Program-made: the position numbers and the translations under genes
Shown: positions 1-64,000 of the stretch, in pieces
Position numbering within the stretch: position 1 is the stretch's first letter
How the letters are laid out: each line of letters starts with the position of its first letter
Notes under the pieces: generated by a model
What the model was told of the DNA's origin: nothing
The model's database searches: none
The model's input: the letters and a program-made list of their open reading frames with translations, nothing else
From: Kiritimatiellaeota bacterium B1221
Lineage (GTDB): Bacteria > Verrucomicrobiota > Kiritimatiellia > SS1-B-03-39 > UBA6053
Reading direction: 5' to 3'
NCBI GenBank assembly: GCA_029269125.1
Contig: JARHXX010000004.1
Span: 186,001 to 250,000 of the forward strand
Length of the DNA: 64,000 bases

Positions 1-139
1 TGCGGAGCTGGTGGAGCCTGTTCGAAAGGCGCATCCTGAACTGAGTATCGGGGTGGGGTGTGTACGGGTGAAAGACCGCCAAGCGTTTCCGGTGGACTTG
101 CTGATCTCCTGTGCGGCGCAGGCTCTGGGGCTTACATAA
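1..139 (+). CDS. C-terminal fragment of a protein, possibly a GGDEF domain
   Basis: An open frame runs in from the left edge and stops at TAA 137-139. The visible 45 residues include LSIGVGCVRVKD followed by DLLISCAAQALGL. This resembles the end of a diguanylate cyclase GGDEF domain, where a SIGVA strand is followed by a D-L-L-x-x-A-D-x-A-L-Y helix. The usual Tyr and Lys of that helix are absent, so the family call is tentative. The stop lies 8 bases inside the convergent phospholipase D gene. Confidence 0.4.
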   Translation, partial: AELVEPVRKAHPELSIGVGCVRVKDRQAFPVDLLISCAAQALGLT

Positions 140-1931
140 ACGGACTGGTCCATCCGCCAAATCCTTTCATCAGTTTGGCCCGGAATTTTTCTTTCGCTTT
201 TTCCACCATGGGGAATTGTCCCACATCCTGATAATGTTTGTAGAAATCGGGATGGCGAGTGTTTGGCAGGGGACTGTATCCGGGCCTGAGTTCAAAATTG
301 CTGGTGTAGGTGTAGGGCCAGATATCGAAGATGGGGAGCATATTGGAGATCGCACCTATAAAACCGCTCATTTTGGAGGAGAGCGATTCTTTTTCATTTT
401 TTTTCGCCACCACCCAGCTGTTTCCGCCACTGATATCGCGTAAAATATGGGATTTTACGATCTGGGTAAACGCGGGATCCTCGATAACCAGTCCGCATTC
501 TGTATTCAGAGAAGAGGAGCGGGGATCAAAATTATGGGAGCCGATTTGTGCAAATTTTTCATCCACCACAAAGGTTTTGGCATGAATAGTGAGTTTGGGT
601 CCATGCGTAAAAAGTTCCAGTGGAAATTCTCTCGATTTGATTTCGTGTTGAATCCGCTCCGGGGAGAGTCCGCTGAGTGCGGGGTAGCCGGGGACATAAT
701 AAAGCAAATCTTCAGGGTAGGGTTTGAATTCGAATATTTCCAACCCCATGTTTTTGTAGAGTTTCTTGCGGTCTTTAAAGGATACGCCGTATACAATATC
801 ATGATCCGCAGCTGCCAAACTGTTGCTGGAAAATATAAATTCCAAGTCGGGATGCTTTTCGCGTAATGTCGTGAAGAAACGTTTACTCTTCCTTTGATAG
901 ATGAGGTAGGGGGACTGAAAAATAATTTGTTGATTGGCCGTCTCAATGACTTTTCCGATAATCTCTCCATAGAGATTGTCATAACTGTTTTTTCCCCTTT
1001 TGAATTTTCCGGGAGGATCCCAAAAAAATCCCATCCGTTCGACGGGGTGCATTTGTAATGCGGGACGCGCAAGTGAAAGCTTATGCGAATTGGCCAGGGT
1101 GAGAACTTCTTGCATCGAATCAGCATCCGCTTTCTGCAGAACACTGAACGCGTCATTGCGTTCGATGGGGAGGCGAGACTGTACGTCCTTAAATTGGGTG
1201 AGGTATACACTATCTTTGTGTTCCCAAAAAGCTTCGAACATTTCATCCATATGAAAGGTGGTCGGGCCGGTGGCGACGACATCCCGGTCTTTAAACACCA
1301 TGAGGGGATGGCGGTCGAAATATTTGTTTTCGTAATTCCGGCCACCGATAATGCCGACTTTATCGTCCACCAGCAGCAGTTTATTGTGCATCCGCCGATT
1401 TAACCGGCGCATTTTCATGATCAGGTTTTCGAGTTTATTGATGGTGCCGGGTTCGGTATAATAGGAAACCGGGCGGAATACCGCAAATTCAAGTCCGGGA
1501 TGGGCGACAGCCATTTGGGCCAAACGGGTATTGCCGGTGATGGGATTGAGAGCGTCCACCAATATGCGGACTTTGACACCGCGCCGGGCCGCTTCGAGGA
1601 GTTCCTGATAAATGATCCGGGTGACCGCATCCTCTTTCCAGATAAATGTTTGAATATCAATGCTCTCAGTGGCGGCACGAATGAGGTGAATGCGGGTGAG
1701 CAGGGCGTCATCGCCCACTTCCAGAAGCATCACATGATGATCCTCCGGTCTTTCATCGGCTAATTGCAAATACGCTGATGGTATAGCGGCCCGGCCATTG
1801 GATGGCGGCGGGACATCTGAAAAATTGCTGAAATGTGACTCAGGATCTTTATGGGGAATGCGCACGCACCCGGTGCTGGAAAGCCCCAAAAGCAGCCCGA
1901 AGAGTCCAACCATCCAAAAACGTGCTTTCAT
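132..1931 (-). CDS. Phospholipase D-family lipoprotein (cardiolipin synthase C-like)
   Basis: The 599-residue protein starts with a lipoprotein signal (lipobox around LSSTGC), so it is probably membrane-anchored outside the cytoplasm. It has the two HxKxxxxD catalytic motifs of the phospholipase D superfamily: HNKLLLVDD followed by GGRNYENKYFD, and HAKTFVVDE followed by GSHNFDPRS. Two such motifs in one chain are typical of cardiolipin synthases and related phosphatidyl transferases. The N-terminal half, with an A-T-E-S-I-D-I-Q-T-F-I-W stretch, is closest to the ClsC/YmdC type. The likely role is transfer between phospholipid head groups. Lipid anchoring and substrate are inferred. The gene stands alone and meets the preceding gene tail to tail. 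Confidence 0.85.
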   Translation of the reverse strand: MKARFWMVGLFGLLLGLSSTGCVRIPHKDPESHFSNFSDVPPPSNGRAAIPSAYLQLADERPEDHHVMLLEVGDDALLTRIHLIRAATESIDIQTFIWKEDAVTRIIYQELLEAARRGVKVRILVDALNPITGNTRLAQMAVAHPGLEFAVFRPVSYYTEPGTINKLENLIMKMRRLNRRMHNKLLLVDDKVGIIGGRNYENKYFDRHPLMVFKDRDVVATGPTTFHMDEMFEAFWEHKDSVYLTQFKDVQSRLPIERNDAFSVLQKADADSMQEVLTLANSHKLSLARPALQMHPVERMGFFWDPPGKFKRGKNSYDNLYGEIIGKVIETANQQIIFQSPYLIYQRKSKRFFTTLREKHPDLEFIFSSNSLAAADHDIVYGVSFKDRKKLYKNMGLEIFEFKPYPEDLLYYVPGYPALSGLSPERIQHEIKSREFPLELFTHGPKLTIHAKTFVVDEKFAQIGSHNFDPRSSSLNTECGLVIEDPAFTQIVKSHILRDISGGNSWVVAKKNEKESLSSKMSGFIGAISNMLPIFDIWPYTYTSNFELRPGYSPLPNTRHPDFYKHYQDVGQFPMVEKAKEKFRAKLMKGFGGWTSPFM

Positions 1932-2505
1932 AGATTCCTCCTAAACTTTGAGAAGAAGGCATCAAGGACATTCCGGAATTTCAATTTTCAGATATTCCGA
2001 ATGACTGACAAAAAATATCGGAAGCGTAAAATGCGGGAAGGATTTCAGATGCAAAGCCGATGCAACTCGTTTGCAAATCCGGTGGATTACATTTTTGTAG
2101 GAACCTTCGTCCTGAGTGTAATATTTGTAAGGCTGGTTGGTGCTTTTACGGGTTTTACAATCGGGATCTGTGATGGGGAAGGCGGGCCTATCGCTTCGCA
2201 GGGTTAAAGACATGCCGGACAAGGTTCTTTCAGGCTTTGTTGTATGTAAAGAATTCGAATAAAACAAATTACGATAATATTTGTTTCGGGATGTTTGGCG
2301 GTATCCCTTGTCGTTTGCTTGTTTTTGGGCTCTCCGAACCTTTATTTTAACGTACAATAAAGTATAAAAACCATAAAAAGAGTACGTAAACGTATTAAAT
2401 GAGGTTTTGAATGACGTAAATTTCTTTATTTGGGTTTCGGGTCTGAAAAAGGGACTTATGTTGTGGTGATTCAAGTCATTGGACACCCACCTCAAACAAA
2501 TGTTT
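1932..2505. other. Intergenic region with one inverted repeat
   Basis: AT-rich stretch between the phospholipase D gene and a small secreted protein. An inverted repeat with arms AAACAAAT (2262-2269) and ATTTGTTT (2279-2286) is separated by 9 bases and could be an operator. The long minus-strand frame across it has poor protein-like composition. No other element was recognised. Confidence 0.3.
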
Positions 2506-3003
2506 ATGAAGTTAAAAATCATCTTAATGTGTTTCATTTCTTTTTCCGCCCTGTGGGCGGCACCGTCATCTATTGATTCGTTAGGATTACCGGAGGTGCC
2601 TGAAAACCGTTATCAGTTGGACGAATGGGAGAAAATCGACCGTGAAGCGGAGATCTGGTATACTTTTTACACCTACTATAAATCCGGGGAAGATGAGGTG
2701 AAGCACGGCTTATGGATCGAGCGGACCCGCAGTCGGGATCGTGAACGCCACGCCACCGATTTTGAGGAGACGCGCAAAATATATTATGAGGGAGAGGTCT
2801 CAGTGCATTCGGTGGTCAGTATCTGGATCAACGGGGTCCTTCGGCAGCGGGATTATATTCTGTCCGAAGATTTGCGGGTGACGGTGAAGTTTAATGAGCA
2901 GGGGCAGGAGATGAGAGGGCCGAAGGCAAATGCCCGGGGCGGTCGGGCGAAGAAAGAACGAATCATTCGAGTTTTTAACGACGTTTACAATTTAACCAAC
3001 TAA
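2506..3003 (+). CDS. Small exported protein of unknown function
   Basis: I chose the ATG at 2506 because it opens directly on a typical signal peptide (MKLKIILMCFISFSALWA, then APSS). The frame extends upstream to a TTG at 2479 and an ATG at 2500, but these give poor N-termini. The mature part (about 145 residues) is charged, with many Arg, Glu and Tyr residues and a basic segment near the end. I do not recognise the family. It ends 12 bases before the Amt-fusion gene, so the two are probably co-transcribed, and it may be an accessory factor of that sensor. Confidence 0.6.
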   Translation: MKLKIILMCFISFSALWAAPSSIDSLGLPEVPENRYQLDEWEKIDREAEIWYTFYTYYKSGEDEVKHGLWIERTRSRDRERHATDFEETRKIYYEGEVSVHSVVSIWINGVLRQRDYILSEDLRVTVKFNEQGQEMRGPKANARGGRAKKERIIRVFNDVYNLTN

Positions 3004-3015
3004 CCAGGAAAATGA

Positions 3016-5874
3016 ATGAGTACTGAAGCACTTCTCGATATTATGTGGATTCTCCTTTGCGCGGGATTCGTCTTTTTAATGCAGGGAGGATTTCTCTGTT
3101 TGGAAAGCGGGGTCACCCGTTCGAAAAACTCCATCAATGTCGCCTTTAAAAATATTGTCGATTTTGGATTGGCGGTTCTGCTGTACTGGGTGATCTCGTA
3201 TGGACTGATGTTCGGAAGTTCCGCCGCCGGTTGGGTGGGCACGGACGGGTTCTTTTATACCATCAGCGGAGAAGAGGCGCCATTTCAGTACAGTGTGTTT
3301 ATTTTTCAGGCCATGTTCTGTGCCACCGGCGCAACCATTATTTCCGGTGCCACGGCTGAGCGTTTACGTTTCTATGCCTACCTGTTTATTACCGCTGTTT
3401 TCTCGGTTCTGGTTTATCCCTTTGTGGGGCATTGGGTGTGGGCCACCGACTATTTAGGCAATCCCTCGGGTTGGCTTGCGGAAAAAGGGTTCCTCGATTT
3501 TGCCGGATCCAGTGTGGTTCACAGCACCGGTGGCTGGGTCTCACTGGCCCTGTTGATTCTGGTGGGGCCGCGTTTGGGACGGTTTGATGATAAAGGCAAA
3601 GCGGTGGAAATTCCCGGAAGCAATATGCCCTTGGCCATGTTGGGCACCACCTTGTTGGTATTTGGTTGGTTCGGGTTTAATGGCGGCTCTACGCTTTCGT
3701 TCGGGGGAGGCGTGCCGCTGATTTTGATGAATACGCTGTTAGGTGCCGTCGGTGGTATGACCGTGGTTTTGGGATTCATTCCCATCACCAAAAAATTACC
3801 GGACCCGGGGTTGGTGATGAACGGGGCGATTGCCGGATTGGTGGGGGTGACCGCGAACTGTAACTTAACCGGACCGGTGGCGGCCATTATTATTGGCGCG
3901 GTGGCGGGAGTGATCATGCTGGGGACTGTACGGCTTCTGGAGTACTTAAAAATTGATGATGCGGTGGGGGCGATTCCCGCCCATTTGACACCGGGAATTT
4001 GGGGGACCCTGGCGGTCGCATTTTTTGCGGATGCCGAAGTGATGGGTCTCGAATCCGTGGATCGTATGAGCATGTTCGAAACCCAGTTCATCGGGGTGAT
4101 TGTGATAGGTTTCTGGTCTTTCTGCCTCTCTTATGTGCTGTTCTATCTTATCAAAAAGTTTGTCCCCCTGCGGGTGAGCGCAGAAGAGGAGCACGCCGGG
4201 CTCAATATCAGTGAGCACAATGCCCGCACCGAAACTTTGTTTTTGCTGCAGGATATGGAAATGCATGCCCGCACGGGAGATCTTTCGAAGCGGGTACGGG
4301 TGGAACCCTTCACTGAAGTGGGACAGATTGCCCGTCAGTATAACAAAGTGATCGACACCCTCGACCTGACCATGAGTCGCTTAAAGTCGATCTTTCAGGA
4401 CTTGCACGACGGGATTATCACCTTCAACTCCGAAGGGAATGTGCTTTCAATGAATCCGGCCGCCGGAAAGTTTTACGGACTGGAGCCGGCAATGGCGGGC
4501 GGGCTTTCCGCATGGGATCTGCTGGTACCGGAAAGTCGTGATGATCTGGAAGTGCATCAGCCTGTTGATCATGAACCCTTCGATCCCTTCCGTGCCGGCG
4601 TGATGCAGGAAATCCACTATTTCCGTAAAAATTCACGGAAAGATGAGGTCGTCGAGTTTGTCGCGTCTAAAGGGTCGTTTAACAATGAAGTCATCTACAC
4701 AGGGTTGATTCGCGATGTGAGTGAAACCGTGCAGACCAAACGCAGCAAAAGCCGTCTCATGAGTAAACTTGTGGGGGCGCAGCAGAGTCAGTTTTATGCC
4801 GGAATGTGTAAGCAGTCGGTGCCGGTCTTGCGCAATCTGTCGAAACGGATTTATGATCTGTCTTTAAGTTTGCCGAGAACCATTCCGGATCCGCGTCTGA
4901 AAACGCTGGAAAATGACGCACAGGAGATTCTCCATTTAACCGATGATCTCCGTTATGTGGAGATGCAGGGATCCCTGCCGGTGAAAGAGGTCGCCTTGGC
5001 CCCCTTCCTGGAAAACTTTTTACAGAATCTGGTTTCGGAAGCCAAGTATCCTGAATTCGGAGAAACGAAACTGTCCATTGATTTGGATGACAACTCACTG
5101 CAGGCGCTGGTGGCACCGTCTGCGCTGGAACAGGTTCTGGAAATTTTGCTTCTGTTGTCCTGCAGAGAAAGCGGGGTGGAGAAAGGGGTGGTTGTGAAGC
5201 TGGAAAGCTGTTATCTGGATCATCCCTTATCCGGAACCGAAGTGATTCCCGCGGGTGAGTATCTGACCCTTCATTTGGTGGATGAAGGTGAAGGCATTCC
5301 GGAAGCTGAACTGGATGAATTCTTTGAAGGACGTGACCGCAAATACAAAGATATCGACCTCGCGATGGCGGAGTCGATGGTTCGCCATATGAATGGGTTC
5401 ATGGATGTGGATTCCACCCTCGGGGAGGGAACCACACTCTCGATCTATTTGCCCATTGCCCGGGATCTGGAAGATCCGGGAGAGCCGGAAGAGGCGGAGG
5501 CCACGGTGATGCTGATCGATGATCACCGTCCGATAACCCGTCTGGTCTCCGGACTGCTTCATAAGATTGGCTATAAGGTTCTGACTGCCGAGACGGGGGA
5601 CCGCGCTCTGGCCAAAATGAAAGAAACCGCAGTGGATGTGGTGCTTCTGGATCTTATTCTGGCCAAAGACCTGCAGGCACGGGAATATACTTTCCGTCAG
5701 ATTCATGAACGTTACCCCGAAATTCCGATTCTGGTCAGTGGCGGGGAAGTGGATGCACAGGTCCTGGCCACGGTGATTCAGGAGGGAGCCGCCGGTTTCC
5801 TTGAGAAACCTTATGTGCCAAGTAAATTGCTGCATATGGTGAAAAGGGAGGCGATGGCCAAGAAGAACGCTTAA
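3016..5874 (+). CDS. Ammonium transporter fused to HAMP/PAS-like, degenerate kinase and receiver domains
   Basis: Residues 1-390 form an Amt/Mep/Rh channel with the usual membrane helices and both pore histidines (H169 in VVHSTGG and H323 in AIPAHLTPGIWG). Then follow a HAMP-like linker (about 404-450), a PAS-like domain (about 451-570), a helical dimerisation segment and an HATPase-like fold (G1 box DEGEGIP near 756, G2 box GEGTT near 803), and a C-terminal receiver domain with acidic pair D835/D836, phospho-acceptor D879 and K931. Amt proteins fused to signalling output are known ammonium sensors. Here the segment aligned with the histidine phosphorylation site reads AGMCKQSVPVL, with Gln600 where His is expected, and the N-box asparagines are missing. 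Autophosphorylation is therefore doubtful, although the receiver looks intact. It probably reports extracellular ammonium. A strong terminator follows. Confidence 0.9.
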   Translation: MSTEALLDIMWILLCAGFVFLMQGGFLCLESGVTRSKNSINVAFKNIVDFGLAVLLYWVISYGLMFGSSAAGWVGTDGFFYTISGEEAPFQYSVFIFQAMFCATGATIISGATAERLRFYAYLFITAVFSVLVYPFVGHWVWATDYLGNPSGWLAEKGFLDFAGSSVVHSTGGWVSLALLILVGPRLGRFDDKGKAVEIPGSNMPLAMLGTTLLVFGWFGFNGGSTLSFGGGVPLILMNTLLGAVGGMTVVLGFIPITKKLPDPGLVMNGAIAGLVGVTANCNLTGPVAAIIIGAVAGVIMLGTVRLLEYLKIDDAVGAIPAHLTPGIWGTLAVAFFADAEVMGLESVDRMSMFETQFIGVIVIGFWSFCLSYVLFYLIKKFVPLRVSAEEEHAGLNISEHNARTETLFLLQDMEMHARTGDLSKRVRVEPFTEVGQIARQYNKVIDTLDLTMSRLKSIFQDLHDGIITFNSEGNVLSMNPAAGKFYGLEPAMAGGLSAWDLLVPESRDDLEVHQPVDHEPFDPFRAGVMQEIHYFRKNSRKDEVVEFVASKGSFNNEVIYTGLIRDVSETVQTKRSKSRLMSKLVGAQQSQFYAGMCKQSVPVLRNLSKRIYDLSLSLPRTIPDPRLKTLENDAQEILHLTDDLRYVEMQGSLPVKEVALAPFLENFLQNLVSEAKYPEFGETKLSIDLDDNSLQALVAPSALEQVLEILLLLSCRESGVEKGVVVKLESCYLDHPLSGTEVIPAGEYLTLHLVDEGEGIPEAELDEFFEGRDRKYKDIDLAMAESMVRHMNGFMDVDSTLGEGTTLSIYLPIARDLEDPGEPEEAEATVMLIDDHRPITRLVSGLLHKIGYKVLTAETGDRALAKMKETAVDVVLLDLILAKDLQAREYTFRQIHERYPEIPILVSGGEVDAQVLATVIQEGAAGFLEKPYVPSKLLHMVKREAMAKKNA

Positions 5875-5891
5875 TTCATCCCATCCCCCTC

Positions 5892-5925
5892 AAATGCCCT
5901 GATTCTTTTCAGGGCATTTTTTCTA
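5892..5925 (+). terminator. Intrinsic terminator after the Amt-sensor gene
   Basis: A perfect 11-bp stem (AAATGCCCTGA with TCAGGGCATTT, 5892-5902 and 5909-5919) and a 6-base loop are followed by a T-rich run. It lies 17 bases past the stop codon. Confidence 0.9.
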
Positions 5926-6080
5926 TTTTCCGAAATTTGAGAAAATAATCCCCTTGAAAAATGGCTTACTGATTAAAATGAAAATAAAATTAACATATTT
6001 AATATAATAATGTTTTAATGTGGTTCGAATAGCAGTCTTTGGGCACACTTGGTTTGGAGAATGCTATATTGGGAAGCAAC

Positions 6081-6575
6081 ATGATGATGAACGCTCTCAA
6101 TGACATACTCAATTCCTTCTCTGGAGACGGCCAGGCACTCAGCTTGGATGGTTTTGCTTTGGTGTTGGTGGTCTATTTGGTTTTGAGCTGGTTGATTTGT
6201 ATTATGGCCGCCTTTCTGAAAGTAAAGGAGGTCCGCTATTACGTGGGCCTGGTTTCCATGGGACTCACCATTTTGATGGCTCTGGTATTGGGAGGGCTCT
6301 GTCGAAACTTCCTCCCGGATCTGGCGGCGTCGTTTACACCCAGAGGACTTTTTCTTTTTGGTGCCTTTGCCGGTGTGCTGGTGTGCTCGGTGCCGGTGAT
6401 TCAATATTTCTGGAACGTATCGTATTCCCGCGGATTGGCCTGTGTGGTTTGCGGGGTTTTGGTTTTGGTGGGTGCGGTGTTGGTGGTGCAGCTTTTGGCC
6501 GACAGCAATGAGCCGATTCGGGCCCGGTTGTCTGCACCCTGGATGAAGAACGGCGTATTTAATCTTGGCAAGTAG
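6081..6575 (+). CDS. Small four-helix membrane protein of unknown function
   Basis: About 164 residues. The ATG at 6081 is preceded by a plausible ribosome site (GGGAAG about 6 bases upstream). The TTG at 6039 is the alternative. Four hydrophobic helices are visible (roughly residues 16-40, 45-70, 85-110 and 115-140), separated by short charged loops, with a soluble tail ending in NGVFNLGK. No family was recognised. Its stop codon overlaps the end of the convergent mvaD gene by 17 bases. Confidence 0.65.
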   Translation: MMMNALNDILNSFSGDGQALSLDGFALVLVVYLVLSWLICIMAAFLKVKEVRYYVGLVSMGLTILMALVLGGLCRNFLPDLAASFTPRGLFLFGAFAGVLVCSVPVIQYFWNVSYSRGLACVVCGVLVLVGAVLVVQLLADSNEPIRARLSAPWMKNGVFNLGK

Positions 6576-7602
6576 ATCCGAAGGGTTGCACCACTTGCAT
6601 TTCGGGAAAGGCCGATTGCACATCGGACTGACTCGGCTCCAAAAACACCAGCTTTACATTGGGCCCCGCATCCATCGTGGCATAAACGGCTACTCCCTCG
6701 GCCCGTAATTGTTGCACCCGGTGTAAGGTGCGGATGCTTTCCGGTTTCCAATACAGAATCGGGGGCCAGGCGGCAATCATGGTCGCATGCATGGCCATGG
6801 CGTTTTGCTCTGCGGTTTTGCCCAGGCATTCAAAATCCTTGTCCTGAATGGACCGTCTCAACAAGGGTAAATCCCGCGCCACCTGGGTGGGCCAGGATTG
6901 ATATAGAACCGCAGTGTCCATGGTGCGTTGCATCCCCACTCCGGAACTCACAGCCTTTTCCGCATCGGACAGACACAAAATTCCAATCCTAAATGCCGGC
7001 CAGGTTTCATCAAGAGCTTCGGCGTAGGAATCCATGCCGTTTGGCTGTTCGCCACAGTACCATTCGACAAAGCCCGCACAAATACTGCGGGAGGCCGAGC
7101 CGCTGCCGATGCGGGACAGGATGCTCCGGGAGCGGTCCGACAATTCCCAGCCATAAAGAAGATTCAGGCAGTTGACCGCCGAAGCAAATGCACTGGCGCT
7201 GCTGGCCAGGCCCGCCGCCATGGGGATGGTGTTGGTGCTTTGAATGTGAAAATGGGTGCCCGGTTCCCTGAACAGTTCCAAAAAGGAAAACAATCGCCGA
7301 AAGGCTTTACTGTCAGCGGCCTGCATTTGACCGTTGATTTCCAGGCGGTCTGTTTCTGCAATCCTGCACTGCATGTGGGTGCCCAATTCGGCCAGCGAAA
7401 CCGAGAGACTGCCGGTCAAAGGCAGCTTGAGCGTTTCATTTCGTTTCCCCCAGTATTTGCATAGCGCAATGTTGGCCGGGGCATACGCTTTCGCCTGATT
7501 CTGAGCGGGAGTTCGGTGCGGCAGAATTTGATCGACAATGTCTCGGGGTTTAAAATTCAAGGCTGACTCCTTCGGATGCGGTTTGGATGGGGAAATGATC
7601 AT
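6559..7602 (-). CDS. mvaD: Diphosphomevalonate decarboxylase
   Basis: Catalyses ATP-dependent decarboxylation of mevalonate diphosphate to isopentenyl diphosphate in the cytoplasm. Family features are clear: ANIALCKYWGKRNE near residues 44-57, the LPLTGSLSVSL strand, and the GHMP-kinase glycine/serine loop in AAGLASSASAFASA. Length (347) fits the family. I kept the ATG at 7602, although it overlaps the preceding gene by 53 bases, because an AAGGT ribosome site lies just upstream. It is the last gene of a kinase-kinase-decarboxylase cluster, which supports a working lower mevalonate pathway. HMG-CoA synthase and reductase are not in this window. Confidence 0.92.
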   Translation of the reverse strand: MIISPSKPHPKESALNFKPRDIVDQILPHRTPAQNQAKAYAPANIALCKYWGKRNETLKLPLTGSLSVSLAELGTHMQCRIAETDRLEINGQMQAADSKAFRRLFSFLELFREPGTHFHIQSTNTIPMAAGLASSASAFASAVNCLNLLYGWELSDRSRSILSRIGSGSASRSICAGFVEWYCGEQPNGMDSYAEALDETWPAFRIGILCLSDAEKAVSSGVGMQRTMDTAVLYQSWPTQVARDLPLLRRSIQDKDFECLGKTAEQNAMAMHATMIAAWPPILYWKPESIRTLHRVQQLRAEGVAVYATMDAGPNVKLVFLEPSQSDVQSAFPEMQVVQPFGSTCQD

Positions 7603-8479
7603 AGCCGTTTACCTTTGCTTCGGCATTTCCCAGTGCGATGACGCAATCGCCCAGGCCCGATCCTGAGATCTTGGCACCGTGGATGCCGGCTTGCGCGCGC
7701 AATTGATAAATCAAGTATTCAAGGGTCCCGTCGGAGCAGCCCAGCGCGGACTGACATCCCTGGTGCAGATTAAACAGGCGGCCCAGTTCCGCCAGGTCAC
7801 CCTGACGCAAAGCCGCCAGTGCATCGCCTACACAATTTCCGATGAGGGTAAACAGTTCTTCAAAACGCGCGGGATGCTGCCCCCGCAGGGTGTCGACGAT
7901 GCCAATGACTTCGGGGGTGGGGGTTTTGTATCCTACGTAACAAACCGAGAGCGGTAACTGGCAGTGAAGCGGTTCCAGCTGAAGCGGGTCCGCGCGATAA
8001 TGGACCACGCCGCCGTATACCGCGGCGGCCACATCACTGCCGGATGCGGTGCCCTGCACGCTGCGCACCACGCTAAGGGATTCACTGAAAATGGAGGCCC
8101 GGTCAAATGCATGCCCCGCGAGGTGTCGAAGCAGCGCGACCAGTGAAACCGTCACTGCTGCTGAAGATCCAAACCCAATGGTGGACGAAAATTCTGAGTG
8201 AATTTTCAAATCGAATCCTTGGCAGGGTGCGGCCCGTCGAATGGCTTCCAGGACAAAGGTGTAGGGTTTGCAGACTTCGATGTCCCCCAGCTCCCCGGCA
8301 TACGCCCCCAGGGCCGATTGAATGGTGAAATTCCTGTCCGCCCGTTTTTTGAGTACCAACTGCATACGTTGGCTGACCGCCATACACAATGCGGGTCGAC
8401 CGTGTAACACCGCATGTTCCCCCATCAGCATCAGGGTGCCGGGAGCGTGGGCTGTGAATGAAGCGGATGAAGAGGTCAT
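7550..8479 (-). CDS. GHMP kinase, probably phosphomevalonate kinase
   Basis: A 309-residue GHMP-superfamily kinase. It has the N-terminal APGTLMLMGEHAVLHG strand-loop, the ATP-binding loop IGFGSSAAVTVS, and a C-terminal glycine motif (KISGSGLGDCVIALG). The segment GTASGSDVAAAVYGGVVHYR resembles phosphomevalonate kinases more than mevalonate kinases, hence the assignment. The alternative is that this is the mevalonate kinase. The start overlaps the stop of the upstream kinase by 4 bases, and the end overlaps the mvaD start, so translation is probably coupled. It would phosphorylate mevalonate 5-phosphate. Confidence 0.7.
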   Translation of the reverse strand: MTSSSASFTAHAPGTLMLMGEHAVLHGRPALCMAVSQRMQLVLKKRADRNFTIQSALGAYAGELGDIEVCKPYTFVLEAIRRAAPCQGFDLKIHSEFSSTIGFGSSAAVTVSLVALLRHLAGHAFDRASIFSESLSVVRSVQGTASGSDVAAAVYGGVVHYRADPLQLEPLHCQLPLSVCYVGYKTPTPEVIGIVDTLRGQHPARFEELFTLIGNCVGDALAALRQGDLAELGRLFNLHQGCQSALGCSDGTLEYLIYQLRAQAGIHGAKISGSGLGDCVIALGNAEAKVNGYDHFPIQTASEGVSLEF

Positions 8480-9456
8480 GGGAGAATGCGGGTTCCGTTG
8501 CGCGAGAGTTTCAGGGGGAGGGCCTGCCAGGATTCCGGCAGAGGTTTGGGGTTGTCACCCAGCACCAAAATCATACCGGCGGTGTTTCCCCGGACAGTTC
8601 CCGCACCACAGACCTTGGCTGCGGATCCGGATTCTTCAAGCCGGGAAATCACTTTTTGCACTGCCGGCGGGACCACCCCCAGTTGGCAGAGCAACTGATG
8701 ATTTTCGCGTACACAATCCTGCCAGGCCTTCAGGTCCCGGGCTTGTAAAGCTTGCTGGGTTTGGTGGGTTACATGCCTGAAATCCTCTTTCAGAGAGGGC
8801 GCGTTTCTGAAAATTTTGCGGCTTTGTTCCACACACTCCCCGGTGCTGCTTTGGGGAGATCCACTGTGATAAACCTGGAAAGGGGGCAGGGGGGGCTGCA
8901 TGGAGACGGGCCGGCCATGCCCCTGTTCAAACGCAAGCAATCCGCCTTGCAGGCTTACCGCCACATCTAATCCACTGGAGCGGCCATGCTGAAAGTTTTC
9001 ACCTTCAATTGCCAGCTTTTGAAGTTCGGAATTCGGGCGTTTGGGTTCCAGCACCTTGAGGAGGGTGAGAATAAATGCGGCCGAAGAGCCCAGACCGGCG
9101 CCCAGGGGCAGCTCAGATTCAAAGCGAAGCGACGCCCCGGAGGATAGGCCGCTGAGTCCGGCGCAGATGGCGAGCAATTCCTCCGGATTTTGTGCCACTT
9201 GGGTAAAGGCGCATTCTCCCCTCAAAAAAGAAGCATGGGCTTTTCGAATTTTTGAGAGCAGGGATTTCAGTTTTTCCAAAGGGAAAATCCGCGGTTCTCT
9301 GGCGGGAAGGGTGATGCGCAAATGCGGTTCCGCTAGGGATGTGAAATCAGCCGTGGCCTCCAGGTCGATCGCCATGGCCAGGGCGGGACAGCCTTGCACC
9401 ACACTATGCTCTCCGCTTAAAATGAGTTTTCCGGGACTCCGGGCCTGACGGGTCAT
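8476..9456 (-). CDS. Mevalonate kinase (GHMP family)
   Basis: A 326-residue GHMP kinase with RSPGKLILSGEHSVVQG at the N-terminus, the phosphate-binding loop LGAGLGSSAAFIL, the segment FQHGRSSGLDVAVS typical of mevalonate kinases, and a C-terminal AAKVCGAGTVRGNTAG motif. It would phosphorylate mevalonate as the first step of the lower pathway. Its ATG directly abuts the stop codon of the endonuclease/phosphatase-fold gene, so the four genes form a tight operon. The choice between the two kinases rests on motifs only. Confidence 0.75.
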   Translation of the reverse strand: MTRQARSPGKLILSGEHSVVQGCPALAMAIDLEATADFTSLAEPHLRITLPAREPRIFPLEKLKSLLSKIRKAHASFLRGECAFTQVAQNPEELLAICAGLSGLSSGASLRFESELPLGAGLGSSAAFILTLLKVLEPKRPNSELQKLAIEGENFQHGRSSGLDVAVSLQGGLLAFEQGHGRPVSMQPPLPPFQVYHSGSPQSSTGECVEQSRKIFRNAPSLKEDFRHVTHQTQQALQARDLKAWQDCVRENHQLLCQLGVVPPAVQKVISRLEESGSAAKVCGAGTVRGNTAGMILVLGDNPKPLPESWQALPLKLSRNGTRILP

Positions 9457-10185
9457 TTATTCCACCTCAAAGTCGCAAACCACCGGTAAGTGGTCCGAAT
9501 ATAAGACTTGTGGCACATGAATGTGGTTCACCCTCACTTGAGGGGTGTGCAGCACAAAATCCAGGTCGTGTTTGGGTTTCCAGCTGGGGAAGGTTGGTGC
9601 ATCTTCCCCGTCCGGTTCAATGAGACCGGCCGCATCTTTGAAAAGCTCGAGTTCCTTTTTTCCCTGGAACACATTAAAATCGCCGGCCACAATGCAGGGT
9701 TTTTCGATGTTGCGAACGATGGTTTTAATTTCCCGCAGCTGCTCCTGGCGGGTGCGGTAAGAGAGGGCGAGGTGGACCAATAGGAATACCACATTCTCCA
9801 ATTCCAGTTCGATGACCAGTTTTTTGACCCCGCGGGTGACATAATGAAATTTTTCACTACTGATACTGTCACGGGCGACAAAGGCATTTCCCTGTTTATT
9901 CAGAATGGGAACTTTGGTCAGGAGAGGGTGATTCTCCGCGTATTTACTTTTGTAGGTGTGATAGTGACCCAGGGATTCGGCGATCTTCTGTGCCTGATTA
10001 AATTTTCCGCTCCGGTAACTCCCCGCATCCACTTCGATGAGTCCGATGACATCCGGATTGAGCTCTCTTAGAAAGTGAATGATTTCTTCAAGATGTTTGC
10101 CGGTCCGCCCGATATACCCGCTTAAAGGAAAGCGGTTCATGTTTCCGCCGGTACCATATCGAATGTTGTATAAAATAAATCTCAT
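9457..10185 (-). CDS. Endonuclease/exonuclease/phosphatase-fold hydrolase
   Basis: The EEP fold is recognised by its ordered motifs: FILYNIRYG at the start, VIGLIEVD (metal-binding Glu), LLVHLALS, AGDFNVF, DLDFVLHT and the final YSDHLPVVCDF. All catalytic residues of this metal-dependent phosphodiesterase/phosphatase family appear present. I chose the ATG at 10185 because the family starts within a few residues of the first strand; an in-frame start at 10233 would add 16 residues. No signal peptide is seen. The substrate could be nucleic acid, a phospholipid head group or a phosphoinositol-type compound. It abuts the mevalonate kinase gene, but a direct link to isoprenoids is unproven. Confidence 0.8.
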   Translation of the reverse strand: MRFILYNIRYGTGGNMNRFPLSGYIGRTGKHLEEIIHFLRELNPDVIGLIEVDAGSYRSGKFNQAQKIAESLGHYHTYKSKYAENHPLLTKVPILNKQGNAFVARDSISSEKFHYVTRGVKKLVIELELENVVFLLVHLALSYRTRQEQLREIKTIVRNIEKPCIVAGDFNVFQGKKELELFKDAAGLIEPDGEDAPTFPSWKPKHDLDFVLHTPQVRVNHIHVPQVLYSDHLPVVCDFEVE

Positions 10186-10229
10186 AGTTATGAAGTAATG
10201 CATACATCTTATCGTGCGTATCAGGACTT

Positions 10230-11090
10230 TCAAACTGTATCTGAGACGGAGTTGCTGTTTTCCACAGTAAACGGTTGTTTCCCCCTGTGCGGTTCTGTGT
10301 TCAATATTGAATTCATGACCTCAAATACTTCATTGGCTTTTGCGGGATTGAGAGCATCTGGATGCGGCGGAGCGAAGCATTTCTGATCATTGTCATAATA
10401 TTGACCGGAGGCATTTGCAAATTCATCAGACAGGGCGGCGCGCACTAAAATATCCGCCCCGATCTGAAGATCTCCACCGGTAACGCCAAAGCCTTGTTTG
10501 ACCATTTTGCAGCCGAGGAGTGAGGCGGGGTTGACCGCTGCAAATACCGGGCCCTCGGGGTGGGACGCCGCCAGGTGAAAGGTCCACATCGTAAGGGCCA
10601 GTTTGCTTTGGGCGTAGGCCGCCATGTCCGCGATTTTCTTTTCTCCTTTCAGGGCGGTAAGGTCGACCGGAGATTGGGCTGCGGAGGAAAGGTTCACCAC
10701 CCGGCTGGAGGGCATGAGGAGGGGGAGGAGTTTTTGGGTGAGCAGATAGGGTGCCAGGGAGTTGACCACAAAGCGAATGTCGAGGCCATCTTCGGTGATG
10801 GTTTCAGGCGCCATGAAGATGCCGGCGTTGTTGATTAACACATCCAGCGTCGCATGTTTGTCCGAAACCGCCTGAGCCAAAGCTTTCACTTCATTCAGGC
10901 GGGAGAAGTCGGCGATGTAGGTTTCAATTCCGGTGGGGTCCCCCAGGGAGGAAAGATGTTGCGCAACCGCTGCAAGTTTTGTGGGGTTGCGGCCGTGAAG
11001 CAGGAGCTGATGGCCGTCTGCCATCAGATTTTTTGCGGTCTCGAGGCCAATGCCATCGGTGGCACCCGTAATGAGGATTGTTTTTTTTAT
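10230..11090 (-). CDS. Short-chain dehydrogenase/reductase with apparent ATA start
   Basis: A classical SDR: nucleotide-binding motif TGATDGIG, NNAG in LINNAGIF, catalytic Ser in NLSSAAQ, and YAQSK as the Tyr-Lys pair. The first ATG in frame is at 11024, but it falls after the TGATDGIG motif and would remove the first strand and the glycine loop. Upstream there is no ATG, GTG or TTG in frame. The codon where an SDR should begin is ATA (11088-11090), giving KKTILITGATDGIG directly after it. Either ATA initiates rarely, or an ATG was lost by a G-to-A change. The next gene upstream ends 14 bases away and is itself interrupted, so this pair may be decaying. Substrate unknown. Confidence 0.7.
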   Translation of the reverse strand: MKKTILITGATDGIGLETAKNLMADGHQLLLHGRNPTKLAAVAQHLSSLGDPTGIETYIADFSRLNEVKALAQAVSDKHATLDVLINNAGIFMAPETITEDGLDIRFVVNSLAPYLLTQKLLPLLMPSSRVVNLSSAAQSPVDLTALKGEKKIADMAAYAQSKLALTMWTFHLAASHPEGPVFAAVNPASLLGCKMVKQGFGVTGGDLQIGADILVRAALSDEFANASGQYYDNDQKCFAPPHPDALNPAKANEVFEVMNSILNTEPHRGKQPFTVENSNSVSDTV

Positions 11091-11104
11091 AGCAGTGTTT
11101 TGGG

Positions 11105-12076
11105 TTAAAGGGAGAAGCGGGGAAGCAGATCTTTGGCTAAGCGATGCAAGGTGCTGCCGATGTCGGCCTGATTGAATCGAAGGTTGAGAGCGACATGATT
11201 GATGCCGGCGGCCTTCAAGGATTTTAAATGATGATACAGATAGTTTGATCCGGAACTGAAGCCCAAATGAATAGGGCGGGGCGGGGCATCCGGGTCATCT
11301 AAGAGATCCACATACAGTGACTGCATGACAGGTTGCGGGGGGCGTCCGGCCTTTTCGACCTGACGTTGCCAATCACCGACAATTTGCGACTGGAGTTCGG
11401 GTGAACGCGGGTAAAGCATCCAGCCGTCGGCATGTTCCGCGATCCATTCCGGTGATTGTTGACTGCCACCGGTGACGAGTAAGGGCCGTTTTCCTGCCGT
11501 GGATTTCGGTAAGAGATCCATACCGCGACCCGGGTTGCCGTAACTGCTTTCAAACTGAGGGGCGGATTCTTCCATTTTTCGAATATAATGAAAGCTTTCC
11601 CTGAAGCGTTCGCCCCGGTTTTCAAAGGGTAGATTTAAGGCGGGATATTCATCCGGCCGGTCCCCGGATGCGACTCCGAGGATTAAACGGCCCCCGGAAA
11701 GCACATCTACAGATGCCGCCGCTTTCGCCACATGCACGGGATGGCGCAGGGGCAACACGATGCTGGCGACGCCCAGTGCGATCCGTTCCGTTTTTCCGGC
11801 CAGCAGTCCCAGATATACAAAGGGATCGTAGACCTGACCGGCATCGCCAAAGGAGGGGACGTTAAAGGGCACATCCCGAAACCAAACGGAGGTGAATCCA
11901 AGGGTTTCCGCAAGCTGAATGCGGGCGGTCTGGTTTTTCATGCCCGGCACGGGCCCGTCTGCGTAGGATTCCAAAGGCACCACCAAGCCAAGAGTTAATC
12001 ATCCTGTTTTGAAAACAGTGTTGTAAGCGGTGTTGATGGAGAGAAAGTTTTGAGAAGTGTTTACTGGCGGGGACAT
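11105..12076 (-). pseudogene. Luciferase-like (LLM class) oxidoreductase interrupted by in-frame TGA
   Basis: The bulk of the frame is a flavin-dependent LLM oxidoreductase of the BA3436-like type (SVWFRDVPF, YDPFVYLGLLAGKTERI, RHPVHVAKAAAS, GRLILGVASGDRPDEY). The true start is very likely ATG 12074-12076, preceded by a strong GGAGGA site. From there 25 codons run in frame to NTVFKTG, then TGA at 11999-12001, then LTLGLVVPLE, which is the expected first strand of this family. Relatives carry Arg or Lys at the stop position, so a CGA-to-TGA change is the simplest explanation. Restart at TTG 11986 would lose the first strand of the barrel. Read-through or a sequencing error are alternatives. 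Confidence 0.7.
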
Positions 12077-12187
12077 ATCGATTCCTCCGAGATGTTCAGG
12101 ATGAAATACGTTTTTTCGGCCGGAGAGGATCCTTCATTAAAAAACGAAGCAGGCTCAATTCATTGACCCTGACAATCAGGCGGTTGT

Positions 12188-12215
12188 CGGGCGCCGGGCA
12201 GGGTTCCGGCGCCCG
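12188..12215 (-). terminator. GC-rich hairpin after the MDR gene
   Basis: A perfect 10-bp stem (CGGGCGCCGG with CCGGCGCCCG) and an 8-base loop lie just downstream of the MDR stop. No T-run follows on the minus strand, so it may attenuate or terminate weakly before the luciferase-like gene. Confidence 0.45.
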
Positions 12216-12221
12216 GAGGGC

Positions 12222-13208
12222 TTAGTTCTCGATGACGACTTTGCCCATGCCTTTGCCGCTTTCCAGTCGGGCATAGGCTTCTCCGGCTTGTTCGAGAGAG
12301 AAGTGTATTTCATCGAGGACGGGTTTAAGTTTACCGGCTTCGATGATTTGCGTGAGCTTACGGAGGATTTCGCCATGCACCGCCCGTTTTTGGTTATAGA
12401 GCATGGGTAATAACATAAACACCACGTGCAAGGAGAGCCCTTTCACATGGGCGGTGTTGAGATCCAGCTCACACATAGAGACCGTGGAGGCCACTTGACC
12501 ATTGAGGGCCGCGGCTTCGAAGGAGTTCAGCATATTTTGTCCGCCCACAGAATCGAAGACCACATCGAATCCAGCACCGTCGGTGTGTTGGGCCACGTAG
12601 TCTTCGACAGTTTCGGTTTTGTAGTTGATGCCGGTGGCACCCAGCTGTTCGATCAGGGCCAGCTGGGGTTCGCCTCCGCCGGTGGAATAGACGTCCGCTC
12701 CAAAGTGGTTTGCCAGTTGGAGGGCGATGTGGCCTACGCCTCCGGATCCGCCGTGAACCAAAACTTTTTGACCCGCTTGAATGCCGGCACGGGTGAGGCC
12801 TTCGTAGGCGGTAATGGCAACCAACGGCAATGCGGCGGCTTCACGCATGGACAGGTTTTTGGCTTTATGGGCGATCAAGTTGTGATCGGCGACAATGTAG
12901 TCTGCCAAAGTTCCCGGCAGCTCCGCTAAGCCGCCCGCACAGCCATACACTTCGTCGCCGACGGCATAGAGGGTCACACCTTCACCTACCGCTTCCACTG
13001 TTCCGGCAAAGTCCATGCCCAGCAGGGCGGGAGTCGCAGGTGAAAGGGGGAGTTCTTCGCCCATGTTGCGGATCATGGTGTCCACGGTGTTGACGCTGGA
13101 AGCTGAAATTTTCACCAGTACGTGTCCGGCTTTTACATCAGGGGTCGGGATTTCAGTGGCTTCAAAAGCGGCGTTTTCGCCATAGGTATTTAAGATCATT
13201 GCTTTCAT
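12222..13208 (-). CDS. Zinc-independent MDR-family quinone oxidoreductase-like enzyme
   Basis: A 328-residue medium-chain dehydrogenase/reductase. Visible are the GroES-like N-terminal half (VLVKISASSVNTVD, then GMDFAGTVEAVGEGV), and the NADP-binding motif HGGSGGVGHIALQLA. The structural zinc cysteines and the catalytic zinc ligands are absent, as in quinone oxidoreductases (QorA) and related enoyl/quinone reductases. It probably reduces quinones or other electrophiles with NADPH. It is divergently transcribed from an HxlR regulator with a conserved N-terminal cysteine, an arrangement known from redox-sensing QorR and YodB systems. Induction by electrophile stress is therefore a reasonable inference. 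Confidence 0.87.
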   Translation of the reverse strand: MKAMILNTYGENAAFEATEIPTPDVKAGHVLVKISASSVNTVDTMIRNMGEELPLSPATPALLGMDFAGTVEAVGEGVTLYAVGDEVYGCAGGLAELPGTLADYIVADHNLIAHKAKNLSMREAAALPLVAITAYEGLTRAGIQAGQKVLVHGGSGGVGHIALQLANHFGADVYSTGGGEPQLALIEQLGATGINYKTETVEDYVAQHTDGAGFDVVFDSVGGQNMLNSFEAAALNGQVASTVSMCELDLNTAHVKGLSLHVVFMLLPMLYNQKRAVHGEILRKLTQIIEAGKLKPVLDEIHFSLEQAGEAYARLESGKGMGKVVIEN

Positions 13209-13254
13209 ATTCGCAGTTTCCTGTGTGGGAGGTTTTGGTTCTCTGGGTTTAAAA

Positions 13255-13320
13255 GTACTTAAAGTACATTATTACACTTGTGTTGAGAGTGAAAAATATG
13301 ACATAACCTATTTTAGGTCA
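13255..13320. promoter_or_regulatory. Candidate HxlR operators between divergent genes
   Basis: Two inverted repeats lie in the 177-bp divergent spacer. The first is GTACTT-A-AAGTAC (13255-13267), perfect around one central base. The second is TGACATAACCT with ATTTTAGGTCA (13299-13320), matching at 8 of 11 pairs. A further AAGTAC half-site follows at about 13320. HxlR dimers bind such short palindromes, and the positions suit control of both genes. Confidence 0.5.
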
Positions 13321-13385
13321 AGTACCCACATTTATGTAAGTAATGTAAAAATGCTGAAAACCCCTTTAAAAACGATAAAAATAAA

Positions 13386-13805
13386 ATGAGAAAATATAAC
13401 TGGAAAACAGGATGTGACGTTGAAGCCACCTTAAGTGTGATTGGTGGACGCTGGAAACCGGTGTTATTATGTCATCTTTTAGGAGGTCAAAAACGCTTTG
13501 GAGAGCTGCGTCGTCTGACGCCCCATGCGACGGAGCGTATGATTACTTTGCAGCTTCGGGAGCTGGAGGCGGACGGGGTGATTCACCGGCATGTCTTTGC
13601 GGAAGTGCCTCCCCGGGTGGAGTACGAGATTACCGAATTCGGGCGCACGTTGGCGCCGATCTTGGAGCAGATGCAGAAATGGGGCAATGGCTTTAAAATC
13701 CGGAAGTTTGCGGAGGAGGAAAAGAGTCAGCAGGATGTTTCAGGTGAAAAAGAAGATCTCGCCCACTCAGGCTCAAAGATGGGGGCAGCGGATTTTGGCT
13801 CCTGA
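13386..13805 (+). CDS. HxlR-family transcriptional regulator (redox-sensor type)
   Basis: A winged-helix regulator. The core matches HxlR: CDVEATLSVIGGRWKPVLL at the N-terminus (conserved Cys10), KRFGELRRLTPHATERMIT as recognition region, and VEYEITEFGRTLAPIL as wing and following helix. The conserved cysteine near the N-terminus is the thiol switch in YodB, HypR and QorR, which suggests sensing of quinones or disulfide stress. The core ends near residue 105; the 30-residue tail rich in Glu, Lys and Ser is unusual, and a small frame starts inside it. It is divergent from the quinone oxidoreductase-like gene, its likely target. Confidence 0.87.
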   Translation: MRKYNWKTGCDVEATLSVIGGRWKPVLLCHLLGGQKRFGELRRLTPHATERMITLQLRELEADGVIHRHVFAEVPPRVEYEITEFGRTLAPILEQMQKWGNGFKIRKFAEEEKSQQDVSGEKEDLAHSGSKMGAADFGS

Positions 13806-13899
13806 TGTATGGGTCATGGGTGAAGAGGTGCGCAGAGAGTGGGGAACAGGCTTTCAACAGTGGACCGAAGCTGTACACAAACGAACCAAGGAGAAATAG
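13735..13899 (+). CDS. Possible small protein overlapping the regulator tail
   Basis: A 54-codon frame starts at ATG 13735 in another frame from the regulator and ends at TAG 13897-13899, directly before the next gene. The sequence (ISPTQAQRWGQRILAPDVW, later REWGTGFQQWTEAV) is amphipathic, with well-spaced Trp and charged residues and no low-complexity bias. It reads more like protein than the overlapping regulator tail does. Its stop lies against the ribosome site of the cupin lipoprotein, consistent with coupling. I do not recognise a family. Confidence 0.35.
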   Translation: MFQVKKKISPTQAQRWGQRILAPDVWVMGEEVRREWGTGFQQWTEAVHKRTKEK

Positions 13900-13902
13900 A
13901 CG

Positions 13903-14742
13903 ATGAAAACAGTATTATGGGCACCCGCAAACCTGCTTTTGCTTACGGGCCTTTGGGTGACAGGTTGCCGCAGCACGATGTCACCCGAACCCCAAACGGA
14001 AAATATCCGCGTCATATTAAAATCTGAAGTGGAATGGACCCACCTCAATCCCAAGCGTGGTGATCTGGCTCCGAGTGCGGGGACGTTGTGGGGCGACCGG
14101 AATGGCACCGAACCCACAGGTTTTCTGCTCAGACCTCCCCGCGATTTTGAATCTCCTCCGCATATTCACAATGTTTCCTACCGAGGGGTGGTGATTGAAG
14201 GCGTCATTCATAACGATGATCCCAAAGTGGATGAGCTTTGGATGCCGGAAGGTTCTTTCTGGACTCAACCGAAAGGGGATATTCACATTACTTCCGCTCA
14301 GGGAAGCGGTGCATTGGCCTACATTGAAATCGAGCAAGGACCTTATCTGGTCCTGCCTTCGGAAGAAGCGTTCGACAGCGGGGAGCGTCCTATAAATGTG
14401 GATGAATCCAATGTGGTCTGGCTGGACAATTCGGATATTACCTGGCTGAAGCATTCTGATGCTCAAACCGCAGTGCTTTGGAGAGACCGCGAGGAGGGGG
14501 CGTTGTATGGATGCTTCATTAAGCTTCCGGCCGGATTTAACGGGTCGCTCCAGAGTGAGGGATCGACTTTCCGCGCGGTGGTCATTCAGGGGCAGTTGAG
14601 TCATGCCACCAGAAAGGGTCAGGTTTTAGATCCGGGTAGCGGCTTCCGTTCGGAAGATCCTGCGGTGCATCATGTGATGTCGCACCAAGAGAGCATTCTC
14701 TATGTTCGCACGGACGGGGAAATTAAGATCCATGCAAAATAA
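13903..14742 (+). CDS. DUF4437-type bicupin lipoprotein
   Basis: A 279-residue protein with a lipoprotein signal ([11 protein letters not shown]) followed by two cupin-like halves. Each half has a short W-G/W-R strand followed by an F-L-L-R-P-P or F-I-K-L-P-A-G-F strand, as in the DUF4437 and ChrR-cupin families. The first half carries HIHN (near residue 91), a possible metal site; the second half lacks an obvious equivalent. An envelope location is inferred from the lipobox. The function is unknown: it may bind a small ligand or metal. A strong AAGGAG ribosome site precedes the ATG, and a strong hairpin terminator follows. Confidence 0.7.
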
Positions 14743-14758
14743 TCCCATCTAGCTGCAC

Positions 14759-14794
14759 AAAACGGGCGTATACTTGAATGTATGCGCCCGTTTT
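14759..14794. terminator. Terminator between convergent genes
   Basis: A 15-bp stem with one G-T pair (AAAACGGGCGTATAC with GTATGCGCCCGTTTT) and a 6-base loop. T and A tracts are built into the two arms, so it can work in both directions between the cupin and methyltransferase genes. Confidence 0.88.
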
Positions 14795-14834
14795 ATGGCG
14801 GGCTTCCCTGTGCAGAAGGCGGAAAAGGGGAGGG

Positions 14835-15428
14835 TCAGCGAAACACACTGACGCCGATTTCAAAGCATTCGCCGTGGAGGGAGACGGGGTAGTGTTCGGT
14901 TTCGCTGCGGAAGCCGGCGGCCATCATCCGGGCAAAGAAGTTGTGGGCATGAGGCCGGCCGGGTTCGGAGATCACCAGAGAACCTTCCATATCCAACAGG
15001 GAATTGATACTGCGGACCAAATCGGGAAAGTCCTGTTGGCTGTAGAGAATATCGGCTCCGAGGATGAGATCAAATTGGGCATCAGTATCAGGCGCACACC
15101 AATTTAAAGGCTCGATGGCCGCGGGATTTAAATCGTTGAGTGCCCAATTTTCCTGCGCCAGGTTTAAGGCTTCGGGTTCCAGGTCGGTTACCGTGACTTC
15201 CGCTCCTTGCATACCCGCCGCAATGCCGGCCAATCCGCATCCGCAACCGAGTTCCAACACACGTTTTCCTTCCAGGGTATTTCCATCTAATACATGTTCT
15301 GCCAAGGAAAGAGAGGCCGGCCAGAGGGAGGCCCAGTACTGGGGCTCTTCGGCTACCGGCACGTCTTTTGCATAGGCGAGCTGAATGGGGTGTTCGTTGA
15401 TTTGAATCTGGTTTACTTCAAACTGCAT
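14835..15428 (-). CDS. Class I SAM-dependent methyltransferase (lysine methyltransferase-like)
   Basis: A 197-residue Rossmann methyltransferase. Motif I is VLELGCGCGLAGIAAG, an acidic ribose-binding strand TVTDLEPEAL follows, and the post-I segment FDLILGADILYSQQD is typical of the METTL/Methyltransf_16 group. The preceding YWASLWPASLSLAEHVL is also a hallmark of that group, which methylates protein lysines, for example in ETF beta. The substrate cannot be told from sequence. It is transcribed away from the cupin gene, with the next minus-strand lipoprotein gene 39 bases upstream. Confidence 0.8.
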   Translation of the reverse strand: MQFEVNQIQINEHPIQLAYAKDVPVAEEPQYWASLWPASLSLAEHVLDGNTLEGKRVLELGCGCGLAGIAAGMQGAEVTVTDLEPEALNLAQENWALNDLNPAAIEPLNWCAPDTDAQFDLILGADILYSQQDFPDLVRSINSLLDMEGSLVISEPGRPHAHNFFARMMAAGFRSETEHYPVSLHGECFEIGVSVFR

Positions 15429-15467
15429 CGTAGCCCTGGAAGCGAACGTCCCGCGGTTGAAAAAGGC

Positions 15468-16034
15468 TTAACGCTGTCCTTTAAACTGTTCGTGTAAGTC
15501 CCGGTAGTTTTTCGCGATCTTTTTGCCTTCTCCGTTGACCGCAGCCACTTTCGAGGCCAATAATTCATTTTGTTCATCCAGCACGCTCTGGAGTTCCTTT
15601 TGTGCGGTCTGAATCTCCGGGAGTTCTTTTGCTGCAGATTCAATGCGGCTTCGAATTGCAGTGTATTCGCTCATTTTTGCTTTGTAGGTTTCGTTATCGT
15701 CCGCGAGTTTTGCATCAATCGCTTCCCCCTGCAACCGGTCGTTTTCAGCATACATTTCTTTTAACTCCGGATGGTTTTTCCGGATTTTGGTGAATTGTTG
15801 GGTGGCTTCAAATGCCTTTTTATCGGCGGCCATAATTTCTGGATCCTGATCCAGTCCATTTTTACTGATGAATGTACGTAACGCTCTTTCGGAGTCCATA
15901 TACTCCCGAATGGATGCCGTGACCTTTTTGATGTCTGGCGAAGACGCAGACGAGTTTTTCGAGGTATCGCCCCCACAAGCAGAGAGAAAGACGATATTGA
16001 GTAAGCCGATGGTAAGCAGGGTAATTTTAGTCAT
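15468..16034 (-). CDS. Helical coiled-coil lipoprotein of unknown function
   Basis: I chose the ATG at 16034 because it gives a compact lipoprotein signal peptide (MTKITLLTIGLLNIVFLSAC). In-frame ATGs at 16064 and 16106 would lengthen it. The mature chain of about 170 residues is almost all charged helix with heptad-like spacing (Glu, Lys, Gln, Ala), so a coiled coil or helical bundle is likely. No enzyme motif is seen. It may be an envelope spacer or periplasmic chaperone-like protein, but no family was recognised. Confidence 0.6.
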   Translation of the reverse strand: MTKITLLTIGLLNIVFLSACGGDTSKNSSASSPDIKKVTASIREYMDSERALRTFISKNGLDQDPEIMAADKKAFEATQQFTKIRKNHPELKEMYAENDRLQGEAIDAKLADDNETYKAKMSEYTAIRSRIESAAKELPEIQTAQKELQSVLDEQNELLASKVAAVNGEGKKIAKNYRDLHEQFKGQR

Positions 16035-16133
16035 AATGCCTATAAGTAAGGAAGCTGATTTCATTTTCCAGTCAAAAGAGTGAAAGAAGGGTGGGAATTT
16101 TTGCACCGCTGCTGATCCATCTCCTCTAAAGCT

Positions 16134-17171
16134 TTATGATGTCTGAACTTCTTTGAGGAGGTTGTGGATAAACGTCAGTTTCTGTTTGACCGGCGGATGC
16201 AAGATAAAGGGATATAAATCCAGCTGTCCCATACTGCGGTTGATGGAATTGACCGCGAAAGTCAACGCCACCGCATTTTGCAGAAAGTCCTCAAAATGGA
16301 TGGGCAGGTAAGGGTCGGCATCAGCCACCATGGTCATGATTTCTGTTTGATTCTCAATTTGGGGATTTATGGACACGCCCAGCGCGTATGCTGTTTCCAT
16401 GGTATCGACTAAATGCAGGTAGTGTGACCAGCTTTCCGCCCAATCTTCCCAAGGGTGGGATGAGGCATAGGCGCTAATAAAGTTTTGGTTCCACTGGGGA
16501 GGCGGGCCGGTTTGGTAATGCTTTTCCAGTGCTTGTCCGTAGTCGATCGACTCATCGCCGAACTGATCACGGAAAGCTTGGAGGCGTTCGGGGAAGGGGA
16601 GAATGAGCAAGTCCCAATAATAGTGACCGACCTCATGACGGAAATGCCCCAGCAAAGTCCGGTAGCGTTCTTTCATGTTGACCCGGTTTTGTTCCCGCAC
16701 AGCAGGATCCGCCTCCTCGATGGCGAGGGTGATTTTCCCCGATAGATGGCCGGTCATACGCTCCGCATCTTTGGGCACCACCTGATCCGAATCGATAAAG
16801 TCAAAGCGCAGGCCGTTTTCCGGATCGGCCGTTTTGCTGTTCACGGGAAGTTCAAGACGCAGCAGGCTGTAAACCAAACGGTGTTTAGCAAATTCGATAT
16901 CCCGCCAATTTTTTTTAACCTCAGGGTCCTTTACATTCGGAATGTAATGATTGAGTTCGCAGGCCATGCATAAGTCCGAAGTGGCATCCGGTTCCTGCAA
17001 CCAATTACATACGCCGGGTTCATAATTCCTACAGTAGCGCCGTTCACTGGGTTGGAAGGAGCGAAGTTGAAGGGTCGATGATTCGAAGCCCACCTGATAT
17101 CCGCACTGCTCACAGCTTGTATTTTCAAAATGGAGGACCTGACCACAATTTTCGCATTGAAAGAGTTTCAT
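16134..17171 (-). CDS. Putative zinc-binding metallopeptidase with N-terminal zinc ribbon
   Basis: The N-terminus has two CxxC pairs (CENCG and CEQCG) forming a zinc ribbon, and a second Cys set follows (CRNY, CNWL, CMAC). The C-terminal part has the HExxH metallopeptidase site in FRHEVGHYYWD (near residue 178), and WEDWAESWSHYLH supplies further conserved residues. This matches the uncharacterised DUF2248 / putative zinc-binding metallopeptidase family. It has no signal peptide, so it is probably cytoplasmic. Substrate unknown. It is monocistronic by spacing, with its stop 99 bases from the neighbouring lipoprotein start. Confidence 0.83.
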   Translation of the reverse strand: MKLFQCENCGQVLHFENTSCEQCGYQVGFESSTLQLRSFQPSERRYCRNYEPGVCNWLQEPDATSDLCMACELNHYIPNVKDPEVKKNWRDIEFAKHRLVYSLLRLELPVNSKTADPENGLRFDFIDSDQVVPKDAERMTGHLSGKITLAIEEADPAVREQNRVNMKERYRTLLGHFRHEVGHYYWDLLILPFPERLQAFRDQFGDESIDYGQALEKHYQTGPPPQWNQNFISAYASSHPWEDWAESWSHYLHLVDTMETAYALGVSINPQIENQTEIMTMVADADPYLPIHFEDFLQNAVALTFAVNSINRSMGQLDLYPFILHPPVKQKLTFIHNLLKEVQTS

Positions 17172-17351
17172 ACGTATCGATCAAACACTGCCCTGAAATA
17201 GAGTCAATGTTTTCCGGAAGGCTGAAAGATCTCTATTGATTCGCTGAAAGGGGGACGGAAAGGTCGCAACTGTGCCCGTATTCGGTTAGAGAGGTCTCTG
17301 CTTGCCGAAAGGGTTTATGCCTAAACTGCCACTTTAATAAAAGGATTTCTT

Positions 17352-18191
17352 ATGAACTATATTGTCACCCATCCGGGGAGTGCCCACAAAGATGATTTTT
17401 TGGCCTGTGCGGTGCTTGCGGCTGAATTTTCGCTTCCGATCTATCGTCGCGATCCCACGGAGTCGGAACTGCAGGATCCTGCCGTGTTTGTGGTGGATGT
17501 CGGGGGCCGTCATGATCCCGGCCTGATGAATTTTGATCATCATCAGTTCCCCCGGGATCATCCGCCCTCTTGCTCCTTGTCGTTGGTCTTTCAATCCCTT
17601 GGTGTTTATGAGGATGCCGTCCGTTTCTGTCCGTGGATGAAAACCGCGGAGTGGCTGGATGCCCGCGGGGCGCGTCAAACCGCCAAATGGCTGGAGGTGG
17701 ACCCTCTGGTGGTGGCGCAGTTGAGTTCGCCTATTGATTTTTCACTGCTTCGTTACTTTGCGGAAGAACAGGAGCTTCCGGTTGACCATCCGATTGCGGT
17801 GTTGATGGCGCGCATTGGAGCCGATTTACTCGACTATTTACGTTCGCTCCGCCAAAATTTAAACGCACTCAGGGACTGTGTGGAATTTTGGAAAATCGGG
17901 GATTTGGAAATCTGTTATTTACCCAAAATGGACGGCATGTCCCTCGATCTCGCGTCCGCATTGAACATGTTTGTGCGGGAGCAGGATCGGGACATCGCGG
18001 GAACCATCTCGCCGGATAAACGCGGCTCCGGATTTGGTCTGACCCGTTTTGATGATGATCTGCGGCTCAATTTTACTCGAATTGAAAACGAAGCGGATGT
18101 GCACTTTGCCCACAAGCAGGGATTCATTGCCAAAACTTCCGCTACTGATCCCGAACGATTGAAGCAACTGCTCGCGCAGTCCTGCGTTTGA
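17352..18191 (+). CDS. MYG1/UPF0160-family protein (DHH-like putative exonuclease)
   Basis: A 279-residue protein with the family signature: VTHPGSAHKDDFLACAVL at the start, VFVVDVGGRHDPGLMNFDHHQF around residues 48-69, and a conserved helical middle. The HxDD and DHH elements can bind divalent metals, and the eukaryotic MYG1 relative is a 3'-5' RNA exonuclease. The AAGGA site lies about 8 bases before the ATG. No operon partner is obvious; the next gene starts 105 bases on. Confidence 0.82.
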   Translation: MNYIVTHPGSAHKDDFLACAVLAAEFSLPIYRRDPTESELQDPAVFVVDVGGRHDPGLMNFDHHQFPRDHPPSCSLSLVFQSLGVYEDAVRFCPWMKTAEWLDARGARQTAKWLEVDPLVVAQLSSPIDFSLLRYFAEEQELPVDHPIAVLMARIGADLLDYLRSLRQNLNALRDCVEFWKIGDLEICYLPKMDGMSLDLASALNMFVREQDRDIAGTISPDKRGSGFGLTRFDDDLRLNFTRIENEADVHFAHKQGFIAKTSATDPERLKQLLAQSCV

Positions 18192-18296
18192 GGATTCTTG
18201 TTCCCCTCAAGGTTATCCTGATCCATGCCGCTGACTTTCATTTTGGGATTGGATTGATCTTGGCACCTGCCTTTTTGTCCGCATGATAGCCTTCTT

Positions 18297-19337
18297 ATGT
18301 TTGGATTTCTTACCGCCCCCTGTTCAGCGTGTCGTAGTCAGGAACATTCTGTTTACCGCGCACATTTTTGTGGTTTGTGCAACCGTTTACGTCAGGACTA
18401 CGGTCTGCCCATGCGGTTTCTGGTCAATCGGGATGCGACCTTCCTGTCCATATTAGGGAATGCCCTGGCCGCGACGCAGGAAGCTCCCCAGTCGGCAACC
18501 TGTTGTAATCCTTTGGGGAAACCCCGCTGGGTGGTTCAGGAAGGGGATCCGGTTTCTTATGCGGCTGCGGTCACGCTGTGCGGACTAAAAGCCAAATTGG
18601 ATGATGAAGTGGCGGACCGGCGGTCCTGGCTTACCGGGATGCCTGTTCGTGGCTTACGCGGTGCCTTGTCGGGTCAGATTGCCAAGGCGGAACTTCGATT
18701 AAACCGGTTGGGTTTTCCGGTGGACGCCGTAGCGGAGGCGTTAGAAGAACAGACCCACATCGAAAAACATGCAACCGCGGCGGGGAAAGCGCATCTTGAT
18801 GATTTGAGCCGTCCCTCTGCTTTTTCGTTTGGTAAAATTGTCGCCCACACCGGGGGGCAGGCAAGGGAGACGTTGGAGGAGATCGGACAAAGTTTGGGGA
18901 GGGTGATTTACAGTATGGATGCCTGGATGGACCGTAAACAGGATCAGCGGACTGGCCAGTTTAATCCCTTTTTGTTGCAGCCCGGATTAATGAATACGGT
19001 CCCGGCAATGGTGGAGCGGGATTTGTATACGATCTCCTCCGGCTTGCGGAATCTGCCTCTCAGCGGGCATCGGGAACTCTTGGATTTAATCCTGGGACGC
19101 AACTTGCAAAAAACCTGCGCCCGCATTTTAGAGGATGGGCGTATGGCACATTCTTCATCAGCGAATCAGAAGAAACGGAAACAAAATCACCAAAGTGGAC
19201 CTGCGCCCTTATGCGACTTTTGTGACGTTTTCCTGTGTTGTGACTGTGGCAATGTATGCGATTGTGGGGATACGGACTGTTCGGGCGGCTGTTGTGACTG
19301 CGGATGCGATTGTGACGTGTGTTGCTGTGACTGCTGA
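18297..19337 (+). CDS. DUF5685-type protein with very cysteine-rich C-terminal tail
   Basis: The 346-residue protein begins with a Cys cluster (PCSACRSQ, then HFCGLCNRLRQDYG) typical of DUF5685, which is reported near metal or peptide-modification genes but lacks a known function. The middle part is helical and mostly polar (residues about 60-290). The last 41 residues contain 17 cysteines, mainly as CDC, CGC and CC steps, beginning with CDFCDVFLCCDC. Such density points to metal-cluster binding or extensive disulfides. No signal peptide is visible, so a cytoplasmic metal-binding role is more likely. A new RNA start or operon link to the following gene is not evident. Confidence 0.75.
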   Translation: MFGFLTAPCSACRSQEHSVYRAHFCGLCNRLRQDYGLPMRFLVNRDATFLSILGNALAATQEAPQSATCCNPLGKPRWVVQEGDPVSYAAAVTLCGLKAKLDDEVADRRSWLTGMPVRGLRGALSGQIAKAELRLNRLGFPVDAVAEALEEQTHIEKHATAAGKAHLDDLSRPSAFSFGKIVAHTGGQARETLEEIGQSLGRVIYSMDAWMDRKQDQRTGQFNPFLLQPGLMNTVPAMVERDLYTISSGLRNLPLSGHRELLDLILGRNLQKTCARILEDGRMAHSSSANQKKRKQNHQSGPAPLCDFCDVFLCCDCGNVCDCGDTDCSGGCCDCGCDCDVCCCDC

Positions 19338-19468
19338 GCCCTATTGGGAAAAATTCGTCTTATGCATTTCATAAATCCATAGCTGGAAAAGTGGAGGTTA
19401 TCCCCTATGGTATGCGCGCTGCGGGGACTTCAGGAAAAGGACCCTGTCTCCAGCTCCATGATAAAACT

Positions 19469-20422
19469 ATGAAAAAACAACTTTCTCTTCTTTTGTTCTC
19501 CTGTCTGTATCTTCAAGGCATTACCGCCCAGGATCTCCCTTATACCATTGATTGGAATGCGGTGGAAAAAGGCGTGCAGCAAGTTCAACGCGGGGTGGAT
19601 CAATTGGCCGCTTCGGAGAAAGTCCAGGCCTGGGCGAGGCAGTCCATGGGGAAAATTCAGCAGGCCTTGAACCAATCCGATTGGAATCAATTGCAGGATT
19701 GGCTCCCTTATATTGATCAGGTGGAAACGTATTTATCCGCTTATCCCGAAGCAAAACCTTATGTGGACTGGTTGAATCAACGACGGGATTACTTCGATTT
19801 CGCCAAATCCCATACCCCTCAACTCACCCCGCGCCCTATACCTCATCCCGCAGTCCCGGTACCGGCCGTCCCCACACCTCCCCCGGCAAAAGCGATCGAT
19901 CCGCCGGTTTCGTACCACGAATGGGTTCGGAAAATGAGTCAGCGTCCGGCGCCAAAAGGAGCCGAGGCGCTGGTCCCCCAAATAAAACCTTTGTTTCAAA
20001 AGCACGGGGTGCCCGAAGAAATGATTTGGCTGGCAGAAGTGGAGTCGAGTTTTAATCCCAAAGCGCAAAGCCCGGTGGGCGCGCGCGGGCTGTTTCAGTT
20101 CATGCCCGGTACGGCCCGCTATATGGGCCTTTCCACTTCGCCGCAGGATGAGAGAATCCATCCTCAAAAAAGTGCTGATGCGGCTGCCCGGTATCTCTCA
20201 AAACTCTATGGACGATTTGGGGACTGGCCATTAACTTTGGCCGCCTACAATGCAGGGGAAGGGCGGGTTTCCAAATTGCTTCGGAATTCTTCGCGGAAAG
20301 ATTTTAATGGTATTCAATCTCAGCTTCCCTCTGAAACCCGAATGTATGTTCCCAAAGTTCTGGCCACCATTAAGGTTCGGGAAGGGGTGCCGCCCGATCG
20401 CATCCCGGGCCTGGTCAAATAA
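19469..20422 (+). CDS. Lytic transglycosylase (SLT domain), exported
   Basis: I chose ATG 19469 because it opens on a signal peptide (MKKQLSLLLFSCLYLQGITA, cut before QD). An in-frame start at 19391 would add 26 unlikely residues. A helical N-terminal domain (25-112) leads into a proline-rich linker (118-146), then an SLT domain: AEVESSFNPKA with catalytic Glu192, GLFQFMPGTARYMG, and LTLAAYNAGEGRV. It would cleave the glycan strands of peptidoglycan to form 1,6-anhydro ends. No LysM domain is present. The linker suggests the enzyme reaches into the cell wall from a bound position. It is followed by a long palindrome shared with the convergent gene. Confidence 0.88.
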   Translation: MKKQLSLLLFSCLYLQGITAQDLPYTIDWNAVEKGVQQVQRGVDQLAASEKVQAWARQSMGKIQQALNQSDWNQLQDWLPYIDQVETYLSAYPEAKPYVDWLNQRRDYFDFAKSHTPQLTPRPIPHPAVPVPAVPTPPPAKAIDPPVSYHEWVRKMSQRPAPKGAEALVPQIKPLFQKHGVPEEMIWLAEVESSFNPKAQSPVGARGLFQFMPGTARYMGLSTSPQDERIHPQKSADAAARYLSKLYGRFGDWPLTLAAYNAGEGRVSKLLRNSSRKDFNGIQSQLPSETRMYVPKVLATIKVREGVPPDRIPGLVK

Positions 20423-20447
20423 AGTCTGGGGTTTCCGGGTTAAAAAA

Positions 20448-20476
20448 CAAGTGAGCTCACATTGTGAGCTCACTTG
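20448..20476 (-). terminator. 29-bp perfect palindrome serving as terminator
   Basis: Arms CAAGTGAGCTCACA and TGTGAGCTCACTTG pair over 14 bases around a single central base. Each arm also contains the self-complementary GTGAGCTCAC. On the minus strand it is followed by a six-T run, so it ends the 1490-residue protein gene, and it may also block transcription from the transglycosylase gene. Confidence 0.75.
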
Positions 20477-20500
20477 CATGTCCGGGGCAGACGGGAAGGG

Positions 20501-23500
20501 TTAGTACAGTTTCACGTTTCTGAAATACCCGTTCGCTGTCGGAGTGGTCACATCATGGTCATTCGTAAAAACCAGATAGAGGACATTGCCTGTGAGGAAC
20601 TGGCCCACCGGAATGCTGTAATGTTTCCAATTGCTGCCACTGTAGTCATTATGATTTTGGATGCCCCAGGTTTGGGTGCCATGCAGTTCAAAGATCTTGT
20701 CGGGGCTGATGGTGTCATCCGTATCGAATCCGATGCCGTGTATATCGCCTTCGGAACTGCTCTTGTAATCAAACTCCAGAACGCTGTTTGCGGTAAGGGT
20801 AAACGGCAGATCAATTTTTTTCCATGCGTTGCCACTTAAATGTAAGGTGGCTCCATTGTCCTCGATTACCGCGTTGCCTGCATCTTGATCCTGATCGTAT
20901 GAGCTGAGGGTCATGCTGCTGAAGTCAATCGCGGGTGCCGATTGTTCATAAAGCTTAATGTTGCTGAAGGTGATGCTGGAGGATGAGTTGGCATCATCGT
21001 CGGCGATAAAACCCAGCTTGCTTACCGAACCGGTAAAGTAGCTGCCTGCAGGAATGACGTAGGTGACCTGTCCTGAACCTGTTGAATAGGTGGGGGAGAT
21101 CTTCCAGCTCCAATTTTCGTGGTTAGGATTATGGATATCGCTGCCTCCGAATAGAAACGCACGCCTGCCGTAAAGCGGGTTGCTGTCATTATCCAAAGCG
21201 ATGCCGGCGATTTCTCCGGTGTCAGTGGACTGGACAGTCACTTCGAGCATGGTATTGGCGGTGACCGTGTATGTGAGGTCAAACTGTTTCCATGCATTTC
21301 CGTTCAGTTCCACGCTGTTTCCTCCGGGCCCGATCGCACTGGACGAGGTGGTTCCATCCTGACTCGAATAGGCCGAGGGCTCTCCGACGGAGGTGGACGC
21401 ATCATTCACCAGAATATTCAGGCTGGCTGATTGTTCATACAGCTTGATGTTGCTGAAGGTGATATTTGCGGATACGTTGGCATCGTCATCGGCGAAGAGT
21501 CCCAGATAATTTACCTCACCGGTGAAGTGGCTTCCCACCGGAATCTGGAAGGTGCGGTCACCTGAACCGGAGGTGTAGGCCGGGGAAATTTCCCAGCTCC
21601 AGGAGTCATAATTGGCACTCACATCTGTTCCCGCAAAGCGGAAGGCGCGTCTGCCATTGGTGGGGTCGGTCTCATTGTCCAGCGCGATGCCGCAGATTTC
21701 GCCGGTATCCGTTCCGTTCACCGTGAATTCAAGGATGGTATCGGCGGTGACCGTATAACCGAGCGCGAATCGTTTCCATGCGTTCCCGGCCAAGCTGGCG
21801 CTGGTGCCGGATGCGTCAATATCACAAGCGCCGTTAAAATCCTGCGGGGCATAAGGGACGGCATTCCCCAGGTCCGTGGAGACGCCCTGGATCTCAACAT
21901 GCAGGTTTGGAATGACCGCTCCCTGGGTGGTGGCGGTGGCGGGCGCACTGTTCGCCGAGGTGTTATCTTCGGCATCGAAGGCTGCCACGGTGTAGGTGTA
22001 GCTGGTGTTAGGAGACAGTCCTGAGTCACTGTAACTCGGTGTGAGTGACACGTCAATCCACTCCAGGTTTCGCAGAATATCATAGCCCTGCACGCCGACA
22101 TTGTCGGTGGAGGCATCCCAAGTCAAATTGATTTGACTGGTGGAGACTGCAGATGCGGTCAAGTTTTGGGGCAGTGAGGGTGGGGTCGCATCTGAGCCGG
22201 ATGAAATGTCGGCATAATAGATGCCGCGACCATTTGTTCCGACATACAAGCGGCCAAAGGTTTGGCGGTCGCCCTCCATAATGTGGGGCACATTATTGAT
22301 GGTTGAAACGTTCATTTGAGTCCAGGTAAAGGTGGTTCCTGCGGTGGCATCGGTTGAATACCAGTAGGTGAAATCCTTTTTGCGGACATAGACGGTGGGG
22401 TTGGCATTTCCGGGGGCGGCTTTGCCAAAAGCAAAATCCACCACATTGGAAATATTCGGCACATTCACCATGGAACTTCCGTTCCAATACTTGAAGTGCG
22501 CCTGGCTATTCCAGTTTTGCGCAACAAACCAGAATCGTGAATGAACTCCGGGAAGCGTCTTGAGCTTATATCCATCAGCGGTCCCGACAGAACTCACCAG
22601 GGTTGACCAGGTCGCGCCACCATCCGTACTGCGATAAACAGTGCCGGATCCTACTGATTTTTTATAGAGATAAAAAGTGTCCGGGGCCACGCGGTCGGAG
22701 GCCAGCGGGTTCCGTTTAGAGTCAAACAGGGCGATGCTTTCCACTGAGAGATTCGAACCGTTCCGGGTGCCGCGTGCCCAGGTGACGCCTCGGTCTTTTG
22801 AATACCAAACATATCCGTTGCCTGCAACCCACACCATATTTGTGGGATCAGAGGATGAAACGGCAATGCGCCCGCTCTCGGCCCCGCCGGGACCTTCATA
22901 CAGATTGGTCGGTTTGTTTGACCATGTGATCGTGTTTTCATCCCAACTGGTGGTGGGGGTGGACATGATGTAGGTCATGTTCACATATCCGGTTTCCGAT
23001 CCGGCCATACGGTATAACCGTAACACCGCGGTATCAATGGTGGTGACAGAGCTTAAATCGAATTTGATGTAGCTCCAGTAGTGTCGGTTTGCGTCATTGT
23101 AATATCGTTTACTCCGCAGTTCGGTGTGCGTTCCATAATTGCTCGAGGCCGAGTTCTGATAACAGAAGGCATCGGCGGTAGTGATGAGGGTGGTGTTACC
23201 ATTCAGTAACAGCTCAGGGGCATGGGTGCCTTCTTTGGAGGAAAAGCGGAATATTTCATTGGGAGACTGCCAGGCTCTGGAGCGCACCACAATGGTGACG
23301 CTGTTCGCGCCCTCTGCTTTACGCTTTTTTAAATAGGGTCCGATTTCAAATTCTTCCCATCCCGGGGTGGCGCTGTTGTAGATCGCGCGATAAGCCAACT
23401 GTCCGAAACAGGCCCAGGTTTCTCCTCCGTCGGTCGAGAAGCCTCCCGCTTGATCGTCCGTACTCCGGTTGGTGTAGTAATTGATGTGCCCAACCCTTGC

Positions 23501-24973
23501 CATGGCGGTTTGACTTCCGCTGGTGGCTTCCGAAAAATCGAGCGAAGTGCTGGAAATATAACTCGGGTTGGAAATTTTCCGTGAAGGACGCACATCCACG
23601 TCATAGTGTACAAACCCGTTGACATCCGCCACTGCACTAATCAGGGGAGCCCCGCTGGGAGCACTTGTGAGATTGAGCGGAACAATTTCTTCATGGTTTC
23701 TTTGCAGCAAAAACCAATCCGCCTCCTGGGTGTCATCCTGAATTTCCTGGGTGCGTTGCACGCCAAAAAAATCGCTGGCCCAGACTTCATCGGGGTTGGC
23801 CGGGTTAATCATCATATCCGCAACATGGTCAAATTTTCCAGAGCTGGTCATGGACTTTGTTCCATCCGGTTCAGTGGCGTGAACGTTCCGGTTCATCAGC
23901 GCCCAGGAAGCACCATGGTCGGTGGATCTCCAGATTCGGTTGCTCCCCACAAACTCTCCGACCATAACGGTACCCGCCACCACAGGATCCACAGCCAAAG
24001 CACAATATCCAATGCCCCCCAGGGGAGAAATCGAAGTGGCGGTGGTGGAGCCCCGGGCTACTTTAACCACCGCGTTTCCACTGGTCACGTAAAGAGTGCC
24101 GTCACTGGCCACTTCGCCGCGGGCAGGTTTGTCTACGCTGACACCGGTTACTTTGGTCCAGGTGCTCCCCCCGTTGTCACTGGCGTAAATTCCGCCATTC
24201 CCGGCCGTTGCACTGTAGACGCCAATATACAGGTATTTACTGACGGTTCGGGTGCCGTCACTCACGCTGCCTCCGTTCGGATCTGCGGTGACGAAAATGA
24301 TGCCGACCCCCGAGTCGCCAAGCGCGGGAGGGGTGAGGGTGGACGCATACCACCCATTGTCATAATCATACTTTCTAACTCCGACACCGCCGGAAATATT
24401 ATAAGTCCCAAAATATACGACGTTTGAATTGTAGGGGTCCACCGTGAGCCGCTCGCCTGCTTGACGGGCGCCTTGGTTACTGCGCACTTTTACGCTGGTA
24501 TCCACGGGGGTCCAAACCGGAGCGGCAGAATCCGTGTTGTCGCAGACGTAAATGCCGGAGGGAGTACTGTAATCATATTTGCCACAGGCGATGAAAACGC
24601 GGTCGGCATCCATAGGATCCACCGCAAGGGATCCGATCCCGTATAAATGGCCGTTGTTGTGGGTGTCACCGGGTAAGGTGTCTGTAATTGGTAACCATTG
24701 TACATTGGCGGCGTCCCAACGGTAAGCTCCGCCCACATCGGTACGCATGTAGAAGGCATCGCCTAAAGTGGATGCTGCCAGTCCGGTTACATATCCGCCA
24801 CCCTCAACCGTGACGCTTTTCCAATCCGCGTGGGCCGCGTGGTTCGTCCCCAGTGCAAACCCGAAGAGGACCAGCGCTTTTTGTATCGGCCTGAGAAGCC
24901 GCTTCGTATGATTATTGACGGCATTTGTTTGTGGTGTCTGTGCAGACTGGCTTGTCGATCGCATGCTTCTCAT
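20501..24973 (-). CDS. Secreted GH74-like beta-propeller enzyme with DNRLRE-like insert, Fn3 and three C-terminal modules
   Basis: A 1490-residue exported protein (signal peptide about 1-49; AAAGGTG site before the ATG). Residues 50-520 and 695-955 form a GH74-type double propeller: MRTDVGGAYRWD carries the expected catalytic Asp79, and AVADVNGFVHYD carries Asp449, the position of the second catalytic Asp in xyloglucanases. BNR-like SxDGGxTW blades recur. Between the two propeller parts, about 170 residues (522-692) look like a DNRLRE domain whose C-terminal half comes first. An Fn3 domain follows (about 960-1050), then three related modules (about 1110-1490) with NAWK, a GIALDN-type loop and FSNIKLYE endings, likely sugar-binding. 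It probably cleaves a beta-glucan such as xyloglucan, but the exact substrate is unknown. Confidence 0.85.
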   Translation of the reverse strand: MRSMRSTSQSAQTPQTNAVNNHTKRLLRPIQKALVLFGFALGTNHAAHADWKSVTVEGGGYVTGLAASTLGDAFYMRTDVGGAYRWDAANVQWLPITDTLPGDTHNNGHLYGIGSLAVDPMDADRVFIACGKYDYSTPSGIYVCDNTDSAAPVWTPVDTSVKVRSNQGARQAGERLTVDPYNSNVVYFGTYNISGGVGVRKYDYDNGWYASTLTPPALGDSGVGIIFVTADPNGGSVSDGTRTVSKYLYIGVYSATAGNGGIYASDNGGSTWTKVTGVSVDKPARGEVASDGTLYVTSGNAVVKVARGSTTATSISPLGGIGYCALAVDPVVAGTVMVGEFVGSNRIWRSTDHGASWALMNRNVHATEPDGTKSMTSSGKFDHVADMMINPANPDEVWASDFFGVQRTQEIQDDTQEADWFLLQRNHEEIVPLNLTSAPSGAPLISAVADVNGFVHYDVDVRPSRKISNPSYISSTSLDFSEATSGSQTAMARVGHINYYTNRSTDDQAGGFSTDGGETWACFGQLAYRAIYNSATPGWEEFEIGPYLKKRKAEGANSVTIVVRSRAWQSPNEIFRFSSKEGTHAPELLLNGNTTLITTADAFCYQNSASSNYGTHTELRSKRYYNDANRHYWSYIKFDLSSVTTIDTAVLRLYRMAGSETGYVNMTYIMSTPTTSWDENTITWSNKPTNLYEGPGGAESGRIAVSSSDPTNMVWVAGNGYVWYSKDRGVTWARGTRNGSNLSVESIALFDSKRNPLASDRVAPDTFYLYKKSVGSGTVYRSTDGGATWSTLVSSVGTADGYKLKTLPGVHSRFWFVAQNWNSQAHFKYWNGSSMVNVPNISNVVDFAFGKAAPGNANPTVYVRKKDFTYWYSTDATAGTTFTWTQMNVSTINNVPHIMEGDRQTFGRLYVGTNGRGIYYADISSGSDATPPSLPQNLTASAVSTSQINLTWDASTDNVGVQGYDILRNLEWIDVSLTPSYSDSGLSPNTSYTYTVAAFDAEDNTSANSAPATATTQGAVIPNLHVEIQGVSTDLGNAVPYAPQDFNGACDIDASGTSASLAGNAWKRFALGYTVTADTILEFTVNGTDTGEICGIALDNETDPTNGRRAFRFAGTDVSANYDSWSWEISPAYTSGSGDRTFQIPVGSHFTGEVNYLGLFADDDANVSANITFSNIKLYEQSASLNILVNDASTSVGEPSAYSSQDGTTSSSAIGPGGNSVELNGNAWKQFDLTYTVTANTMLEVTVQSTDTGEIAGIALDNDSNPLYGRRAFLFGGSDIHNPNHENWSWKISPTYSTGSGQVTYVIPAGSYFTGSVSKLGFIADDDANSSSSITFSNIKLYEQSAPAIDFSSMTLSSYDQDQDAGNAVIEDNGATLHLSGNAWKKIDLPFTLTANSVLEFDYKSSSEGDIHGIGFDTDDTISPDKIFELHGTQTWGIQNHNDYSGSNWKHYSIPVGQFLTGNVLYLVFTNDHDVTTPTANGYFRNVKLY

Positions 24974-25653
24974 TATTTCACCTTTAATTGGATTGTGTTT
25001 GCTGGGGATATTTTTGCGGACGCCTTTTTTACAAAAGCTTTACGCAGGGGAGAGTGGGGGAGGGCTCGGGTGCGGGTGCGGATGATGCAGGCCCTGCCGT
25101 GTGTGATCCCGGGGATTGCGCATAGGCAAGTGTCCTGAAACCGTTCGGTATCGCAGTGCCTGTTCCAACCAAAACGGGAAGGCTGGCCGTATTCGGATTT
25201 GAAATTAAAAGATTAAAAACCGACCCTGTAAAGAAGTCAGTGCTTCCCTCATACATGGAGGTTTGGGGCGAGGGGGATGCTGCTTGAATCAGGCATCTGC
25301 ATTCATTTTCAGCAGAGTGAAATTTGATTGTAGTACCGGTCTGGAAGTGCCGGCGATAGAAAGAGCCCGATTGCATGATCAGATGATCTCAGATCTTTTT
25401 CATCATGTACATGGTGAATCCGGTGGCCATATTAAACGGGTGATATAGGCGCAACCCTTCGTCGAGGATTGCGATTCTTTATTTCTTTTTTTATCCGCCA
25501 AAAGGGGCTTGCGGACTGTTTTTCAGATTGGGCGGTACCCGGATACAACCGCAAAATGAACATAATGCCCGAGTGAAATCAGACTCGTATATGGGCGCTG
25601 AATGTTCGTTCCGCGCGATGAAGTATGGGGGGATGTCCCCGCTTCCGCATTTT
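24974..25653. other. Long intergenic region, nothing recognised
   Basis: It holds the promoter of the GH74-like gene near its left end. A 115-codon minus-strand frame (25029-25376) has no recognisable domain and odd composition at both ends. I see no clear repeat, terminator or RNA gene. Confidence 0.3.
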
Positions 25654-26124
25654 TTATTCTGCAGGTTTCTGGTTGCGGATGGATGTGATTCTCCATTCCC
25701 CACGGGGATTTTTCACCAGTGTAAAACTACTCCAGAGAATCCGGTCGGGACCATCCACGCCTTTGATGGTATAGCGGGCATCGATCAGGGCCACTTCCGG
25801 ATCGAGGAAGCGTACGGATTCCACGTGGATACTTCGATCTCCCGGATTTCGGGTGCTGCTTCGTTTCATCCCCGACAGCGCCGCATCACGTCCCCGTCGC
25901 CATTCCCCCCGGGATGTCAGTTGGTCCATTTCAGGATCAAGGAGAGTCTTTACGGCTTCTGTGTCCCGTTCCTGTCTTCCTTCCAAATACAAATGAAGCA
26001 GGTCACGTACTTTGTGTTCCTCTGTGTTTGATGGCGCTTGAGATGGATCCGCTGGGCTCGTGCAAGCGCAGAGGCACAGCAGCATGAGAATTCCGGGGTA
26101 AGTGACGTATTTTACAAAGGGCAT
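25654..26124 (-). CDS. SnoaL/DUF4440-like lipoprotein
   Basis: A 156-residue protein with a lipoprotein signal (GILMLLCLCACTSP). The mature part has the NTF2-like fold pattern of DUF4440/SgcJ-type proteins: an N-terminal helix pair (VRDLLHLYLEGRQERDTEAV), a strand-helix region, and final strands VALIDARYTIKG, WSSFTLVKNPRGEWRITSIR. These proteins often bind small molecules, and many have no catalytic role. The envelope location is inferred from the lipobox. It is transcribed in the same direction as the GH74-like gene and sits downstream of the FKBP gene's terminator. Confidence 0.68.
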   Translation of the reverse strand: MPFVKYVTYPGILMLLCLCACTSPADPSQAPSNTEEHKVRDLLHLYLEGRQERDTEAVKTLLDPEMDQLTSRGEWRRGRDAALSGMKRSSTRNPGDRSIHVESVRFLDPEVALIDARYTIKGVDGPDRILWSSFTLVKNPRGEWRITSIRNQKPAE

Positions 26125-26196
26125 GCTTCAGTTTCGGCTGCTTCAATGATTCGTCAATAATTACCGCCGTGAAAACATCTCCTCAAAGGAGAGGGC

Positions 26197-26228
26197 AAAA
26201 AAAAGCACCGACCCGAAAGGGACGGTGC
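26197..26228 (-). terminator. Terminator after the FKBP gene
   Basis: Stem GCACCG(A)CCC with GGG(A)CGGTGC and a GAAA-type loop (26205-26228). On the minus strand it is followed by eight T residues (A run 26197-26204 on the plus strand). Confidence 0.88.
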
Positions 26229-26246
26229 GGGTTGAAAGGCGGAGAA

Positions 26247-27350
26247 TTATTTGAAGTCGATGAGTTCAACATCGAAGACCAACAGTCCGCCGGGACGACC
26301 GGAACCTTCCTGTTTGGGTCCGTAGGCCAGATCTTGCGGGATCCAGAAACGGAAGCTGTCTCCTTTGCTCATCAGTTGCAGTCCTTCGGTCCATCCTTTG
26401 ATGACCTGTCCTAATGGAAAGCTGGTGGTTTCACCGCGGACAACGGAACTGTCAAACAACTCGCCGTTGGTTTCCCAGCCGGAGTAGTGAACGGTTACGG
26501 TACTGTTTTCGGATGGTTTGTCATTTCCGTCAGCGCTGCTTAATACTTTGTAAGCCAATCCTGAGTCGGTTTTCTGTGCATCCGCCGGTGCGGCGGCCAC
26601 ATCTTCGGGCACGGGAGGTGCGGGGATGGTCGCTTTCACTTCCAGCAATTCGAGTTCGCATTTTACCAATTCATAGGGGGCGCCCAATAAGCTGCCGGGA
26701 ATATAGGCATCTGCTTTGGCGCCACTCGGCAGCACACTGAAAACCTCGGTGAAGAAAGGAGGAAGCTTGTTCATCGGCGCGGTTTGCGGACCGGCCTGAT
26801 GAGAGGATTGCAATGCTTTGCCATCAGGATCCAGAAAAGTGAAATGGAATTGAACGGTCTGGTCGGCTTTCGGTGTTTCGCCGTTACCGGCTTCCGTGAT
26901 CACATAGGCAATTTCACTTTCGGTTTTAAGCGCATCGGCGGGAACTTTAATCGGTTCCGGACCTTTTTCCACGCTGATGAGTTCCACATCAAATACCAAC
27001 TGTCCGCCCGGACGTCCGGAGCCGGGAACTTCCGGACCATACGCGAGTTCCTGGGGAATCCAAAACCGGCGTTTTTCACCGGCCACCATTAACTGAAGCC
27101 CTTCCGTCCATCCGGGGATGACCTGATTCAGCGGAAAGCTGGCGGGCTGCCCGCGGGTAATCGAACTGTCGAACATGGAACCGTCAGAGGATTTCCATCC
27201 CGTGTAGTGTACGGTAACGGTGGAGGTCGCGGTAGGCTTGTCGCCACCGGAACCGGGAGTGAGAATTGTGGACGCGAGACCGGTTTCGGTTACCATCGCG
27301 TCCGCGGGGGCTTTCGCCACATCTGCAGGAGCTTTAATATTTTGTGTCAT
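26247..27350 (-). CDS. Tandem FKBP-type peptidyl-prolyl isomerase (three domains)
   Basis: 367 residues without a signal peptide, so probably cytoplasmic. The first domain (about 20-130) and third domain (about 255-367) are clear FKBPs: TVTVHYTGW, FDSSITRGQPASFPL, VIPGWTEGLQLM, YGPEVPGSGRPGG and LVFDVELI in the first, with the same elements in the third. The middle domain (about 140-250) keeps an FHFTFLD strand but lacks the GWTEGL and RPGG active-site elements, so it is probably non-catalytic. Repeated APADA.KT linkers join the domains. It would catalyse proline isomerisation and act as a chaperone; the two active domains may hold a client. Confidence 0.88.
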   Translation of the reverse strand: MTQNIKAPADVAKAPADAMVTETGLASTILTPGSGGDKPTATSTVTVHYTGWKSSDGSMFDSSITRGQPASFPLNQVIPGWTEGLQLMVAGEKRRFWIPQELAYGPEVPGSGRPGGQLVFDVELISVEKGPEPIKVPADALKTESEIAYVITEAGNGETPKADQTVQFHFTFLDPDGKALQSSHQAGPQTAPMNKLPPFFTEVFSVLPSGAKADAYIPGSLLGAPYELVKCELELLEVKATIPAPPVPEDVAAAPADAQKTDSGLAYKVLSSADGNDKPSENSTVTVHYSGWETNGELFDSSVVRGETTSFPLGQVIKGWTEGLQLMSKGDSFRFWIPQDLAYGPKQEGSGRPGGLLVFDVELIDFK

Positions 27351-27463
27351 AAGGGCTGTGAACCTGTCGTGACATCTGCAGATACCAAGCAGAATTTGGA
27401 AAAAACTTTGTTTTACAGTCTTTTTTGTCTGTCAGAGCGGCCCATTTCTGCCACCGCGTGGAA

Positions 27464-28576
27464 TTACATCGCGAGTTGGGGTTCAAAATCCCAGGAGGCC
27501 ACCATCAGATCTGTTGCCCGATGGGGTGGGAGGGTTGACACCAGGTCGCGCCATCGATGGGGTTCTCTCAGACCTCTGGTTTTCGCGCCGGAGATGCTGA
27601 GGATCTTGTTTCCGTCGGTGCCGAATATTTCAAGGGCGGTTACGATTCCGTCGGCCGTGGGGATTTTCACCACCCAAGCTTCAGAAATAAGATCGTGGCG
27701 TACATGCAGATTAAATTCTTCGTCGAAAACAGCCAGCCATTCACGGTGTTGCACCACGTTTTGAATCGGGCCGGTGTGCGTTTGTATGCATCCGTGGTTG
27801 GCAACCTGAATATGTAAAGGCGTTTGTTGGCTGGCGGCCGCTTTGAACAAACCGTCGATTTGGGTATGGTCCACCCGGTTCGCGCGGTCGCCACCGGCGT
27901 AGCGAAGTGCGTCGATCGCCTCCAGTTTGTAGCGCTGAAGGAGCGCGGAAAATTCCCGGGGGTCTAACATATTGTCCCAATGGTCCCGAAAACCTTGAAA
28001 TGAAATCGGTTCGGAAGGGCGGGGGGACGGCTTATGGATCTTTTGAACTTTGAAGGGGGTGTGGTCAGGGTGCAAACGGGATTCCACAAAGGAGAGCCAG
28101 GGCTTTTGACGGGTTTGCGGCATCATAAATATTTTATGCAAGGCTGTGCCCTCCTGATCGAATATCTGGAGGCTGTGCTGAATCTGTCGGCCGTTCCGCC
28201 CCCGAACCGCGTAGATGCGATGCCAGTGTGAAGGGGTGACCTGAAGATCCACTCCAAAATTATTTATGGTGATGGCATCCCGGGACACATTGAATTTTAT
28301 ATGGTCATAGGATCCGACTTTTTCGTGGACGACCGCTTTGGATGAGGTAACGACTTTGACTTCGCCTAGGAAGGGGAGCATCGAAATGAATTTTGCCGGA
28401 TTATCGATGAGGCGTTTACTTTCAAAACCCACACAGGCATCCACCCATTCGCCCTCGGATATGCCGAGCTTTTCGGCGATTTTGCCCTGGCTTAAGCCTT
28501 TAAACTCCTGGGGGTGGGTTTTCCAGTAGTGGCGGAGAAGATGTCGATTGGTTTGGGGGAATTCAGAAGTTTTCAT
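27464..28576 (-). CDS. hmuS: HmuS/HemS-type hemin-utilisation protein
   Basis: About 370 residues in two related halves, as in hemin-degrading factors HmuS/HemS/ChuS. The N-terminal half has KIAEKLGISEGEWVDACVG, LPFLGEVKVVTSSKAVVHEKVG and HWHRIYAVRGRNG with LQIFDQEG; the second half repeats the pattern with VQHREWLAVFDEEFNLHVRHD and EIFGTDGNKILSISG. These proteins bind heme in the cytoplasm and help degrade or traffic it. I chose the ATG at 28576 because a GAGG site precedes it; an in-frame ATG at 28588 exists. No heme transporter is adjacent, but a TonB-dependent receptor lies at the right edge of the window. Confidence 0.85.
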   Translation of the reverse strand: MKTSEFPQTNRHLLRHYWKTHPQEFKGLSQGKIAEKLGISEGEWVDACVGFESKRLIDNPAKFISMLPFLGEVKVVTSSKAVVHEKVGSYDHIKFNVSRDAITINNFGVDLQVTPSHWHRIYAVRGRNGRQIQHSLQIFDQEGTALHKIFMMPQTRQKPWLSFVESRLHPDHTPFKVQKIHKPSPRPSEPISFQGFRDHWDNMLDPREFSALLQRYKLEAIDALRYAGGDRANRVDHTQIDGLFKAAASQQTPLHIQVANHGCIQTHTGPIQNVVQHREWLAVFDEEFNLHVRHDLISEAWVVKIPTADGIVTALEIFGTDGNKILSISGAKTRGLREPHRWRDLVSTLPPHRATDLMVASWDFEPQLAM

Positions 28577-28784
28577 CACAGACCTCATGGTTGATTATGT
28601 ATATGTGTAAGTCTTGTGCTTTATATGTCAAACAAAAGATTTGTATAAGTGCATTTTCCTATTGACAGGCTTGAGGGTTTGGGTGTATGGCTCCTGCAGA
28701 TGATTTACATATATAACAAATGGTTTTTATATGTTTTTCTCTATATGTATCGATTAACAACTTAAACTTAGAACTTTACTATTT
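28577..28784. promoter_or_regulatory. AT-rich divergent promoter region
   Basis: Spacer between hmuS and a PEP-CTERM gene. It contains several copies of ATATGT or its complement and two short palindromes: ACAAAAGATTTGT (28632-28644), and ACATATA with TATATGT around 28707-28733. A TTGACA box is at about 28662. Operator function is plausible but unproven. Confidence 0.35.
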
Positions 28785-29522
28785 ATGAATATCACCCAAA
28801 CAACTTCATCTTTTATCCGATCCTCACTGCTGGCCGTATGTTTTTCCGCGAGCTTCTCTTCTGCCGCGATTGTGGAATCAAATCTTAGCGGGAGCACAAG
28901 TTTGAATGGCTGGGAGGGCTTAAATAACAGTTATTATTCCCCGGCGAATCATGGGGGCGGATATCCGGGTACCGCGCCGTGGGGGAGTGCCATGACTGCA
29001 AATGAAGGGGAGGCGGATGCCCAATTGATGAAAATCAGTGGCTCGGCGTATCCGGGGGGATCATCTTTGTACACCTCTGCAGGCGCAGTGCTTTCTGTTT
29101 CAGAGGTTTCACCCTTGGCAGATCTTGAAACCATCCTGTTTTCGATTTCCGTAGGTGCAGGCCCCATGGGGGATTTTGTTTCAGGTCCGAGCCTTACCCT
29201 AAACGGAGCCAGTGTCATCGGTGCGGCCACCACTTCCTGGGATTTTGGATCCAGCACGGAGAGCATCGGTGGTTTTGACGTTTCGCAGACCTCCTATTCC
29301 TATCAGTGGGATTTAAGCGGATTTGGCAGTGCCATTACCGATTTTGACATTCAATTCGAGACCCATGAGCATGCGCAACTGTATGCTATACAGCTGGATC
29401 AAAGCGACAGTTACAGTTTGGCCACTCCCCATGCGATCCCTGAACCGTCCACCATGGTGCTGTTCTCCATCGCTTGCGGGGCTGTTTTTTATAGCCAGCG
29501 TTTTTATAAGAAACGAAAATAA
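28785..29522 (+). CDS. PEP-CTERM sorting-domain protein
   Basis: 245 residues with an N-terminal signal peptide ending near SSAAIVESN and a C-terminal AIPEPSTMVLFSIACGA followed by a basic end (RFYKKRK). This is the exosortase sorting signal. The mature part is rich in Ser, Gly and Thr with beta-strand-like segments (YQWDLSGFGSAITDFDIQF) and is probably a lectin-like or adhesin-like surface domain of unknown ligand. It is separated from the next gene by a terminator. Confidence 0.85.
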   Translation: MNITQTTSSFIRSSLLAVCFSASFSSAAIVESNLSGSTSLNGWEGLNNSYYSPANHGGGYPGTAPWGSAMTANEGEADAQLMKISGSAYPGGSSLYTSAGAVLSVSEVSPLADLETILFSISVGAGPMGDFVSGPSLTLNGASVIGAATTSWDFGSSTESIGGFDVSQTSYSYQWDLSGFGSAITDFDIQFETHEHAQLYAIQLDQSDSYSLATPHAIPEPSTMVLFSIACGAVFYSQRFYKKRK

Positions 29523-29534
29523 GGGCTCTCATTC

Positions 29535-29573
29535 GACCCGTCAATTCCATCAGGGATTGGCGGGTCTTTTTTT
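29535..29573 (+). terminator. Terminator after PEP-CTERM gene
   Basis: Arms ACCCGTCAATTCC and GGGATTGGCGGGT pair with G-T wobbles and are followed by a run of seven T after C. Confidence 0.8.
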
Positions 29574-29690
29574 GGGGCCGCCTCACATCCCGTCCGTACA
29601 GGTACTCCGATTTTGTTGGATGGCGGAAGATTCATGAAAATCAAACCATAATTCTGTTTGACCCTCGTCATTTTCGCATAGGTTTAGGGG

Positions 29691-31754
29691 ATGACTACAG
29701 CGACGATAGATAAGTTACCCCTGCGTGAATTGGATGTATTGATTGTGGGCGGAGGTTTTGCCGGGGTTTATGCCGCCCGGGCCTTACAAAAGAGTACCCG
29801 GGGGACATCCATTCGGATTGGGATGATTTCTGACGAAAACCATATGGTTTTTCAACCGATGTTGCCGGAAGTGGTGGGAGGCTCGTTGTCTCCCCGGCAT
29901 GTGGTCAATCCGATTCGCATGCTCACCAAGGGGGTGGAGGTCTTCCGGGGAAAAGTGCAGGAGATCGACCTCACCGCCAAAACGGTTATTTTACGGGCAG
30001 GGGCCTTTACCGGGGAGATTCGGTTTACTTGCAAACAGTTGGTGCTGGCCTTGGGCGCGCAGGTGGATACCAGCCGTATTCCGGGGATGGCGGAACACGC
30101 GCTGCTGTTGCAGAATGTGGGGGATGCCATGAAGTTAAGGGCGCAGATTATTGCCCGAATGGAAGAGGCCAATTTAGAAATTCAAAAACAGAAACGACAG
30201 AAACTTTTGAATTTTTTGGTGGTGGGCGGCGGATATTCCGGGGTGGAAACTGCGGGTCAAATTCTGGATTTGTTACGCTCGGTTTGCAAATATTATTCGC
30301 AAGTGGACAGTGATGATTACTCGGTGAGTCTGGTGCATAGCCGGGACCATTTGTTACCCACTCTGCATGAAAAGCTGGGAGCCTACACCGGGGAAGTACT
30401 GGAGAAAAACGGCATGAAACTGTGGCTGGGTCAGCGGGTGAAATCGGTGACTGCCGGGCAGGTGACGCTGGACAATGGTACGCAAATTCAAGTGAATACT
30501 GTGGTTTGCACGGTGGGAAATGCGCCCCACGCACTGGTGCGGCGCTGCTGCGAACAAGCGAGTTGCGAGGCGGTGGGCGGACGGGTTTTGGTGAATCGCT
30601 GCCTGCAGGTCCCCGCCTTTCCTGGAGTGTGGGCTGCCGGAGACTGTGCGGCCATTCCGGCAGAAAACGGGGAGGCCTTTGATCCCCCCAATGCCCAATT
30701 TGCCTATCGGCAGGGATTGCAGATGGGGAAAAATATTTCCGCAGTGCTGAAGGGAAAAGCGCCTGCGCCTTTTACCTTTTCAAGTCTGGGGGAATTGGCG
30801 GTGGTGGGGCACCGAAAAGCGGTGGCGCAAATTTTGGGTCGGGAGTTTTCCGGATTTATCGCCTGGGTGATGTGGCGGACCATTTACCTCAGCAAGCTGC
30901 CGGGAATTGAAAAGAAGGTGCGGGTCGCGTTGGAGTGGACCATTGAGCTCTTTTTCCCCAGAGATATAACCCTGTTGACGCCACAGTATACCTCGCCGTT
31001 GCGGGAGATGTATTTAACGGCCGGGGATGTTCTCTTCCACGCCGGAGAGCCTGCTTTTTCTTTTTATATGGTCAAGGAGGGTCAAATGGAAATTCAGGAC
31101 AATACCGGTAAAATCATTAAACGCCTGCGGCCCGGTCAACACTTTGGTGAACGGGCTTTGTTGGCCGATAAAACGTGGCGCTTTAATGCGGTGGCTGCGG
31201 AAGACACCCATTTGGTTTCGTTGGGCGCCCATGTTTTTGATACGCTGATATATGCCAGCGGGGAGCTGGGAGCCCTGCTGCGTGGGACGGCCAAAGCGTA
31301 TGAAACGGTGGAAGGGGTGGAGTCTTTGCATGCGAACATTCCTGCTGAACGGCACCATTTACATGCGGGGGATGTGATGCAGCGGGAATTGCATTCGCTC
31401 TCGGAGGATATGCCGGCGGTGGATGCCATGCATTATTTTCAACGTCACCGACACACTTTGTATCCGGTGGTAAATCGCGAAGGGCAATTGGTGAGTGCGC
31501 TGCGTCGCTCTGCATTTTATGATTGGATTAAAGCCCATCAGTTGCTGGACAGCGACACGATAACCCTCGCGCCCTGTTCTCCGTACATTACGGTTCCGGT
31601 GGATTTAAAGGTGCCCCAAATCTTGGAGAAATTGATTCGGGAAGGACAGACCCGGGCCTTTGTGGTGGAAGATTCAAAACTGCGTGGCGTATTGACGATG
31701 ATGGACTTGATTGGTCCGCAGGGGAATCTCTCCCGGGGCGATGATGATGCCTAA
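29691..31754 (+). CDS. NDH-2-like FAD-dependent NADH dehydrogenase fused to cNMP-binding and CBS domains
   Basis: Residues 1-430 are a type II NADH dehydrogenase: FAD motif LIVGGGFAGVYAAR, NAD motif LVVGGGYSGVETAG (about 176-190), and AAGDCAAIP (about 310). About 436-545 is a cyclic-nucleotide-binding fold (LTAGDVLFHAGEPAFSFYMV, then FGERALLADKTWRF). About 560-680 are two CBS motifs (DVMQREL, VDAMHYFQRHRHTLYPV, RAFVVEDSKLRGVLTMMDLIG). The phosphate-binding Arg is shifted one place from the usual cNMP motif, so ligand identity is open. CBS domains usually sense adenosine nucleotides. It probably oxidises NADH into the quinone pool under nucleotide control. The C-terminal amphipathic membrane helix common in NDH-2 is not evident. 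Confidence 0.85.
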   Translation: MTTATIDKLPLRELDVLIVGGGFAGVYAARALQKSTRGTSIRIGMISDENHMVFQPMLPEVVGGSLSPRHVVNPIRMLTKGVEVFRGKVQEIDLTAKTVILRAGAFTGEIRFTCKQLVLALGAQVDTSRIPGMAEHALLLQNVGDAMKLRAQIIARMEEANLEIQKQKRQKLLNFLVVGGGYSGVETAGQILDLLRSVCKYYSQVDSDDYSVSLVHSRDHLLPTLHEKLGAYTGEVLEKNGMKLWLGQRVKSVTAGQVTLDNGTQIQVNTVVCTVGNAPHALVRRCCEQASCEAVGGRVLVNRCLQVPAFPGVWAAGDCAAIPAENGEAFDPPNAQFAYRQGLQMGKNISAVLKGKAPAPFTFSSLGELAVVGHRKAVAQILGREFSGFIAWVMWRTIYLSKLPGIEKKVRVALEWTIELFFPRDITLLTPQYTSPLREMYLTAGDVLFHAGEPAFSFYMVKEGQMEIQDNTGKIIKRLRPGQHFGERALLADKTWRFNAVAAEDTHLVSLGAHVFDTLIYASGELGALLRGTAKAYETVEGVESLHANIPAERHHLHAGDVMQRELHSLSEDMPAVDAMHYFQRHRHTLYPVVNREGQLVSALRRSAFYDWIKAHQLLDSDTITLAPCSPYITVPVDLKVPQILEKLIREGQTRAFVVEDSKLRGVLTMMDLIGPQGNLSRGDDDA

Positions 31755-31988
31755 GTTCACGGGGTTGTGTTTTCCCTGCCGCCCGCGGGGCTGGCGCTGC
31801 CCTTGAACGAGATGCCAAGACTGGGACTGTGACGTTCTGGGGTGCCGCATAAAATACGGTTTCCGGTGGGGAACTCGTATAGAGAAAGGCTGAGAAAGGT
31901 TGACTGGGGAGATCTGGCCCATATCTGTACAGACCTTGAACTGGCGCTGTAAGGGGCGGACATCGAAACAAACAGAGGTTTTGCTATC

Positions 31989-33656
31989 ATGACATTTATC
32001 CCATTGGGTTTACGAAAAGAGCTGTTAAGCAGCATTACAGAAATGGGATTTACACAGCCCACAGCGATTCAGAGCGAAGTGATTCCCTTTATGCTGAAGG
32101 AAAAAGGGGATCTGGTCGCGCTATCCCAAACCGGCACCGGAAAAACCGCGGCCTTTGGTTTACCCCTCCTTCAAAGGGTGAAATCCAGAAATAAATTTCC
32201 CCAAGCCCTCGTTCTGTGTCCCACCCGCGAACTCTGTAAACAGATTGCCAAAGATATAAACAACTTTGCTTCTGCACTTCCTGAACTGCAGACCCTGGCA
32301 CTTTACGGAGGCGCGGATATCCGTCCGCAACTTGATGGTATTGACCGCGGGGCCCAAATCATCGTGGCCACCCCCGGACGGTTGGTCGATTTACTTCGTA
32401 CGCGAAAGCTGCAGCTTTTCTCTGTAGAACGTCTGGTTCTTGACGAAGCGGATGAAATGTTGAATTTGGGATTTGAAGAAGATCTGAATTTCATTCTCGA
32501 TGAAGTTCCCGCCGAAGCGCAGCGTCTGCTTTTTTCCGCGACCATGCCGTTGCGGGTGCGGCGGATGATGGAGACCTATATGGATGCCCCCCATGAAATT
32601 TCTGTTGGAGAACGGAATACGCTCTCTGAGCTGGTGGAGCATCAGTTTATGCTGGTGCATGCCAAAGATCATTATGCCGGATTACGTCGATTCCTTGATG
32701 TCACGCCGGAAATGTACGGCATTATTTTTTGTCGAACCAAAGCGGATACCCAGTTGATTTCTGACCGTTTAAACCACGATGGGTATGTGACTGCCGCCTT
32801 GCATGGCGATCTTTTGCACGAGGAGAGGGAGGCGGTCATGCAACAATTTCAGACTCGTCAGCTGCAGGGGGTCGTTGCCACCGACGTGGCGGCGCGGGGG
32901 TTGCATATTGATGATTTGACTCACGTGATTCACTACCGGATTCCGGATGAGCAGAACACCTATACCCACCGCAGTGGCCGGACCGGCCGTGCCGGTAAGC
33001 AAGGGGTTTCCCTGGTGATACTTCATGCCCGGGAGAGATTTAAACTCGACCGTATCGAAAAAGTTTTAGGTAAAACTTTTCAGCAAATTCCCATACCCAC
33101 GGGAATTGAAATTGCCCGTGCGCAGCTGCACTCTTATCTTCCTTCTTTTCAAACAGGAAATCTTAAACTGGATGAACTGGCCGAAAAGCTGGCCCGGGTT
33201 TCGTCATCTGAAAATGTGGATGCAGGCACATTGCGGAAATTGCAGAAGCTTGTTGCGTTTTATCAGGTGACCCCTGAGTTGAACACTGAACCGGAGAAGG
33301 TGAAACCCAGGCCGAAAACTGCGGGACGGATCTCCGGGCGCGAAGCTCGCGAAATGCATGTGCCCCGGGACATGACTGAAGGCATGATCGAGTTGGTTAT
33401 GAATCTGGGGAAGCGCAATGAGCTGGATGAAGCCGGTTTGCGCGGGCTGATCGATGTTTGTGGCAGCTCCATTGAATTGGGTCGTGTCAATATCGTAGAG
33501 ATGCAGAGCTATTTCGAAGTGCCTTATCCCCGTTCGCATGAAGTGATCAATCACTTCAAACAAAACCCTGCTGAGTGGGGCGGGCGGTCCGTCAGTGTGG
33601 CATTTGCGGGAAATGCCAAGGTGGTGACGGGAAAAGGGACGAAGAAACGGAGATGA
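31989..33656 (+). CDS. deaD: DEAD-box RNA helicase (DeaD/CsdA type)
   Basis: 555 residues with every helicase motif: Q motif FTQPTAIQ, I SQTGTGKT, Ia PTRELCKQ, TPGRLVD, II VLDEADEML, III SAT, IV IIFCRTK, V ATDVAARGLHI and VI HRSGRTGRAG. The C-terminal 120 residues end in a DbpA-type RNA-binding domain (GRVNIVEMQSYFEVPYP). It unwinds structured RNA, typically in ribosome assembly or cold stress. The 234-nucleotide gap before it fits a long leader, often found for cold-shock helicases. Confidence 0.92.
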   Translation: MTFIPLGLRKELLSSITEMGFTQPTAIQSEVIPFMLKEKGDLVALSQTGTGKTAAFGLPLLQRVKSRNKFPQALVLCPTRELCKQIAKDINNFASALPELQTLALYGGADIRPQLDGIDRGAQIIVATPGRLVDLLRTRKLQLFSVERLVLDEADEMLNLGFEEDLNFILDEVPAEAQRLLFSATMPLRVRRMMETYMDAPHEISVGERNTLSELVEHQFMLVHAKDHYAGLRRFLDVTPEMYGIIFCRTKADTQLISDRLNHDGYVTAALHGDLLHEEREAVMQQFQTRQLQGVVATDVAARGLHIDDLTHVIHYRIPDEQNTYTHRSGRTGRAGKQGVSLVILHARERFKLDRIEKVLGKTFQQIPIPTGIEIARAQLHSYLPSFQTGNLKLDELAEKLARVSSSENVDAGTLRKLQKLVAFYQVTPELNTEPEKVKPRPKTAGRISGREAREMHVPRDMTEGMIELVMNLGKRNELDEAGLRGLIDVCGSSIELGRVNIVEMQSYFEVPYPRSHEVINHFKQNPAEWGGRSVSVAFAGNAKVVTGKGTKKRR

Positions 33657-33694
33657 AACTTCCTGGTGACGACCGGCACAAGGCGAAACGCTGA

Positions 33695-33722
33695 CCGCAG
33701 TCACAAAAAATTCGGACTGCGG
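33695..33722. terminator. Weak hairpin between convergent genes
   Basis: 8-bp arms CCGCAGTC and GACTGCGG with a 12-base A-rich loop between the deaD stop and the small convergent gene. No long T-run is present. Confidence 0.4.
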
Positions 33723-33734
33723 GACAGCATAAGG

Positions 33735-33980
33735 TTAAAGCGCTGAAAATGCTTTGTCAAAGTCCGCCGCCGCGGCGTCCGTAAACTCAAAGTTGGAGCG
33801 GATATAAGCCAGGGTGCGTTTCTCTGTTTCGGTGACACTCACCCCGTCATTTGCAGATTCGAAAAGCGCAGCCACTTCATCTTTTGAAAGTTTTCCTTCA
33901 CCTTTTCCCGTGGTGTGGATTTTTGCGAGTTCCAGTAATTCTTTTTCATATTGCACGCCGTCTATAGATACATAAGCCAT
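33735..33980 (-). CDS. Small conserved-type protein, function unknown
   Basis: 81 residues from ATG 33980, which has a clear AGGAG site; an in-frame start at 34022 would add 14 residues. The sequence (YEKELLELAKIHTTGKGEGK, then SKDEVAALFESAND, then TETEKRTLAYIRSNFEFTD) is helical with an EF-hand-like rhythm. It resembles a small hypothetical protein family seen in many proteobacteria. No function is known to me. Confidence 0.7.
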   Translation of the reverse strand: MAYVSIDGVQYEKELLELAKIHTTGKGEGKLSKDEVAALFESANDGVSVTETEKRTLAYIRSNFEFTDAAAADFDKAFSAL

Positions 33981-34325
33981 AAGAGATCTCCTGAATTTTG
34001 AGGTTAATATGTCAGCCGTCATTCACATATTTTAAAGATCGATATTCAAGAGCGAAATCATGAAAGTGGATTAAAATTGTGTGAGCAGGCTCGTTCCGGG
34101 GCTTTCAAATGTGCTTTTTCAGTTGATCAACATAAAGGATATGTCAAATCCCGAAGTGTCGAAATGCAACGCTTCGGGTTCAGAAATCCCCTGCGTTTCA
34201 TCCGCACTGCGGGTCGTATCTGGGTTCAAAATGAGGAATGCAACCGCCGGCTTGGGGACGTGAAAATGAGAGCCATCGCATATTCCTGATTCAGCTGTAT
34301 GGCGGCCGTGTCTCTGCACCTTTCA
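33981..34325. other. Intergenic region with a hairpin
   Basis: An inverted repeat CCCGAAG (34150-34156) with CTTCGGG (34172-34178) is the only structure I see. Otherwise nothing was recognised in this stretch. Confidence 0.3.
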
Positions 34326-37300
34326 CTAATATTGTGAAATCTGAAGGCGTATAAACATATGCGTGTGTGGGGGGATTCCCGCCTGTGTTGATCTTACGGT
34401 GACCGTTTCCGTTCCATCTTGATTATCGAATGCATTTCCGACGGGTTGGAAAAAGTCTGCGCCTCCTTGCCACAGTTCTCCGCTACCCAATCGCGTGGAT
34501 TGTTCCACCTGATAAAGAATGCCGGCCACGGCATAATCCACTGCGGTTTGTCCCACGCCACCTTGCAAACGGCGGTATTGAATTTGCAAAAAGTTCTCGC
34601 CTGCCAGATTTATCGAGGCACCGCTCATCAAAAAGGGGGACGCATCCGCGGTGGCATCAATGCCATGGGCATAATCGACGAGATGCGGTACCCCGTCTCC
34701 CATATAATCCTCATGCGCAGTGCGTTGCGCTTCAGGAATACTCGTATATTGTGAGATCCAGGTGTTAAATGTTTCTATCCGTTCCCATTCCAAAGTCAGA
34801 ATTGATGACAGTTCCTCCGTCTCCAACTCCCGGCGATACAGTTTTATTTCGTCCATTTTTCCTGACCAATTTAAGGAGGAGGTATTTTCAAGGTCTTTAT
34901 GATCCCCGACGTGAAAAACTCCGGTTGCCGCCTCAATTGTGCCGGTGACCGTTTTGACATTTTTGCCATTGATATACAGGTTCATGGGGCTGTTTACCCC
35001 TTCAGCCGAAGTGACGGCCACGTGTGCCCATTCGCCTACAGGGACCTCGCCCCCGGAAAATTCACGTCCTCCCAAATATGAAGCCAGCGCACCTGTCGAT
35101 GTTACATACAGCCAGGTCCGCCCTGTCCCGCTTTCTGCGTTGGCTTGTTGTAAGATCACCCGGCTTCCCGATGCCGGCCGTTCATTCAGCCATACCCAGG
35201 CACTTGCGCTCCATGCTGAAGTTGCATTCACCGCCACGGAAGGTGTGACCACAAGGTCGTTTAGGCCATCAAAGGCCAGCGCATTTCCTGTTTTGCCGGT
35301 TGTCCATGCCGGACCTTGTGCTGTCAGCACCGCATCTTCTGATAAAAAGGCATTGCCGGCCGTTTCACTCATATCTGCAGTTGTGGTGCCGGTGGCTTCT
35401 TCAAAATTATAGTAAAAGACGAACCCCCTTTCTGCAGGTCCGTTGGGAAGCGGGCCCGCTTGAACTTTAAAGTCGACAGCACGCTGATACACTCCGTCTG
35501 TGACTTCACAACGAAGGTGATACAATCCACTTTCAGGAAAGGCCACAAAGGTACGTGAAAGATGGGACTCAGAGAAAGTTGCCGCGCCGGGTCCCTCAAT
35601 TTGAGACCAGGTGAGGGTGAGGGTTTCCGGTTCGGGTAAGCTGTCATCGGACACCATCACCTGCATTAATAAACGACTGGAAAGATCGGGAAAATGGATC
35701 TCTGAATTTGCGGGTGCCTGTGCGCGAATCACAGGGGGGGTATTGGAAATACCTGTTTCATTTTCAAACACAAAGATTTCCCGAAGATGTAGGTCGTCCG
35801 CACCCACGCGGAAGGTTGCACCGTCAGAGCGTTCATCCGCATCTCCGACCGCATGAAAAGTTACATATTGCCATTGGTTCCAGTTGCTTTCATTAAAAAT
35901 TAAAGTCTGACCTGATTGGATCTTTAGGTCGGCATCTCCGCTGAACCAAGCGGTCGTAACTGTTTTCGCGGCGGGGGCTGATAATCGAATGCCCGCCGTT
36001 GCATTTCCACCTTCCGTCACATCCACCCGGTCGGTACTCAACTCGATCTGAATATCCTTTGCTGAGGCGGCTTCGCGGGGGGACATCCCTGAATTCCAAG
36101 TTGACAGGGCTGCCTGTAGGGATGTTTTGACCTCCGGGTAGTGGGTGGACACATTGGTTAATTCTTGGAAATCTTCGGTAAATGCCGTGCCGATTTTATA
36201 CAAACGTCCGTTGGTCCCTAATTTGAATTTTGCTGATTGCGTGGTGTCCATCATCCCCGTGGCACTTGTTGCATTGCTGGCATAATAATAAAATGCCGTA
36301 TGGGGTTCGGCCGAACGGCTCCCGGTCAAAATAGACTGGATATTCACGCCATCCATCACCCGGTCCGGGGGTAAATCCCCATTCGTAAATGCCAGCAAAG
36401 TGGGAAGTAAATCATGGGTGGCTGCGGTCTGGTTTCTGATTTCGCCTGCCGGAATCACTCCCGGATACCGAATCAAAAACGGGACCCGGTGCCCGCCTTC
36501 CCAGTTGCTGTGTTTGGCACCTTGAAAAGGATAACCCGAACCGGCGCCCTGAAACAGGGAACCCGCACCGGGCGGGTTTTGCCAGGGTCCATTGTCTGAG
36601 GTGACAATGACAATGGTCTCATGGGCGATGCCGTGATGGTCGATACGGTCCAATAACTGGCCCACCCGATAGTCGAGTTCTTTGAGTACATCCAGGTAGC
36701 GTGCTTCATCATCACTTTCCCCGGCAGCGGATAAGAAATCCGGATGCGGGTGCACGGGTACGTGAGGGGAATGGGGGGCGAAATACAGAAAGAAGGGGCG
36801 GTCTTCTGCAACCGCCTGGTCCATGGCGGATATTATGTGTTCCGTTTCCGCTTCGAGCAAATAGGATTGTTCTGCGATACTGTCAATATTTCCGGTGAAG
36901 ATCCCCCCGGTCGCTGTGGTGTAAGTGGTCAGCGCCTGTTCACCCTGCATCAATTTTAACGGAGGCCAGGTGCTGTTATAGGGATTTTCAGACCACATAT
37001 CCGAGCTGTATAAAATACCGAAATATTGTTCAAAGCCGTGACGGGTCGGGTTGTATTCGATCGAATCTCCCAAGTGCCATTTTCCGGCCATGGCCGTTAG
37101 GTATCCCTGCTCCCGCAGCAATTCGGGCAGGGTGACTTCACTGGGATTCAAGCCGCGCGTGGTTTTGCCGGCTGAGAGCACTTTCTCGATGCGGACCCGT
37201 CGAGGATAACAGCCGGTCATCAAGGCTGCCCGTGTCGGCGAACACACGGATGAAGTCGCATAAAAATGTGTGAAACGCAACCCGCTTGAAGCTAAACTGT

Positions 37301-37544
37301 CTATGCGGGGGGTGGCCCCCACCGCGGCATTGGGATCCAAGGCGTTTTCCGGAGAATTCGGGGCGGGGGAGGGAGGCGCTGCGGTGTCGCCTGCGAAAGG
37401 AAATTGATAACTTCCCAGATCATTCGCCCCCAGATCATCCATCATGATCAACAGAATATTTGGAGGATTCTGGGCATGGATTTGTAAGGCGCCAAAACAG
37501 ATCACCCACATCCGTAAAATGGTTTTGAACATAGTATTTCTCAT
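34326..37544 (-). CDS. Secreted sulfatase with Calx-beta-like, PKD-like and LamG domains
   Basis: I chose ATG 37544 (an in-frame ATG at 37532 is equally good) because it gives a signal peptide ending before QNPPN. About 1070 residues. The N-terminal 480 residues are a formylglycine-dependent sulfatase: metal-binding MMDDLGAND and the CxPxR motif CSPTRAALMTG with Cys101 as the residue to be converted. Then follow a Calx-beta-like domain (about 495-600), a PKD-like segment (about 605-700) and a LamG/ConA-like lectin domain (about 715-920). It likely removes sulfate from a polysaccharide outside the cell. It is transcribed with a PEP-CTERM gene that is divergent from a LacI regulator. The in vivo maturation enzyme is not seen here. 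Confidence 0.9.
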   Translation of the reverse strand: MRNTMFKTILRMWVICFGALQIHAQNPPNILLIMMDDLGANDLGSYQFPFAGDTAAPPSPAPNSPENALDPNAAVGATPRIDSLASSGLRFTHFYATSSVCSPTRAALMTGCYPRRVRIEKVLSAGKTTRGLNPSEVTLPELLREQGYLTAMAGKWHLGDSIEYNPTRHGFEQYFGILYSSDMWSENPYNSTWPPLKLMQGEQALTTYTTATGGIFTGNIDSIAEQSYLLEAETEHIISAMDQAVAEDRPFFLYFAPHSPHVPVHPHPDFLSAAGESDDEARYLDVLKELDYRVGQLLDRIDHHGIAHETIVIVTSDNGPWQNPPGAGSLFQGAGSGYPFQGAKHSNWEGGHRVPFLIRYPGVIPAGEIRNQTAATHDLLPTLLAFTNGDLPPDRVMDGVNIQSILTGSRSAEPHTAFYYYASNATSATGMMDTTQSAKFKLGTNGRLYKIGTAFTEDFQELTNVSTHYPEVKTSLQAALSTWNSGMSPREAASAKDIQIELSTDRVDVTEGGNATAGIRLSAPAAKTVTTAWFSGDADLKIQSGQTLIFNESNWNQWQYVTFHAVGDADERSDGATFRVGADDLHLREIFVFENETGISNTPPVIRAQAPANSEIHFPDLSSRLLMQVMVSDDSLPEPETLTLTWSQIEGPGAATFSESHLSRTFVAFPESGLYHLRCEVTDGVYQRAVDFKVQAGPLPNGPAERGFVFYYNFEEATGTTTADMSETAGNAFLSEDAVLTAQGPAWTTGKTGNALAFDGLNDLVVTPSVAVNATSAWSASAWVWLNERPASGSRVILQQANAESGTGRTWLYVTSTGALASYLGGREFSGGEVPVGEWAHVAVTSAEGVNSPMNLYINGKNVKTVTGTIEAATGVFHVGDHKDLENTSSLNWSGKMDEIKLYRRELETEELSSILTLEWERIETFNTWISQYTSIPEAQRTAHEDYMGDGVPHLVDYAHGIDATADASPFLMSGASINLAGENFLQIQYRRLQGGVGQTAVDYAVAGILYQVEQSTRLGSGELWQGGADFFQPVGNAFDNQDGTETVTVRSTQAGIPPHTHMFIRLQISQY

Positions 37545-37558
37545 GGAAAGGGCGCAAA

Positions 37559-37593
37559 AAATCCCCGCAAGCATTCAGCTTGAGAGGGGATTT
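37559..37593 (-). terminator. Terminator after the PEP-CTERM gene
   Basis: AAATCCCC and GGGGATTT (37559-37566, 37586-37593) form the base of a stem with a GCAAGC/GCTTG-like upper stem. On the minus strand a six-T run follows. It sits between the PEP-CTERM gene and the sulfatase, so the sulfatase may be expressed by read-through. Confidence 0.7.
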
Positions 37594-37600
37594 GTATGAA

Positions 37601-38419
37601 TTATCGGCGACGGTTGAAGGCGATAAATCCACAAAACCCGATGACCATTAATGCCATGGTCCCGGGTTCAGGAATCACATTGATCAACAGATCACCATCC
37701 GCGAGAAAGGTATTGCTGATCCGCAATTCGTCGATCCGTCCATCAAATGAATGGTCAATGGTGCCCGTGTTGTCCATGTGGGCGCCAATGGTCAAATCCA
37801 ATTCATTGGCTGCGATCGCCTGTGTTACAGTCCCGTTAAAGGTTTCGGAATTTCCATCCAAATTGAAGGTTGCGGTGTTGGAAACATCATCAAAACGCAC
37901 AGACACATAATGCCAATCGGTATCGGTAATTTCTAAGGTGGAGTAGTAACCCGTAAACCCGTTGCCATCTCCCAGAACCAGACCGAGTTGACTGTACTCT
38001 CCGCTAGAGGGGCCTCCATTGCTTCCGCGCTGAACCAAGAATCCATAATTCATTTTAGAATCAGCATTCCCGCTGCCAGACTTTTTCATTGCGAGCATTT
38101 GACGGGAGTTCCCTGCAGATGTCCCGAAGGATTCCAATTTTACCCACCCTTCAATGGTAAAGGCGGCGCCGGCACCAAAATCGAGACTGTTGTTATCGCC
38201 GACAGTCACATACTGGGTGCCGCCACGTTCCAAATCAATGGCTTGTCCGTATTCACCTATGGCGTAGGTAGGAGAATTGACTCCGGTACCATCATTTCCG
38301 AATGCCGAACTGTCGGTTAGATCACCATCATATTTATGGTAAAGGACCACATCTGAAAAAGCGGCCGCGCTCACCCCACTCACAAATACAGTCAGCAGTA
38401 CTCTATTAAAATGTCTCAT
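37601..38419 (-). CDS. PEP-CTERM protein with LamG-like domain
   Basis: 272 residues. A signal peptide (MRHFNRVLLTVFVSGVSAAAFS) precedes a LamG/ConA-like lectin fold: KYDGDLTDSSAFGNDG, AIDLERGGTQYVTVGD, AFTIEGWVKLES and HMDNTGTIDHSFDGRIDEL. The C-terminus carries VIPEPGTMALMVIGFCGFIAF and a basic end (NRRR). The LamG domain matches the one in the neighbouring sulfatase, suggesting that both bind the same glycan. It is divergent from a LacI regulator, whose candidate operator lies in the spacer. Confidence 0.88.
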   Translation of the reverse strand: MRHFNRVLLTVFVSGVSAAAFSDVVLYHKYDGDLTDSSAFGNDGTGVNSPTYAIGEYGQAIDLERGGTQYVTVGDNNSLDFGAGAAFTIEGWVKLESFGTSAGNSRQMLAMKKSGSGNADSKMNYGFLVQRGSNGGPSSGEYSQLGLVLGDGNGFTGYYSTLEITDTDWHYVSVRFDDVSNTATFNLDGNSETFNGTVTQAIAANELDLTIGAHMDNTGTIDHSFDGRIDELRISNTFLADGDLLINVIPEPGTMALMVIGFCGFIAFNRRR

Positions 38420-38492
38420 GTTTCACCGTAGGTTTTGATTTTTGTTTACGGATCCATCATAGGTCTCCCTTTGCTCTGTACAATCAAATATC

Positions 38493-38510
38493 TGCTCACA
38501 CAATTGAGCA
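38493..38510. promoter_or_regulatory. Candidate LacI-family operator
   Basis: Inverted repeat TGCTCA-N6-TGAGCA in the 125-bp divergent spacer, 35 bases before the LacI-family start. The arms are perfect. It is a plausible autoregulatory site for both genes. Confidence 0.45.
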
Positions 38511-38544
38511 TTAATGTTTTGACTAATAATTTTATTGTTCGAGC

Positions 38545-39594
38545 ATGGGGGTGATGCAAAAACGGGTTACCATGAAAGATATTGCGTTGCGTGCGGGGGT
38601 TCATCCCTCCTCGGTGTCTATGGCCTTGAAAAACCATCCGCGCATCGGAAAGGACACCCGGCAACGCATCCAGCAACTTGCGCGGGAAATGGGCTATGTT
38701 CCCGATCCTGCCCTCAGTGCTCTTTCTGCATATCGCAGGTCTCAACGGCCGGTCCAAAGCATGGGGGAATTGGCGGTCTTGAGTCGTAAAAATACTATTG
38801 GAGGTCATCAGCAGGATTCTCAAGGCTACATCATGCAGGGACTGGTCGACCGTGCGGCACAAACCGGTTACAGCCTGTGCAATTTTAATGTCAGCGACGA
38901 AAACTTGACTCCGAGAAGAATCAATCAGATTATCCGCACCCGAAAGATTCAGGGGGTTATTTTGTTGCGGCTTGAATCCTTTCCCATGCGCTTCTTAAAG
39001 GAGATCGACTGGGACGCGCTCTCCGCCGTTCGCATTAGCAGACGGCCCACCTGGCCTCCCATCACCCATGTCGAACATAATCAATACGCCTCCATGCAAA
39101 CCTGTCTCATGCACCTCATTCGCCGGGGCTATAAAAAAATTGGTCTCATCCAGACTTGGCGCAACCTTCAATCTATCGGATTTTTTCCTGAAGCCGCCTA
39201 CCTTCAAACGTTACAGCGCTCCAAACATGCCGGGGCGGCCCCCATCTATTACACGGATAAATCTGCAGATCTCGGTATGGCCGACTGGATCGGGACTCAT
39301 AAAATTGAGGCGGTTATTTCGCACCGTTCGCCTGAGGATTTACTTCCGGATGAAAAAATTCGGCAGCAAACTTTTTCGGGCGTGGGGTTCATCTGCATGA
39401 ACTTGCTCAAGCCCAACCCGAAGCTGGCCGGCATCAATCAAAACCTTCAAAAATTGGGTACGCGGGCTGTGGATGTGGTGGTGGCAAATATTCACCGGGG
39501 AGAAAAAGGCTTTCCGGCTGTAACCAGTCATATTCTGATTCAGGGCACCTGGTCTGAAGGCAGTAGTATTCGGCGAAAACGCAGGGTCACATGA
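38545..39594 (+). CDS. LacI-family transcriptional regulator
   Basis: 349 residues. The helix-turn-helix is at the N-terminus (TMKDIALRAGVHPSSVSMAL, then NHPRIGKDTRQRIQQLAREMGYVPDP), followed by a periplasmic-binding-protein-like effector domain that includes GYIMQGLVDRA and RRGYKKIGLIQTWRN. The start is ATG 38545; a second ATG is four codons on. It likely represses or activates the divergent PEP-CTERM and sulfatase genes in response to a sugar or oligosaccharide. No ligand can be inferred. Confidence 0.87.
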   Translation: MGVMQKRVTMKDIALRAGVHPSSVSMALKNHPRIGKDTRQRIQQLAREMGYVPDPALSALSAYRRSQRPVQSMGELAVLSRKNTIGGHQQDSQGYIMQGLVDRAAQTGYSLCNFNVSDENLTPRRINQIIRTRKIQGVILLRLESFPMRFLKEIDWDALSAVRISRRPTWPPITHVEHNQYASMQTCLMHLIRRGYKKIGLIQTWRNLQSIGFFPEAAYLQTLQRSKHAGAAPIYYTDKSADLGMADWIGTHKIEAVISHRSPEDLLPDEKIRQQTFSGVGFICMNLLKPNPKLAGINQNLQKLGTRAVDVVVANIHRGEKGFPAVTSHILIQGTWSEGSSIRRKRRVT

Positions 39595-40111
39595 ATGCGT
39601 TTCGGGAAGAGTCGGCAAACCTCGACGTTTCAACTTCCCGCTGACGGTAAGCCAGGGGCGCGGCTTGACCGTTGAAGGAGGAAATCAACACAAGGCTGAT
39701 GCTTGTGAATGATTTCTTCATGTGACGGCAACCTGATATTTATTCGGCCTAAGACGGGGGAAGGGACGACTTTTATACGGGGTGTTTGGAACCGCGATGG
39801 GCCATCCCCGTCAATAGAGTAGGCAAAGAATCCGCGCACTGACGGGATATGTTTCGGATGGGTGGAACACGTATCTGCTGATAAAATCATTCCGCAAATG
39901 CCACAACCAAAAACAAACCCTGCCAGTGCGGGAGAAAGGGTCCGGACTTTGCATTTTGCTCTTGAACGGAGCCGCCCCTTTTCCGGGGGAGTAGTGTCTT
40001 CGGGGTGCTCGAATTCTATAAAGAGATGGGGGGAAACCCGAGCACATTCTTTTTCTTGTTTTCAGACTGGTAAAACATCCGAATCAGGGCTATCTGTCCT
40101 TCGTGTTATAA
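39595..40111. other. Intergenic region with a long hairpin
   Basis: A hairpin with stems GAAATCA and TGATTTC (39681-39687, 39710-39716) plus CACAAG and CTTGTG (39689-39694, 39702-39707) around a 7-base loop is visible. It has no T-run. No other feature was recognised; a few short frames here look spurious. Confidence 0.4.
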
Positions 40112-40132
40112 ATAGGATATAGTATATCCTAT
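40112..40132. promoter_or_regulatory. 21-bp perfect palindromic operator before the porin-like gene
   Basis: Arms ATAGGATATA (40112-40121) and TATATCCTAT (40123-40132) surround one central G. The repeat ends 29 bases before the start codon, a position where a regulator would block or assist transcription. Confidence 0.6.
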
Positions 40133-40161
40133 ATGTTGAATCTTTCTAACCTGTCTATCTG

Positions 40162-41325
40162 ATGCAATTTAAACGACCTACAAGTAAACTGTTCCTGTTA
40201 TGCGGCTTTTGTCTTTTGGGGAGTGGGGGGGGCTGGTCCTTTGCCGATGAGGCGGGTGACGCTGACCGCTGGTCGGTTTCCGGGCGGGTGCGGAGTGTCA
40301 GCATGACCCGGGACTACGAAGCGAAAGGATTGGGCAGTAATAGCAGCTTAGGGCTGTTACTGCATGCCACGGGAGAAATTTCAGATGGAATCGAGGTGGG
40401 CGGGACCTATATTTATGCCGAAGAGGTTTATGCCGCACATCAGTCAAATTTACTGTCGAACAATGATTTTCACCTCCTCAACGAGGCATGGATGATTTTC
40501 CGGCCGGCCGAAGGGATGGCGGTCGAGGCGGGACGATTCATTTCGAATGGGGAGGTTTTCCGGAAAGACGACAGTCGACAGAAACCACGGGCCATTGAAG
40601 GTGTTCAGGTGATGAGCCCTTCCTTTACTTTGGGTCACGCCTTTGAAATGAGCAATTACTTGCAATCAGCTGACCGCTGGAAGTTTAATGATTTTGAAAA
40701 GGTCTTTGGGGTGGATGCAGAAAGTGACGGGGTCACCTGGCTGGAGTACCGCTGGTCAGCCCTGGAGAATTTGCAGATCGATCTCTACGACGCCTTTGCT
40801 TGGGATATCACGAACCTGGTGGGAAGTCATGTTCAGTGGTCCTTCTCGGAATCGGCTTCGTTGTCTCTTTATGTGCGGGCGGAAAACGGGGTAGAGGAGA
40901 ATCGCGATCATGCCAGTGAAACTTATGGACTCTCCCTGCATCAGAAAGTCGGTTCCTTTCAGCTGGAGCCTGGATTGCTGAGCGTACAAGGGGATAAAAT
41001 GCTGTTTCAGGAAACCACCACCGGGTTTCATCACGCCTTGGCCAGCAGCATGATCATCTACACCTGTCCCTTTGACGGCGGGGCAACGAGTTTTTATCTG
41101 AAGGCGACCCGCAAGTGGCGTCAAACCGGGATTTATATTTTGGGAATCTATACAGAACAGAGTGAGTTGCCCTTTAATGGCGGTGAGCTCAACCTGATTC
41201 TCCGGCAGCCACTAAGTGACCAGTGGGAACTGGTTTGTAAAAGCGGGGTGGGTTATCGCGACAATGAGGAAGGACCGGGCACCCGCGCAACCGACCTGCG
41301 TTTCTTTGTCACCTATGAATTCTGA
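40162..41325 (+). CDS. Outer-membrane beta-barrel protein (porin-like)
   Basis: 387 residues. A signal peptide (about 1-29, ending near WSFADE) is followed by alternating hydrophobic and polar strands, many ending in aromatic residues (SVSGRVRSVSMTRDY, LGLLLHATGEISDGIEVGGTY). The chain ends with a C-terminal phenylalanine (RFFVTYEF), the usual outer-membrane insertion signal. It resembles alginate-export or OprD-like barrels in layout. A role in taking up oligosaccharides freed by the neighbouring sulfatases is possible but inferred. The promoter carries a perfect 21-bp palindrome. Confidence 0.75.
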   Translation: MQFKRPTSKLFLLCGFCLLGSGGGWSFADEAGDADRWSVSGRVRSVSMTRDYEAKGLGSNSSLGLLLHATGEISDGIEVGGTYIYAEEVYAAHQSNLLSNNDFHLLNEAWMIFRPAEGMAVEAGRFISNGEVFRKDDSRQKPRAIEGVQVMSPSFTLGHAFEMSNYLQSADRWKFNDFEKVFGVDAESDGVTWLEYRWSALENLQIDLYDAFAWDITNLVGSHVQWSFSESASLSLYVRAENGVEENRDHASETYGLSLHQKVGSFQLEPGLLSVQGDKMLFQETTTGFHHALASSMIIYTCPFDGGATSFYLKATRKWRQTGIYILGIYTEQSELPFNGGELNLILRQPLSDQWELVCKSGVGYRDNEEGPGTRATDLRFFVTYEF

Positions 41326-41461
41326 GCCGGTAAACCGGATCCTATACCACCAGGTCGGGTTCGTTCATGTTGGGGGGGACGTTCTGACTCCCTTTCGTTC
41401 GCATGGCCATTGACGACCCGTTCGGTCGAAGCATCGGTTTGTACGCATGTGCCTGTTCTGA

Positions 41462-41953
41462 TTATGTTTTTTGCAGCCATTTGTACATGACCCATGCATC
41501 TACATAACCATCACGCGGATGATGAAATGCCTTTGGAAGACGGCCAACGGTTTCAAAGCCGAGTTTAGTCCATAAGCGAACCGCTCCCTGATTGCTGGAT
41601 GCGACAAAATTAAATTGCATTGCTTTGTAGCCCAGCTCCACTGCAACTTTTTGCGAGTGTTCGCACATGGTTGTGGCCAACCCCCGACCTCGCGCTTTGG
41701 GTGAAACCATGTACCCGCAGTTGCAAACATGCCTCCCCGGTCCTGCCTGGTTTGTTTTGATGTAGTATGTGCCAAGTATTTCACCGGCTTCTACAAAAAC
41801 AAATGTCCTGCGGGGCGCCTCCAGCCAGATTTTTTCGGCCTGTTCCTTTGTGGTGTCGACATCGTATGCATAGGTTTCGCCCGCCTGAACAATTTCACGA
41901 AAAATGGGCCAGATTGCATTCCAATCGTCTTTGTTGGCTGTTCGAATATTCAT
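41462..41953 (-). CDS. GNAT-family N-acetyltransferase
   Basis: 163 residues with the GNAT fold: N-terminal IRTANKDDWNAIWPIF, acetyl-CoA loop in VSPKARGRGLATTMCEHS (the R-x-x-G-x-G/A type), and FNFVASSNQGAVRLWTKLGFETVGRLP. It acetylates an amine on a small molecule or protein. The length and motif order fit the general family; a phosphinothricin- or ribosomal-type subfamily cannot be distinguished. It is a lone gene with no evident partner. Confidence 0.85.
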   Translation of the reverse strand: MNIRTANKDDWNAIWPIFREIVQAGETYAYDVDTTKEQAEKIWLEAPRRTFVFVEAGEILGTYYIKTNQAGPGRHVCNCGYMVSPKARGRGLATTMCEHSQKVAVELGYKAMQFNFVASSNQGAVRLWTKLGFETVGRLPKAFHHPRDGYVDAWVMYKWLQKT

Positions 41954-42362
41954 GGGAGGCGTTTCTGTGAAAATGCTGAGACGTGGTGAGGGATCGCGGC
42001 CTGTTTCATACCGGCAGGGGCGTGAAGGTGCTGGAGGAAAGTCCGGATATATGGAGCAATAATCACAAAATACAAGCCAATGGCACCTGTGTCATCATCA
42101 GTGTGCGTGGGGGGAGGGGCGGTCACGGCTCCGGCGATCATCCGGCATAACTTCTCTCATGGAAAGGTGTGTGATTGAAATAGATCTTTCTCCGATATGA
42201 GGAAAGATAAATTAGGGTTTGATATAGGTTGTTTCAATAGGGACTGTTTGATATAATAGCTGAAATTGGTTATTTTGCCCGCTCCGATTTTATTTTATCA
42301 AATCTGTTCAATGGAATCATGCTGATTTCTCATGCCTTGAAAAAAACTCTAAAAACCTTCGT
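41954..42362 (+). promoter_or_regulatory. Upstream region of a PEP-CTERM gene with direct repeats and promoter
   Basis: A direct repeat GTTTGATATA occurs at 42217-42226 and 42246-42255. The second copy overlaps a TATAAT -10 box (42252-42257), with TTGTTT (42229-42234) as a possible -35 box 17 bases upstream. The gene begins 105 bases downstream. Nothing else was recognised in this 409-base stretch. Confidence 0.4.
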
Positions 42363-43004
42363 ATGAAACCTACGCTTAAAATCATTTTCCTTTCCCTCTC
42401 GATCTCAGTACTCGGCCTGGCAAACGTTTTTGGCTTTCCTATTTCTGTAACCTTCAATCCCACATTGAATGGAGGTGTGGATACCGAAGGGGTTGTCGGC
42501 TCTACCTGGACCTTCACCTATGAGATCACTGATACGGTTTACAGTGATTTTTACAGTGGGGCCGCGGTGCTTTCTGACAGTGCAACGCTTACGGTCTCCG
42601 GCGTCACAAACCCAAATTATAACGGCGTATTCTCCATCGTCGAATCCACCGCAACCGACTTTGTGTTTTGGCCTAACTTCGGTGGTAATGCCTACATCAG
42701 TTACAACCCGGTTAGCGGATCCGAGTCCTTTTTCACCTTTGGGGATGCGCCAAATACGGTCTCGGTGCAAGCCCTGGCTTTACAGGGGTCTTCTTCAGCT
42801 ACGGTGTCCATTGGCGGCCCGGTCGAACCCTCTCATTTTGATGGGCTGGTCGTATCGGATGCCGGCATTTCCGTTGGTTCGACTGTCTATGCCTTCAACA
42901 ACGGCGTCATCACGGTCATCCCCGAACCTTCCATCCTGCTGCTTTCTGTATTCTCAGTTGGCATGGTTTTAGTTCTTCGCAGACACCTGAAGCTTGCCCG
43001 ATAA
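42363..43004 (+). CDS. Short PEP-CTERM protein
   Basis: 213 residues. A signal peptide (MKPTLKIIFLSLSISVLGLA, processed near FGFP) is followed by a Ser/Thr/Val-rich beta domain (SVTFNPTLNGGVDTEGVVG, STWTFTYEITDTVYSDFY). The C-terminus VIPEPSILLLSVFSVGM is followed by RRHLKLAR. A degraded copy of the end of this gene occurs at 57728-57849. It precedes a LacI regulator gene and may belong to the same regulon. Confidence 0.83.
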   Translation: MKPTLKIIFLSLSISVLGLANVFGFPISVTFNPTLNGGVDTEGVVGSTWTFTYEITDTVYSDFYSGAAVLSDSATLTVSGVTNPNYNGVFSIVESTATDFVFWPNFGGNAYISYNPVSGSESFFTFGDAPNTVSVQALALQGSSSATVSIGGPVEPSHFDGLVVSDAGISVGSTVYAFNNGVITVIPEPSILLLSVFSVGMVLVLRRHLKLAR

Positions 43005-43193
43005 CCTTGACCGGAAGCCGGACCGCCGCAGGGGAGCGTTTTTTTGAATTGGACGGGGGACGTTCCGCTGCGCGCCGATCCTGGACAGGGTGTTTTGATC
43101 AGCCGCAGGGTTTTGGGTGATTTTCCCTTGTGGGAAGGATGATCCGGGATTATTAAAGTTTTTTGTGTTCTGTTCGCTGTGCCTGCCCATGAG

Positions 43194-44267
43194 ATGAGTG
43201 CTTCTGCTGATAACCGGAAATCCCCGCCCACCCTCAAGACGATTGCAAATGCGCTGGGGATGTCGGTTTCCGGGGTTTCCATAGCCCTGCGCAACGATCC
43301 TTCGATTCCTGAGAGTACCTGTCAGCGGGTACAGGCGGAGGCGGAACGGCAGGGATACCGCCGCAATCCGCTGGTCTCCGCATTCTGCGCCAACCGCCGT
43401 CCCCGTGACAATGCGGGACTGACCACGCTGGCCTACGTCTGGCAACAGGCGCCCATCGACCCGCGTAGCGCCATCCATCGCTTTTACCAGGGCGCGATGG
43501 AACGGGCGGCGGAGCTGAACTATCAACTGGAGGCTTTTGACCCGGCGGACGCTGGGCTGGGCCACGAGCGGCTGGATAACATTCTCTATGCGCGCGGGAT
43601 CCGCGGCATTCTACTCGCACCTCCATTTCCCGCCGACGGCAAGGTAACCTTCCGCTGGGAACGTTACGCGGTGGTGAGTATCGGACGGGATATCCGGCAG
43701 CCGGTGGTGCATAATATTTCGCTGGACGGTTTTGCATCCATGACCGGGGTGTTTCAGGATCTCCGCCGCCTGGGATTCCGCTGCCCGGGGCTGGTGCTGG
43801 ACCGGGAATTTGACCGGCGGCTGAATTACGTGGTGAGTTCGGCTTATCAGGCCTTTGTGCATCATGTGGAAGATCCCGGGGAGGCCCGCCTGCTGTATGA
43901 TGAGGGACCAGGCCTGGCACCGGAACGGGTGGCCGCCTGGGTGAAGAAAACCGGAGTGGACGTGGTGATCGGCCACCGGGCCGGATTGATGCCGGGTTTG
44001 CAGGCGCTGGGACTGAACATTCCGGAAGACATTGGATTTATGACCCTGCAGGGAAACTACCTGGACGAGGGAATTGCCAGCATTCAACGGAACGCCCGGC
44101 GAATCGGGCGCACCGCGGTGGAAATGCTGGTGGATGAACTGCAGCGCAACGAAACCGGGATTCCCGTCCTGCCCAAACGGGTGCGCCTGCTCGGCACCCT
44201 TGCCCCGGCCGCCAGTCTGGGACGCCGGGGGCCGGTTTCCTTAAATATCGGTAAATCCAAGAACTAA
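43194..44267 (+). CDS. LacI-family transcriptional regulator
   Basis: About 357 residues from ATG 43194; a GTG at 43179 is the alternative. The HTH is TLKTIANALGMSVSGVSIAL, followed by the hinge region (QRVQAEAERQGYRRNP) and a PBP1-like effector domain (YARGIRGILLAPPF, RRLGFRCPGLVLDREF, GRTAVEMLVDELQRNE). It is followed by two PEP-CTERM genes and a sulfatase, all in the same direction, and shares an operator with their promoters. It probably controls this module in response to a released glycan. Confidence 0.88.
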   Translation: MSASADNRKSPPTLKTIANALGMSVSGVSIALRNDPSIPESTCQRVQAEAERQGYRRNPLVSAFCANRRPRDNAGLTTLAYVWQQAPIDPRSAIHRFYQGAMERAAELNYQLEAFDPADAGLGHERLDNILYARGIRGILLAPPFPADGKVTFRWERYAVVSIGRDIRQPVVHNISLDGFASMTGVFQDLRRLGFRCPGLVLDREFDRRLNYVVSSAYQAFVHHVEDPGEARLLYDEGPGLAPERVAAWVKKTGVDVVIGHRAGLMPGLQALGLNIPEDIGFMTLQGNYLDEGIASIQRNARRIGRTAVEMLVDELQRNETGIPVLPKRVRLLGTLAPAASLGRRGPVSLNIGKSKN

Positions 44268-44318
44268 ACCGTTTCAGTCGATTATGTTTTGCCATAGGCA
44301 TCTGGGGTGAAGTATTCT
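44264..44318 (+). promoter_or_regulatory. LacI-type operator and promoter before PEP-CTERM gene
   Basis: CTAAACCGTTTCAG (44264-44277) is a near-palindrome with a central CG, typical of LacI-family sites. It overlaps the stop codon of the regulator gene. A -35 box TTGCCA (44289-44294) and -10 box TATTCT (44313-44318), 18 bases apart, lie downstream of it. The same operator and spacing recur at 45417-45471. Confidence 0.6.
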
Positions 44319-44366
44319 AAATGGTTAAAAACATTCCTTAAAACCAATATTCTTCTGGAGCTTCAC

Positions 44367-45200
44367 ATGAAACCTAATCTACCTACTGCTTTTTTCGCCA
44401 GCAGTCTCTTTGCCATCACCTCAATGATTCAAGCTAATGTGCTGGTGTATGAGGGTTTTGATTATACGGAAAACACCCGGGTTCAGGCCTCCAATAATCT
44501 CAATGGTGGTACGGGATGGAGCAATGCCTGGCAGGAAATAGAAGGCAACACTAACAGATACTGGGGCACCGCAGCCGGGACACTTGCCTATGAGAATACC
44601 GGCAATGTCGGAGACCTGGAAATATCCGGAGGATACATTGAGGTAGCCGGGACTCAAAATGACAATAGAGTCATCGAGCGTTCTTTCACGCCCACATTCA
44701 ATACCACCACGAACAGCGATATCTGGTTCAGTGTGTTATCCGCCGGGCCCGGAGGCAATGGGGTGGATGTGAATTTGTTTGGAGGCGGATCCAAACAAAT
44801 CGGCTGGCAGATGGATGGAACGATCACGCTCACCAACGGGTTGGCTTCTGGTACCGATAGTTCGGGGAAGGGAATGACAGTTGGATCCGCAACACTTCTG
44901 GTCGCGAATATCGACCTTGCAAATAGCGAGATTCAGTACTGGTTGAACCCGATCGTGGGCAGTGCGAGCCCCGGCAGTGCCGACTATGCCAGCAATGTGC
45001 TTACCCTTGATTCCAGCGTCACCTCTCTCGATGCCATCCGCCTTTTCGCCAATACCCAAAACAGCGGCAAAATTGATGAAATTCGTTTTGGCGAAACTTT
45101 CGCGGATGTCACCCCGGTGCCCGAACCCTCCTCGCTGGCCCTGCTCGCAGGTGCGATGGGCATGCTGATCGCCTGCCGCCGCTTGCAAAGCCGCCGTTGA
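44367..45200 (+). CDS. PEP-CTERM protein with ConA-like fold
   Basis: 277 residues from ATG 44367, which has a GGAG site; an in-frame ATG at 44307 is too far upstream. The mature domain begins with VLVYEGFDYTENT, a hallmark of a large group of verrucomicrobial PEP-CTERM proteins, and has ERSFTPTFNTTTNSDIWFS strands. The C-terminus VPEPSSLALLAGAMGMLIA is followed by RRLQSRR. It has a LacI-type operator before it and a terminator behind. It is probably a surface protein of unknown binding partner. Confidence 0.87.
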   Translation: MKPNLPTAFFASSLFAITSMIQANVLVYEGFDYTENTRVQASNNLNGGTGWSNAWQEIEGNTNRYWGTAAGTLAYENTGNVGDLEISGGYIEVAGTQNDNRVIERSFTPTFNTTTNSDIWFSVLSAGPGGNGVDVNLFGGGSKQIGWQMDGTITLTNGLASGTDSSGKGMTVGSATLLVANIDLANSEIQYWLNPIVGSASPGSADYASNVLTLDSSVTSLDAIRLFANTQNSGKIDEIRFGETFADVTPVPEPSSLALLAGAMGMLIACRRLQSRR

Positions 45201-45230
45201 CTCTGAATCAGAATTCTGTTGCCAACTTCT

Positions 45231-45263
45231 TGCCGCACCGGTGCCATCCGGGCGGCATTTTTG
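45231..45263 (+). terminator. Terminator after PEP-CTERM gene
   Basis: Stem TGCCGC(A)CCGG with CCGG-GCGGCA and a short loop, followed by five T residues. Confidence 0.75.
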
Positions 45264-45416
45264 CGTTTATAAGTTCCAGTTGCTCTCAGTGATCCGTTAA
45301 ATCGGGGTGTTTCAGGCATCTGCGCGATCGCGGGTTCCGCTGTCCGGAAGGTGTGGACCACCTGTAACGCCATGAAACCGGGATCCAAACGGTGAAATTC
45401 CGCTTAAATCCTTCAA

Positions 45417-45471
45417 CTAAACCGTTTCAGTTAATGGTGTTTTGACTGAACTGTCCGGGACAAAGTATAAG
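45417..45471 (+). promoter_or_regulatory. LacI-type operator and promoter, second copy
   Basis: CTAAACCGTTTCAG (45417-45430) is identical to the site at 44264-44277. It is followed by -35 TTGACT (45442-45447) and -10 TATAAG (45466-45471), 18 bases apart. The following PEP-CTERM gene starts at 45510 with an ACGGAG ribosome site. Confidence 0.65.
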
Positions 45472-45509
45472 GCATAAATTAATATATAAAAAATTTTACG
45501 GAGCTTCAT

Positions 45510-46259
45510 ATGAAAACGATTTTTCGCACCACCCTTATTGCCGCAGTGTTCCTGTCTACGCAGGCCGCATCCGCCGCCACCATTCTGATTGATTTCGGCA
45601 AGGACGACAGTGGCTATGAAACCAGTGGCAATTGGAATAATTTTGCCGAGGATGGAACAGGTGGTGATGCTTTTCGTTTTTCGAGTACACCCTATACCAT
45701 GCTCACCGATATGATCGATTCCGATGGAGCGAATACAGGTGTGGATTTGGTGTATTTCAGTGAATGGGTGAGTAGCGGCTCTACAGGAAATATCAGTTCG
45801 GGGATTGGTGGCGCAGATAACAATGTGGCGACCTCCACCGCTTACCCGACCACCGCCACCCGTGACACCATGTTCCTTAGTGCAGGAACTTCAACGACCA
45901 GAGCAGCTGCGATCACCTTTGAGCTGAGAGATCTGGAGGCCAATGGGTTCTATGATCTTTCCTTCTTCGCATCGGTTCCGGATACAAGGCAGAACACCAC
46001 CTGGACGGTGGGAAGCGATTCGGTTTCTCTGAACCCCGGCTATTATACCGGGAACGCGGTGAGCCTAAGCAGTGTTCAGGCTGATGCGAGTGGCACTTTA
46101 CAAATTGTCTGGTCAAACAATCCAAATACTGCATCCACCAACAATGCCGCCCACTGGAACACTCTGGAAATCGTCGCCGTCCCTGAACCCTCTTCGCTGG
46201 CGCTGCTGCTGGGCGCGATGGGCATACTGATCGCCTGCCGCTGGCGTGCACGCCGCTAA
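45510..46259 (+). CDS. PEP-CTERM protein
   Basis: 249 residues. A signal peptide ends near ASAATILIDFG. The mature part (ILIDFGKDDSGYETSGNWNN) resembles the neighbouring family whose start is LIDF.., and the member at 55089-55910 appears paralogous. The C-terminus VPEPSSLALLLGAMGILIA is followed by RWRARR. A strong ribosome site (GGAG) and a LacI operator precede it, and a perfect hairpin follows. The function is likely surface binding; the ligand is unknown. Confidence 0.87.
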   Translation: MKTIFRTTLIAAVFLSTQAASAATILIDFGKDDSGYETSGNWNNFAEDGTGGDAFRFSSTPYTMLTDMIDSDGANTGVDLVYFSEWVSSGSTGNISSGIGGADNNVATSTAYPTTATRDTMFLSAGTSTTRAAAITFELRDLEANGFYDLSFFASVPDTRQNTTWTVGSDSVSLNPGYYTGNAVSLSSVQADASGTLQIVWSNNPNTASTNNAAHWNTLEIVAVPEPSSLALLLGAMGILIACRWRARR

Positions 46260-46286
46260 GTGGACGTCACCGTTCTGCACTTTTTG

Positions 46287-46316
46287 CATGCCGTCCGGAA
46301 ATGTCCGGACGGCATG
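46287..46316 (+). terminator. Terminator after PEP-CTERM gene
   Basis: A perfect 13-bp stem (CATGCCGTCCGGA with TCCGGACGGCATG) and a 4-base loop, followed by a T-rich run. Confidence 0.85.
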
Positions 46317-46357
46317 TTTCTTTTCCGGTTTTCACCACTTCTACTATTTTCCTTCCC

Positions 46358-48754
46358 ATGAATTTCACTTCCCTGTTCAGTTGCGCTGCGTTACTGCTGT
46401 TAAGTCCCGCCCTCCACGCCCAAACGCCTAACGTGCTGTTTCTGGTCAGTGACGATCTCAATCAGAATATGGGGGCCTTCGGACATCCGCTGGTGCAGAC
46501 TCCGGAGATTGACAGCCTGGCGGCGCAGAGTCTGAAGTTTGACCGCGCCTACTGTCAGTGGCCGGTGTGCGGTCCCTCCCGTGCCAGTTTTCTCACCGGT
46601 CTCTATCCGGATCAGAACGGGGTCAAGGATCTGCACACTGCGGTGCGGGACACTCTCCCCGGCGTGGTCACACTGCCGCAGTACTTTATGAATCACGGTT
46701 ACCGCTCCGCCCGGGTGGGCAAACTCTATCACATGAGCAACCCCAACGGCATCGGGGAAAACGGGGAGGATGATCCGCAGTCCTGGGACGAACGCTACAA
46801 TCCGGAGGGGGTGGACAACAGCACGGAGGTGCGGAACGAAATCAAGATTCTGAACAGTTCAGGCTCGGCCTGGCAGAGCGGGGGATGGACCAGTACCGGC
46901 GCACGTTTGAGTTATCTGGCCGCGGAAGGCACCACCTCCGGTGGGGTGGACAAGGGAGATCCGCTGAATCATACCGATGGCATGGTGGCCACCAAAGCGG
47001 TTTCGCTGATTGAGCAGTATGCTGCAGACGGAGATCCTTTTTTTCTGGCGGTGGGATTTTTCAAACCCCACACCCCCTTTGTGGCGCCCAAACAGTATTT
47101 TGATTTGTACGATCCGGCCGACATCGTGGTCCCCAGCATCCCGGCGGATTATTATGCCACCCTGCCGGCCGCCGCGCTGGCCACGATCCGTGAACGCTCC
47201 TACGAAAACGGACTGGACGAGACTCTTGCCCGGCAAACCATTCTCGCCTACTACGCGACCATCTCCTTTATGGACGCCCAGTTGGGCCGGGTGCTGGATG
47301 CACTGGACGATCCGAACGGCGATGGCGACACTGCGGACAGCATCCGCGACAACACCATCATCGTCTTTCTCTCCGACCACGGCTACCACATGGGGGAACA
47401 CGACAAATATCAGAAAACCACCCTGTTTGAAGATGCCACCCGGGCACCGCTGATGATTTCCGCGCCGGGCATGACCACCGCCGGCCAAAGCACGGCCTCG
47501 CTGGCGGAAATGGTGGATCTGTATAAAACGCTGGCCGATCTGGCCGGTCTGCCCGAACCGGAGCAGGTGTCGGGGGTGAGTTTGAAGCCGGTGCTGGACA
47601 ACCCCGTCCAGACGGTCCGGGACAGCGCTTTGACTCAGCAGGATACCCATTACACGCTGCGGACCGACCGCTACCGCTACACCCGCTGGGGCAGTGGCGG
47701 CACGGGGAATATTGAACTCTACGATCACCAGACCGATCCGCAGGAACTGGACAATCTGGCCTATTCGGCTCCCGCGGCCCATACGGCATTGCTCGCGGAT
47801 CTGGATGCACAGCTTACCGTCCGCATAGAAGAGGCTCAGGCCCTTGTGCAATCCGATCCTTTTCCCGGCAGCGAAAACAGCAGCCCCTTTGGCGGAGAAC
47901 CTCATAACATCCCCGGACGCATAGAAGCAGAAAACTATGATGCGGGCGGTGCGCTGACGGCCTATTATGATAAAACGGCCGGGAACAGTCTTTCCGGGAC
48001 AGGGTATCGAAATGAAGATGTGGATCTTGCCATCTGCAGCGATACCGGTGGCGGATATAATATTGGAGGATTCGATGGTGGGGAATGGCTGGCCTACACC
48101 GTGGATGTCCCGGCCGGCGTGTATGATCTTCATTTCCGGCTCGCATCCAACAACTCCGGTAGCCTGGCCTCCATCGAGGCCTATCTGGAGGGGGAACTTC
48201 TCGGAAAGGTCACGGCTCCTGCGACCGGCGGATGGCAGGACTGGCAGACGGTGACCCTTGCGGATGTGGTGGTGAAACCCGGGGGGAAAGGGAGGAAACT
48301 GGTGCTGCGATGCAGTACCGGTGGCGAAAAATATAATGTCAACTGGGTGGAGTTTGCCATGAAAAGCACCCGCTTCGATTTGTGGCGGACACAGTTTGAC
48401 GGCTGGGAGTCCTCCGATCCCAGCACAACGGAGAATGATGACGGAGATGCCGCATCGAACGCTGTGGAGTACGTGTTTGATACCGACCCCACCGACCCCG
48501 GGTCGACGCCTGACCTGGGGCTGCAGGTTGTCAGGTCCCCGGTGGCGGGCCAGCTGACTTTCAAACGGCAGAAGTACGATGCCAATCTGACCTACACCCC
48601 CAAATGGTCAACGGATTTAACCCATTGGTACAGCACGGGTTTTACGCTGGATTCCCTTAAAGATTACGGGGCGGTTGAAGAAGTGAGTTACCAAAAGCTC
48701 AAAGAGGACGGGTCAGACCTGCTCTTCCTGAAAATTGAAGTAAATGGACTCTGA
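46358..48754 (+). CDS. Secreted sulfatase (iduronate-2-sulfatase-like) with CBM6
   Basis: 798 residues from ATG 46358, which gives a signal peptide ending LHA before QTPN; the upstream ATG at 46301 lies in the terminator. The sulfatase domain (about 22-500) has metal-binding SDDLNQN and the formylglycine motif CGPSRASFLTG with Cys71, and YCQWPVCGPSR resembles iduronate-2-sulfatases. Residues about 520-670 form a CBM6-type module (IPGRIEAENYDAGG, GEWLAYTVDVPAGVYDLHF, TGGWQDWQTVTL). The C-terminal 130 residues hold an acidic ENDDGDAASNAVEYVFDTD motif common in verrucomicrobial exoproteins. It likely desulfates polysaccharides and binds them. It is the final gene of the second LacI module. Confidence 0.9.
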   Translation: MNFTSLFSCAALLLLSPALHAQTPNVLFLVSDDLNQNMGAFGHPLVQTPEIDSLAAQSLKFDRAYCQWPVCGPSRASFLTGLYPDQNGVKDLHTAVRDTLPGVVTLPQYFMNHGYRSARVGKLYHMSNPNGIGENGEDDPQSWDERYNPEGVDNSTEVRNEIKILNSSGSAWQSGGWTSTGARLSYLAAEGTTSGGVDKGDPLNHTDGMVATKAVSLIEQYAADGDPFFLAVGFFKPHTPFVAPKQYFDLYDPADIVVPSIPADYYATLPAAALATIRERSYENGLDETLARQTILAYYATISFMDAQLGRVLDALDDPNGDGDTADSIRDNTIIVFLSDHGYHMGEHDKYQKTTLFEDATRAPLMISAPGMTTAGQSTASLAEMVDLYKTLADLAGLPEPEQVSGVSLKPVLDNPVQTVRDSALTQQDTHYTLRTDRYRYTRWGSGGTGNIELYDHQTDPQELDNLAYSAPAAHTALLADLDAQLTVRIEEAQALVQSDPFPGSENSSPFGGEPHNIPGRIEAENYDAGGALTAYYDKTAGNSLSGTGYRNEDVDLAICSDTGGGYNIGGFDGGEWLAYTVDVPAGVYDLHFRLASNNSGSLASIEAYLEGELLGKVTAPATGGWQDWQTVTLADVVVKPGGKGRKLVLRCSTGGEKYNVNWVEFAMKSTRFDLWRTQFDGWESSDPSTTENDDGDAASNAVEYVFDTDPTDPGSTPDLGLQVVRSPVAGQLTFKRQKYDANLTYTPKWSTDLTHWYSTGFTLDSLKDYGAVEEVSYQKLKEDGSDLLFLKIEVNGL

Positions 48755-49114
48755 TCCGGTGACGTTACGGGTGCAGGTCCATCGGAATAGGGTGGGTTGA
48801 GGGAGGTATTGGGGCGGGCTGTTTGCCTATGGACGGGGGAGGGGATTTTGCCTGATTTCAGTAACAAATCCCATTCTTCATCCGGATGTTTCATGAAAAA
48901 AAAATAAATAATGGTTTCAAGTTGAGGCAGTGAAACCGGAGGGAATCCCACCTTCACTTCACCAAAACCGCTGTGGGAGAATTTCCAAAAATTTTTTTTT
49001 GAACATTTTGAGTCCCGAAAAGTCATGTATCAAAACCGGAAACGGGAAGGCTTTTAACGGGCGTTCTTTTGTTTCCTTTTTGAATCCCACCCTAAATCCT
49101 AATTCGAAATCAGA
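48755..49114. other. Intergenic region before the ABC operon
   Basis: An inverted repeat GGTTTCA (48913-48919) with TGAAACC (48931-48937) is present. The region holds the promoter of the ABC operon, but I cannot fix its boxes. Nothing else was recognised. Confidence 0.3.
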
Positions 49115-50035
49115 ATGATAATAGTACAATCCCTGTCTAGAAATTACGGTGATTTCAAGGCGGTCGACGAGGTCTCTTTTGAAATCAAAAAAGGTGAAGT
49201 GGTTGGTTTGCTCGGCCATAATGGTGCAGGCAAAACCACGATCATGAAAATGCTTACGGGCTATTTGGAGCCCAGCTCCGGTTCCATAGAAGTGGATCGG
49301 ATCCCTATCGAAACCGACATAAGGCGTATTCAATCCCGAATCGGCTACTTGCCGGAAAATTGTCCGGTCTGGCCGGAGATGACGGTGATTGATTATTTGG
49401 AATATCAGGCGCATCTGCATGGCGTTAAAAAAAATGCCATTCGGGAAGCGGTAACCACCGCGATCCGCCGTACCGCTTTGAAGGAAAAAGCGGAGTCGGT
49501 GATTCAAACCCTTTCCCGGGGCTACCGTCAACGTGTGGGCGTTGCGCAGGCGATTCTGCATCATCCGGATATTATTATTCTGGATGAACCCACGAACGGT
49601 CTCGATCCCACCCAGATTTTTCAAATGCGTGAATTGATTCGTGATTTGGCTCAAACGGCAACTGTCATTTTATCCACCCATATTCTGCAGGAAGTGCAGG
49701 CGGTCTGTGAGCGGGTATTGATAATGCGGGAAGGTAAATTGGTGGTCGATTCGGATATCAAGGCTCTACAGTCGGGCCAGCAACTCCGGGTGTCGGTCGA
49801 CAATGCCGAGGCGAAGAAATATCTCGCGAAAGTTGAGGGTGTGACCCGGGTGGAACCCCTGGGTCAAGAGAAAGAAATCTCCGCGTACCTTCTCGATTGC
49901 AGCGAAGAGGCCGCCCCGTCGGTGGCGGCCGCAGTTGCGAAAGCGGGCGACAAGCTGTTTCGCCTTTCTCCAGAAGTACGCAATCTGGAAACGGTGTTCG
50001 CTGAAGTGAATATGACCGGCTCTCAGGCCGCATAA
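49115..50035 (+). CDS. ABC transporter ATP-binding protein (GldA-like)
   Basis: 306 residues with Walker A GLLGHNGAGKTTIMK, the Q-loop region GYLPENCPVWPEM, signature LSRGYRQRVGVAQ, and Walker B IIILDEPTNGLDP. The C-terminal 80 residues form the accessory domain found in GldA/NatA-type subunits. It powers the adjacent permease, whose start is 14 bases downstream. The operon resembles gliding-associated (Gld) ABC systems found in non-gliding bacteria as well. Confidence 0.9.
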   Translation: MIIVQSLSRNYGDFKAVDEVSFEIKKGEVVGLLGHNGAGKTTIMKMLTGYLEPSSGSIEVDRIPIETDIRRIQSRIGYLPENCPVWPEMTVIDYLEYQAHLHGVKKNAIREAVTTAIRRTALKEKAESVIQTLSRGYRQRVGVAQAILHHPDIIILDEPTNGLDPTQIFQMRELIRDLAQTATVILSTHILQEVQAVCERVLIMREGKLVVDSDIKALQSGQQLRVSVDNAEAKKYLAKVEGVTRVEPLGQEKEISAYLLDCSEEAAPSVAAAVAKAGDKLFRLSPEVRNLETVFAEVNMTGSQAA

Positions 50036-50049
50036 AGGAGGGGGGAACC

Positions 50050-52938
50050 ATGAAATATTTAGGTAAAATATTCCGAAAAGAATTTAATGCGTATTTTTCT
50101 TCCCCCGCCGCTTGGCTGTTTATGGGAACATTTTTATTGGTCACATTGTTCGTCTTTTTTTGGGCCGAAGCTTTTTTTGCCCGAAATATTGCGGATATGA
50201 AACCCTTGTTCCAATGGATCCCGGTGCTGTTGATCTTTTTGGTAGGGACGCTCAGTATGCGCACCTGGTCCGAGGAGCGGCGCTCCGGCACCATTGAAAG
50301 TTTGTTGACCAGTCCGGCTGGGTTGTTTCAAATTGTTGCCGGAAAATTTCTCGCAAACTTGGCTTTGGTTGCACTGGCGCTGACGCTCACCTTGCCTCTT
50401 TCTTTTTCAGTTTCCCGGATGGGACCCATGGACTGGGGACCGGTAATGGGTGGCTATGTGGCCAGTTTGTTTTTGGCTGCGGCCTACGTTGCGATTGGTC
50501 TGTATATGAGTGGCCGCACCGACAATCCGATCGTGGCGTTAATCCTGACGGTGAGCTGCACCGGTTGTTTTTACCTTCTGGGTTCAGATTTGTTGACCAC
50601 CCTTTTCGGTCACCGGGTGAGTGGGGTGCTTGAACTGATCGGGAGCGGTTCCCGTTTTGAATCCATTACCCGGGGGGTGTTGGATCTTCGGGATATCTAT
50701 TATTACCTTTCAATCGTCGGCGTTTTTCTGGCGCTGAATCTTTACAGCCTCGAGCGTTTGCGCCGGGTGGGGAATCCCTGTCAGAGCCGGTATCTTCAAA
50801 GCCTCTTCATCACTTTGCTGGCGGTGGCCAATCTGTTGGCGGCAAACTTCTGGTTGACCGGTGTGGGACGGGTGCGGATCGATTTGACGGAGGGGCGTTC
50901 CTACTCGCTCTCTTCCGCAACCAGGAACTACATCGCGCAGGCCAAAGAACCCTTGTTGATCCGGGGCTACTTTTCGCAGAAAAGCCATCCGCTGTTGGAA
51001 CCGCTGGTGCCGCAACTTCGGGATCTCCTGGAAGAATATCAGGTGGCCGGCGGCTCGAAGCTGCAGGTGGAATTTGTGGACCCGCAACACGACCGGGAAA
51101 TCGAAGCGGAAGCCGCCGAGAAGTATGGAATTCGCCCGGTGCCTTTCCGGATGGCCAGCCGGTACGAATCGGGAGTGGTCAATTCATATTTTGATTTGCT
51201 GGTCAGTTATGGCGGCGAATACGAAGTGCTTTCTTTTGACGATCTGATCGAAGTCAAAATGAGTAACCGGGGCAATCCTGAGGTGCGGCTGAACAATCCC
51301 GAATACGCGGTCACCCGCGCCATCCGGAAAGTGATCGGAAGTTATCGGGCCGGTGGCGATGTTTACCGGGACTTGCCGGAAGCCGTCAGGTTCAAAGCGT
51401 ATGTTTCTCCTGCCGAAAAATTGCCGGAAGCGTTTGCCGAATTCCGGGAGGTTCTGGAGGAGACGCTTGAAAATGAAACGAAAAAATCGGGGGGCAGGTT
51501 CTCATTTGCATTCGAGGATCCGGATGCGGGCAGCGGTGAATTGGGCCGACAACTGAACCGGGAATACGGGTTTATGCCTCAAATTGCAGGGCTGTTTGAT
51601 ACCCGGCCTTTCTGGTTCTACATGGTGTTGGAAGGGGACCGTGAATCCGTGCAGATTCCATTGCCGGACGAGTTGTCTGCAAACCGCTTGGAGAACCAAA
51701 TCCAAAGCGCGCTGAAACGTATGGCTCCGGGCTATATGAAATCGGTTGCGGTGGTCACCCCGAAGGCCGCCCCGCAAAATCCTTATCTGCCGGCACCCGC
51801 AGGGAAAACGTATAACCACCTGCGTACGGTGCTGGAAGAAAATGTCCGCGTGATTGATGCGGATCTCTCGGAGGGAACGGTGCCTGCGGATGCGGATATG
51901 CTCATGGTCTTGGCACCTGAAAAATTCACGCAAAAGGAAGTGTTTGCGGTCGATCAATTCCTGATGCAGGGTGGAACTGTGGTTGTGGCCAGTTCTCCGT
52001 ATGATGTAAGCTTAAGCAATCGTTTAAGTGTGGAGCCGCATCATTCCGGTTTGGAAGACTGGCTCGCTCATATGGGGGTCACCATTCAGAAAGAAATGGT
52101 GCTGGATCCCCAAAATGCCTCCCTCCCTTTACCGGTTCCCCGTCGGGTCGGACCGATTTCAGTGAATGAAATTGTGATGATGCCTTATCCTCATTTTCCG
52201 GACCTGCGGGAAGACGGGCTGGATGCGGAGCATCCGGTGGTCGCCGGATTAAATCAACTCAGCTTCAACTGGGTCTCTCCGGTTAGAGCGGACACCGGCC
52301 CGGGAGGCGATCGGAAGGTTGTCGCGCTTGCAAAATCTTCTCCCCGGAGTTGGACTTCGGATGACATCAATGTGATGCCCAATTATCAAGTGTATCCCCG
52401 AAATGGATTTTTGGCTGAAAGTTTACGTGCCCGACAACCGTTGGCGGTTGTAAGTCAGGGGCGTTTCCGTTCATATTTCGAGGGGAAGGATTCGCCCCTG
52501 TTGCCGGAAAATCAGCAGGCGGCATCCTCCGAAGAACAGGAGGAGGATGGCGCAGAAAATAAAGAAAATCCGGTGTACGGCTCAGTGATTCAGCGTTCAT
52601 CAGATTCCGCACGTCTGGTGGTGATTGGCAGCAACAGCTTCGCCGAAGACATGTCCCTGGGCATCGCTTCCCAAGGGTTGGGCACCGAATACACTGCACC
52701 CCTTACCTTTATGCAGAATCTGGTCGACTGGTCACTTGATGATGCAGGGCTTTTGCGAATCCGCGGGCGTGCTCAGTTCGCACGCACCCTGAATCCGATG
52801 ACGGATACCCGGCGTCGCATTTGGGAATACGGCAATTATGCCGTGGCCTGCCTGGGTCTGGTTCTTATTGGTCTCGTTCGGAAGATTTTCGAACGACGCA
52901 AACACAAACAGTATAAACAAATTCTAGCGGAGGTTTAA
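50050..52938 (+). CDS. ABC-2 permease fused to GldG-like auxiliary protein
   Basis: 962 residues. The first 240 form a six-helix ABC-2 permease (GldF type, start MKYLGKIFRKEFNAYFSSPAA). A second unit begins near 265 with a helix, then LTEGRSYSLSSATRNYIAQA and a large soluble domain of the ABC-type auxiliary family (GldG). A final membrane helix lies near 930-950 (YAVACLGLVLIGLVRKIFERR). GldF and GldG are normally separate; here they are fused. It would export an unknown substrate or handle envelope material. An ATP-binding gene precedes it and a DUF4340 gene follows 4 bases after it. Confidence 0.85.
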   Translation: MKYLGKIFRKEFNAYFSSPAAWLFMGTFLLVTLFVFFWAEAFFARNIADMKPLFQWIPVLLIFLVGTLSMRTWSEERRSGTIESLLTSPAGLFQIVAGKFLANLALVALALTLTLPLSFSVSRMGPMDWGPVMGGYVASLFLAAAYVAIGLYMSGRTDNPIVALILTVSCTGCFYLLGSDLLTTLFGHRVSGVLELIGSGSRFESITRGVLDLRDIYYYLSIVGVFLALNLYSLERLRRVGNPCQSRYLQSLFITLLAVANLLAANFWLTGVGRVRIDLTEGRSYSLSSATRNYIAQAKEPLLIRGYFSQKSHPLLEPLVPQLRDLLEEYQVAGGSKLQVEFVDPQHDREIEAEAAEKYGIRPVPFRMASRYESGVVNSYFDLLVSYGGEYEVLSFDDLIEVKMSNRGNPEVRLNNPEYAVTRAIRKVIGSYRAGGDVYRDLPEAVRFKAYVSPAEKLPEAFAEFREVLEETLENETKKSGGRFSFAFEDPDAGSGELGRQLNREYGFMPQIAGLFDTRPFWFYMVLEGDRESVQIPLPDELSANRLENQIQSALKRMAPGYMKSVAVVTPKAAPQNPYLPAPAGKTYNHLRTVLEENVRVIDADLSEGTVPADADMLMVLAPEKFTQKEVFAVDQFLMQGGTVVVASSPYDVSLSNRLSVEPHHSGLEDWLAHMGVTIQKEMVLDPQNASLPLPVPRRVGPISVNEIVMMPYPHFPDLREDGLDAEHPVVAGLNQLSFNWVSPVRADTGPGGDRKVVALAKSSPRSWTSDDINVMPNYQVYPRNGFLAESLRARQPLAVVSQGRFRSYFEGKDSPLLPENQQAASSEEQEEDGAENKENPVYGSVIQRSSDSARLVVIGSNSFAEDMSLGIASQGLGTEYTAPLTFMQNLVDWSLDDAGLLRIRGRAQFARTLNPMTDTRRRIWEYGNYAVACLGLVLIGLVRKIFERRKHKQYKQILAEV

Positions 52939-52942
52939 CTGA

Positions 52943-53983
52943 ATGAAAAAAATATTCTTTCTTGGAGGACTCCTTGTTGTTCAACTCATGGTTGTTTTTC
53001 TCACCCTGGCCGGTGGAGATAAACTACAACAGCACAGCGGAATTCAAAAGCTCCTCGAATTCAACCCGAAACAAATTGATGAAATACGGATTAAAGACGG
53101 GGAGGATGCTCTGGTGCAACTCATCCGCAAAGATGGGCATTGGACGACGGAAGGAGGATTTCCCGCCGATGAAAAGCGTGTGGAACAATTGTTTGACCGT
53201 CTTGAGGAACTGAGTCACGGCATGGCGGTGGCGCAATCCGATGAAGCGGCTACCCGTTTTGAAGTCAGTCCCGACAACTTTCAACGGCATCTGGAAATTC
53301 GCAGGGAAGGGAAGACCGTGGCCGGGTTGTATGTGGGAAGTGGCGCAGGTGTGCGTCGCAGCCACGTCCGGATTGCAGATCAGGATCCCATCTATGCCCT
53401 CACGATTGGTGGCTATGATCTTCCCGCGACGGTGGCGGATTGGCAGGACAAGACCTTGCTTCAGATGGAGGAAGCTGATGTCCGTTCGGTCAAAGTGGAC
53501 GGGTTAACCATTCTCCGCAAGCCTAAGCAGGTGCCCGGGCAGGAGGAAGAGGCGGATCAAGGAAATGTGGTGACGGATGCGGAGGGTCCTCTGTGGGCGG
53601 CTGAAGGATTGTCGGAGGAGGAAACTTTCCGCGAAGAAAGGTTTGAGTCTTTGCTCCGGGATTTGGCCACGCTGCGATATAACCGTGCAGCCAAAGGGGA
53701 GGCCGAAGATGTAGAGAGCATCGCAGAAGCTACGGTCAGTATGAAAAATTCCGAACGCGACTACCGCATATTTCAAGCCGGGGAAGGAAATGGGTTTAGG
53801 TTGAAAGTCTCCGATCACGATGAGGTTTTCGAGCTTTCCTCGTATGCCGGTCAAAATCTTGTCGACAAACTGACGCGGACTCATTTGGTCACGCGCCCAG
53901 AAATGGAAGACGATTCTGAAGAACAGGATAAAAACGATGAAACCGTCGAAGAGGATCCTTCGGATTCTACAACGACAGAGTAG
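52943..53983 (+). CDS. DUF4340 protein, ABC-operon partner
   Basis: 346 residues with one N-terminal membrane helix (IFFLGGLLVVQLMVVFLTLA) and a soluble domain. Repeated DUF4340-like segments are visible: QIDEIRIKDGEDALVQLIRKDGHWTTEGGFPAD and later HVRIADQDPIYALTIGGYDLPATVADWQDKTLL. The C-terminal tail is acidic (DDSEEQDKNDETVEEDPSD). DUF4340 genes commonly follow GldFG genes; its role in export is unknown. The start codon follows the permease stop by 4 bases, so the three genes form one operon. Confidence 0.85.
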   Translation: MKKIFFLGGLLVVQLMVVFLTLAGGDKLQQHSGIQKLLEFNPKQIDEIRIKDGEDALVQLIRKDGHWTTEGGFPADEKRVEQLFDRLEELSHGMAVAQSDEAATRFEVSPDNFQRHLEIRREGKTVAGLYVGSGAGVRRSHVRIADQDPIYALTIGGYDLPATVADWQDKTLLQMEEADVRSVKVDGLTILRKPKQVPGQEEEADQGNVVTDAEGPLWAAEGLSEEETFREERFESLLRDLATLRYNRAAKGEAEDVESIAEATVSMKNSERDYRIFQAGEGNGFRLKVSDHDEVFELSSYAGQNLVDKLTRTHLVTRPEMEDDSEEQDKNDETVEEDPSDSTTTE

Positions 53984-54002
53984 CGGAGGTTTTGTACGGT
54001 CT

Positions 54003-54867
54003 GTCTGAACCATAAACCGCCGTATGGCTGAAGCCGAATGCTGGGTTGGGGGATGGCGCAAACGGGTTCCGTTTCAAAATACCGAAGCTATCATCGAAGC
54101 GGTGAATGAACTGCTTTCGAATGAAAACCTTCGAAACACCATGCGGAGAGAGGCTTATTCGGATGGGCTGAAAATGATTTGGAGCCGGGTGGCGCAAAGT
54201 TATACTGAAGTTTTCAGAGACACACGTTTGGAGAAAAGTGGTTCCCGGATTCATAATCTGGCTGGCCGTCCACTTACACGAAGTGTTCGCCGAAAATTCG
54301 GAAGCGGATTGGCCTTGGTTCGAAGCGGGGCTTTCATATGCCAATGCAAAATTACCCCATGCATTGATTGTAAGCGGACGGATGCTTAGCGACCAAATGC
54401 TGAAAGACGGACTAAAGGCATTGGAGTGGTTGTGTCACGAACAAACCGATGAGCAGAGACGTTTCAGTCCCATGGACAGTAACGGTTTTTATCCCCAAAA
54501 TGGATCGAAGGCACGTTTCGATCAGAAACCCCTCGAGGCACATTTCACGGTATCCGCATGTTTGGAAGCCTTTCTTGCAACCAAAAAACGCCATTGGCTT
54601 GATCAGACCCTCAAAGCCTATCGTTGGTTTCCCGGGGCAAACAAACTGGGTGCGCCCCTTTATGATGCCAAGACCGGGGGCTGCCGTGATGGCTTGCATG
54701 TTGACCGCTTAAATCAAAATCAAGATGCCTAATCAACACGGGCCTTTCTGCTTGCGAGTGTTGAGATGAAATCTCAAGAGCATATGCTCAGAGCCTTTGA
54801 AGGGCCGGTTGAACTGGACAGGAGTAATGAGGATCTGAGACGGGTACAGTTGGTAAGTGCATCGTAA
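54003..54867 (+). pseudogene. Decayed glycosyltransferase with C-terminal alpha/alpha domain
   Basis: The first frame ends a family-1 glycosyltransferase (VPFQNTEAIIEAVNELL, MIWSRVAQSYTEVF). A second frame in a different phase (from about 54238) has the C-terminal helical domain (ADWPWFEAGLSYANAKLPHA, GLKALEWLCHEQTD, SNGFYPQNGSKARFDQKP, CRDGLHVDRLNQNQ). The N-terminal glycosyltransferase domain and about 170 middle residues are missing. TAA 54730-54732 replaces the Glu codon of a conserved AES motif; the frame then continues with STRAFLLASVEM to TAA 54865-54867. It is therefore a remnant with a frameshift, a large internal deletion and a nonsense codon. Confidence 0.7.
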
Positions 54868-54945
54868 AAATAAATCATGACCGCTTCACCAAGGATTGCG
54901 AACCCGGCAAGACCGGGTCCTTTTCGGGTTACAGCAAGCTGACGC

Positions 54946-55082
54946 TGTCTGTGCGTGGTCATGGACTGGCAAAGCCGAGAGGTGTAGGGGTGGACAAGGT
55001 GTTCCTTGAGCGCATTTGGCGCAGTATCAAATATCGAGGATATCTACCTGAAAGTGTATCCCCAGCGTCCGGCATCATGAAT
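54946..55082 (+). mobile_element. IS3-family transposase fragment
   Basis: A stretch reads VDKVFLERIWRSIKY, matching the conserved end of the IS3-type DDE core in which the Glu is catalytic (VERLWRSLKYE). After a one-base shift the frame continues EDIYLKVYPQ, again as in IS3 transposases. Upstream and downstream are unrecognisable. The fragment adjoins the broken glycosyltransferase. Confidence 0.55.
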
Positions 55083-55088
55083 CGTAAC

Positions 55089-55910
55089 TTACGCTCTGCG
55101 GGGGCGGAACGTGACCAACAACGTGATTCCCCCCAGCATCAATAGCACGGATGAAGGCTCTGGGATCACAATTAATCGTGCCGCACTGAGTGCTGTCCAC
55201 TTACCATCGAGAGCGCTGGAATCGGCCACTTTCAGCAACAATCCATCGTCAGCAATGTTCAGCGAGCTGATGTTCATGTATCGTAATCCGTCATAGCCAT
55301 CGGTCCTCCCCCTGAACGCATGTGCGGATGTGTCGGTTGTATTCCAGTTGACCCCCGTCGCTGCCTCGGCTGTGGAGGCAGTGCCGTCCTTCTCCAGGAC
55401 ATTGAAACCCTGCCAAGTGTCCCCGTCATCCAGCGAATAGGTGTAGATTCCGTTCCCATTTGCACTGTCGCGGGAGAACCATAAATCGATACTCACCGTG
55501 TCCCCGGAGGTTAAACCTGTAAAGGTAAGGGTGAACGATTGGACTCCTGAAGACGTGCTGGTGAAAAAATAATCACCGGCAGCCCCGATTTGGGTTCCTG
55601 AACCTTCATCCGTGGTGACCCAGGAGGGGCCAACCTCGCTACTGTCAAACACGGTGCCGGTGGAAAAGGAGTTCGTCATCGTCCCTGCTTTACTGAACGA
55701 GAGGGTCGATGGTTGGTTCTCACTGTCCTTCAGAGCTGTGGTGCCTATGTCGGTTGTTGCGATGTCAGCCGGATCATCGAATTCATTCCAATACCCGGAG
55801 GGTCTGGCGTCCCCGGCCGGATCGTTGAAATCGATTAAAAAAGTGGTTGAGGCTCTGGCACAGCCGAGAGCGGTGATCAGGAGAAGCGAAGTTAAAATAG
55901 GTTTATTCAT
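55089..55910 (-). CDS. PEP-CTERM protein
   Basis: 273 residues. A signal peptide (MNKPILTSLLLITALGCARAS) is followed by TTFLIDFNDPAGDARPSGYWNEF, which parallels the mature start of the protein at 45510-46259, so the two are likely paralogs. The C-terminus VIPEPSSVLLMLGGITLLV is followed by RPRRA. It is presumably anchored at the surface by exosortase. It lies beside mobile-element scrap. Confidence 0.85.
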   Translation of the reverse strand: MNKPILTSLLLITALGCARASTTFLIDFNDPAGDARPSGYWNEFDDPADIATTDIGTTALKDSENQPSTLSFSKAGTMTNSFSTGTVFDSSEVGPSWVTTDEGSGTQIGAAGDYFFTSTSSGVQSFTLTFTGLTSGDTVSIDLWFSRDSANGNGIYTYSLDDGDTWQGFNVLEKDGTASTAEAATGVNWNTTDTSAHAFRGRTDGYDGLRYMNISSLNIADDGLLLKVADSSALDGKWTALSAARLIVIPEPSSVLLMLGGITLLVTFRPRRA

Positions 55911-56132
55911 GTGGAATTCTCTCTGACGAATGGGTTAAATTTGGGATTAACTTATCAGTGGTTGTGGTTTATATAAATACAATAAGCCTTTTTCTTCAAA
56001 CGATTAATGAAGCGAATATCCCCGCCCTTAATTTTGCCGGCAACCTTTGACATCGAAATCAAAAACCCGGCAAGACGAACACAAGAAATGCGCCAACTTG
56101 GGAGCGGCACCGCTGGAGTTCACTTCGTTTAA

Positions 56133-56222
56133 ATTTCGATCAGCAGCCTGGTTCTGCTTTTGGGTGGTTTTGCTCTCATGTTTGCATTTAAGCTGAAGCG
56201 CCGCCGCCAGGCAGGCCGTTGA
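56133..56222 (+). pseudogene. PEP-CTERM gene fossil (C-terminal end)
   Basis: The last codons read SSLVLLLGGFALMFAFKLKR and end at TGA 56220-56222. Where IPEPSSL should be, the sequence reads ISISSL after an in-frame TAA. The membrane helix and basic end remain, but no full gene is present upstream. Confidence 0.55.
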
Positions 56223-56273
56223 TAAATGGTATAAGAACAGGGTGGGTGGAGAAAATAAAGGGCTTCAGCTTAC

Positions 56274-56509
56274 GGTCTGACTTGAATGGCACTAAGTTAA
56301 GGGTATGGGTCATAGGACGTCCTTTATAATCGGGCTGAAGGTTCGCTCGAATAACGGCTTGGACACGGGTGTATTCGAGCGGACCTTCAGCCCGCCTCAC
56401 TTTGTTAACTTGAACGTCCCAGCCCTTCGGACTGGGCCAAAATTTGTTCGGACCTACGGCCCGAAAACCATTGAAAGTACACCTTATCTTAGTGCCATTC
56501 CGGTCTGAC
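56274..56509. mobile_element. MITE-like element with terminal inverted repeats and hairpins
   Basis: The element spans about 56282-56501. Terminal inverted repeats contain GAATGGCACTAAG (56284-56296) and its complement CTTAGTGCCATTC (56488-56500). GGTCTGAC flanks both sides (56274-56281 and 56502-56509), as an 8-bp target duplication would. Inside are a 23-bp stem (56331-56353 with 56372-56394, one G-T pair), and two shorter hairpins, one with a TTCG loop (CCCAG..CTGGG near 56425) and one with TTCGGACC/GGCCCGAA near 56450. No coding frame is convincing, so it would depend on a transposase elsewhere. Confidence 0.65.
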
Positions 56510-56661
56510 TCTCATCCCTCTTTCTAAACCGGTCCTCTTTTTCTTTTTTCTGAGGGTGTCGGCTTAAAATGAGCGATTTTTCAGACCTAAACTTGACGGT
56601 TTAATTCCTATCTTTAAAAGGTTGACCCTTATGAATTCAAAAATAGGGATAAGGTATGCCT

Positions 56662-57597
56662 ATGAATAAATTAATGTGTGTATTGCTTGGATTGGTCGCC
56701 TGCTTTGGTTCTGCTTTTTCTGCCATGGTGATTGATACTTCTTTTGTCGGGGACATTGGAAACGCGGCCCATTCAAATGGGAAGGGGGCGGTCAATTATG
56801 GGTATAATATCGGCACCTATGAAGTGACGAATGCGCAATACGTCAGCTTCCTCAACGCCAAAGCTGCCTCAGATCCCCTGGGATTGTATAACCCCGAGAT
56901 GACCAATTCTGTCCACGGCGGTATTATACGAAGCGGCTCCGACGGTTCTTATACCTACACCACCAAAACGGGAAAAGAGAACATGCCGGTAAATTTTGTG
57001 AGTTTTTGGGATGCGGCCCGGTTCACGAATTGGTTAACCAACGGAGAGGGGAATGGCGATACCGAAACGGGGATGTACACCCTGACGGCATCGGGAATGG
57101 ATACAAATACCATCACCCGAAATATGGACGCTTGGAATGCCGGTGGGTTTGCAATTACAAGTGAAGATGAATGGTTCAAGGCCGCCTATTATAAAGGGGG
57201 CGGATTGTTTGCGGGCTATTGGACTTATGCAAATCAGAAGGATACCATCAGTGCATCAGAAGCCAATTATGAGAACAATGTCGGCTTTCTTACCGCAGTG
57301 GGTTCGTACGCATCGACAGAAAGTGCTTACGGAACCTTCGATCAGAATGGGAATGTGTTTGAATGGAATGAAGAAATCGTCCTGAACGCCTTGCGTGGCT
57401 TACTTGGGGGGGCTTTCAATTTATCCGAAGCACAGCTTACCGATAACAGTGGGAATAGCCCGCATTCGGAAAGCGTCCAATATGGTTTCAGGATCAGTCA
57501 GCTGGCAGTGATCCCTGAACCGTCCACGGTTATGCTTTTCTTGGGTGGATTGGCGCTGTTGGCATACGGGAAGCGGTTTAAACAGAAACAACCGTAA
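56662..57597 (+). CDS. SUMF1/FGE-like domain protein with PEP-CTERM signal
   Basis: 311 residues from ATG 56662, which follows a TAAGG site; ATG 56656 is too close to it. A signal peptide leads into a formylglycine-generating-enzyme-like domain: NYGYNIGTYEVTNAQYVSFLN, MPVNFVSFWDAARFTNWL, FAITSEDEWFKAAYYKGGG, TFDQNGNVFEWNE, LGGAFNLSEA and YGFRIS. The catalytic cysteine pair near the GGSW region of true FGEs is missing. It ends in VIPEPSTVMLFLGGLALLA plus a basic end. It is likely a surface protein with an FGE-like fold, rather than the enzyme maturing the sulfatases. Confidence 0.85.
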   Translation: MNKLMCVLLGLVACFGSAFSAMVIDTSFVGDIGNAAHSNGKGAVNYGYNIGTYEVTNAQYVSFLNAKAASDPLGLYNPEMTNSVHGGIIRSGSDGSYTYTTKTGKENMPVNFVSFWDAARFTNWLTNGEGNGDTETGMYTLTASGMDTNTITRNMDAWNAGGFAITSEDEWFKAAYYKGGGLFAGYWTYANQKDTISASEANYENNVGFLTAVGSYASTESAYGTFDQNGNVFEWNEEIVLNALRGLLGGAFNLSEAQLTDNSGNSPHSESVQYGFRISQLAVIPEPSTVMLFLGGLALLAYGKRFKQKQP

Positions 57598-57727
57598 ATG
57601 CGGTTGCGCCTGCTTTCAGATCCCTTTGGGTGAAGCGCTTTACGAGGCTTTGTTTCGATTCCCCGGAGATACTGGACCGCCGGGGGCGGGTTCGATTTCG
57701 GTTTCGACTCCGGCTATACCCAACATT

Positions 57728-57849
57728 CCCATTGGCGGCGGGATATTTGCCGTTCGAGAACGGCGTCACTACCGCAATTCCCTAACCCTCCATTCTCCTG
57801 TTATCTGTATGCTCAGTTGGCATTTCCGCAGATACCTGAAACTTGCCAG
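57728..57849 (+). pseudogene. Remnant of a PEP-CTERM gene related to 42363-43004
   Basis: Blocks matching the 3' end of the gene at 42363-43004 occur in order: ATTGGCGGC, ACGGCGTCA, CTCAGTTGGCAT and CGCAGATACCTGAAACTTGC. The frame is broken several times. It lies directly after an intact PEP-CTERM gene. Confidence 0.6.
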
Positions 57850-58115
57850 AGAGAAGGGCTTCCGATGTTCTGGGGCGAAGCTCCGATCGATTAACACACT
57901 TTAGATGCGGATACTTTCGGACGGGCCATCTGACCGCATTTGATTTAAAACCCAAAACCCGGTCCTGACGGATCGGGCTGAAATTCTGCGGGGGCTTCAG
58001 TCCTGCCCATAAAGTCTCCATAAGATTAGCGACAAGAACATGGAGGAACCTTAGACGGCCCTTTTGTCTGAAAAAGTCCGGAGCCGTGGACGATCAATTG
58101 TGCAGACCCCGACTT
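57850..58115. other. Short spacer with hairpin
   Basis: GGGCTGAA (57975-57982) pairs with TTCAGTCC (57996-58003), a small hairpin whose left arm also occurs at the start of the 23-bp stem of the MITE-like element. It could be a decayed copy of part of that element. Nothing else was recognised. Confidence 0.3.
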
Positions 58116-58901
58116 CTATTTACGTTTCGCCAAGATGGCAAGCAGCGCAAAAGCCCCGAACAGGAGTACAAAAGAACCGGGCTCTGGGATGACGGCACCA
58201 TTCAGGATCACATTATCCAGCCGAAGAATATCACTTACGTTGGCGCTGTTGATTTTGAAAGCGTAGAGGCGAAAAGTAACCGCAGATGTAATATTGGAAA
58301 ATGTAGGGCTGCTGAGGTCAATTAGGGTATCCTGCCCAAATCCCCAGTTTTGATTGACCCCACTGGGGATATTGCTCATCCCGTTCAGATTTGATTGCAG
58401 GATATTTGGAAGAGAGCCGGCATCAGTTGCATTTTCAGTGGTGATGGTAAGTTGATCATTATAATCAAATCCGGTTAAAGAGGAGGTTGCTGCAAAACGA
58501 AATTCGTTCGTGCCATCATAGCCCACATCTAGACGAAGGTCTGTCAGGTTGAGACTTTGACCCGAATCGGGGGTAAGGGTGAATTCCAGGTAGAGGCCAT
58601 TCGTTTTTGCGTAATCCCATGAGGCTGAAGTCGTACTTAAACCCGTGCCGATACTGCTCCCCAGTGAAAAATAACTTCCGGCTCCTTCCGAAGTGTTGCC
58701 CGTAGACCTGCCGTCATTTAATGCCAGTGCTGCTCCGGGGATGATGTCGCTGGCAGTGATTCCTGATTCGTTCGCAGAATCTGCAAATATCATTCCCTCA
58801 TCATTAAAATTGTATTGTGCCAGTATGCTTCCCGATGCCAAAGTGGATAGTGTAAAGGCTGCAGAAAGAGAGAGGGATTTTATGAGGGTAGATTTTTGCA
58901 T
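58116..58901 (-). CDS. PEP-CTERM protein
   Basis: 261 residues from ATG 58901, which opens on a signal peptide (MQKSTLIKSLSLSAAFTLST); the frame extends to 59105 but the added residues look spurious. The mature part (ILAQYNFNDEGMIFADSANE) has Ser/Thr-rich beta-strand sequences. The C-terminus VIPEPGSFVLLFGAFALLA is followed by KRK. It is a likely surface protein, with no domain recognised beyond the sorting signal. Confidence 0.8.
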   Translation of the reverse strand: MQKSTLIKSLSLSAAFTLSTLASGSILAQYNFNDEGMIFADSANESGITASDIIPGAALALNDGRSTGNTSEGAGSYFSLGSSIGTGLSTTSASWDYAKTNGLYLEFTLTPDSGQSLNLTDLRLDVGYDGTNEFRFAATSSLTGFDYNDQLTITTENATDAGSLPNILQSNLNGMSNIPSGVNQNWGFGQDTLIDLSSPTFSNITSAVTFRLYAFKINSANVSDILRLDNVILNGAVIPEPGSFVLLFGAFALLAILAKRK

Positions 58902-59167
58902 GGATGAGCTTTTGGATGATATATGTGCCTGTATTAGGTGTATAATAGGGTATTTATTGGGAAAAGTAAAAGATGATCGAAGATTTTTGGGGTTGTGAAT
59001 GCTGTATTTCCTGCGGGGAGTGGCAGGTCGTGGATCGGGTGGTGTGGTCATTCCAACTATCCTTTTCCTAACGGGTAAAGGCTGAATTATATTGTAAAAG
59101 TACATATTTGTTCCTATAGTGAATTTTATTTGCCCGTTTCTACCTCCTCACCCCCTTTATTTATATC

Positions 59168-59911
59168 ATGATGAATTTACGTAGACTTTTACCTGCCTTC
59201 TCCATTTTGAGCCTCTGTTTTCTCTCGGCTTCCGGGTTACAGGCTGCGGTGGTGACCACGCCGTATTCCAACGACTTTTCCAGTTCTGTGGCTGATTTCA
59301 CTGAAAATGATGACCCCAATTGGTCTCTGGTGTCTGGCACCTATCAATACTTTACTTCACTTGATAATAATGCCGGATCAGCCATGGTCACGGCCACTGG
59401 CCTTGGCGCGACTTATGAAGATTTCGTCGTGAGTACGACTTTTGAAGTTACCAGTAAAGCAAGCGGTGGCGTTTTTAATTGGGGCATGGCGCTGTTGGGG
59501 AATGATGAAGATCCCGGCACGTATATTTTGGCAGATCTTTCATCGGGCGGTGGTATTCGCCTGATCAATGTGGGTGGTTCCGGAACGGGCAATGATGTCA
59601 ACGAAACGGGCAGCTTTTCATACGCGCTCAACACCTCTTACACCCTGACCGCGACGGGCACGTATGTCGGCAGCGATTTAACCCTGAAACTTGATATTAC
59701 GAATGGAGTCAGCTCGACGTCGATCACCGCGGCCGCATTTGATGCCTCCACGTATTACACGGGCGCAGCCATGGGCTTGCGCGCACGCAGTGGTTCCGGT
59801 GGCGGCACCACCGTTCAATACGATTCGTTTACGATTATTCCCGAGCCAAGCACCTTCTCCCTGATGGCGGGATTTTGCTTGTTGGGATATGTGATGCTGC
59901 GTCGCCGTTAA
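59168..59911 (+). CDS. PEP-CTERM protein with ConA-like features
   Basis: 247 residues. A signal peptide (MMNLRRLLPAFSILSLCFLS) is followed by TTPYSNDFSSSVADFTEND, YEDFVVSTTFEV and GMALLGNDEDPGTYILAD, the pattern of a lectin-like jelly-roll. The C-terminus IIPEPSTFSLMAGFCLLGYV is followed by RRR. It is an independent transcription unit with a terminator behind it. Confidence 0.85.
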   Translation: MMNLRRLLPAFSILSLCFLSASGLQAAVVTTPYSNDFSSSVADFTENDDPNWSLVSGTYQYFTSLDNNAGSAMVTATGLGATYEDFVVSTTFEVTSKASGGVFNWGMALLGNDEDPGTYILADLSSGGGIRLINVGGSGTGNDVNETGSFSYALNTSYTLTATGTYVGSDLTLKLDITNGVSSTSITAAAFDASTYYTGAAMGLRARSGSGGGTTVQYDSFTIIPEPSTFSLMAGFCLLGYVMLRRR

Positions 59912-59934
59912 GGTTTTGCTGCATTTGAATCCAG

Positions 59935-59964
59935 GCGGTCTCTGTTTCAGAGGCCGTTTTTTTT
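59935..59964 (+). terminator. Terminator after PEP-CTERM gene
   Basis: Stem CGGTCTCTG with CAGAGGCCG (one G-T pair) and a TTT loop, followed by nine T residues. Confidence 0.85.
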
Positions 59965-60225
59965 TGAATATGGGGAATGTGTAAACAGGCGTAAGCGGGA
60001 TCATGATAACCTGGGCGTCGATGGGTGGAGCGAGTAGACTTTGCGGACAGGGTGCTGCGGCGTCCACAAAGTCCGCAACCAAAACCTAGGAGATAGAGGC
60101 CGGGGACAGACCGCGGGTGAGGGTTGTGAATCAACAGTTTAACAGCGGAGGAGGGCGGGTATTAAATTTAGGCATGTATAGGTATGAAATCTTTGACACG
60201 CATGCGTTTTGCCCGCACAAAATAA
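59965..60225. other. Intergenic, nothing recognised
   Basis: Spacer between two convergent PEP-CTERM genes, bounded by a terminator on each side. No gene or repeat is visible. Confidence 0.3.
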
Positions 60226-60253
60226 AAAGCCCGGCACCGAAGTGCTGGGCTTT
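60226..60253 (-). terminator. Terminator for the minus-strand PEP-CTERM gene
   Basis: Stem AAAGCCCGGCAC with GTGCTGGGCTTT (one G-T pair) around a CGAA loop. On the minus strand a T-rich run follows. Confidence 0.85.
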
Positions 60254-60289
60254 CGTTCATCCTTCACAAGAAGGGGGAAGGCGGGGCCT

Positions 60290-61003
60290 TTATAAACGGC
60301 GGCGGAAGAGCAACAAACCACCGAGGCTCAGCAACACCAAAGCCATGGTGCCGGGTTCCGGAATGGCCGTGGTAATGGTCAGAACCGGAAGCGAAGCTAT
60401 ATTTTGATCAAAATTATCGGTCGCAATCTTCAGGTAGCGACTGTTTGAACCGTATCCCACATCCGGAGCCAAAGTTAAAAACACATATTTGCCTGCTGCA
60501 TTTATATCATTCGTGTAAATATTCTGAATATATGATGTCAGACTGCTTAAATTGATGATTTTTTCACCGGTTGTGACAGAATTATTCATTTCATACATTC
60601 CATCCGCTAAAATCGTACCACCGAAAGCCACCGTATCCGAATAGGTATCTGTTGCGGCAGTATTTGCGGTGGAGCTGGCTGTAGTTCGGGGGGCTAATAA
60701 GTCAAGATACACACCGGTTGCCGCATCTCCGCCAAAATAGTTAATTCCTGTAATATTATAGGTTAATGAGACATCAGAAATAGTTTCCCCACTGGGCAGT
60801 GTCGGCAAAAGAAAAGGCATTACAAATCCACTACGCTGAGGACTGGTTTCTGTCCCAACTCTTGCCTCCGTTGCGTTTGGAAATTGAGAACTCCCATCTG
60901 ACCGCCAGTGTGTGCCTAGCCCATCCATATTTGATGTGAGTATCGCCCCCGTCGCAATCGATGTTATAAATGCAATTGATGCTGTAAGTAAGATTTTTTT
61001 CAT
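60290..61003 (-). CDS. PEP-CTERM protein
   Basis: 237 residues. A signal peptide (MKKILLTASIAFITSIATGA) is followed by a beta-strand-rich domain (FVMPFLLPTLPSGETISDVS, YFGGDAATGVYLDLL, KYVFLTLAPDVG), similar in layout to DNRLRE-type adhesion domains. The C-terminus AIPEPGTMALVLLSLGGLL is followed by RRRL. It is divergent from a LacI regulator, which probably controls it. Confidence 0.83.
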   Translation of the reverse strand: MKKILLTASIAFITSIATGAILTSNMDGLGTHWRSDGSSQFPNATEARVGTETSPQRSGFVMPFLLPTLPSGETISDVSLTYNITGINYFGGDAATGVYLDLLAPRTTASSTANTAATDTYSDTVAFGGTILADGMYEMNNSVTTGEKIINLSSLTSYIQNIYTNDINAAGKYVFLTLAPDVGYGSNSRYLKIATDNFDQNIASLPVLTITTAIPEPGTMALVLLSLGGLLLFRRRL

Positions 61004-61024
61004 AATTTTCTCCTGAATTCTGGT

Positions 61025-61122
61025 GGTTACTTTATCGTAACCTTTATAGGTTATATAAATAATACACCCTTCAGCTTCCCTCGCCCTTAAATTCCGATCT
61101 TGATTTATACATCACGATGTAT
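61025..61122. promoter_or_regulatory. Candidate operators of the third LacI module
   Basis: Three half-sites GGTTAC, GTAACC and GGTTAT are spaced by 6 bases each at 61025-61054, forming overlapping inverted repeats. A second perfect repeat ATACATC-AC-GATGTAT lies at 61107-61122, 13 bases before the regulator start. They suit control of both the divergent PEP-CTERM gene and the regulator. Confidence 0.5.
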
Positions 61123-61135
61123 TAATCTTTTTTTT

Positions 61136-62227
61136 ATGATAAATCAGCGGGAAATTGCCGAAGCGTTGGGTGTGAATCAATCCACTGTTTCACTGGCATT
61201 GCGCGGAAGCAAACGGGTGGCCCCCGCCCTCCGCCGGAAAATCCGCGACACTGCAAAACAAATGGGCTACACCCCGAATCCATCCGTCAATGCGGTTATG
61301 GCACGCATTCGCTCCGGGAAAAAAATCAGTGGTCAAGGGGTGATCGCATTAATGATCGCAGCGAAATCGATGAAAGAATGGTATGAAATCGAAACCTACC
61401 GCATCTTTCACCAAGGCGTCATTCAAAGAGGGATGGAACTCGGATACCGAGTGGAAAACTTTTTTTTGGCTGCGCCGGATATGGATTGTGAAAACCTCGA
61501 CAAAATTCTCACCGCCCGGGGGATCAGCGGGATTATTTTTGCGCCGCCTTATTACGGGAACCGGAGATTAAAACTCAACTGGGATCATTATGCCGCCGTC
61601 GGCATCGGTTTCGGCAGGGAGGAACAGGACCTCAACCGGGTGGTCTATGACAGCCTCCAAAGTTTCACCACCGCATTTCACGAACTGCAAAAATTAGGCT
61701 ACCGGCGAATCGGCGTCATCATTCATCAAAACATGATCATCGGTTCCCGACACGGGATCAAATGGTACACCGCCTATTTGGATTGCCAGAATGATCTCCC
61801 AAAGAAAAACCGGATCCCGGTGTTTCCGATAAATTCCCCGGATCCCCCTTGGGAACCCTGGCCCTCCGATTTAAAGGAACAGGAATTCCACAATTTTCAG
61901 CACTGGCTTTCCAAATGGAAACCGGATGCTTTGTTGACGACTATTGGCGAAGAAATTTCCTGGCTCAAGGCCTTAAATATAGAAGTCTCCCGGGATATAG
62001 GAGTCGCCTGTTTGGCCCTCCCTAAAAACAGTTCGTATGCGGGAATCAACGAAAAAAGTGATGTGATCGGCGCAACCGCTATTGAATGGGTCGCCGGCCA
62101 AATTGCCCAGAACGATTTAGGATTACCGGCCCACCAAAAAACCATGATGGTCGAAGGCGTCTGGGTATGGGGGGAAACGGTTAAGTCCCGGACCCGCACT
62201 TCAGCGGATGAGGAAGGGGAAATATAA
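61136..62227 (+). CDS. LacI-family transcriptional regulator
   Basis: About 363 residues from ATG 61136, which begins MINQREIAEALGVNQSTVSLALRGS, the HTH; a start at 61100 would add 12 residues. The effector domain has YRIFHQGVIQRGMELGYRVE, ARGISGIIFAPPYYGN, LQKLGYRRIGVIIHQ and DIGVACLALPKNSSYAG. The divergent PEP-CTERM gene and its operators lie upstream. Unlike the other two modules, no sulfatase is beside it. It presumably senses a sugar-derived ligand. Confidence 0.87.
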   Translation: MINQREIAEALGVNQSTVSLALRGSKRVAPALRRKIRDTAKQMGYTPNPSVNAVMARIRSGKKISGQGVIALMIAAKSMKEWYEIETYRIFHQGVIQRGMELGYRVENFFLAAPDMDCENLDKILTARGISGIIFAPPYYGNRRLKLNWDHYAAVGIGFGREEQDLNRVVYDSLQSFTTAFHELQKLGYRRIGVIIHQNMIIGSRHGIKWYTAYLDCQNDLPKKNRIPVFPINSPDPPWEPWPSDLKEQEFHNFQHWLSKWKPDALLTTIGEEISWLKALNIEVSRDIGVACLALPKNSSYAGINEKSDVIGATAIEWVAGQIAQNDLGLPAHQKTMMVEGVWVWGETVKSRTRTSADEEGEI

Positions 62228-62601
62228 ACTGTGTTGAATTATCGGGTAGGGGGCCGATGGGGGGGCGTCCGATTTGGTGTGTCAATATGTAGGGCCATTG
62301 GTATTGTGCACCTGCCAAATTTTGGAAACCGTTTTTTGTCAGCGCTCGCACATAGGGCGATTCGGGGCTGCCCTTTTTTCGGCAATTTACATTAACCGAC
62401 CTCGTTTAATATTATTGCAGGTTTATGCTCTTGACGCTTCATATTTATAGTTTTGATGAATTTAAGTGCTGTAAATATATTATTCCTCTGGGTGAAATAC
62501 AGATGTGACTGCATGGTATAAGCTGAACGTAGCTATTCATGACCCGGGTTGTTTTTACATTTTGATGACGCTTGGAACCCCTCTGAAAGGGGGGAGGGCA
62601 C
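62228..62601. other. Intergenic region, nothing recognised
   Basis: AT-rich stretch after the regulator gene. A strong GGGGGAGGG ribosome site precedes the pseudogene start. No repeat, terminator or RNA gene was recognised. Confidence 0.3.
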
Positions 62602-63310
62602 ATGAACGAATATTTAAAATCTGACTTCTGGAAATTCCTGGGCAGCCAAATGAATAAACTACTGATGCGAATATCGACCCTCAGCGTTACCGCCCTTTGT
62701 CTGTTCTCAATGGATGCGGGAGCCATCGGTATGTATACGGGAACGTTTGAGATCGACGATCGCGATTATACCCACCTTTTGACGGGAGAAACGTACGCCT
62801 TTATGATCACCGTCGTAAACGCTCCGGATGAGCTGTCCACCATTTCTCAGAACAACCACGGCGCCATCTCGGATTTCTCGCTCACCAAGACAGGCGGGAG
62901 CGGTACCTGGCCGGGGTTCTCTTCCAGCGGTGGAAACACGAACTTTCAGTTCTTCCCATGGAATGATAAATTTGGTTCCCATGATTAAAACTCGTTAAGT
63001 CCTGATCTCACTGGCGCCCAGGATCTGCAGTTGCCGGCCTGGAGCTGGTGTTCATCGATACGGATACCAGCTCGCTCAACCATAGCGTGGCGAATGGAGA
63101 GATGCTTTCCGACGTGTTGAGCCGGCCTTTGGATCAATATTCCACGGTGGATGTGACTGGTAAAGGGGAAATATTCAGTGACCCTGAGGACGGGAATGTG
63201 GATGCAGGCGAGGGCGGGACGATGACCTTTCATGCCATCCTGAGCCGAGCCCGCTGCTTCTTTTGCGACTTGGCGCGGTGATCCTGATCTGCCGCCGTCT
63301 CCTCAAATAG
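62602..63310 (+). pseudogene. Disrupted PEP-CTERM gene
   Basis: A good ribosome site leads into a signal-peptide-like start (LLMRISTLSVTALCLFSMDA) and a beta-rich domain, which meets TAA about 62986-62988. The sequence continues in another frame (VFIDTDTSSLNHSVANGEML, EDGNVDAGEGGTMTFHAI) and, after a further one-base shift at about 63239, ends with PEPSPLLLLRLGAVILICRR before TAG 63308-63310. At least two frameshifts and a stop separate the parts, but the sorting signal is intact. Confidence 0.7.
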
Positions 63311-63686
63311 TCCGCGTGGAGGTTTCTTGGGGTGGAGGGCTTGATGATCCGGGCGGGTCGTTTCTGCGGAATGGGCAGACGGGGAGTTGCCCGGGGGAGA
63401 GGGGGACAAATCCTCCACAACATCCACCGGGTCCATCCAAACGGCCCGCCTGCATTTTATGCCCTTTCAGCGCCATGGGCTTCCAGCAGTGGCTAATATA
63501 TAATATTCGTCATATGTTGCAGATATATGTTTTCTATGCGTCATGTGTGATAGGTATATATAACAATTGCTTGACTTGAAGTTTTAGTTGTTCAATAGAA
63601 GCCGCCATCGTTTAAAAACACCAATGAGATACCGCCTTCTGATCCTCAGATCGAAAGGTGAGATCCCAATCTACAAGGATGACCTA
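63311..63686 (+). promoter_or_regulatory. Upstream region of a TonB-dependent receptor
   Basis: The first half is GC-rich; from about 63500 it becomes very AT-rich with ATATGT-type repeats, similar to the spacer of hmuS. A TTGACT box is visible near 63571, but the -10 is unclear. The AAGGA ribosome site before ATG 63687 is good. Confidence 0.35.
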
Positions 63687-64000
63687 TGAATACCCCACGA
63701 TTAACCATGAAACCTCTGTTTTCAGCTGTGCTGGTTGCATTATCTGCACAAGTTTATGCCGAATCTACAGAACTGCCGCGTATTAACATCATTGCAGATA
63801 GTGAAGGTGCGACGGAGTTGCAGCCAGGCTCTGTTGCGATCGTTACGGCTGAACAGTTGGAGGTGTTGCAGCCTCTGTCAACTGAAGATGCACTGAAAGG
63901 TGTTGCGGGGATCAACATTAAAGGTGAGGAGGAAACTGCGATTGTTGCCAATATTGGGATGCGAGGATTGAGCGCCGCAGAGCAAAAAACGTTGATTTTA
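63687..64000 (+). CDS. TonB-dependent receptor (FecA-like), truncated by the window end
   Basis: The visible 104 residues start at ATG 63687. A signal peptide (MKPLFSAVLVALSAQVYA) is followed by ESTELPRINIIADSEGATEL and a plug-domain pattern (SVAIVTAEQLEVLQPLSTED, VAGINIKGEE, NIGMRGLSAAEQKTLIL). These features match TonB-dependent siderophore or ferric dicitrate receptors. The gene continues beyond 64000. Its composition is lower in GC than its neighbours, which may point to lateral origin. Together with hmuS it suggests iron or heme uptake. The ferric ligand cannot be stated. Confidence 0.8.

Follow-up and report, generated by a model that had tools for sequence, protein, structure and literature searches.

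Organisation of the locus

The window, i.e. the whole stretch of 64,000 nucleotides that was analysed, is situated on contig C89 of the draft host genome (G000; 4.52 Mb in 144 contigs). A series of PEP-CTERM-type ORFs on both strands occupies positions 55089 to 61003 of the window, and a short non-coding element of the MITE type, with terminal inverted repeats (TIRs) and target duplications (TSDs), was found among them. The features are as follows:

55089-55910, minus strand, PEP-CTERM-type ORF
56273-56283, plus strand, left TSD CGGTCTGACTT, 11 bp
56284-56500, no strand assigned, MITE, 217 bp, non-coding; internal-deletion form of a 285-bp element, 68 bp missing
56284-56302, plus strand, left TIR GAATGGCACTAAGTTAAGG, 19 bp; IS4-subgroup end
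56331-56394, no strand assigned, central hairpin formed by two inverted REP half-units
56418-56463, minus strand, full REP unit, 46 nt, hairpins CGGGCCGTAGGTCCG and CCCAGTCCGAAGGGCTGGG; 66.7 bits, E 4.3e-15
56482-56500, minus strand, right TIR GAATGGCACTAAGATAAGG (inverted), 19 bp
56501-56511, plus strand, right TSD CGGTCTGACTC, 11 bp, sharing 10/11 positions with the left TSD
56656-57597, plus strand, PEP-CTERM-type ORF
57958-58004, minus strand, decayed solitary REP unit; E 0.011, with a weak RF01687 match too
58116-59105, minus strand, PEP-CTERM-type ORF
59168-59911, plus strand, PEP-CTERM-type ORF
60290-61003, minus strand, PEP-CTERM-type ORF

The TIRs and the internal stem described in the initial annotation were both recovered. 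Together with their flanks the TIR arms extend over 28 nt (86% complementary), and the 23-bp stem of the central hairpin is formed by arms 56331-56353 and 56372-56394, which are 96% complementary. The flanking duplication GGTCTGAC noticed earlier is real, and the 8 bp seen then were only a part of the 11-bp TSD. Both further hairpins were located as well, CCCAGCCCTTCGGACTGGG at 56418-56436 and the palindrome CGGACCTACGGCCCG at 56449-56463; the hairpin with the TTCG loop on the plus strand is a part of the REP unit at 56418-56463. Between its ends the window copy carries one full REP unit and the half-unit hairpin.

Immediately to the left of the element lies the remnant of a PEP-CTERM gene tail (56132-56222, LVLLLGGFALMFAFKLKRRRQAGR*). 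The earlier description of the surroundings as a region of decayed genes holds for this remnant and does not extend to the neighbours on either side, where one intact PEP-CTERM ORF terminates at 55910 and another, of 313 aa, begins at 56656. The similar hairpin arm pointed out near 57975 is likewise a genuine, if weak, repeat; it was considered as a second MITE and rejected, the TIR being absent there and only the decayed REP unit present.

Both strands of the element fold far more stably than shuffled sequences (z -9.2 and -9.8, 0/200 shuffles equal). This stability reflects the palindromes alone and does not imply an RNA function.

Copies of the element and target duplications

Searches of the host genome returned 30 DNA matches to the element and 23 matches to its TIRs, as compared with a single match for the reversed-pattern control. 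They resolve into about ten dispersed MITE copies of 114-285 bp with 19-bp TIRs, coding for neither a transposase nor any other gene and each accompanied by an 11-bp duplication of its own. Six are complete within one contig (C89, which is the window copy, C55, C96, C22, C91 and C94) and three are split across contig ends (C62/C129, C75/C104 and C54/C132). The halves of two of the split copies merge through a 38-bp overlap into elements of 285 bp, and the third is inferred solely from its duplication (9/11). A further, truncated copy is present at C22:17778. The full 285-bp form, e.g. on C91 and C94, comprises two inverted REP units around the central hairpin; the shorter forms of 236, 217 and 114 bp derive from it by internal deletion, in most cases between repeated segments of REP.

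An old, degraded sequence resembling the MITE was also found at C67:71972 (L154); it retains a single TIR and one decayed REP unit (E 1.1e-5 with the REP model R1 described below) and suggests an earlier wave of insertion.

Comparison of the left and right flanks of ten insertions, nine MITEs and one insertion sequence (IS) with the same ends, gave 93.6% identity when exactly 11 bp were compared, even with some TSDs matching at only 9-10 of the 11 positions, and there was no signal at other lengths between 6 and 15 bp. Mispaired flanks agreed at 50% on average and 66% at most, their agreement of about 50% being due to target preference: the duplicated targets fit the symmetric motif GGNCWGNCC, whose palindromy was reached in 1/5000 shuffles. 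Ten insertions of the same TIR and TSD type within one genome are far more than chance would produce.

At C62/C129 (L034/L040) the MITE interrupts a gene for an integron-type tyrosine recombinase (integrase), and the joined flanks form an open frame. The IS copy, split over contigs C123/C81 and bordered by the same exact TSD, behaves in a similar way, its joined flanks restoring an open frame of 462 aa. Both joins can be read as reconstructed empty sites.

The searches for genomic copies and empty sites proposed in the initial annotation thus yielded about ten dispersed MITEs and, at one MITE insertion, a reconstructed site with restored reading frame; the reading as a mobile, non-coding MITE is borne out by these copies, by their variable 11-bp TSDs and by the autonomous IS with matching ends described below. 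The MITE is known from one genome, with none among the 11 family genomes or 240 class genomes searched, and the empty sites are reconstructions rather than natural empty sites in a relative. The lack of copies in relatives, which the initial annotation had named as an argument against mobility, was hence encountered in part and is outweighed by the copies in the element's own genome.

An autonomous partner of the IS4 subgroup

The autonomous element with shared terminal repeats, which had also been suggested for a search, was found both in the host, in decayed form, and intact in a congener. The sole match to PF01609 (DDE_Tnp_1) in the host genome is a broken transposase on C79, placed between two such TIRs (L052); evidence for a full-length IS in the host consists of this one decayed copy and of the two contig ends with identical, exact TSD. 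Kiritimatiellota bacterium B12222 (G008, CP120722.1), of the same genus, carries an intact IS of 1558 bp with matching ends (L095). Its 482-aa transposase matches NF033592 “IS4 family transposase” at 4.8e-58, over the cut-off, and is of the DDE type with a complete YREK signature that can be read directly in YLRRWQIEVSFRDLK as Y-(2)-R-(3)-E-(6)-K; by sequence, this transposase has no relative in the PDB. Members of subgroup IS4 of the IS4 family have ends of the type -AATR--------WTW----, TSDs of 10-13 bp and sizes of 1400-1650 bp (De Palmenaer et al. 2008, PMC2266710). The ends of the partner IS, GAATGGCACTAAGWTAAGG, agree with this terminal consensus, and its TSD of 11 bp and length of 1558 bp are both inside the ranges of the subgroup. 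Relatives sharing ends of the GAATGGCACT type, with duplications of 10-11 bp, are present in Gammaproteobacteria, Verrucomicrobia, Omnitrophota, Cyanobacteria and further groups.

Several related loci should be mentioned in this respect. A second IS copy in B12222 (L120, 1333276-1337202) matches transposase residues 1-309 only, with a gene for a Y1-type transposase behind it. At C165:4620 of the genome G007 there is an IS-like end to which no payload is attached. IS ends in relatives (L144:1550-1780; L095, about 480-525 and 3160-3240) adjoin short repeats, e.g. GGTCGGGGTCAGCCCG and AAAAGGGTCTGCCCG, which resemble the target motif, and the partner IS may have a preference for repeats of this sort.

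REP units and RAYT genes

When the internal hairpins were aligned with similar sequences from elsewhere, a unit of 46 nt emerged, composed of the hairpin CGGGCCGWAGGTCCG, a 12-nt linker and the hairpin CCCAGTSCGAAGSGCTGGG. Each stem has one conserved G.U wobble, one pair switches between GC and CG, and 98.8% of the cells are paired; a GTAG/GAAG/GCAG tetranucleotide sits inside the first palindrome. A covariance model of the unit (R1) was run with 150 candidates scored per genome and detected units in 10 of the 11 family genomes, with at least 58 listed in the host, 14 of them inside MITE copies. The only two units listed in G006 stand in inverted orientation on the two sides of one RAYT gene, and REP arrays lie on both sides of a RAYT (HuH transposase) gene in B12222 and likewise in G005. 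The RAYTs of these three genomes are 61-62% identical to each other. The units flank RAYT genes in inverted orientation in all three, and the internal hairpins are therefore REP palindromes of a RAYT system; they are not transposon sequence.

These data bear on two other explanations of the element. If it were an internal-deletion derivative of the IS, the subterminal hairpins of the latter would have become its interior, and along some 40 bp one MITE end does resemble that of the IS (GAATGGCACTAAGATAAGGGG...TTTTCGGG). However, none of the tested IS copies (L095, L119, L120, L121 and L052) contains a REP unit, and a derivation of the hairpins from the IS was rejected on this ground; moreover, the interior of the MITE holds no transposase remnant, and REP units occur genome-wide without TIRs. 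We regard such an origin as highly improbable.

Alternatively, the element could be a REPIN or BIME spread by a RAYT, its IS4-like ends being incidental. The payload is indeed a RAYT-linked REP, and the host also has REP clusters that are similarly laid out but lack TIRs, e.g. at C22:87898. Against this, the conserved boundaries are IS4 TIRs with 11-bp TSDs at every complete copy, while to our knowledge movement of the RAYT/IS200 type creates no TSD of such kind; the ends of the MITE correspond to those of an IS that encodes a DDE transposase, and the cognate RAYT subfamily is missing from the host assembly, where the best RAYTs are only 42-43% identical. Spread by a RAYT consequently appears unlikely, and mobilisation through the IS4-type ends is the reading that we follow.

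Relationship to the Acido-Lenti-1 RNA

The Rfam family RF01687, Acido-Lenti-1, was listed only as a probable RNA and not as cis-regulatory (Weinberg et al. 2010, PMC2864571). The match of the MITE's REP units to it lies on the opposite strand, covers all 46 positions and scores 18.9-21 bits (cut-off 37), and R1 in turn matches RF01687 copies end to end. Other host loci pass the cut-off, e.g. C111:134114 at 46 bits, as do loci in 43 of 288 class genomes, often in many copies. The presence of RF01687 is associated with that of RAYTs among the genomes (31 of 43 RAYT genomes as opposed to 34 of the 245 others, p 2e-14, without correction for phylogeny).

For a test in the reverse direction, both models, R1 and RF01687, were applied to 30 RAYT loci, each taken from a different one of 30 genomes. 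A unit of either model was found less than 100 bp from the gene in 12 of them (L200, L204, L205, L206, L211, L212, L218, L220, L221, L225, L226 and L227), whereas 20,000 permutations averaged 2.2 and never exceeded 9. The units in these 12 loci are 42-72 bp from the gene, and the nearest R1 units point towards it. Since RF01687 is homologous to the REP unit and located near RAYT genes, it probably represents a family of REPs and not an sRNA.

The same evidence has to be weighed for the element itself, which had been suggested to fold as RNA and which might be a functional structured or regulatory RNA gene, multi-copy by chance. Folds of high stability on both strands, pairing conserved with compensatory changes and the full-length, sub-threshold match to RF01687 are all compatible with a gene of this kind. 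The unit is nevertheless delimited by TIR and TSD, its internal units are freely deleted among copies (285/236/217/114 bp), and the pairing is equally conserved in RAYT-flanking REPs, as expected of REP DNA; neither promoters nor terminators were matched in the window element. The best Rfam scores belonged to eukaryotic microRNA models (mir-610, MIR166), were far below the cut-off and driven by the hairpins, and were discarded, which leaves the REP-like RF01687 as the sole specific relation. We consider an RNA gene very unlikely and the earlier suggestion not sustained, the hairpins being best read as REP-type DNA palindromes.

Proposed origin and implications

Taken together, these results make it very probable that the window element is a non-autonomous MITE of the IS4 subgroup, with a REP cluster captured between its ends and moved in trans. 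According to this model, a pre-existing REP cluster would have been captured between two IS ends, which the DDE transposase of an IS4-subgroup IS from the same genus would recognise as the two ends of the MITE. The transposase would excise the MITE and insert it at GGNCWGNCC-like sites, giving rise to the 11-bp duplication, and a later deletion between direct REP repeats would have removed one REP unit from the window copy. REPs, normally tied to a HuH transposase (RAYT), might thereby spread partly as passengers of a DDE-mobilised MITE. Both the trans-mobilisation by an IS4 transposase and the capture of a pre-existing cluster we infer from the arrangement of these parts.

Two mobile-repeat systems are, on this reading, nested in one small element, a REP cluster inside an IS4-mobilised MITE, which would provide a second spreading route for REP palindromes. 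Acido-Lenti-1, a candidate RNA, would gain a testable identity, and if RF01687 is a REP family, sRNA annotations based on it would be misleading and its partner would be a known enzyme class, the RAYTs; this by-product may outweigh the MITE finding itself. A broader proposal, which we find conceivable but short of probable, is that RF01687 is a RAYT-linked REP family and that its sister class in the host, for which a cognate RAYT was not found, now travels on the IS4-subgroup MITE, having changed from a HuH to a DDE mobiliser.

Comparison with known systems

MITEs are known as a kind of element; the combination of REP and IS4 and the REP identity of Acido-Lenti-1 appear to be new, given that no description of either was found in the open (non-subscription) literature covered. 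As in REPIN and REP-RAYT systems (Nunvar 2010, PMC2817692; Bertels and Rainey 2011, PMC3116915), the units are imperfect, multi-copy, clustered palindromes, they flank RAYT genes in inverted orientation, and in the 285-bp copies two inverted units make a doublet. They differ in being enclosed here by IS4 TIRs and TSDs and in that the GTAG tag is variable and placed within the first palindrome, not at its foot. The partner IS agrees with the IS4 subgroup (PMC2266710) in ends, TSD, size, YREK signature and NF033592 match, whereas the window element has no transposase and would represent a MITE of this subgroup with a REP payload. With RF01687 the MITE units share 46 positions, two hairpins and the linker, on the opposite strand, but score below the 37-bit cut-off and so form a sister class, not members by the rule of Rfam. 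A parallel in architecture is provided by mobile insertion cassettes of the MIC231 type (IS231, IS4 family; cited in PMC2266710), in which IS4-family ends also surround non-transposase cargo. Such cassettes are mobilised in trans and their cargo consists of genes, whereas elements of the type found in the window carry non-coding REP palindromes and measure just 114-285 bp.
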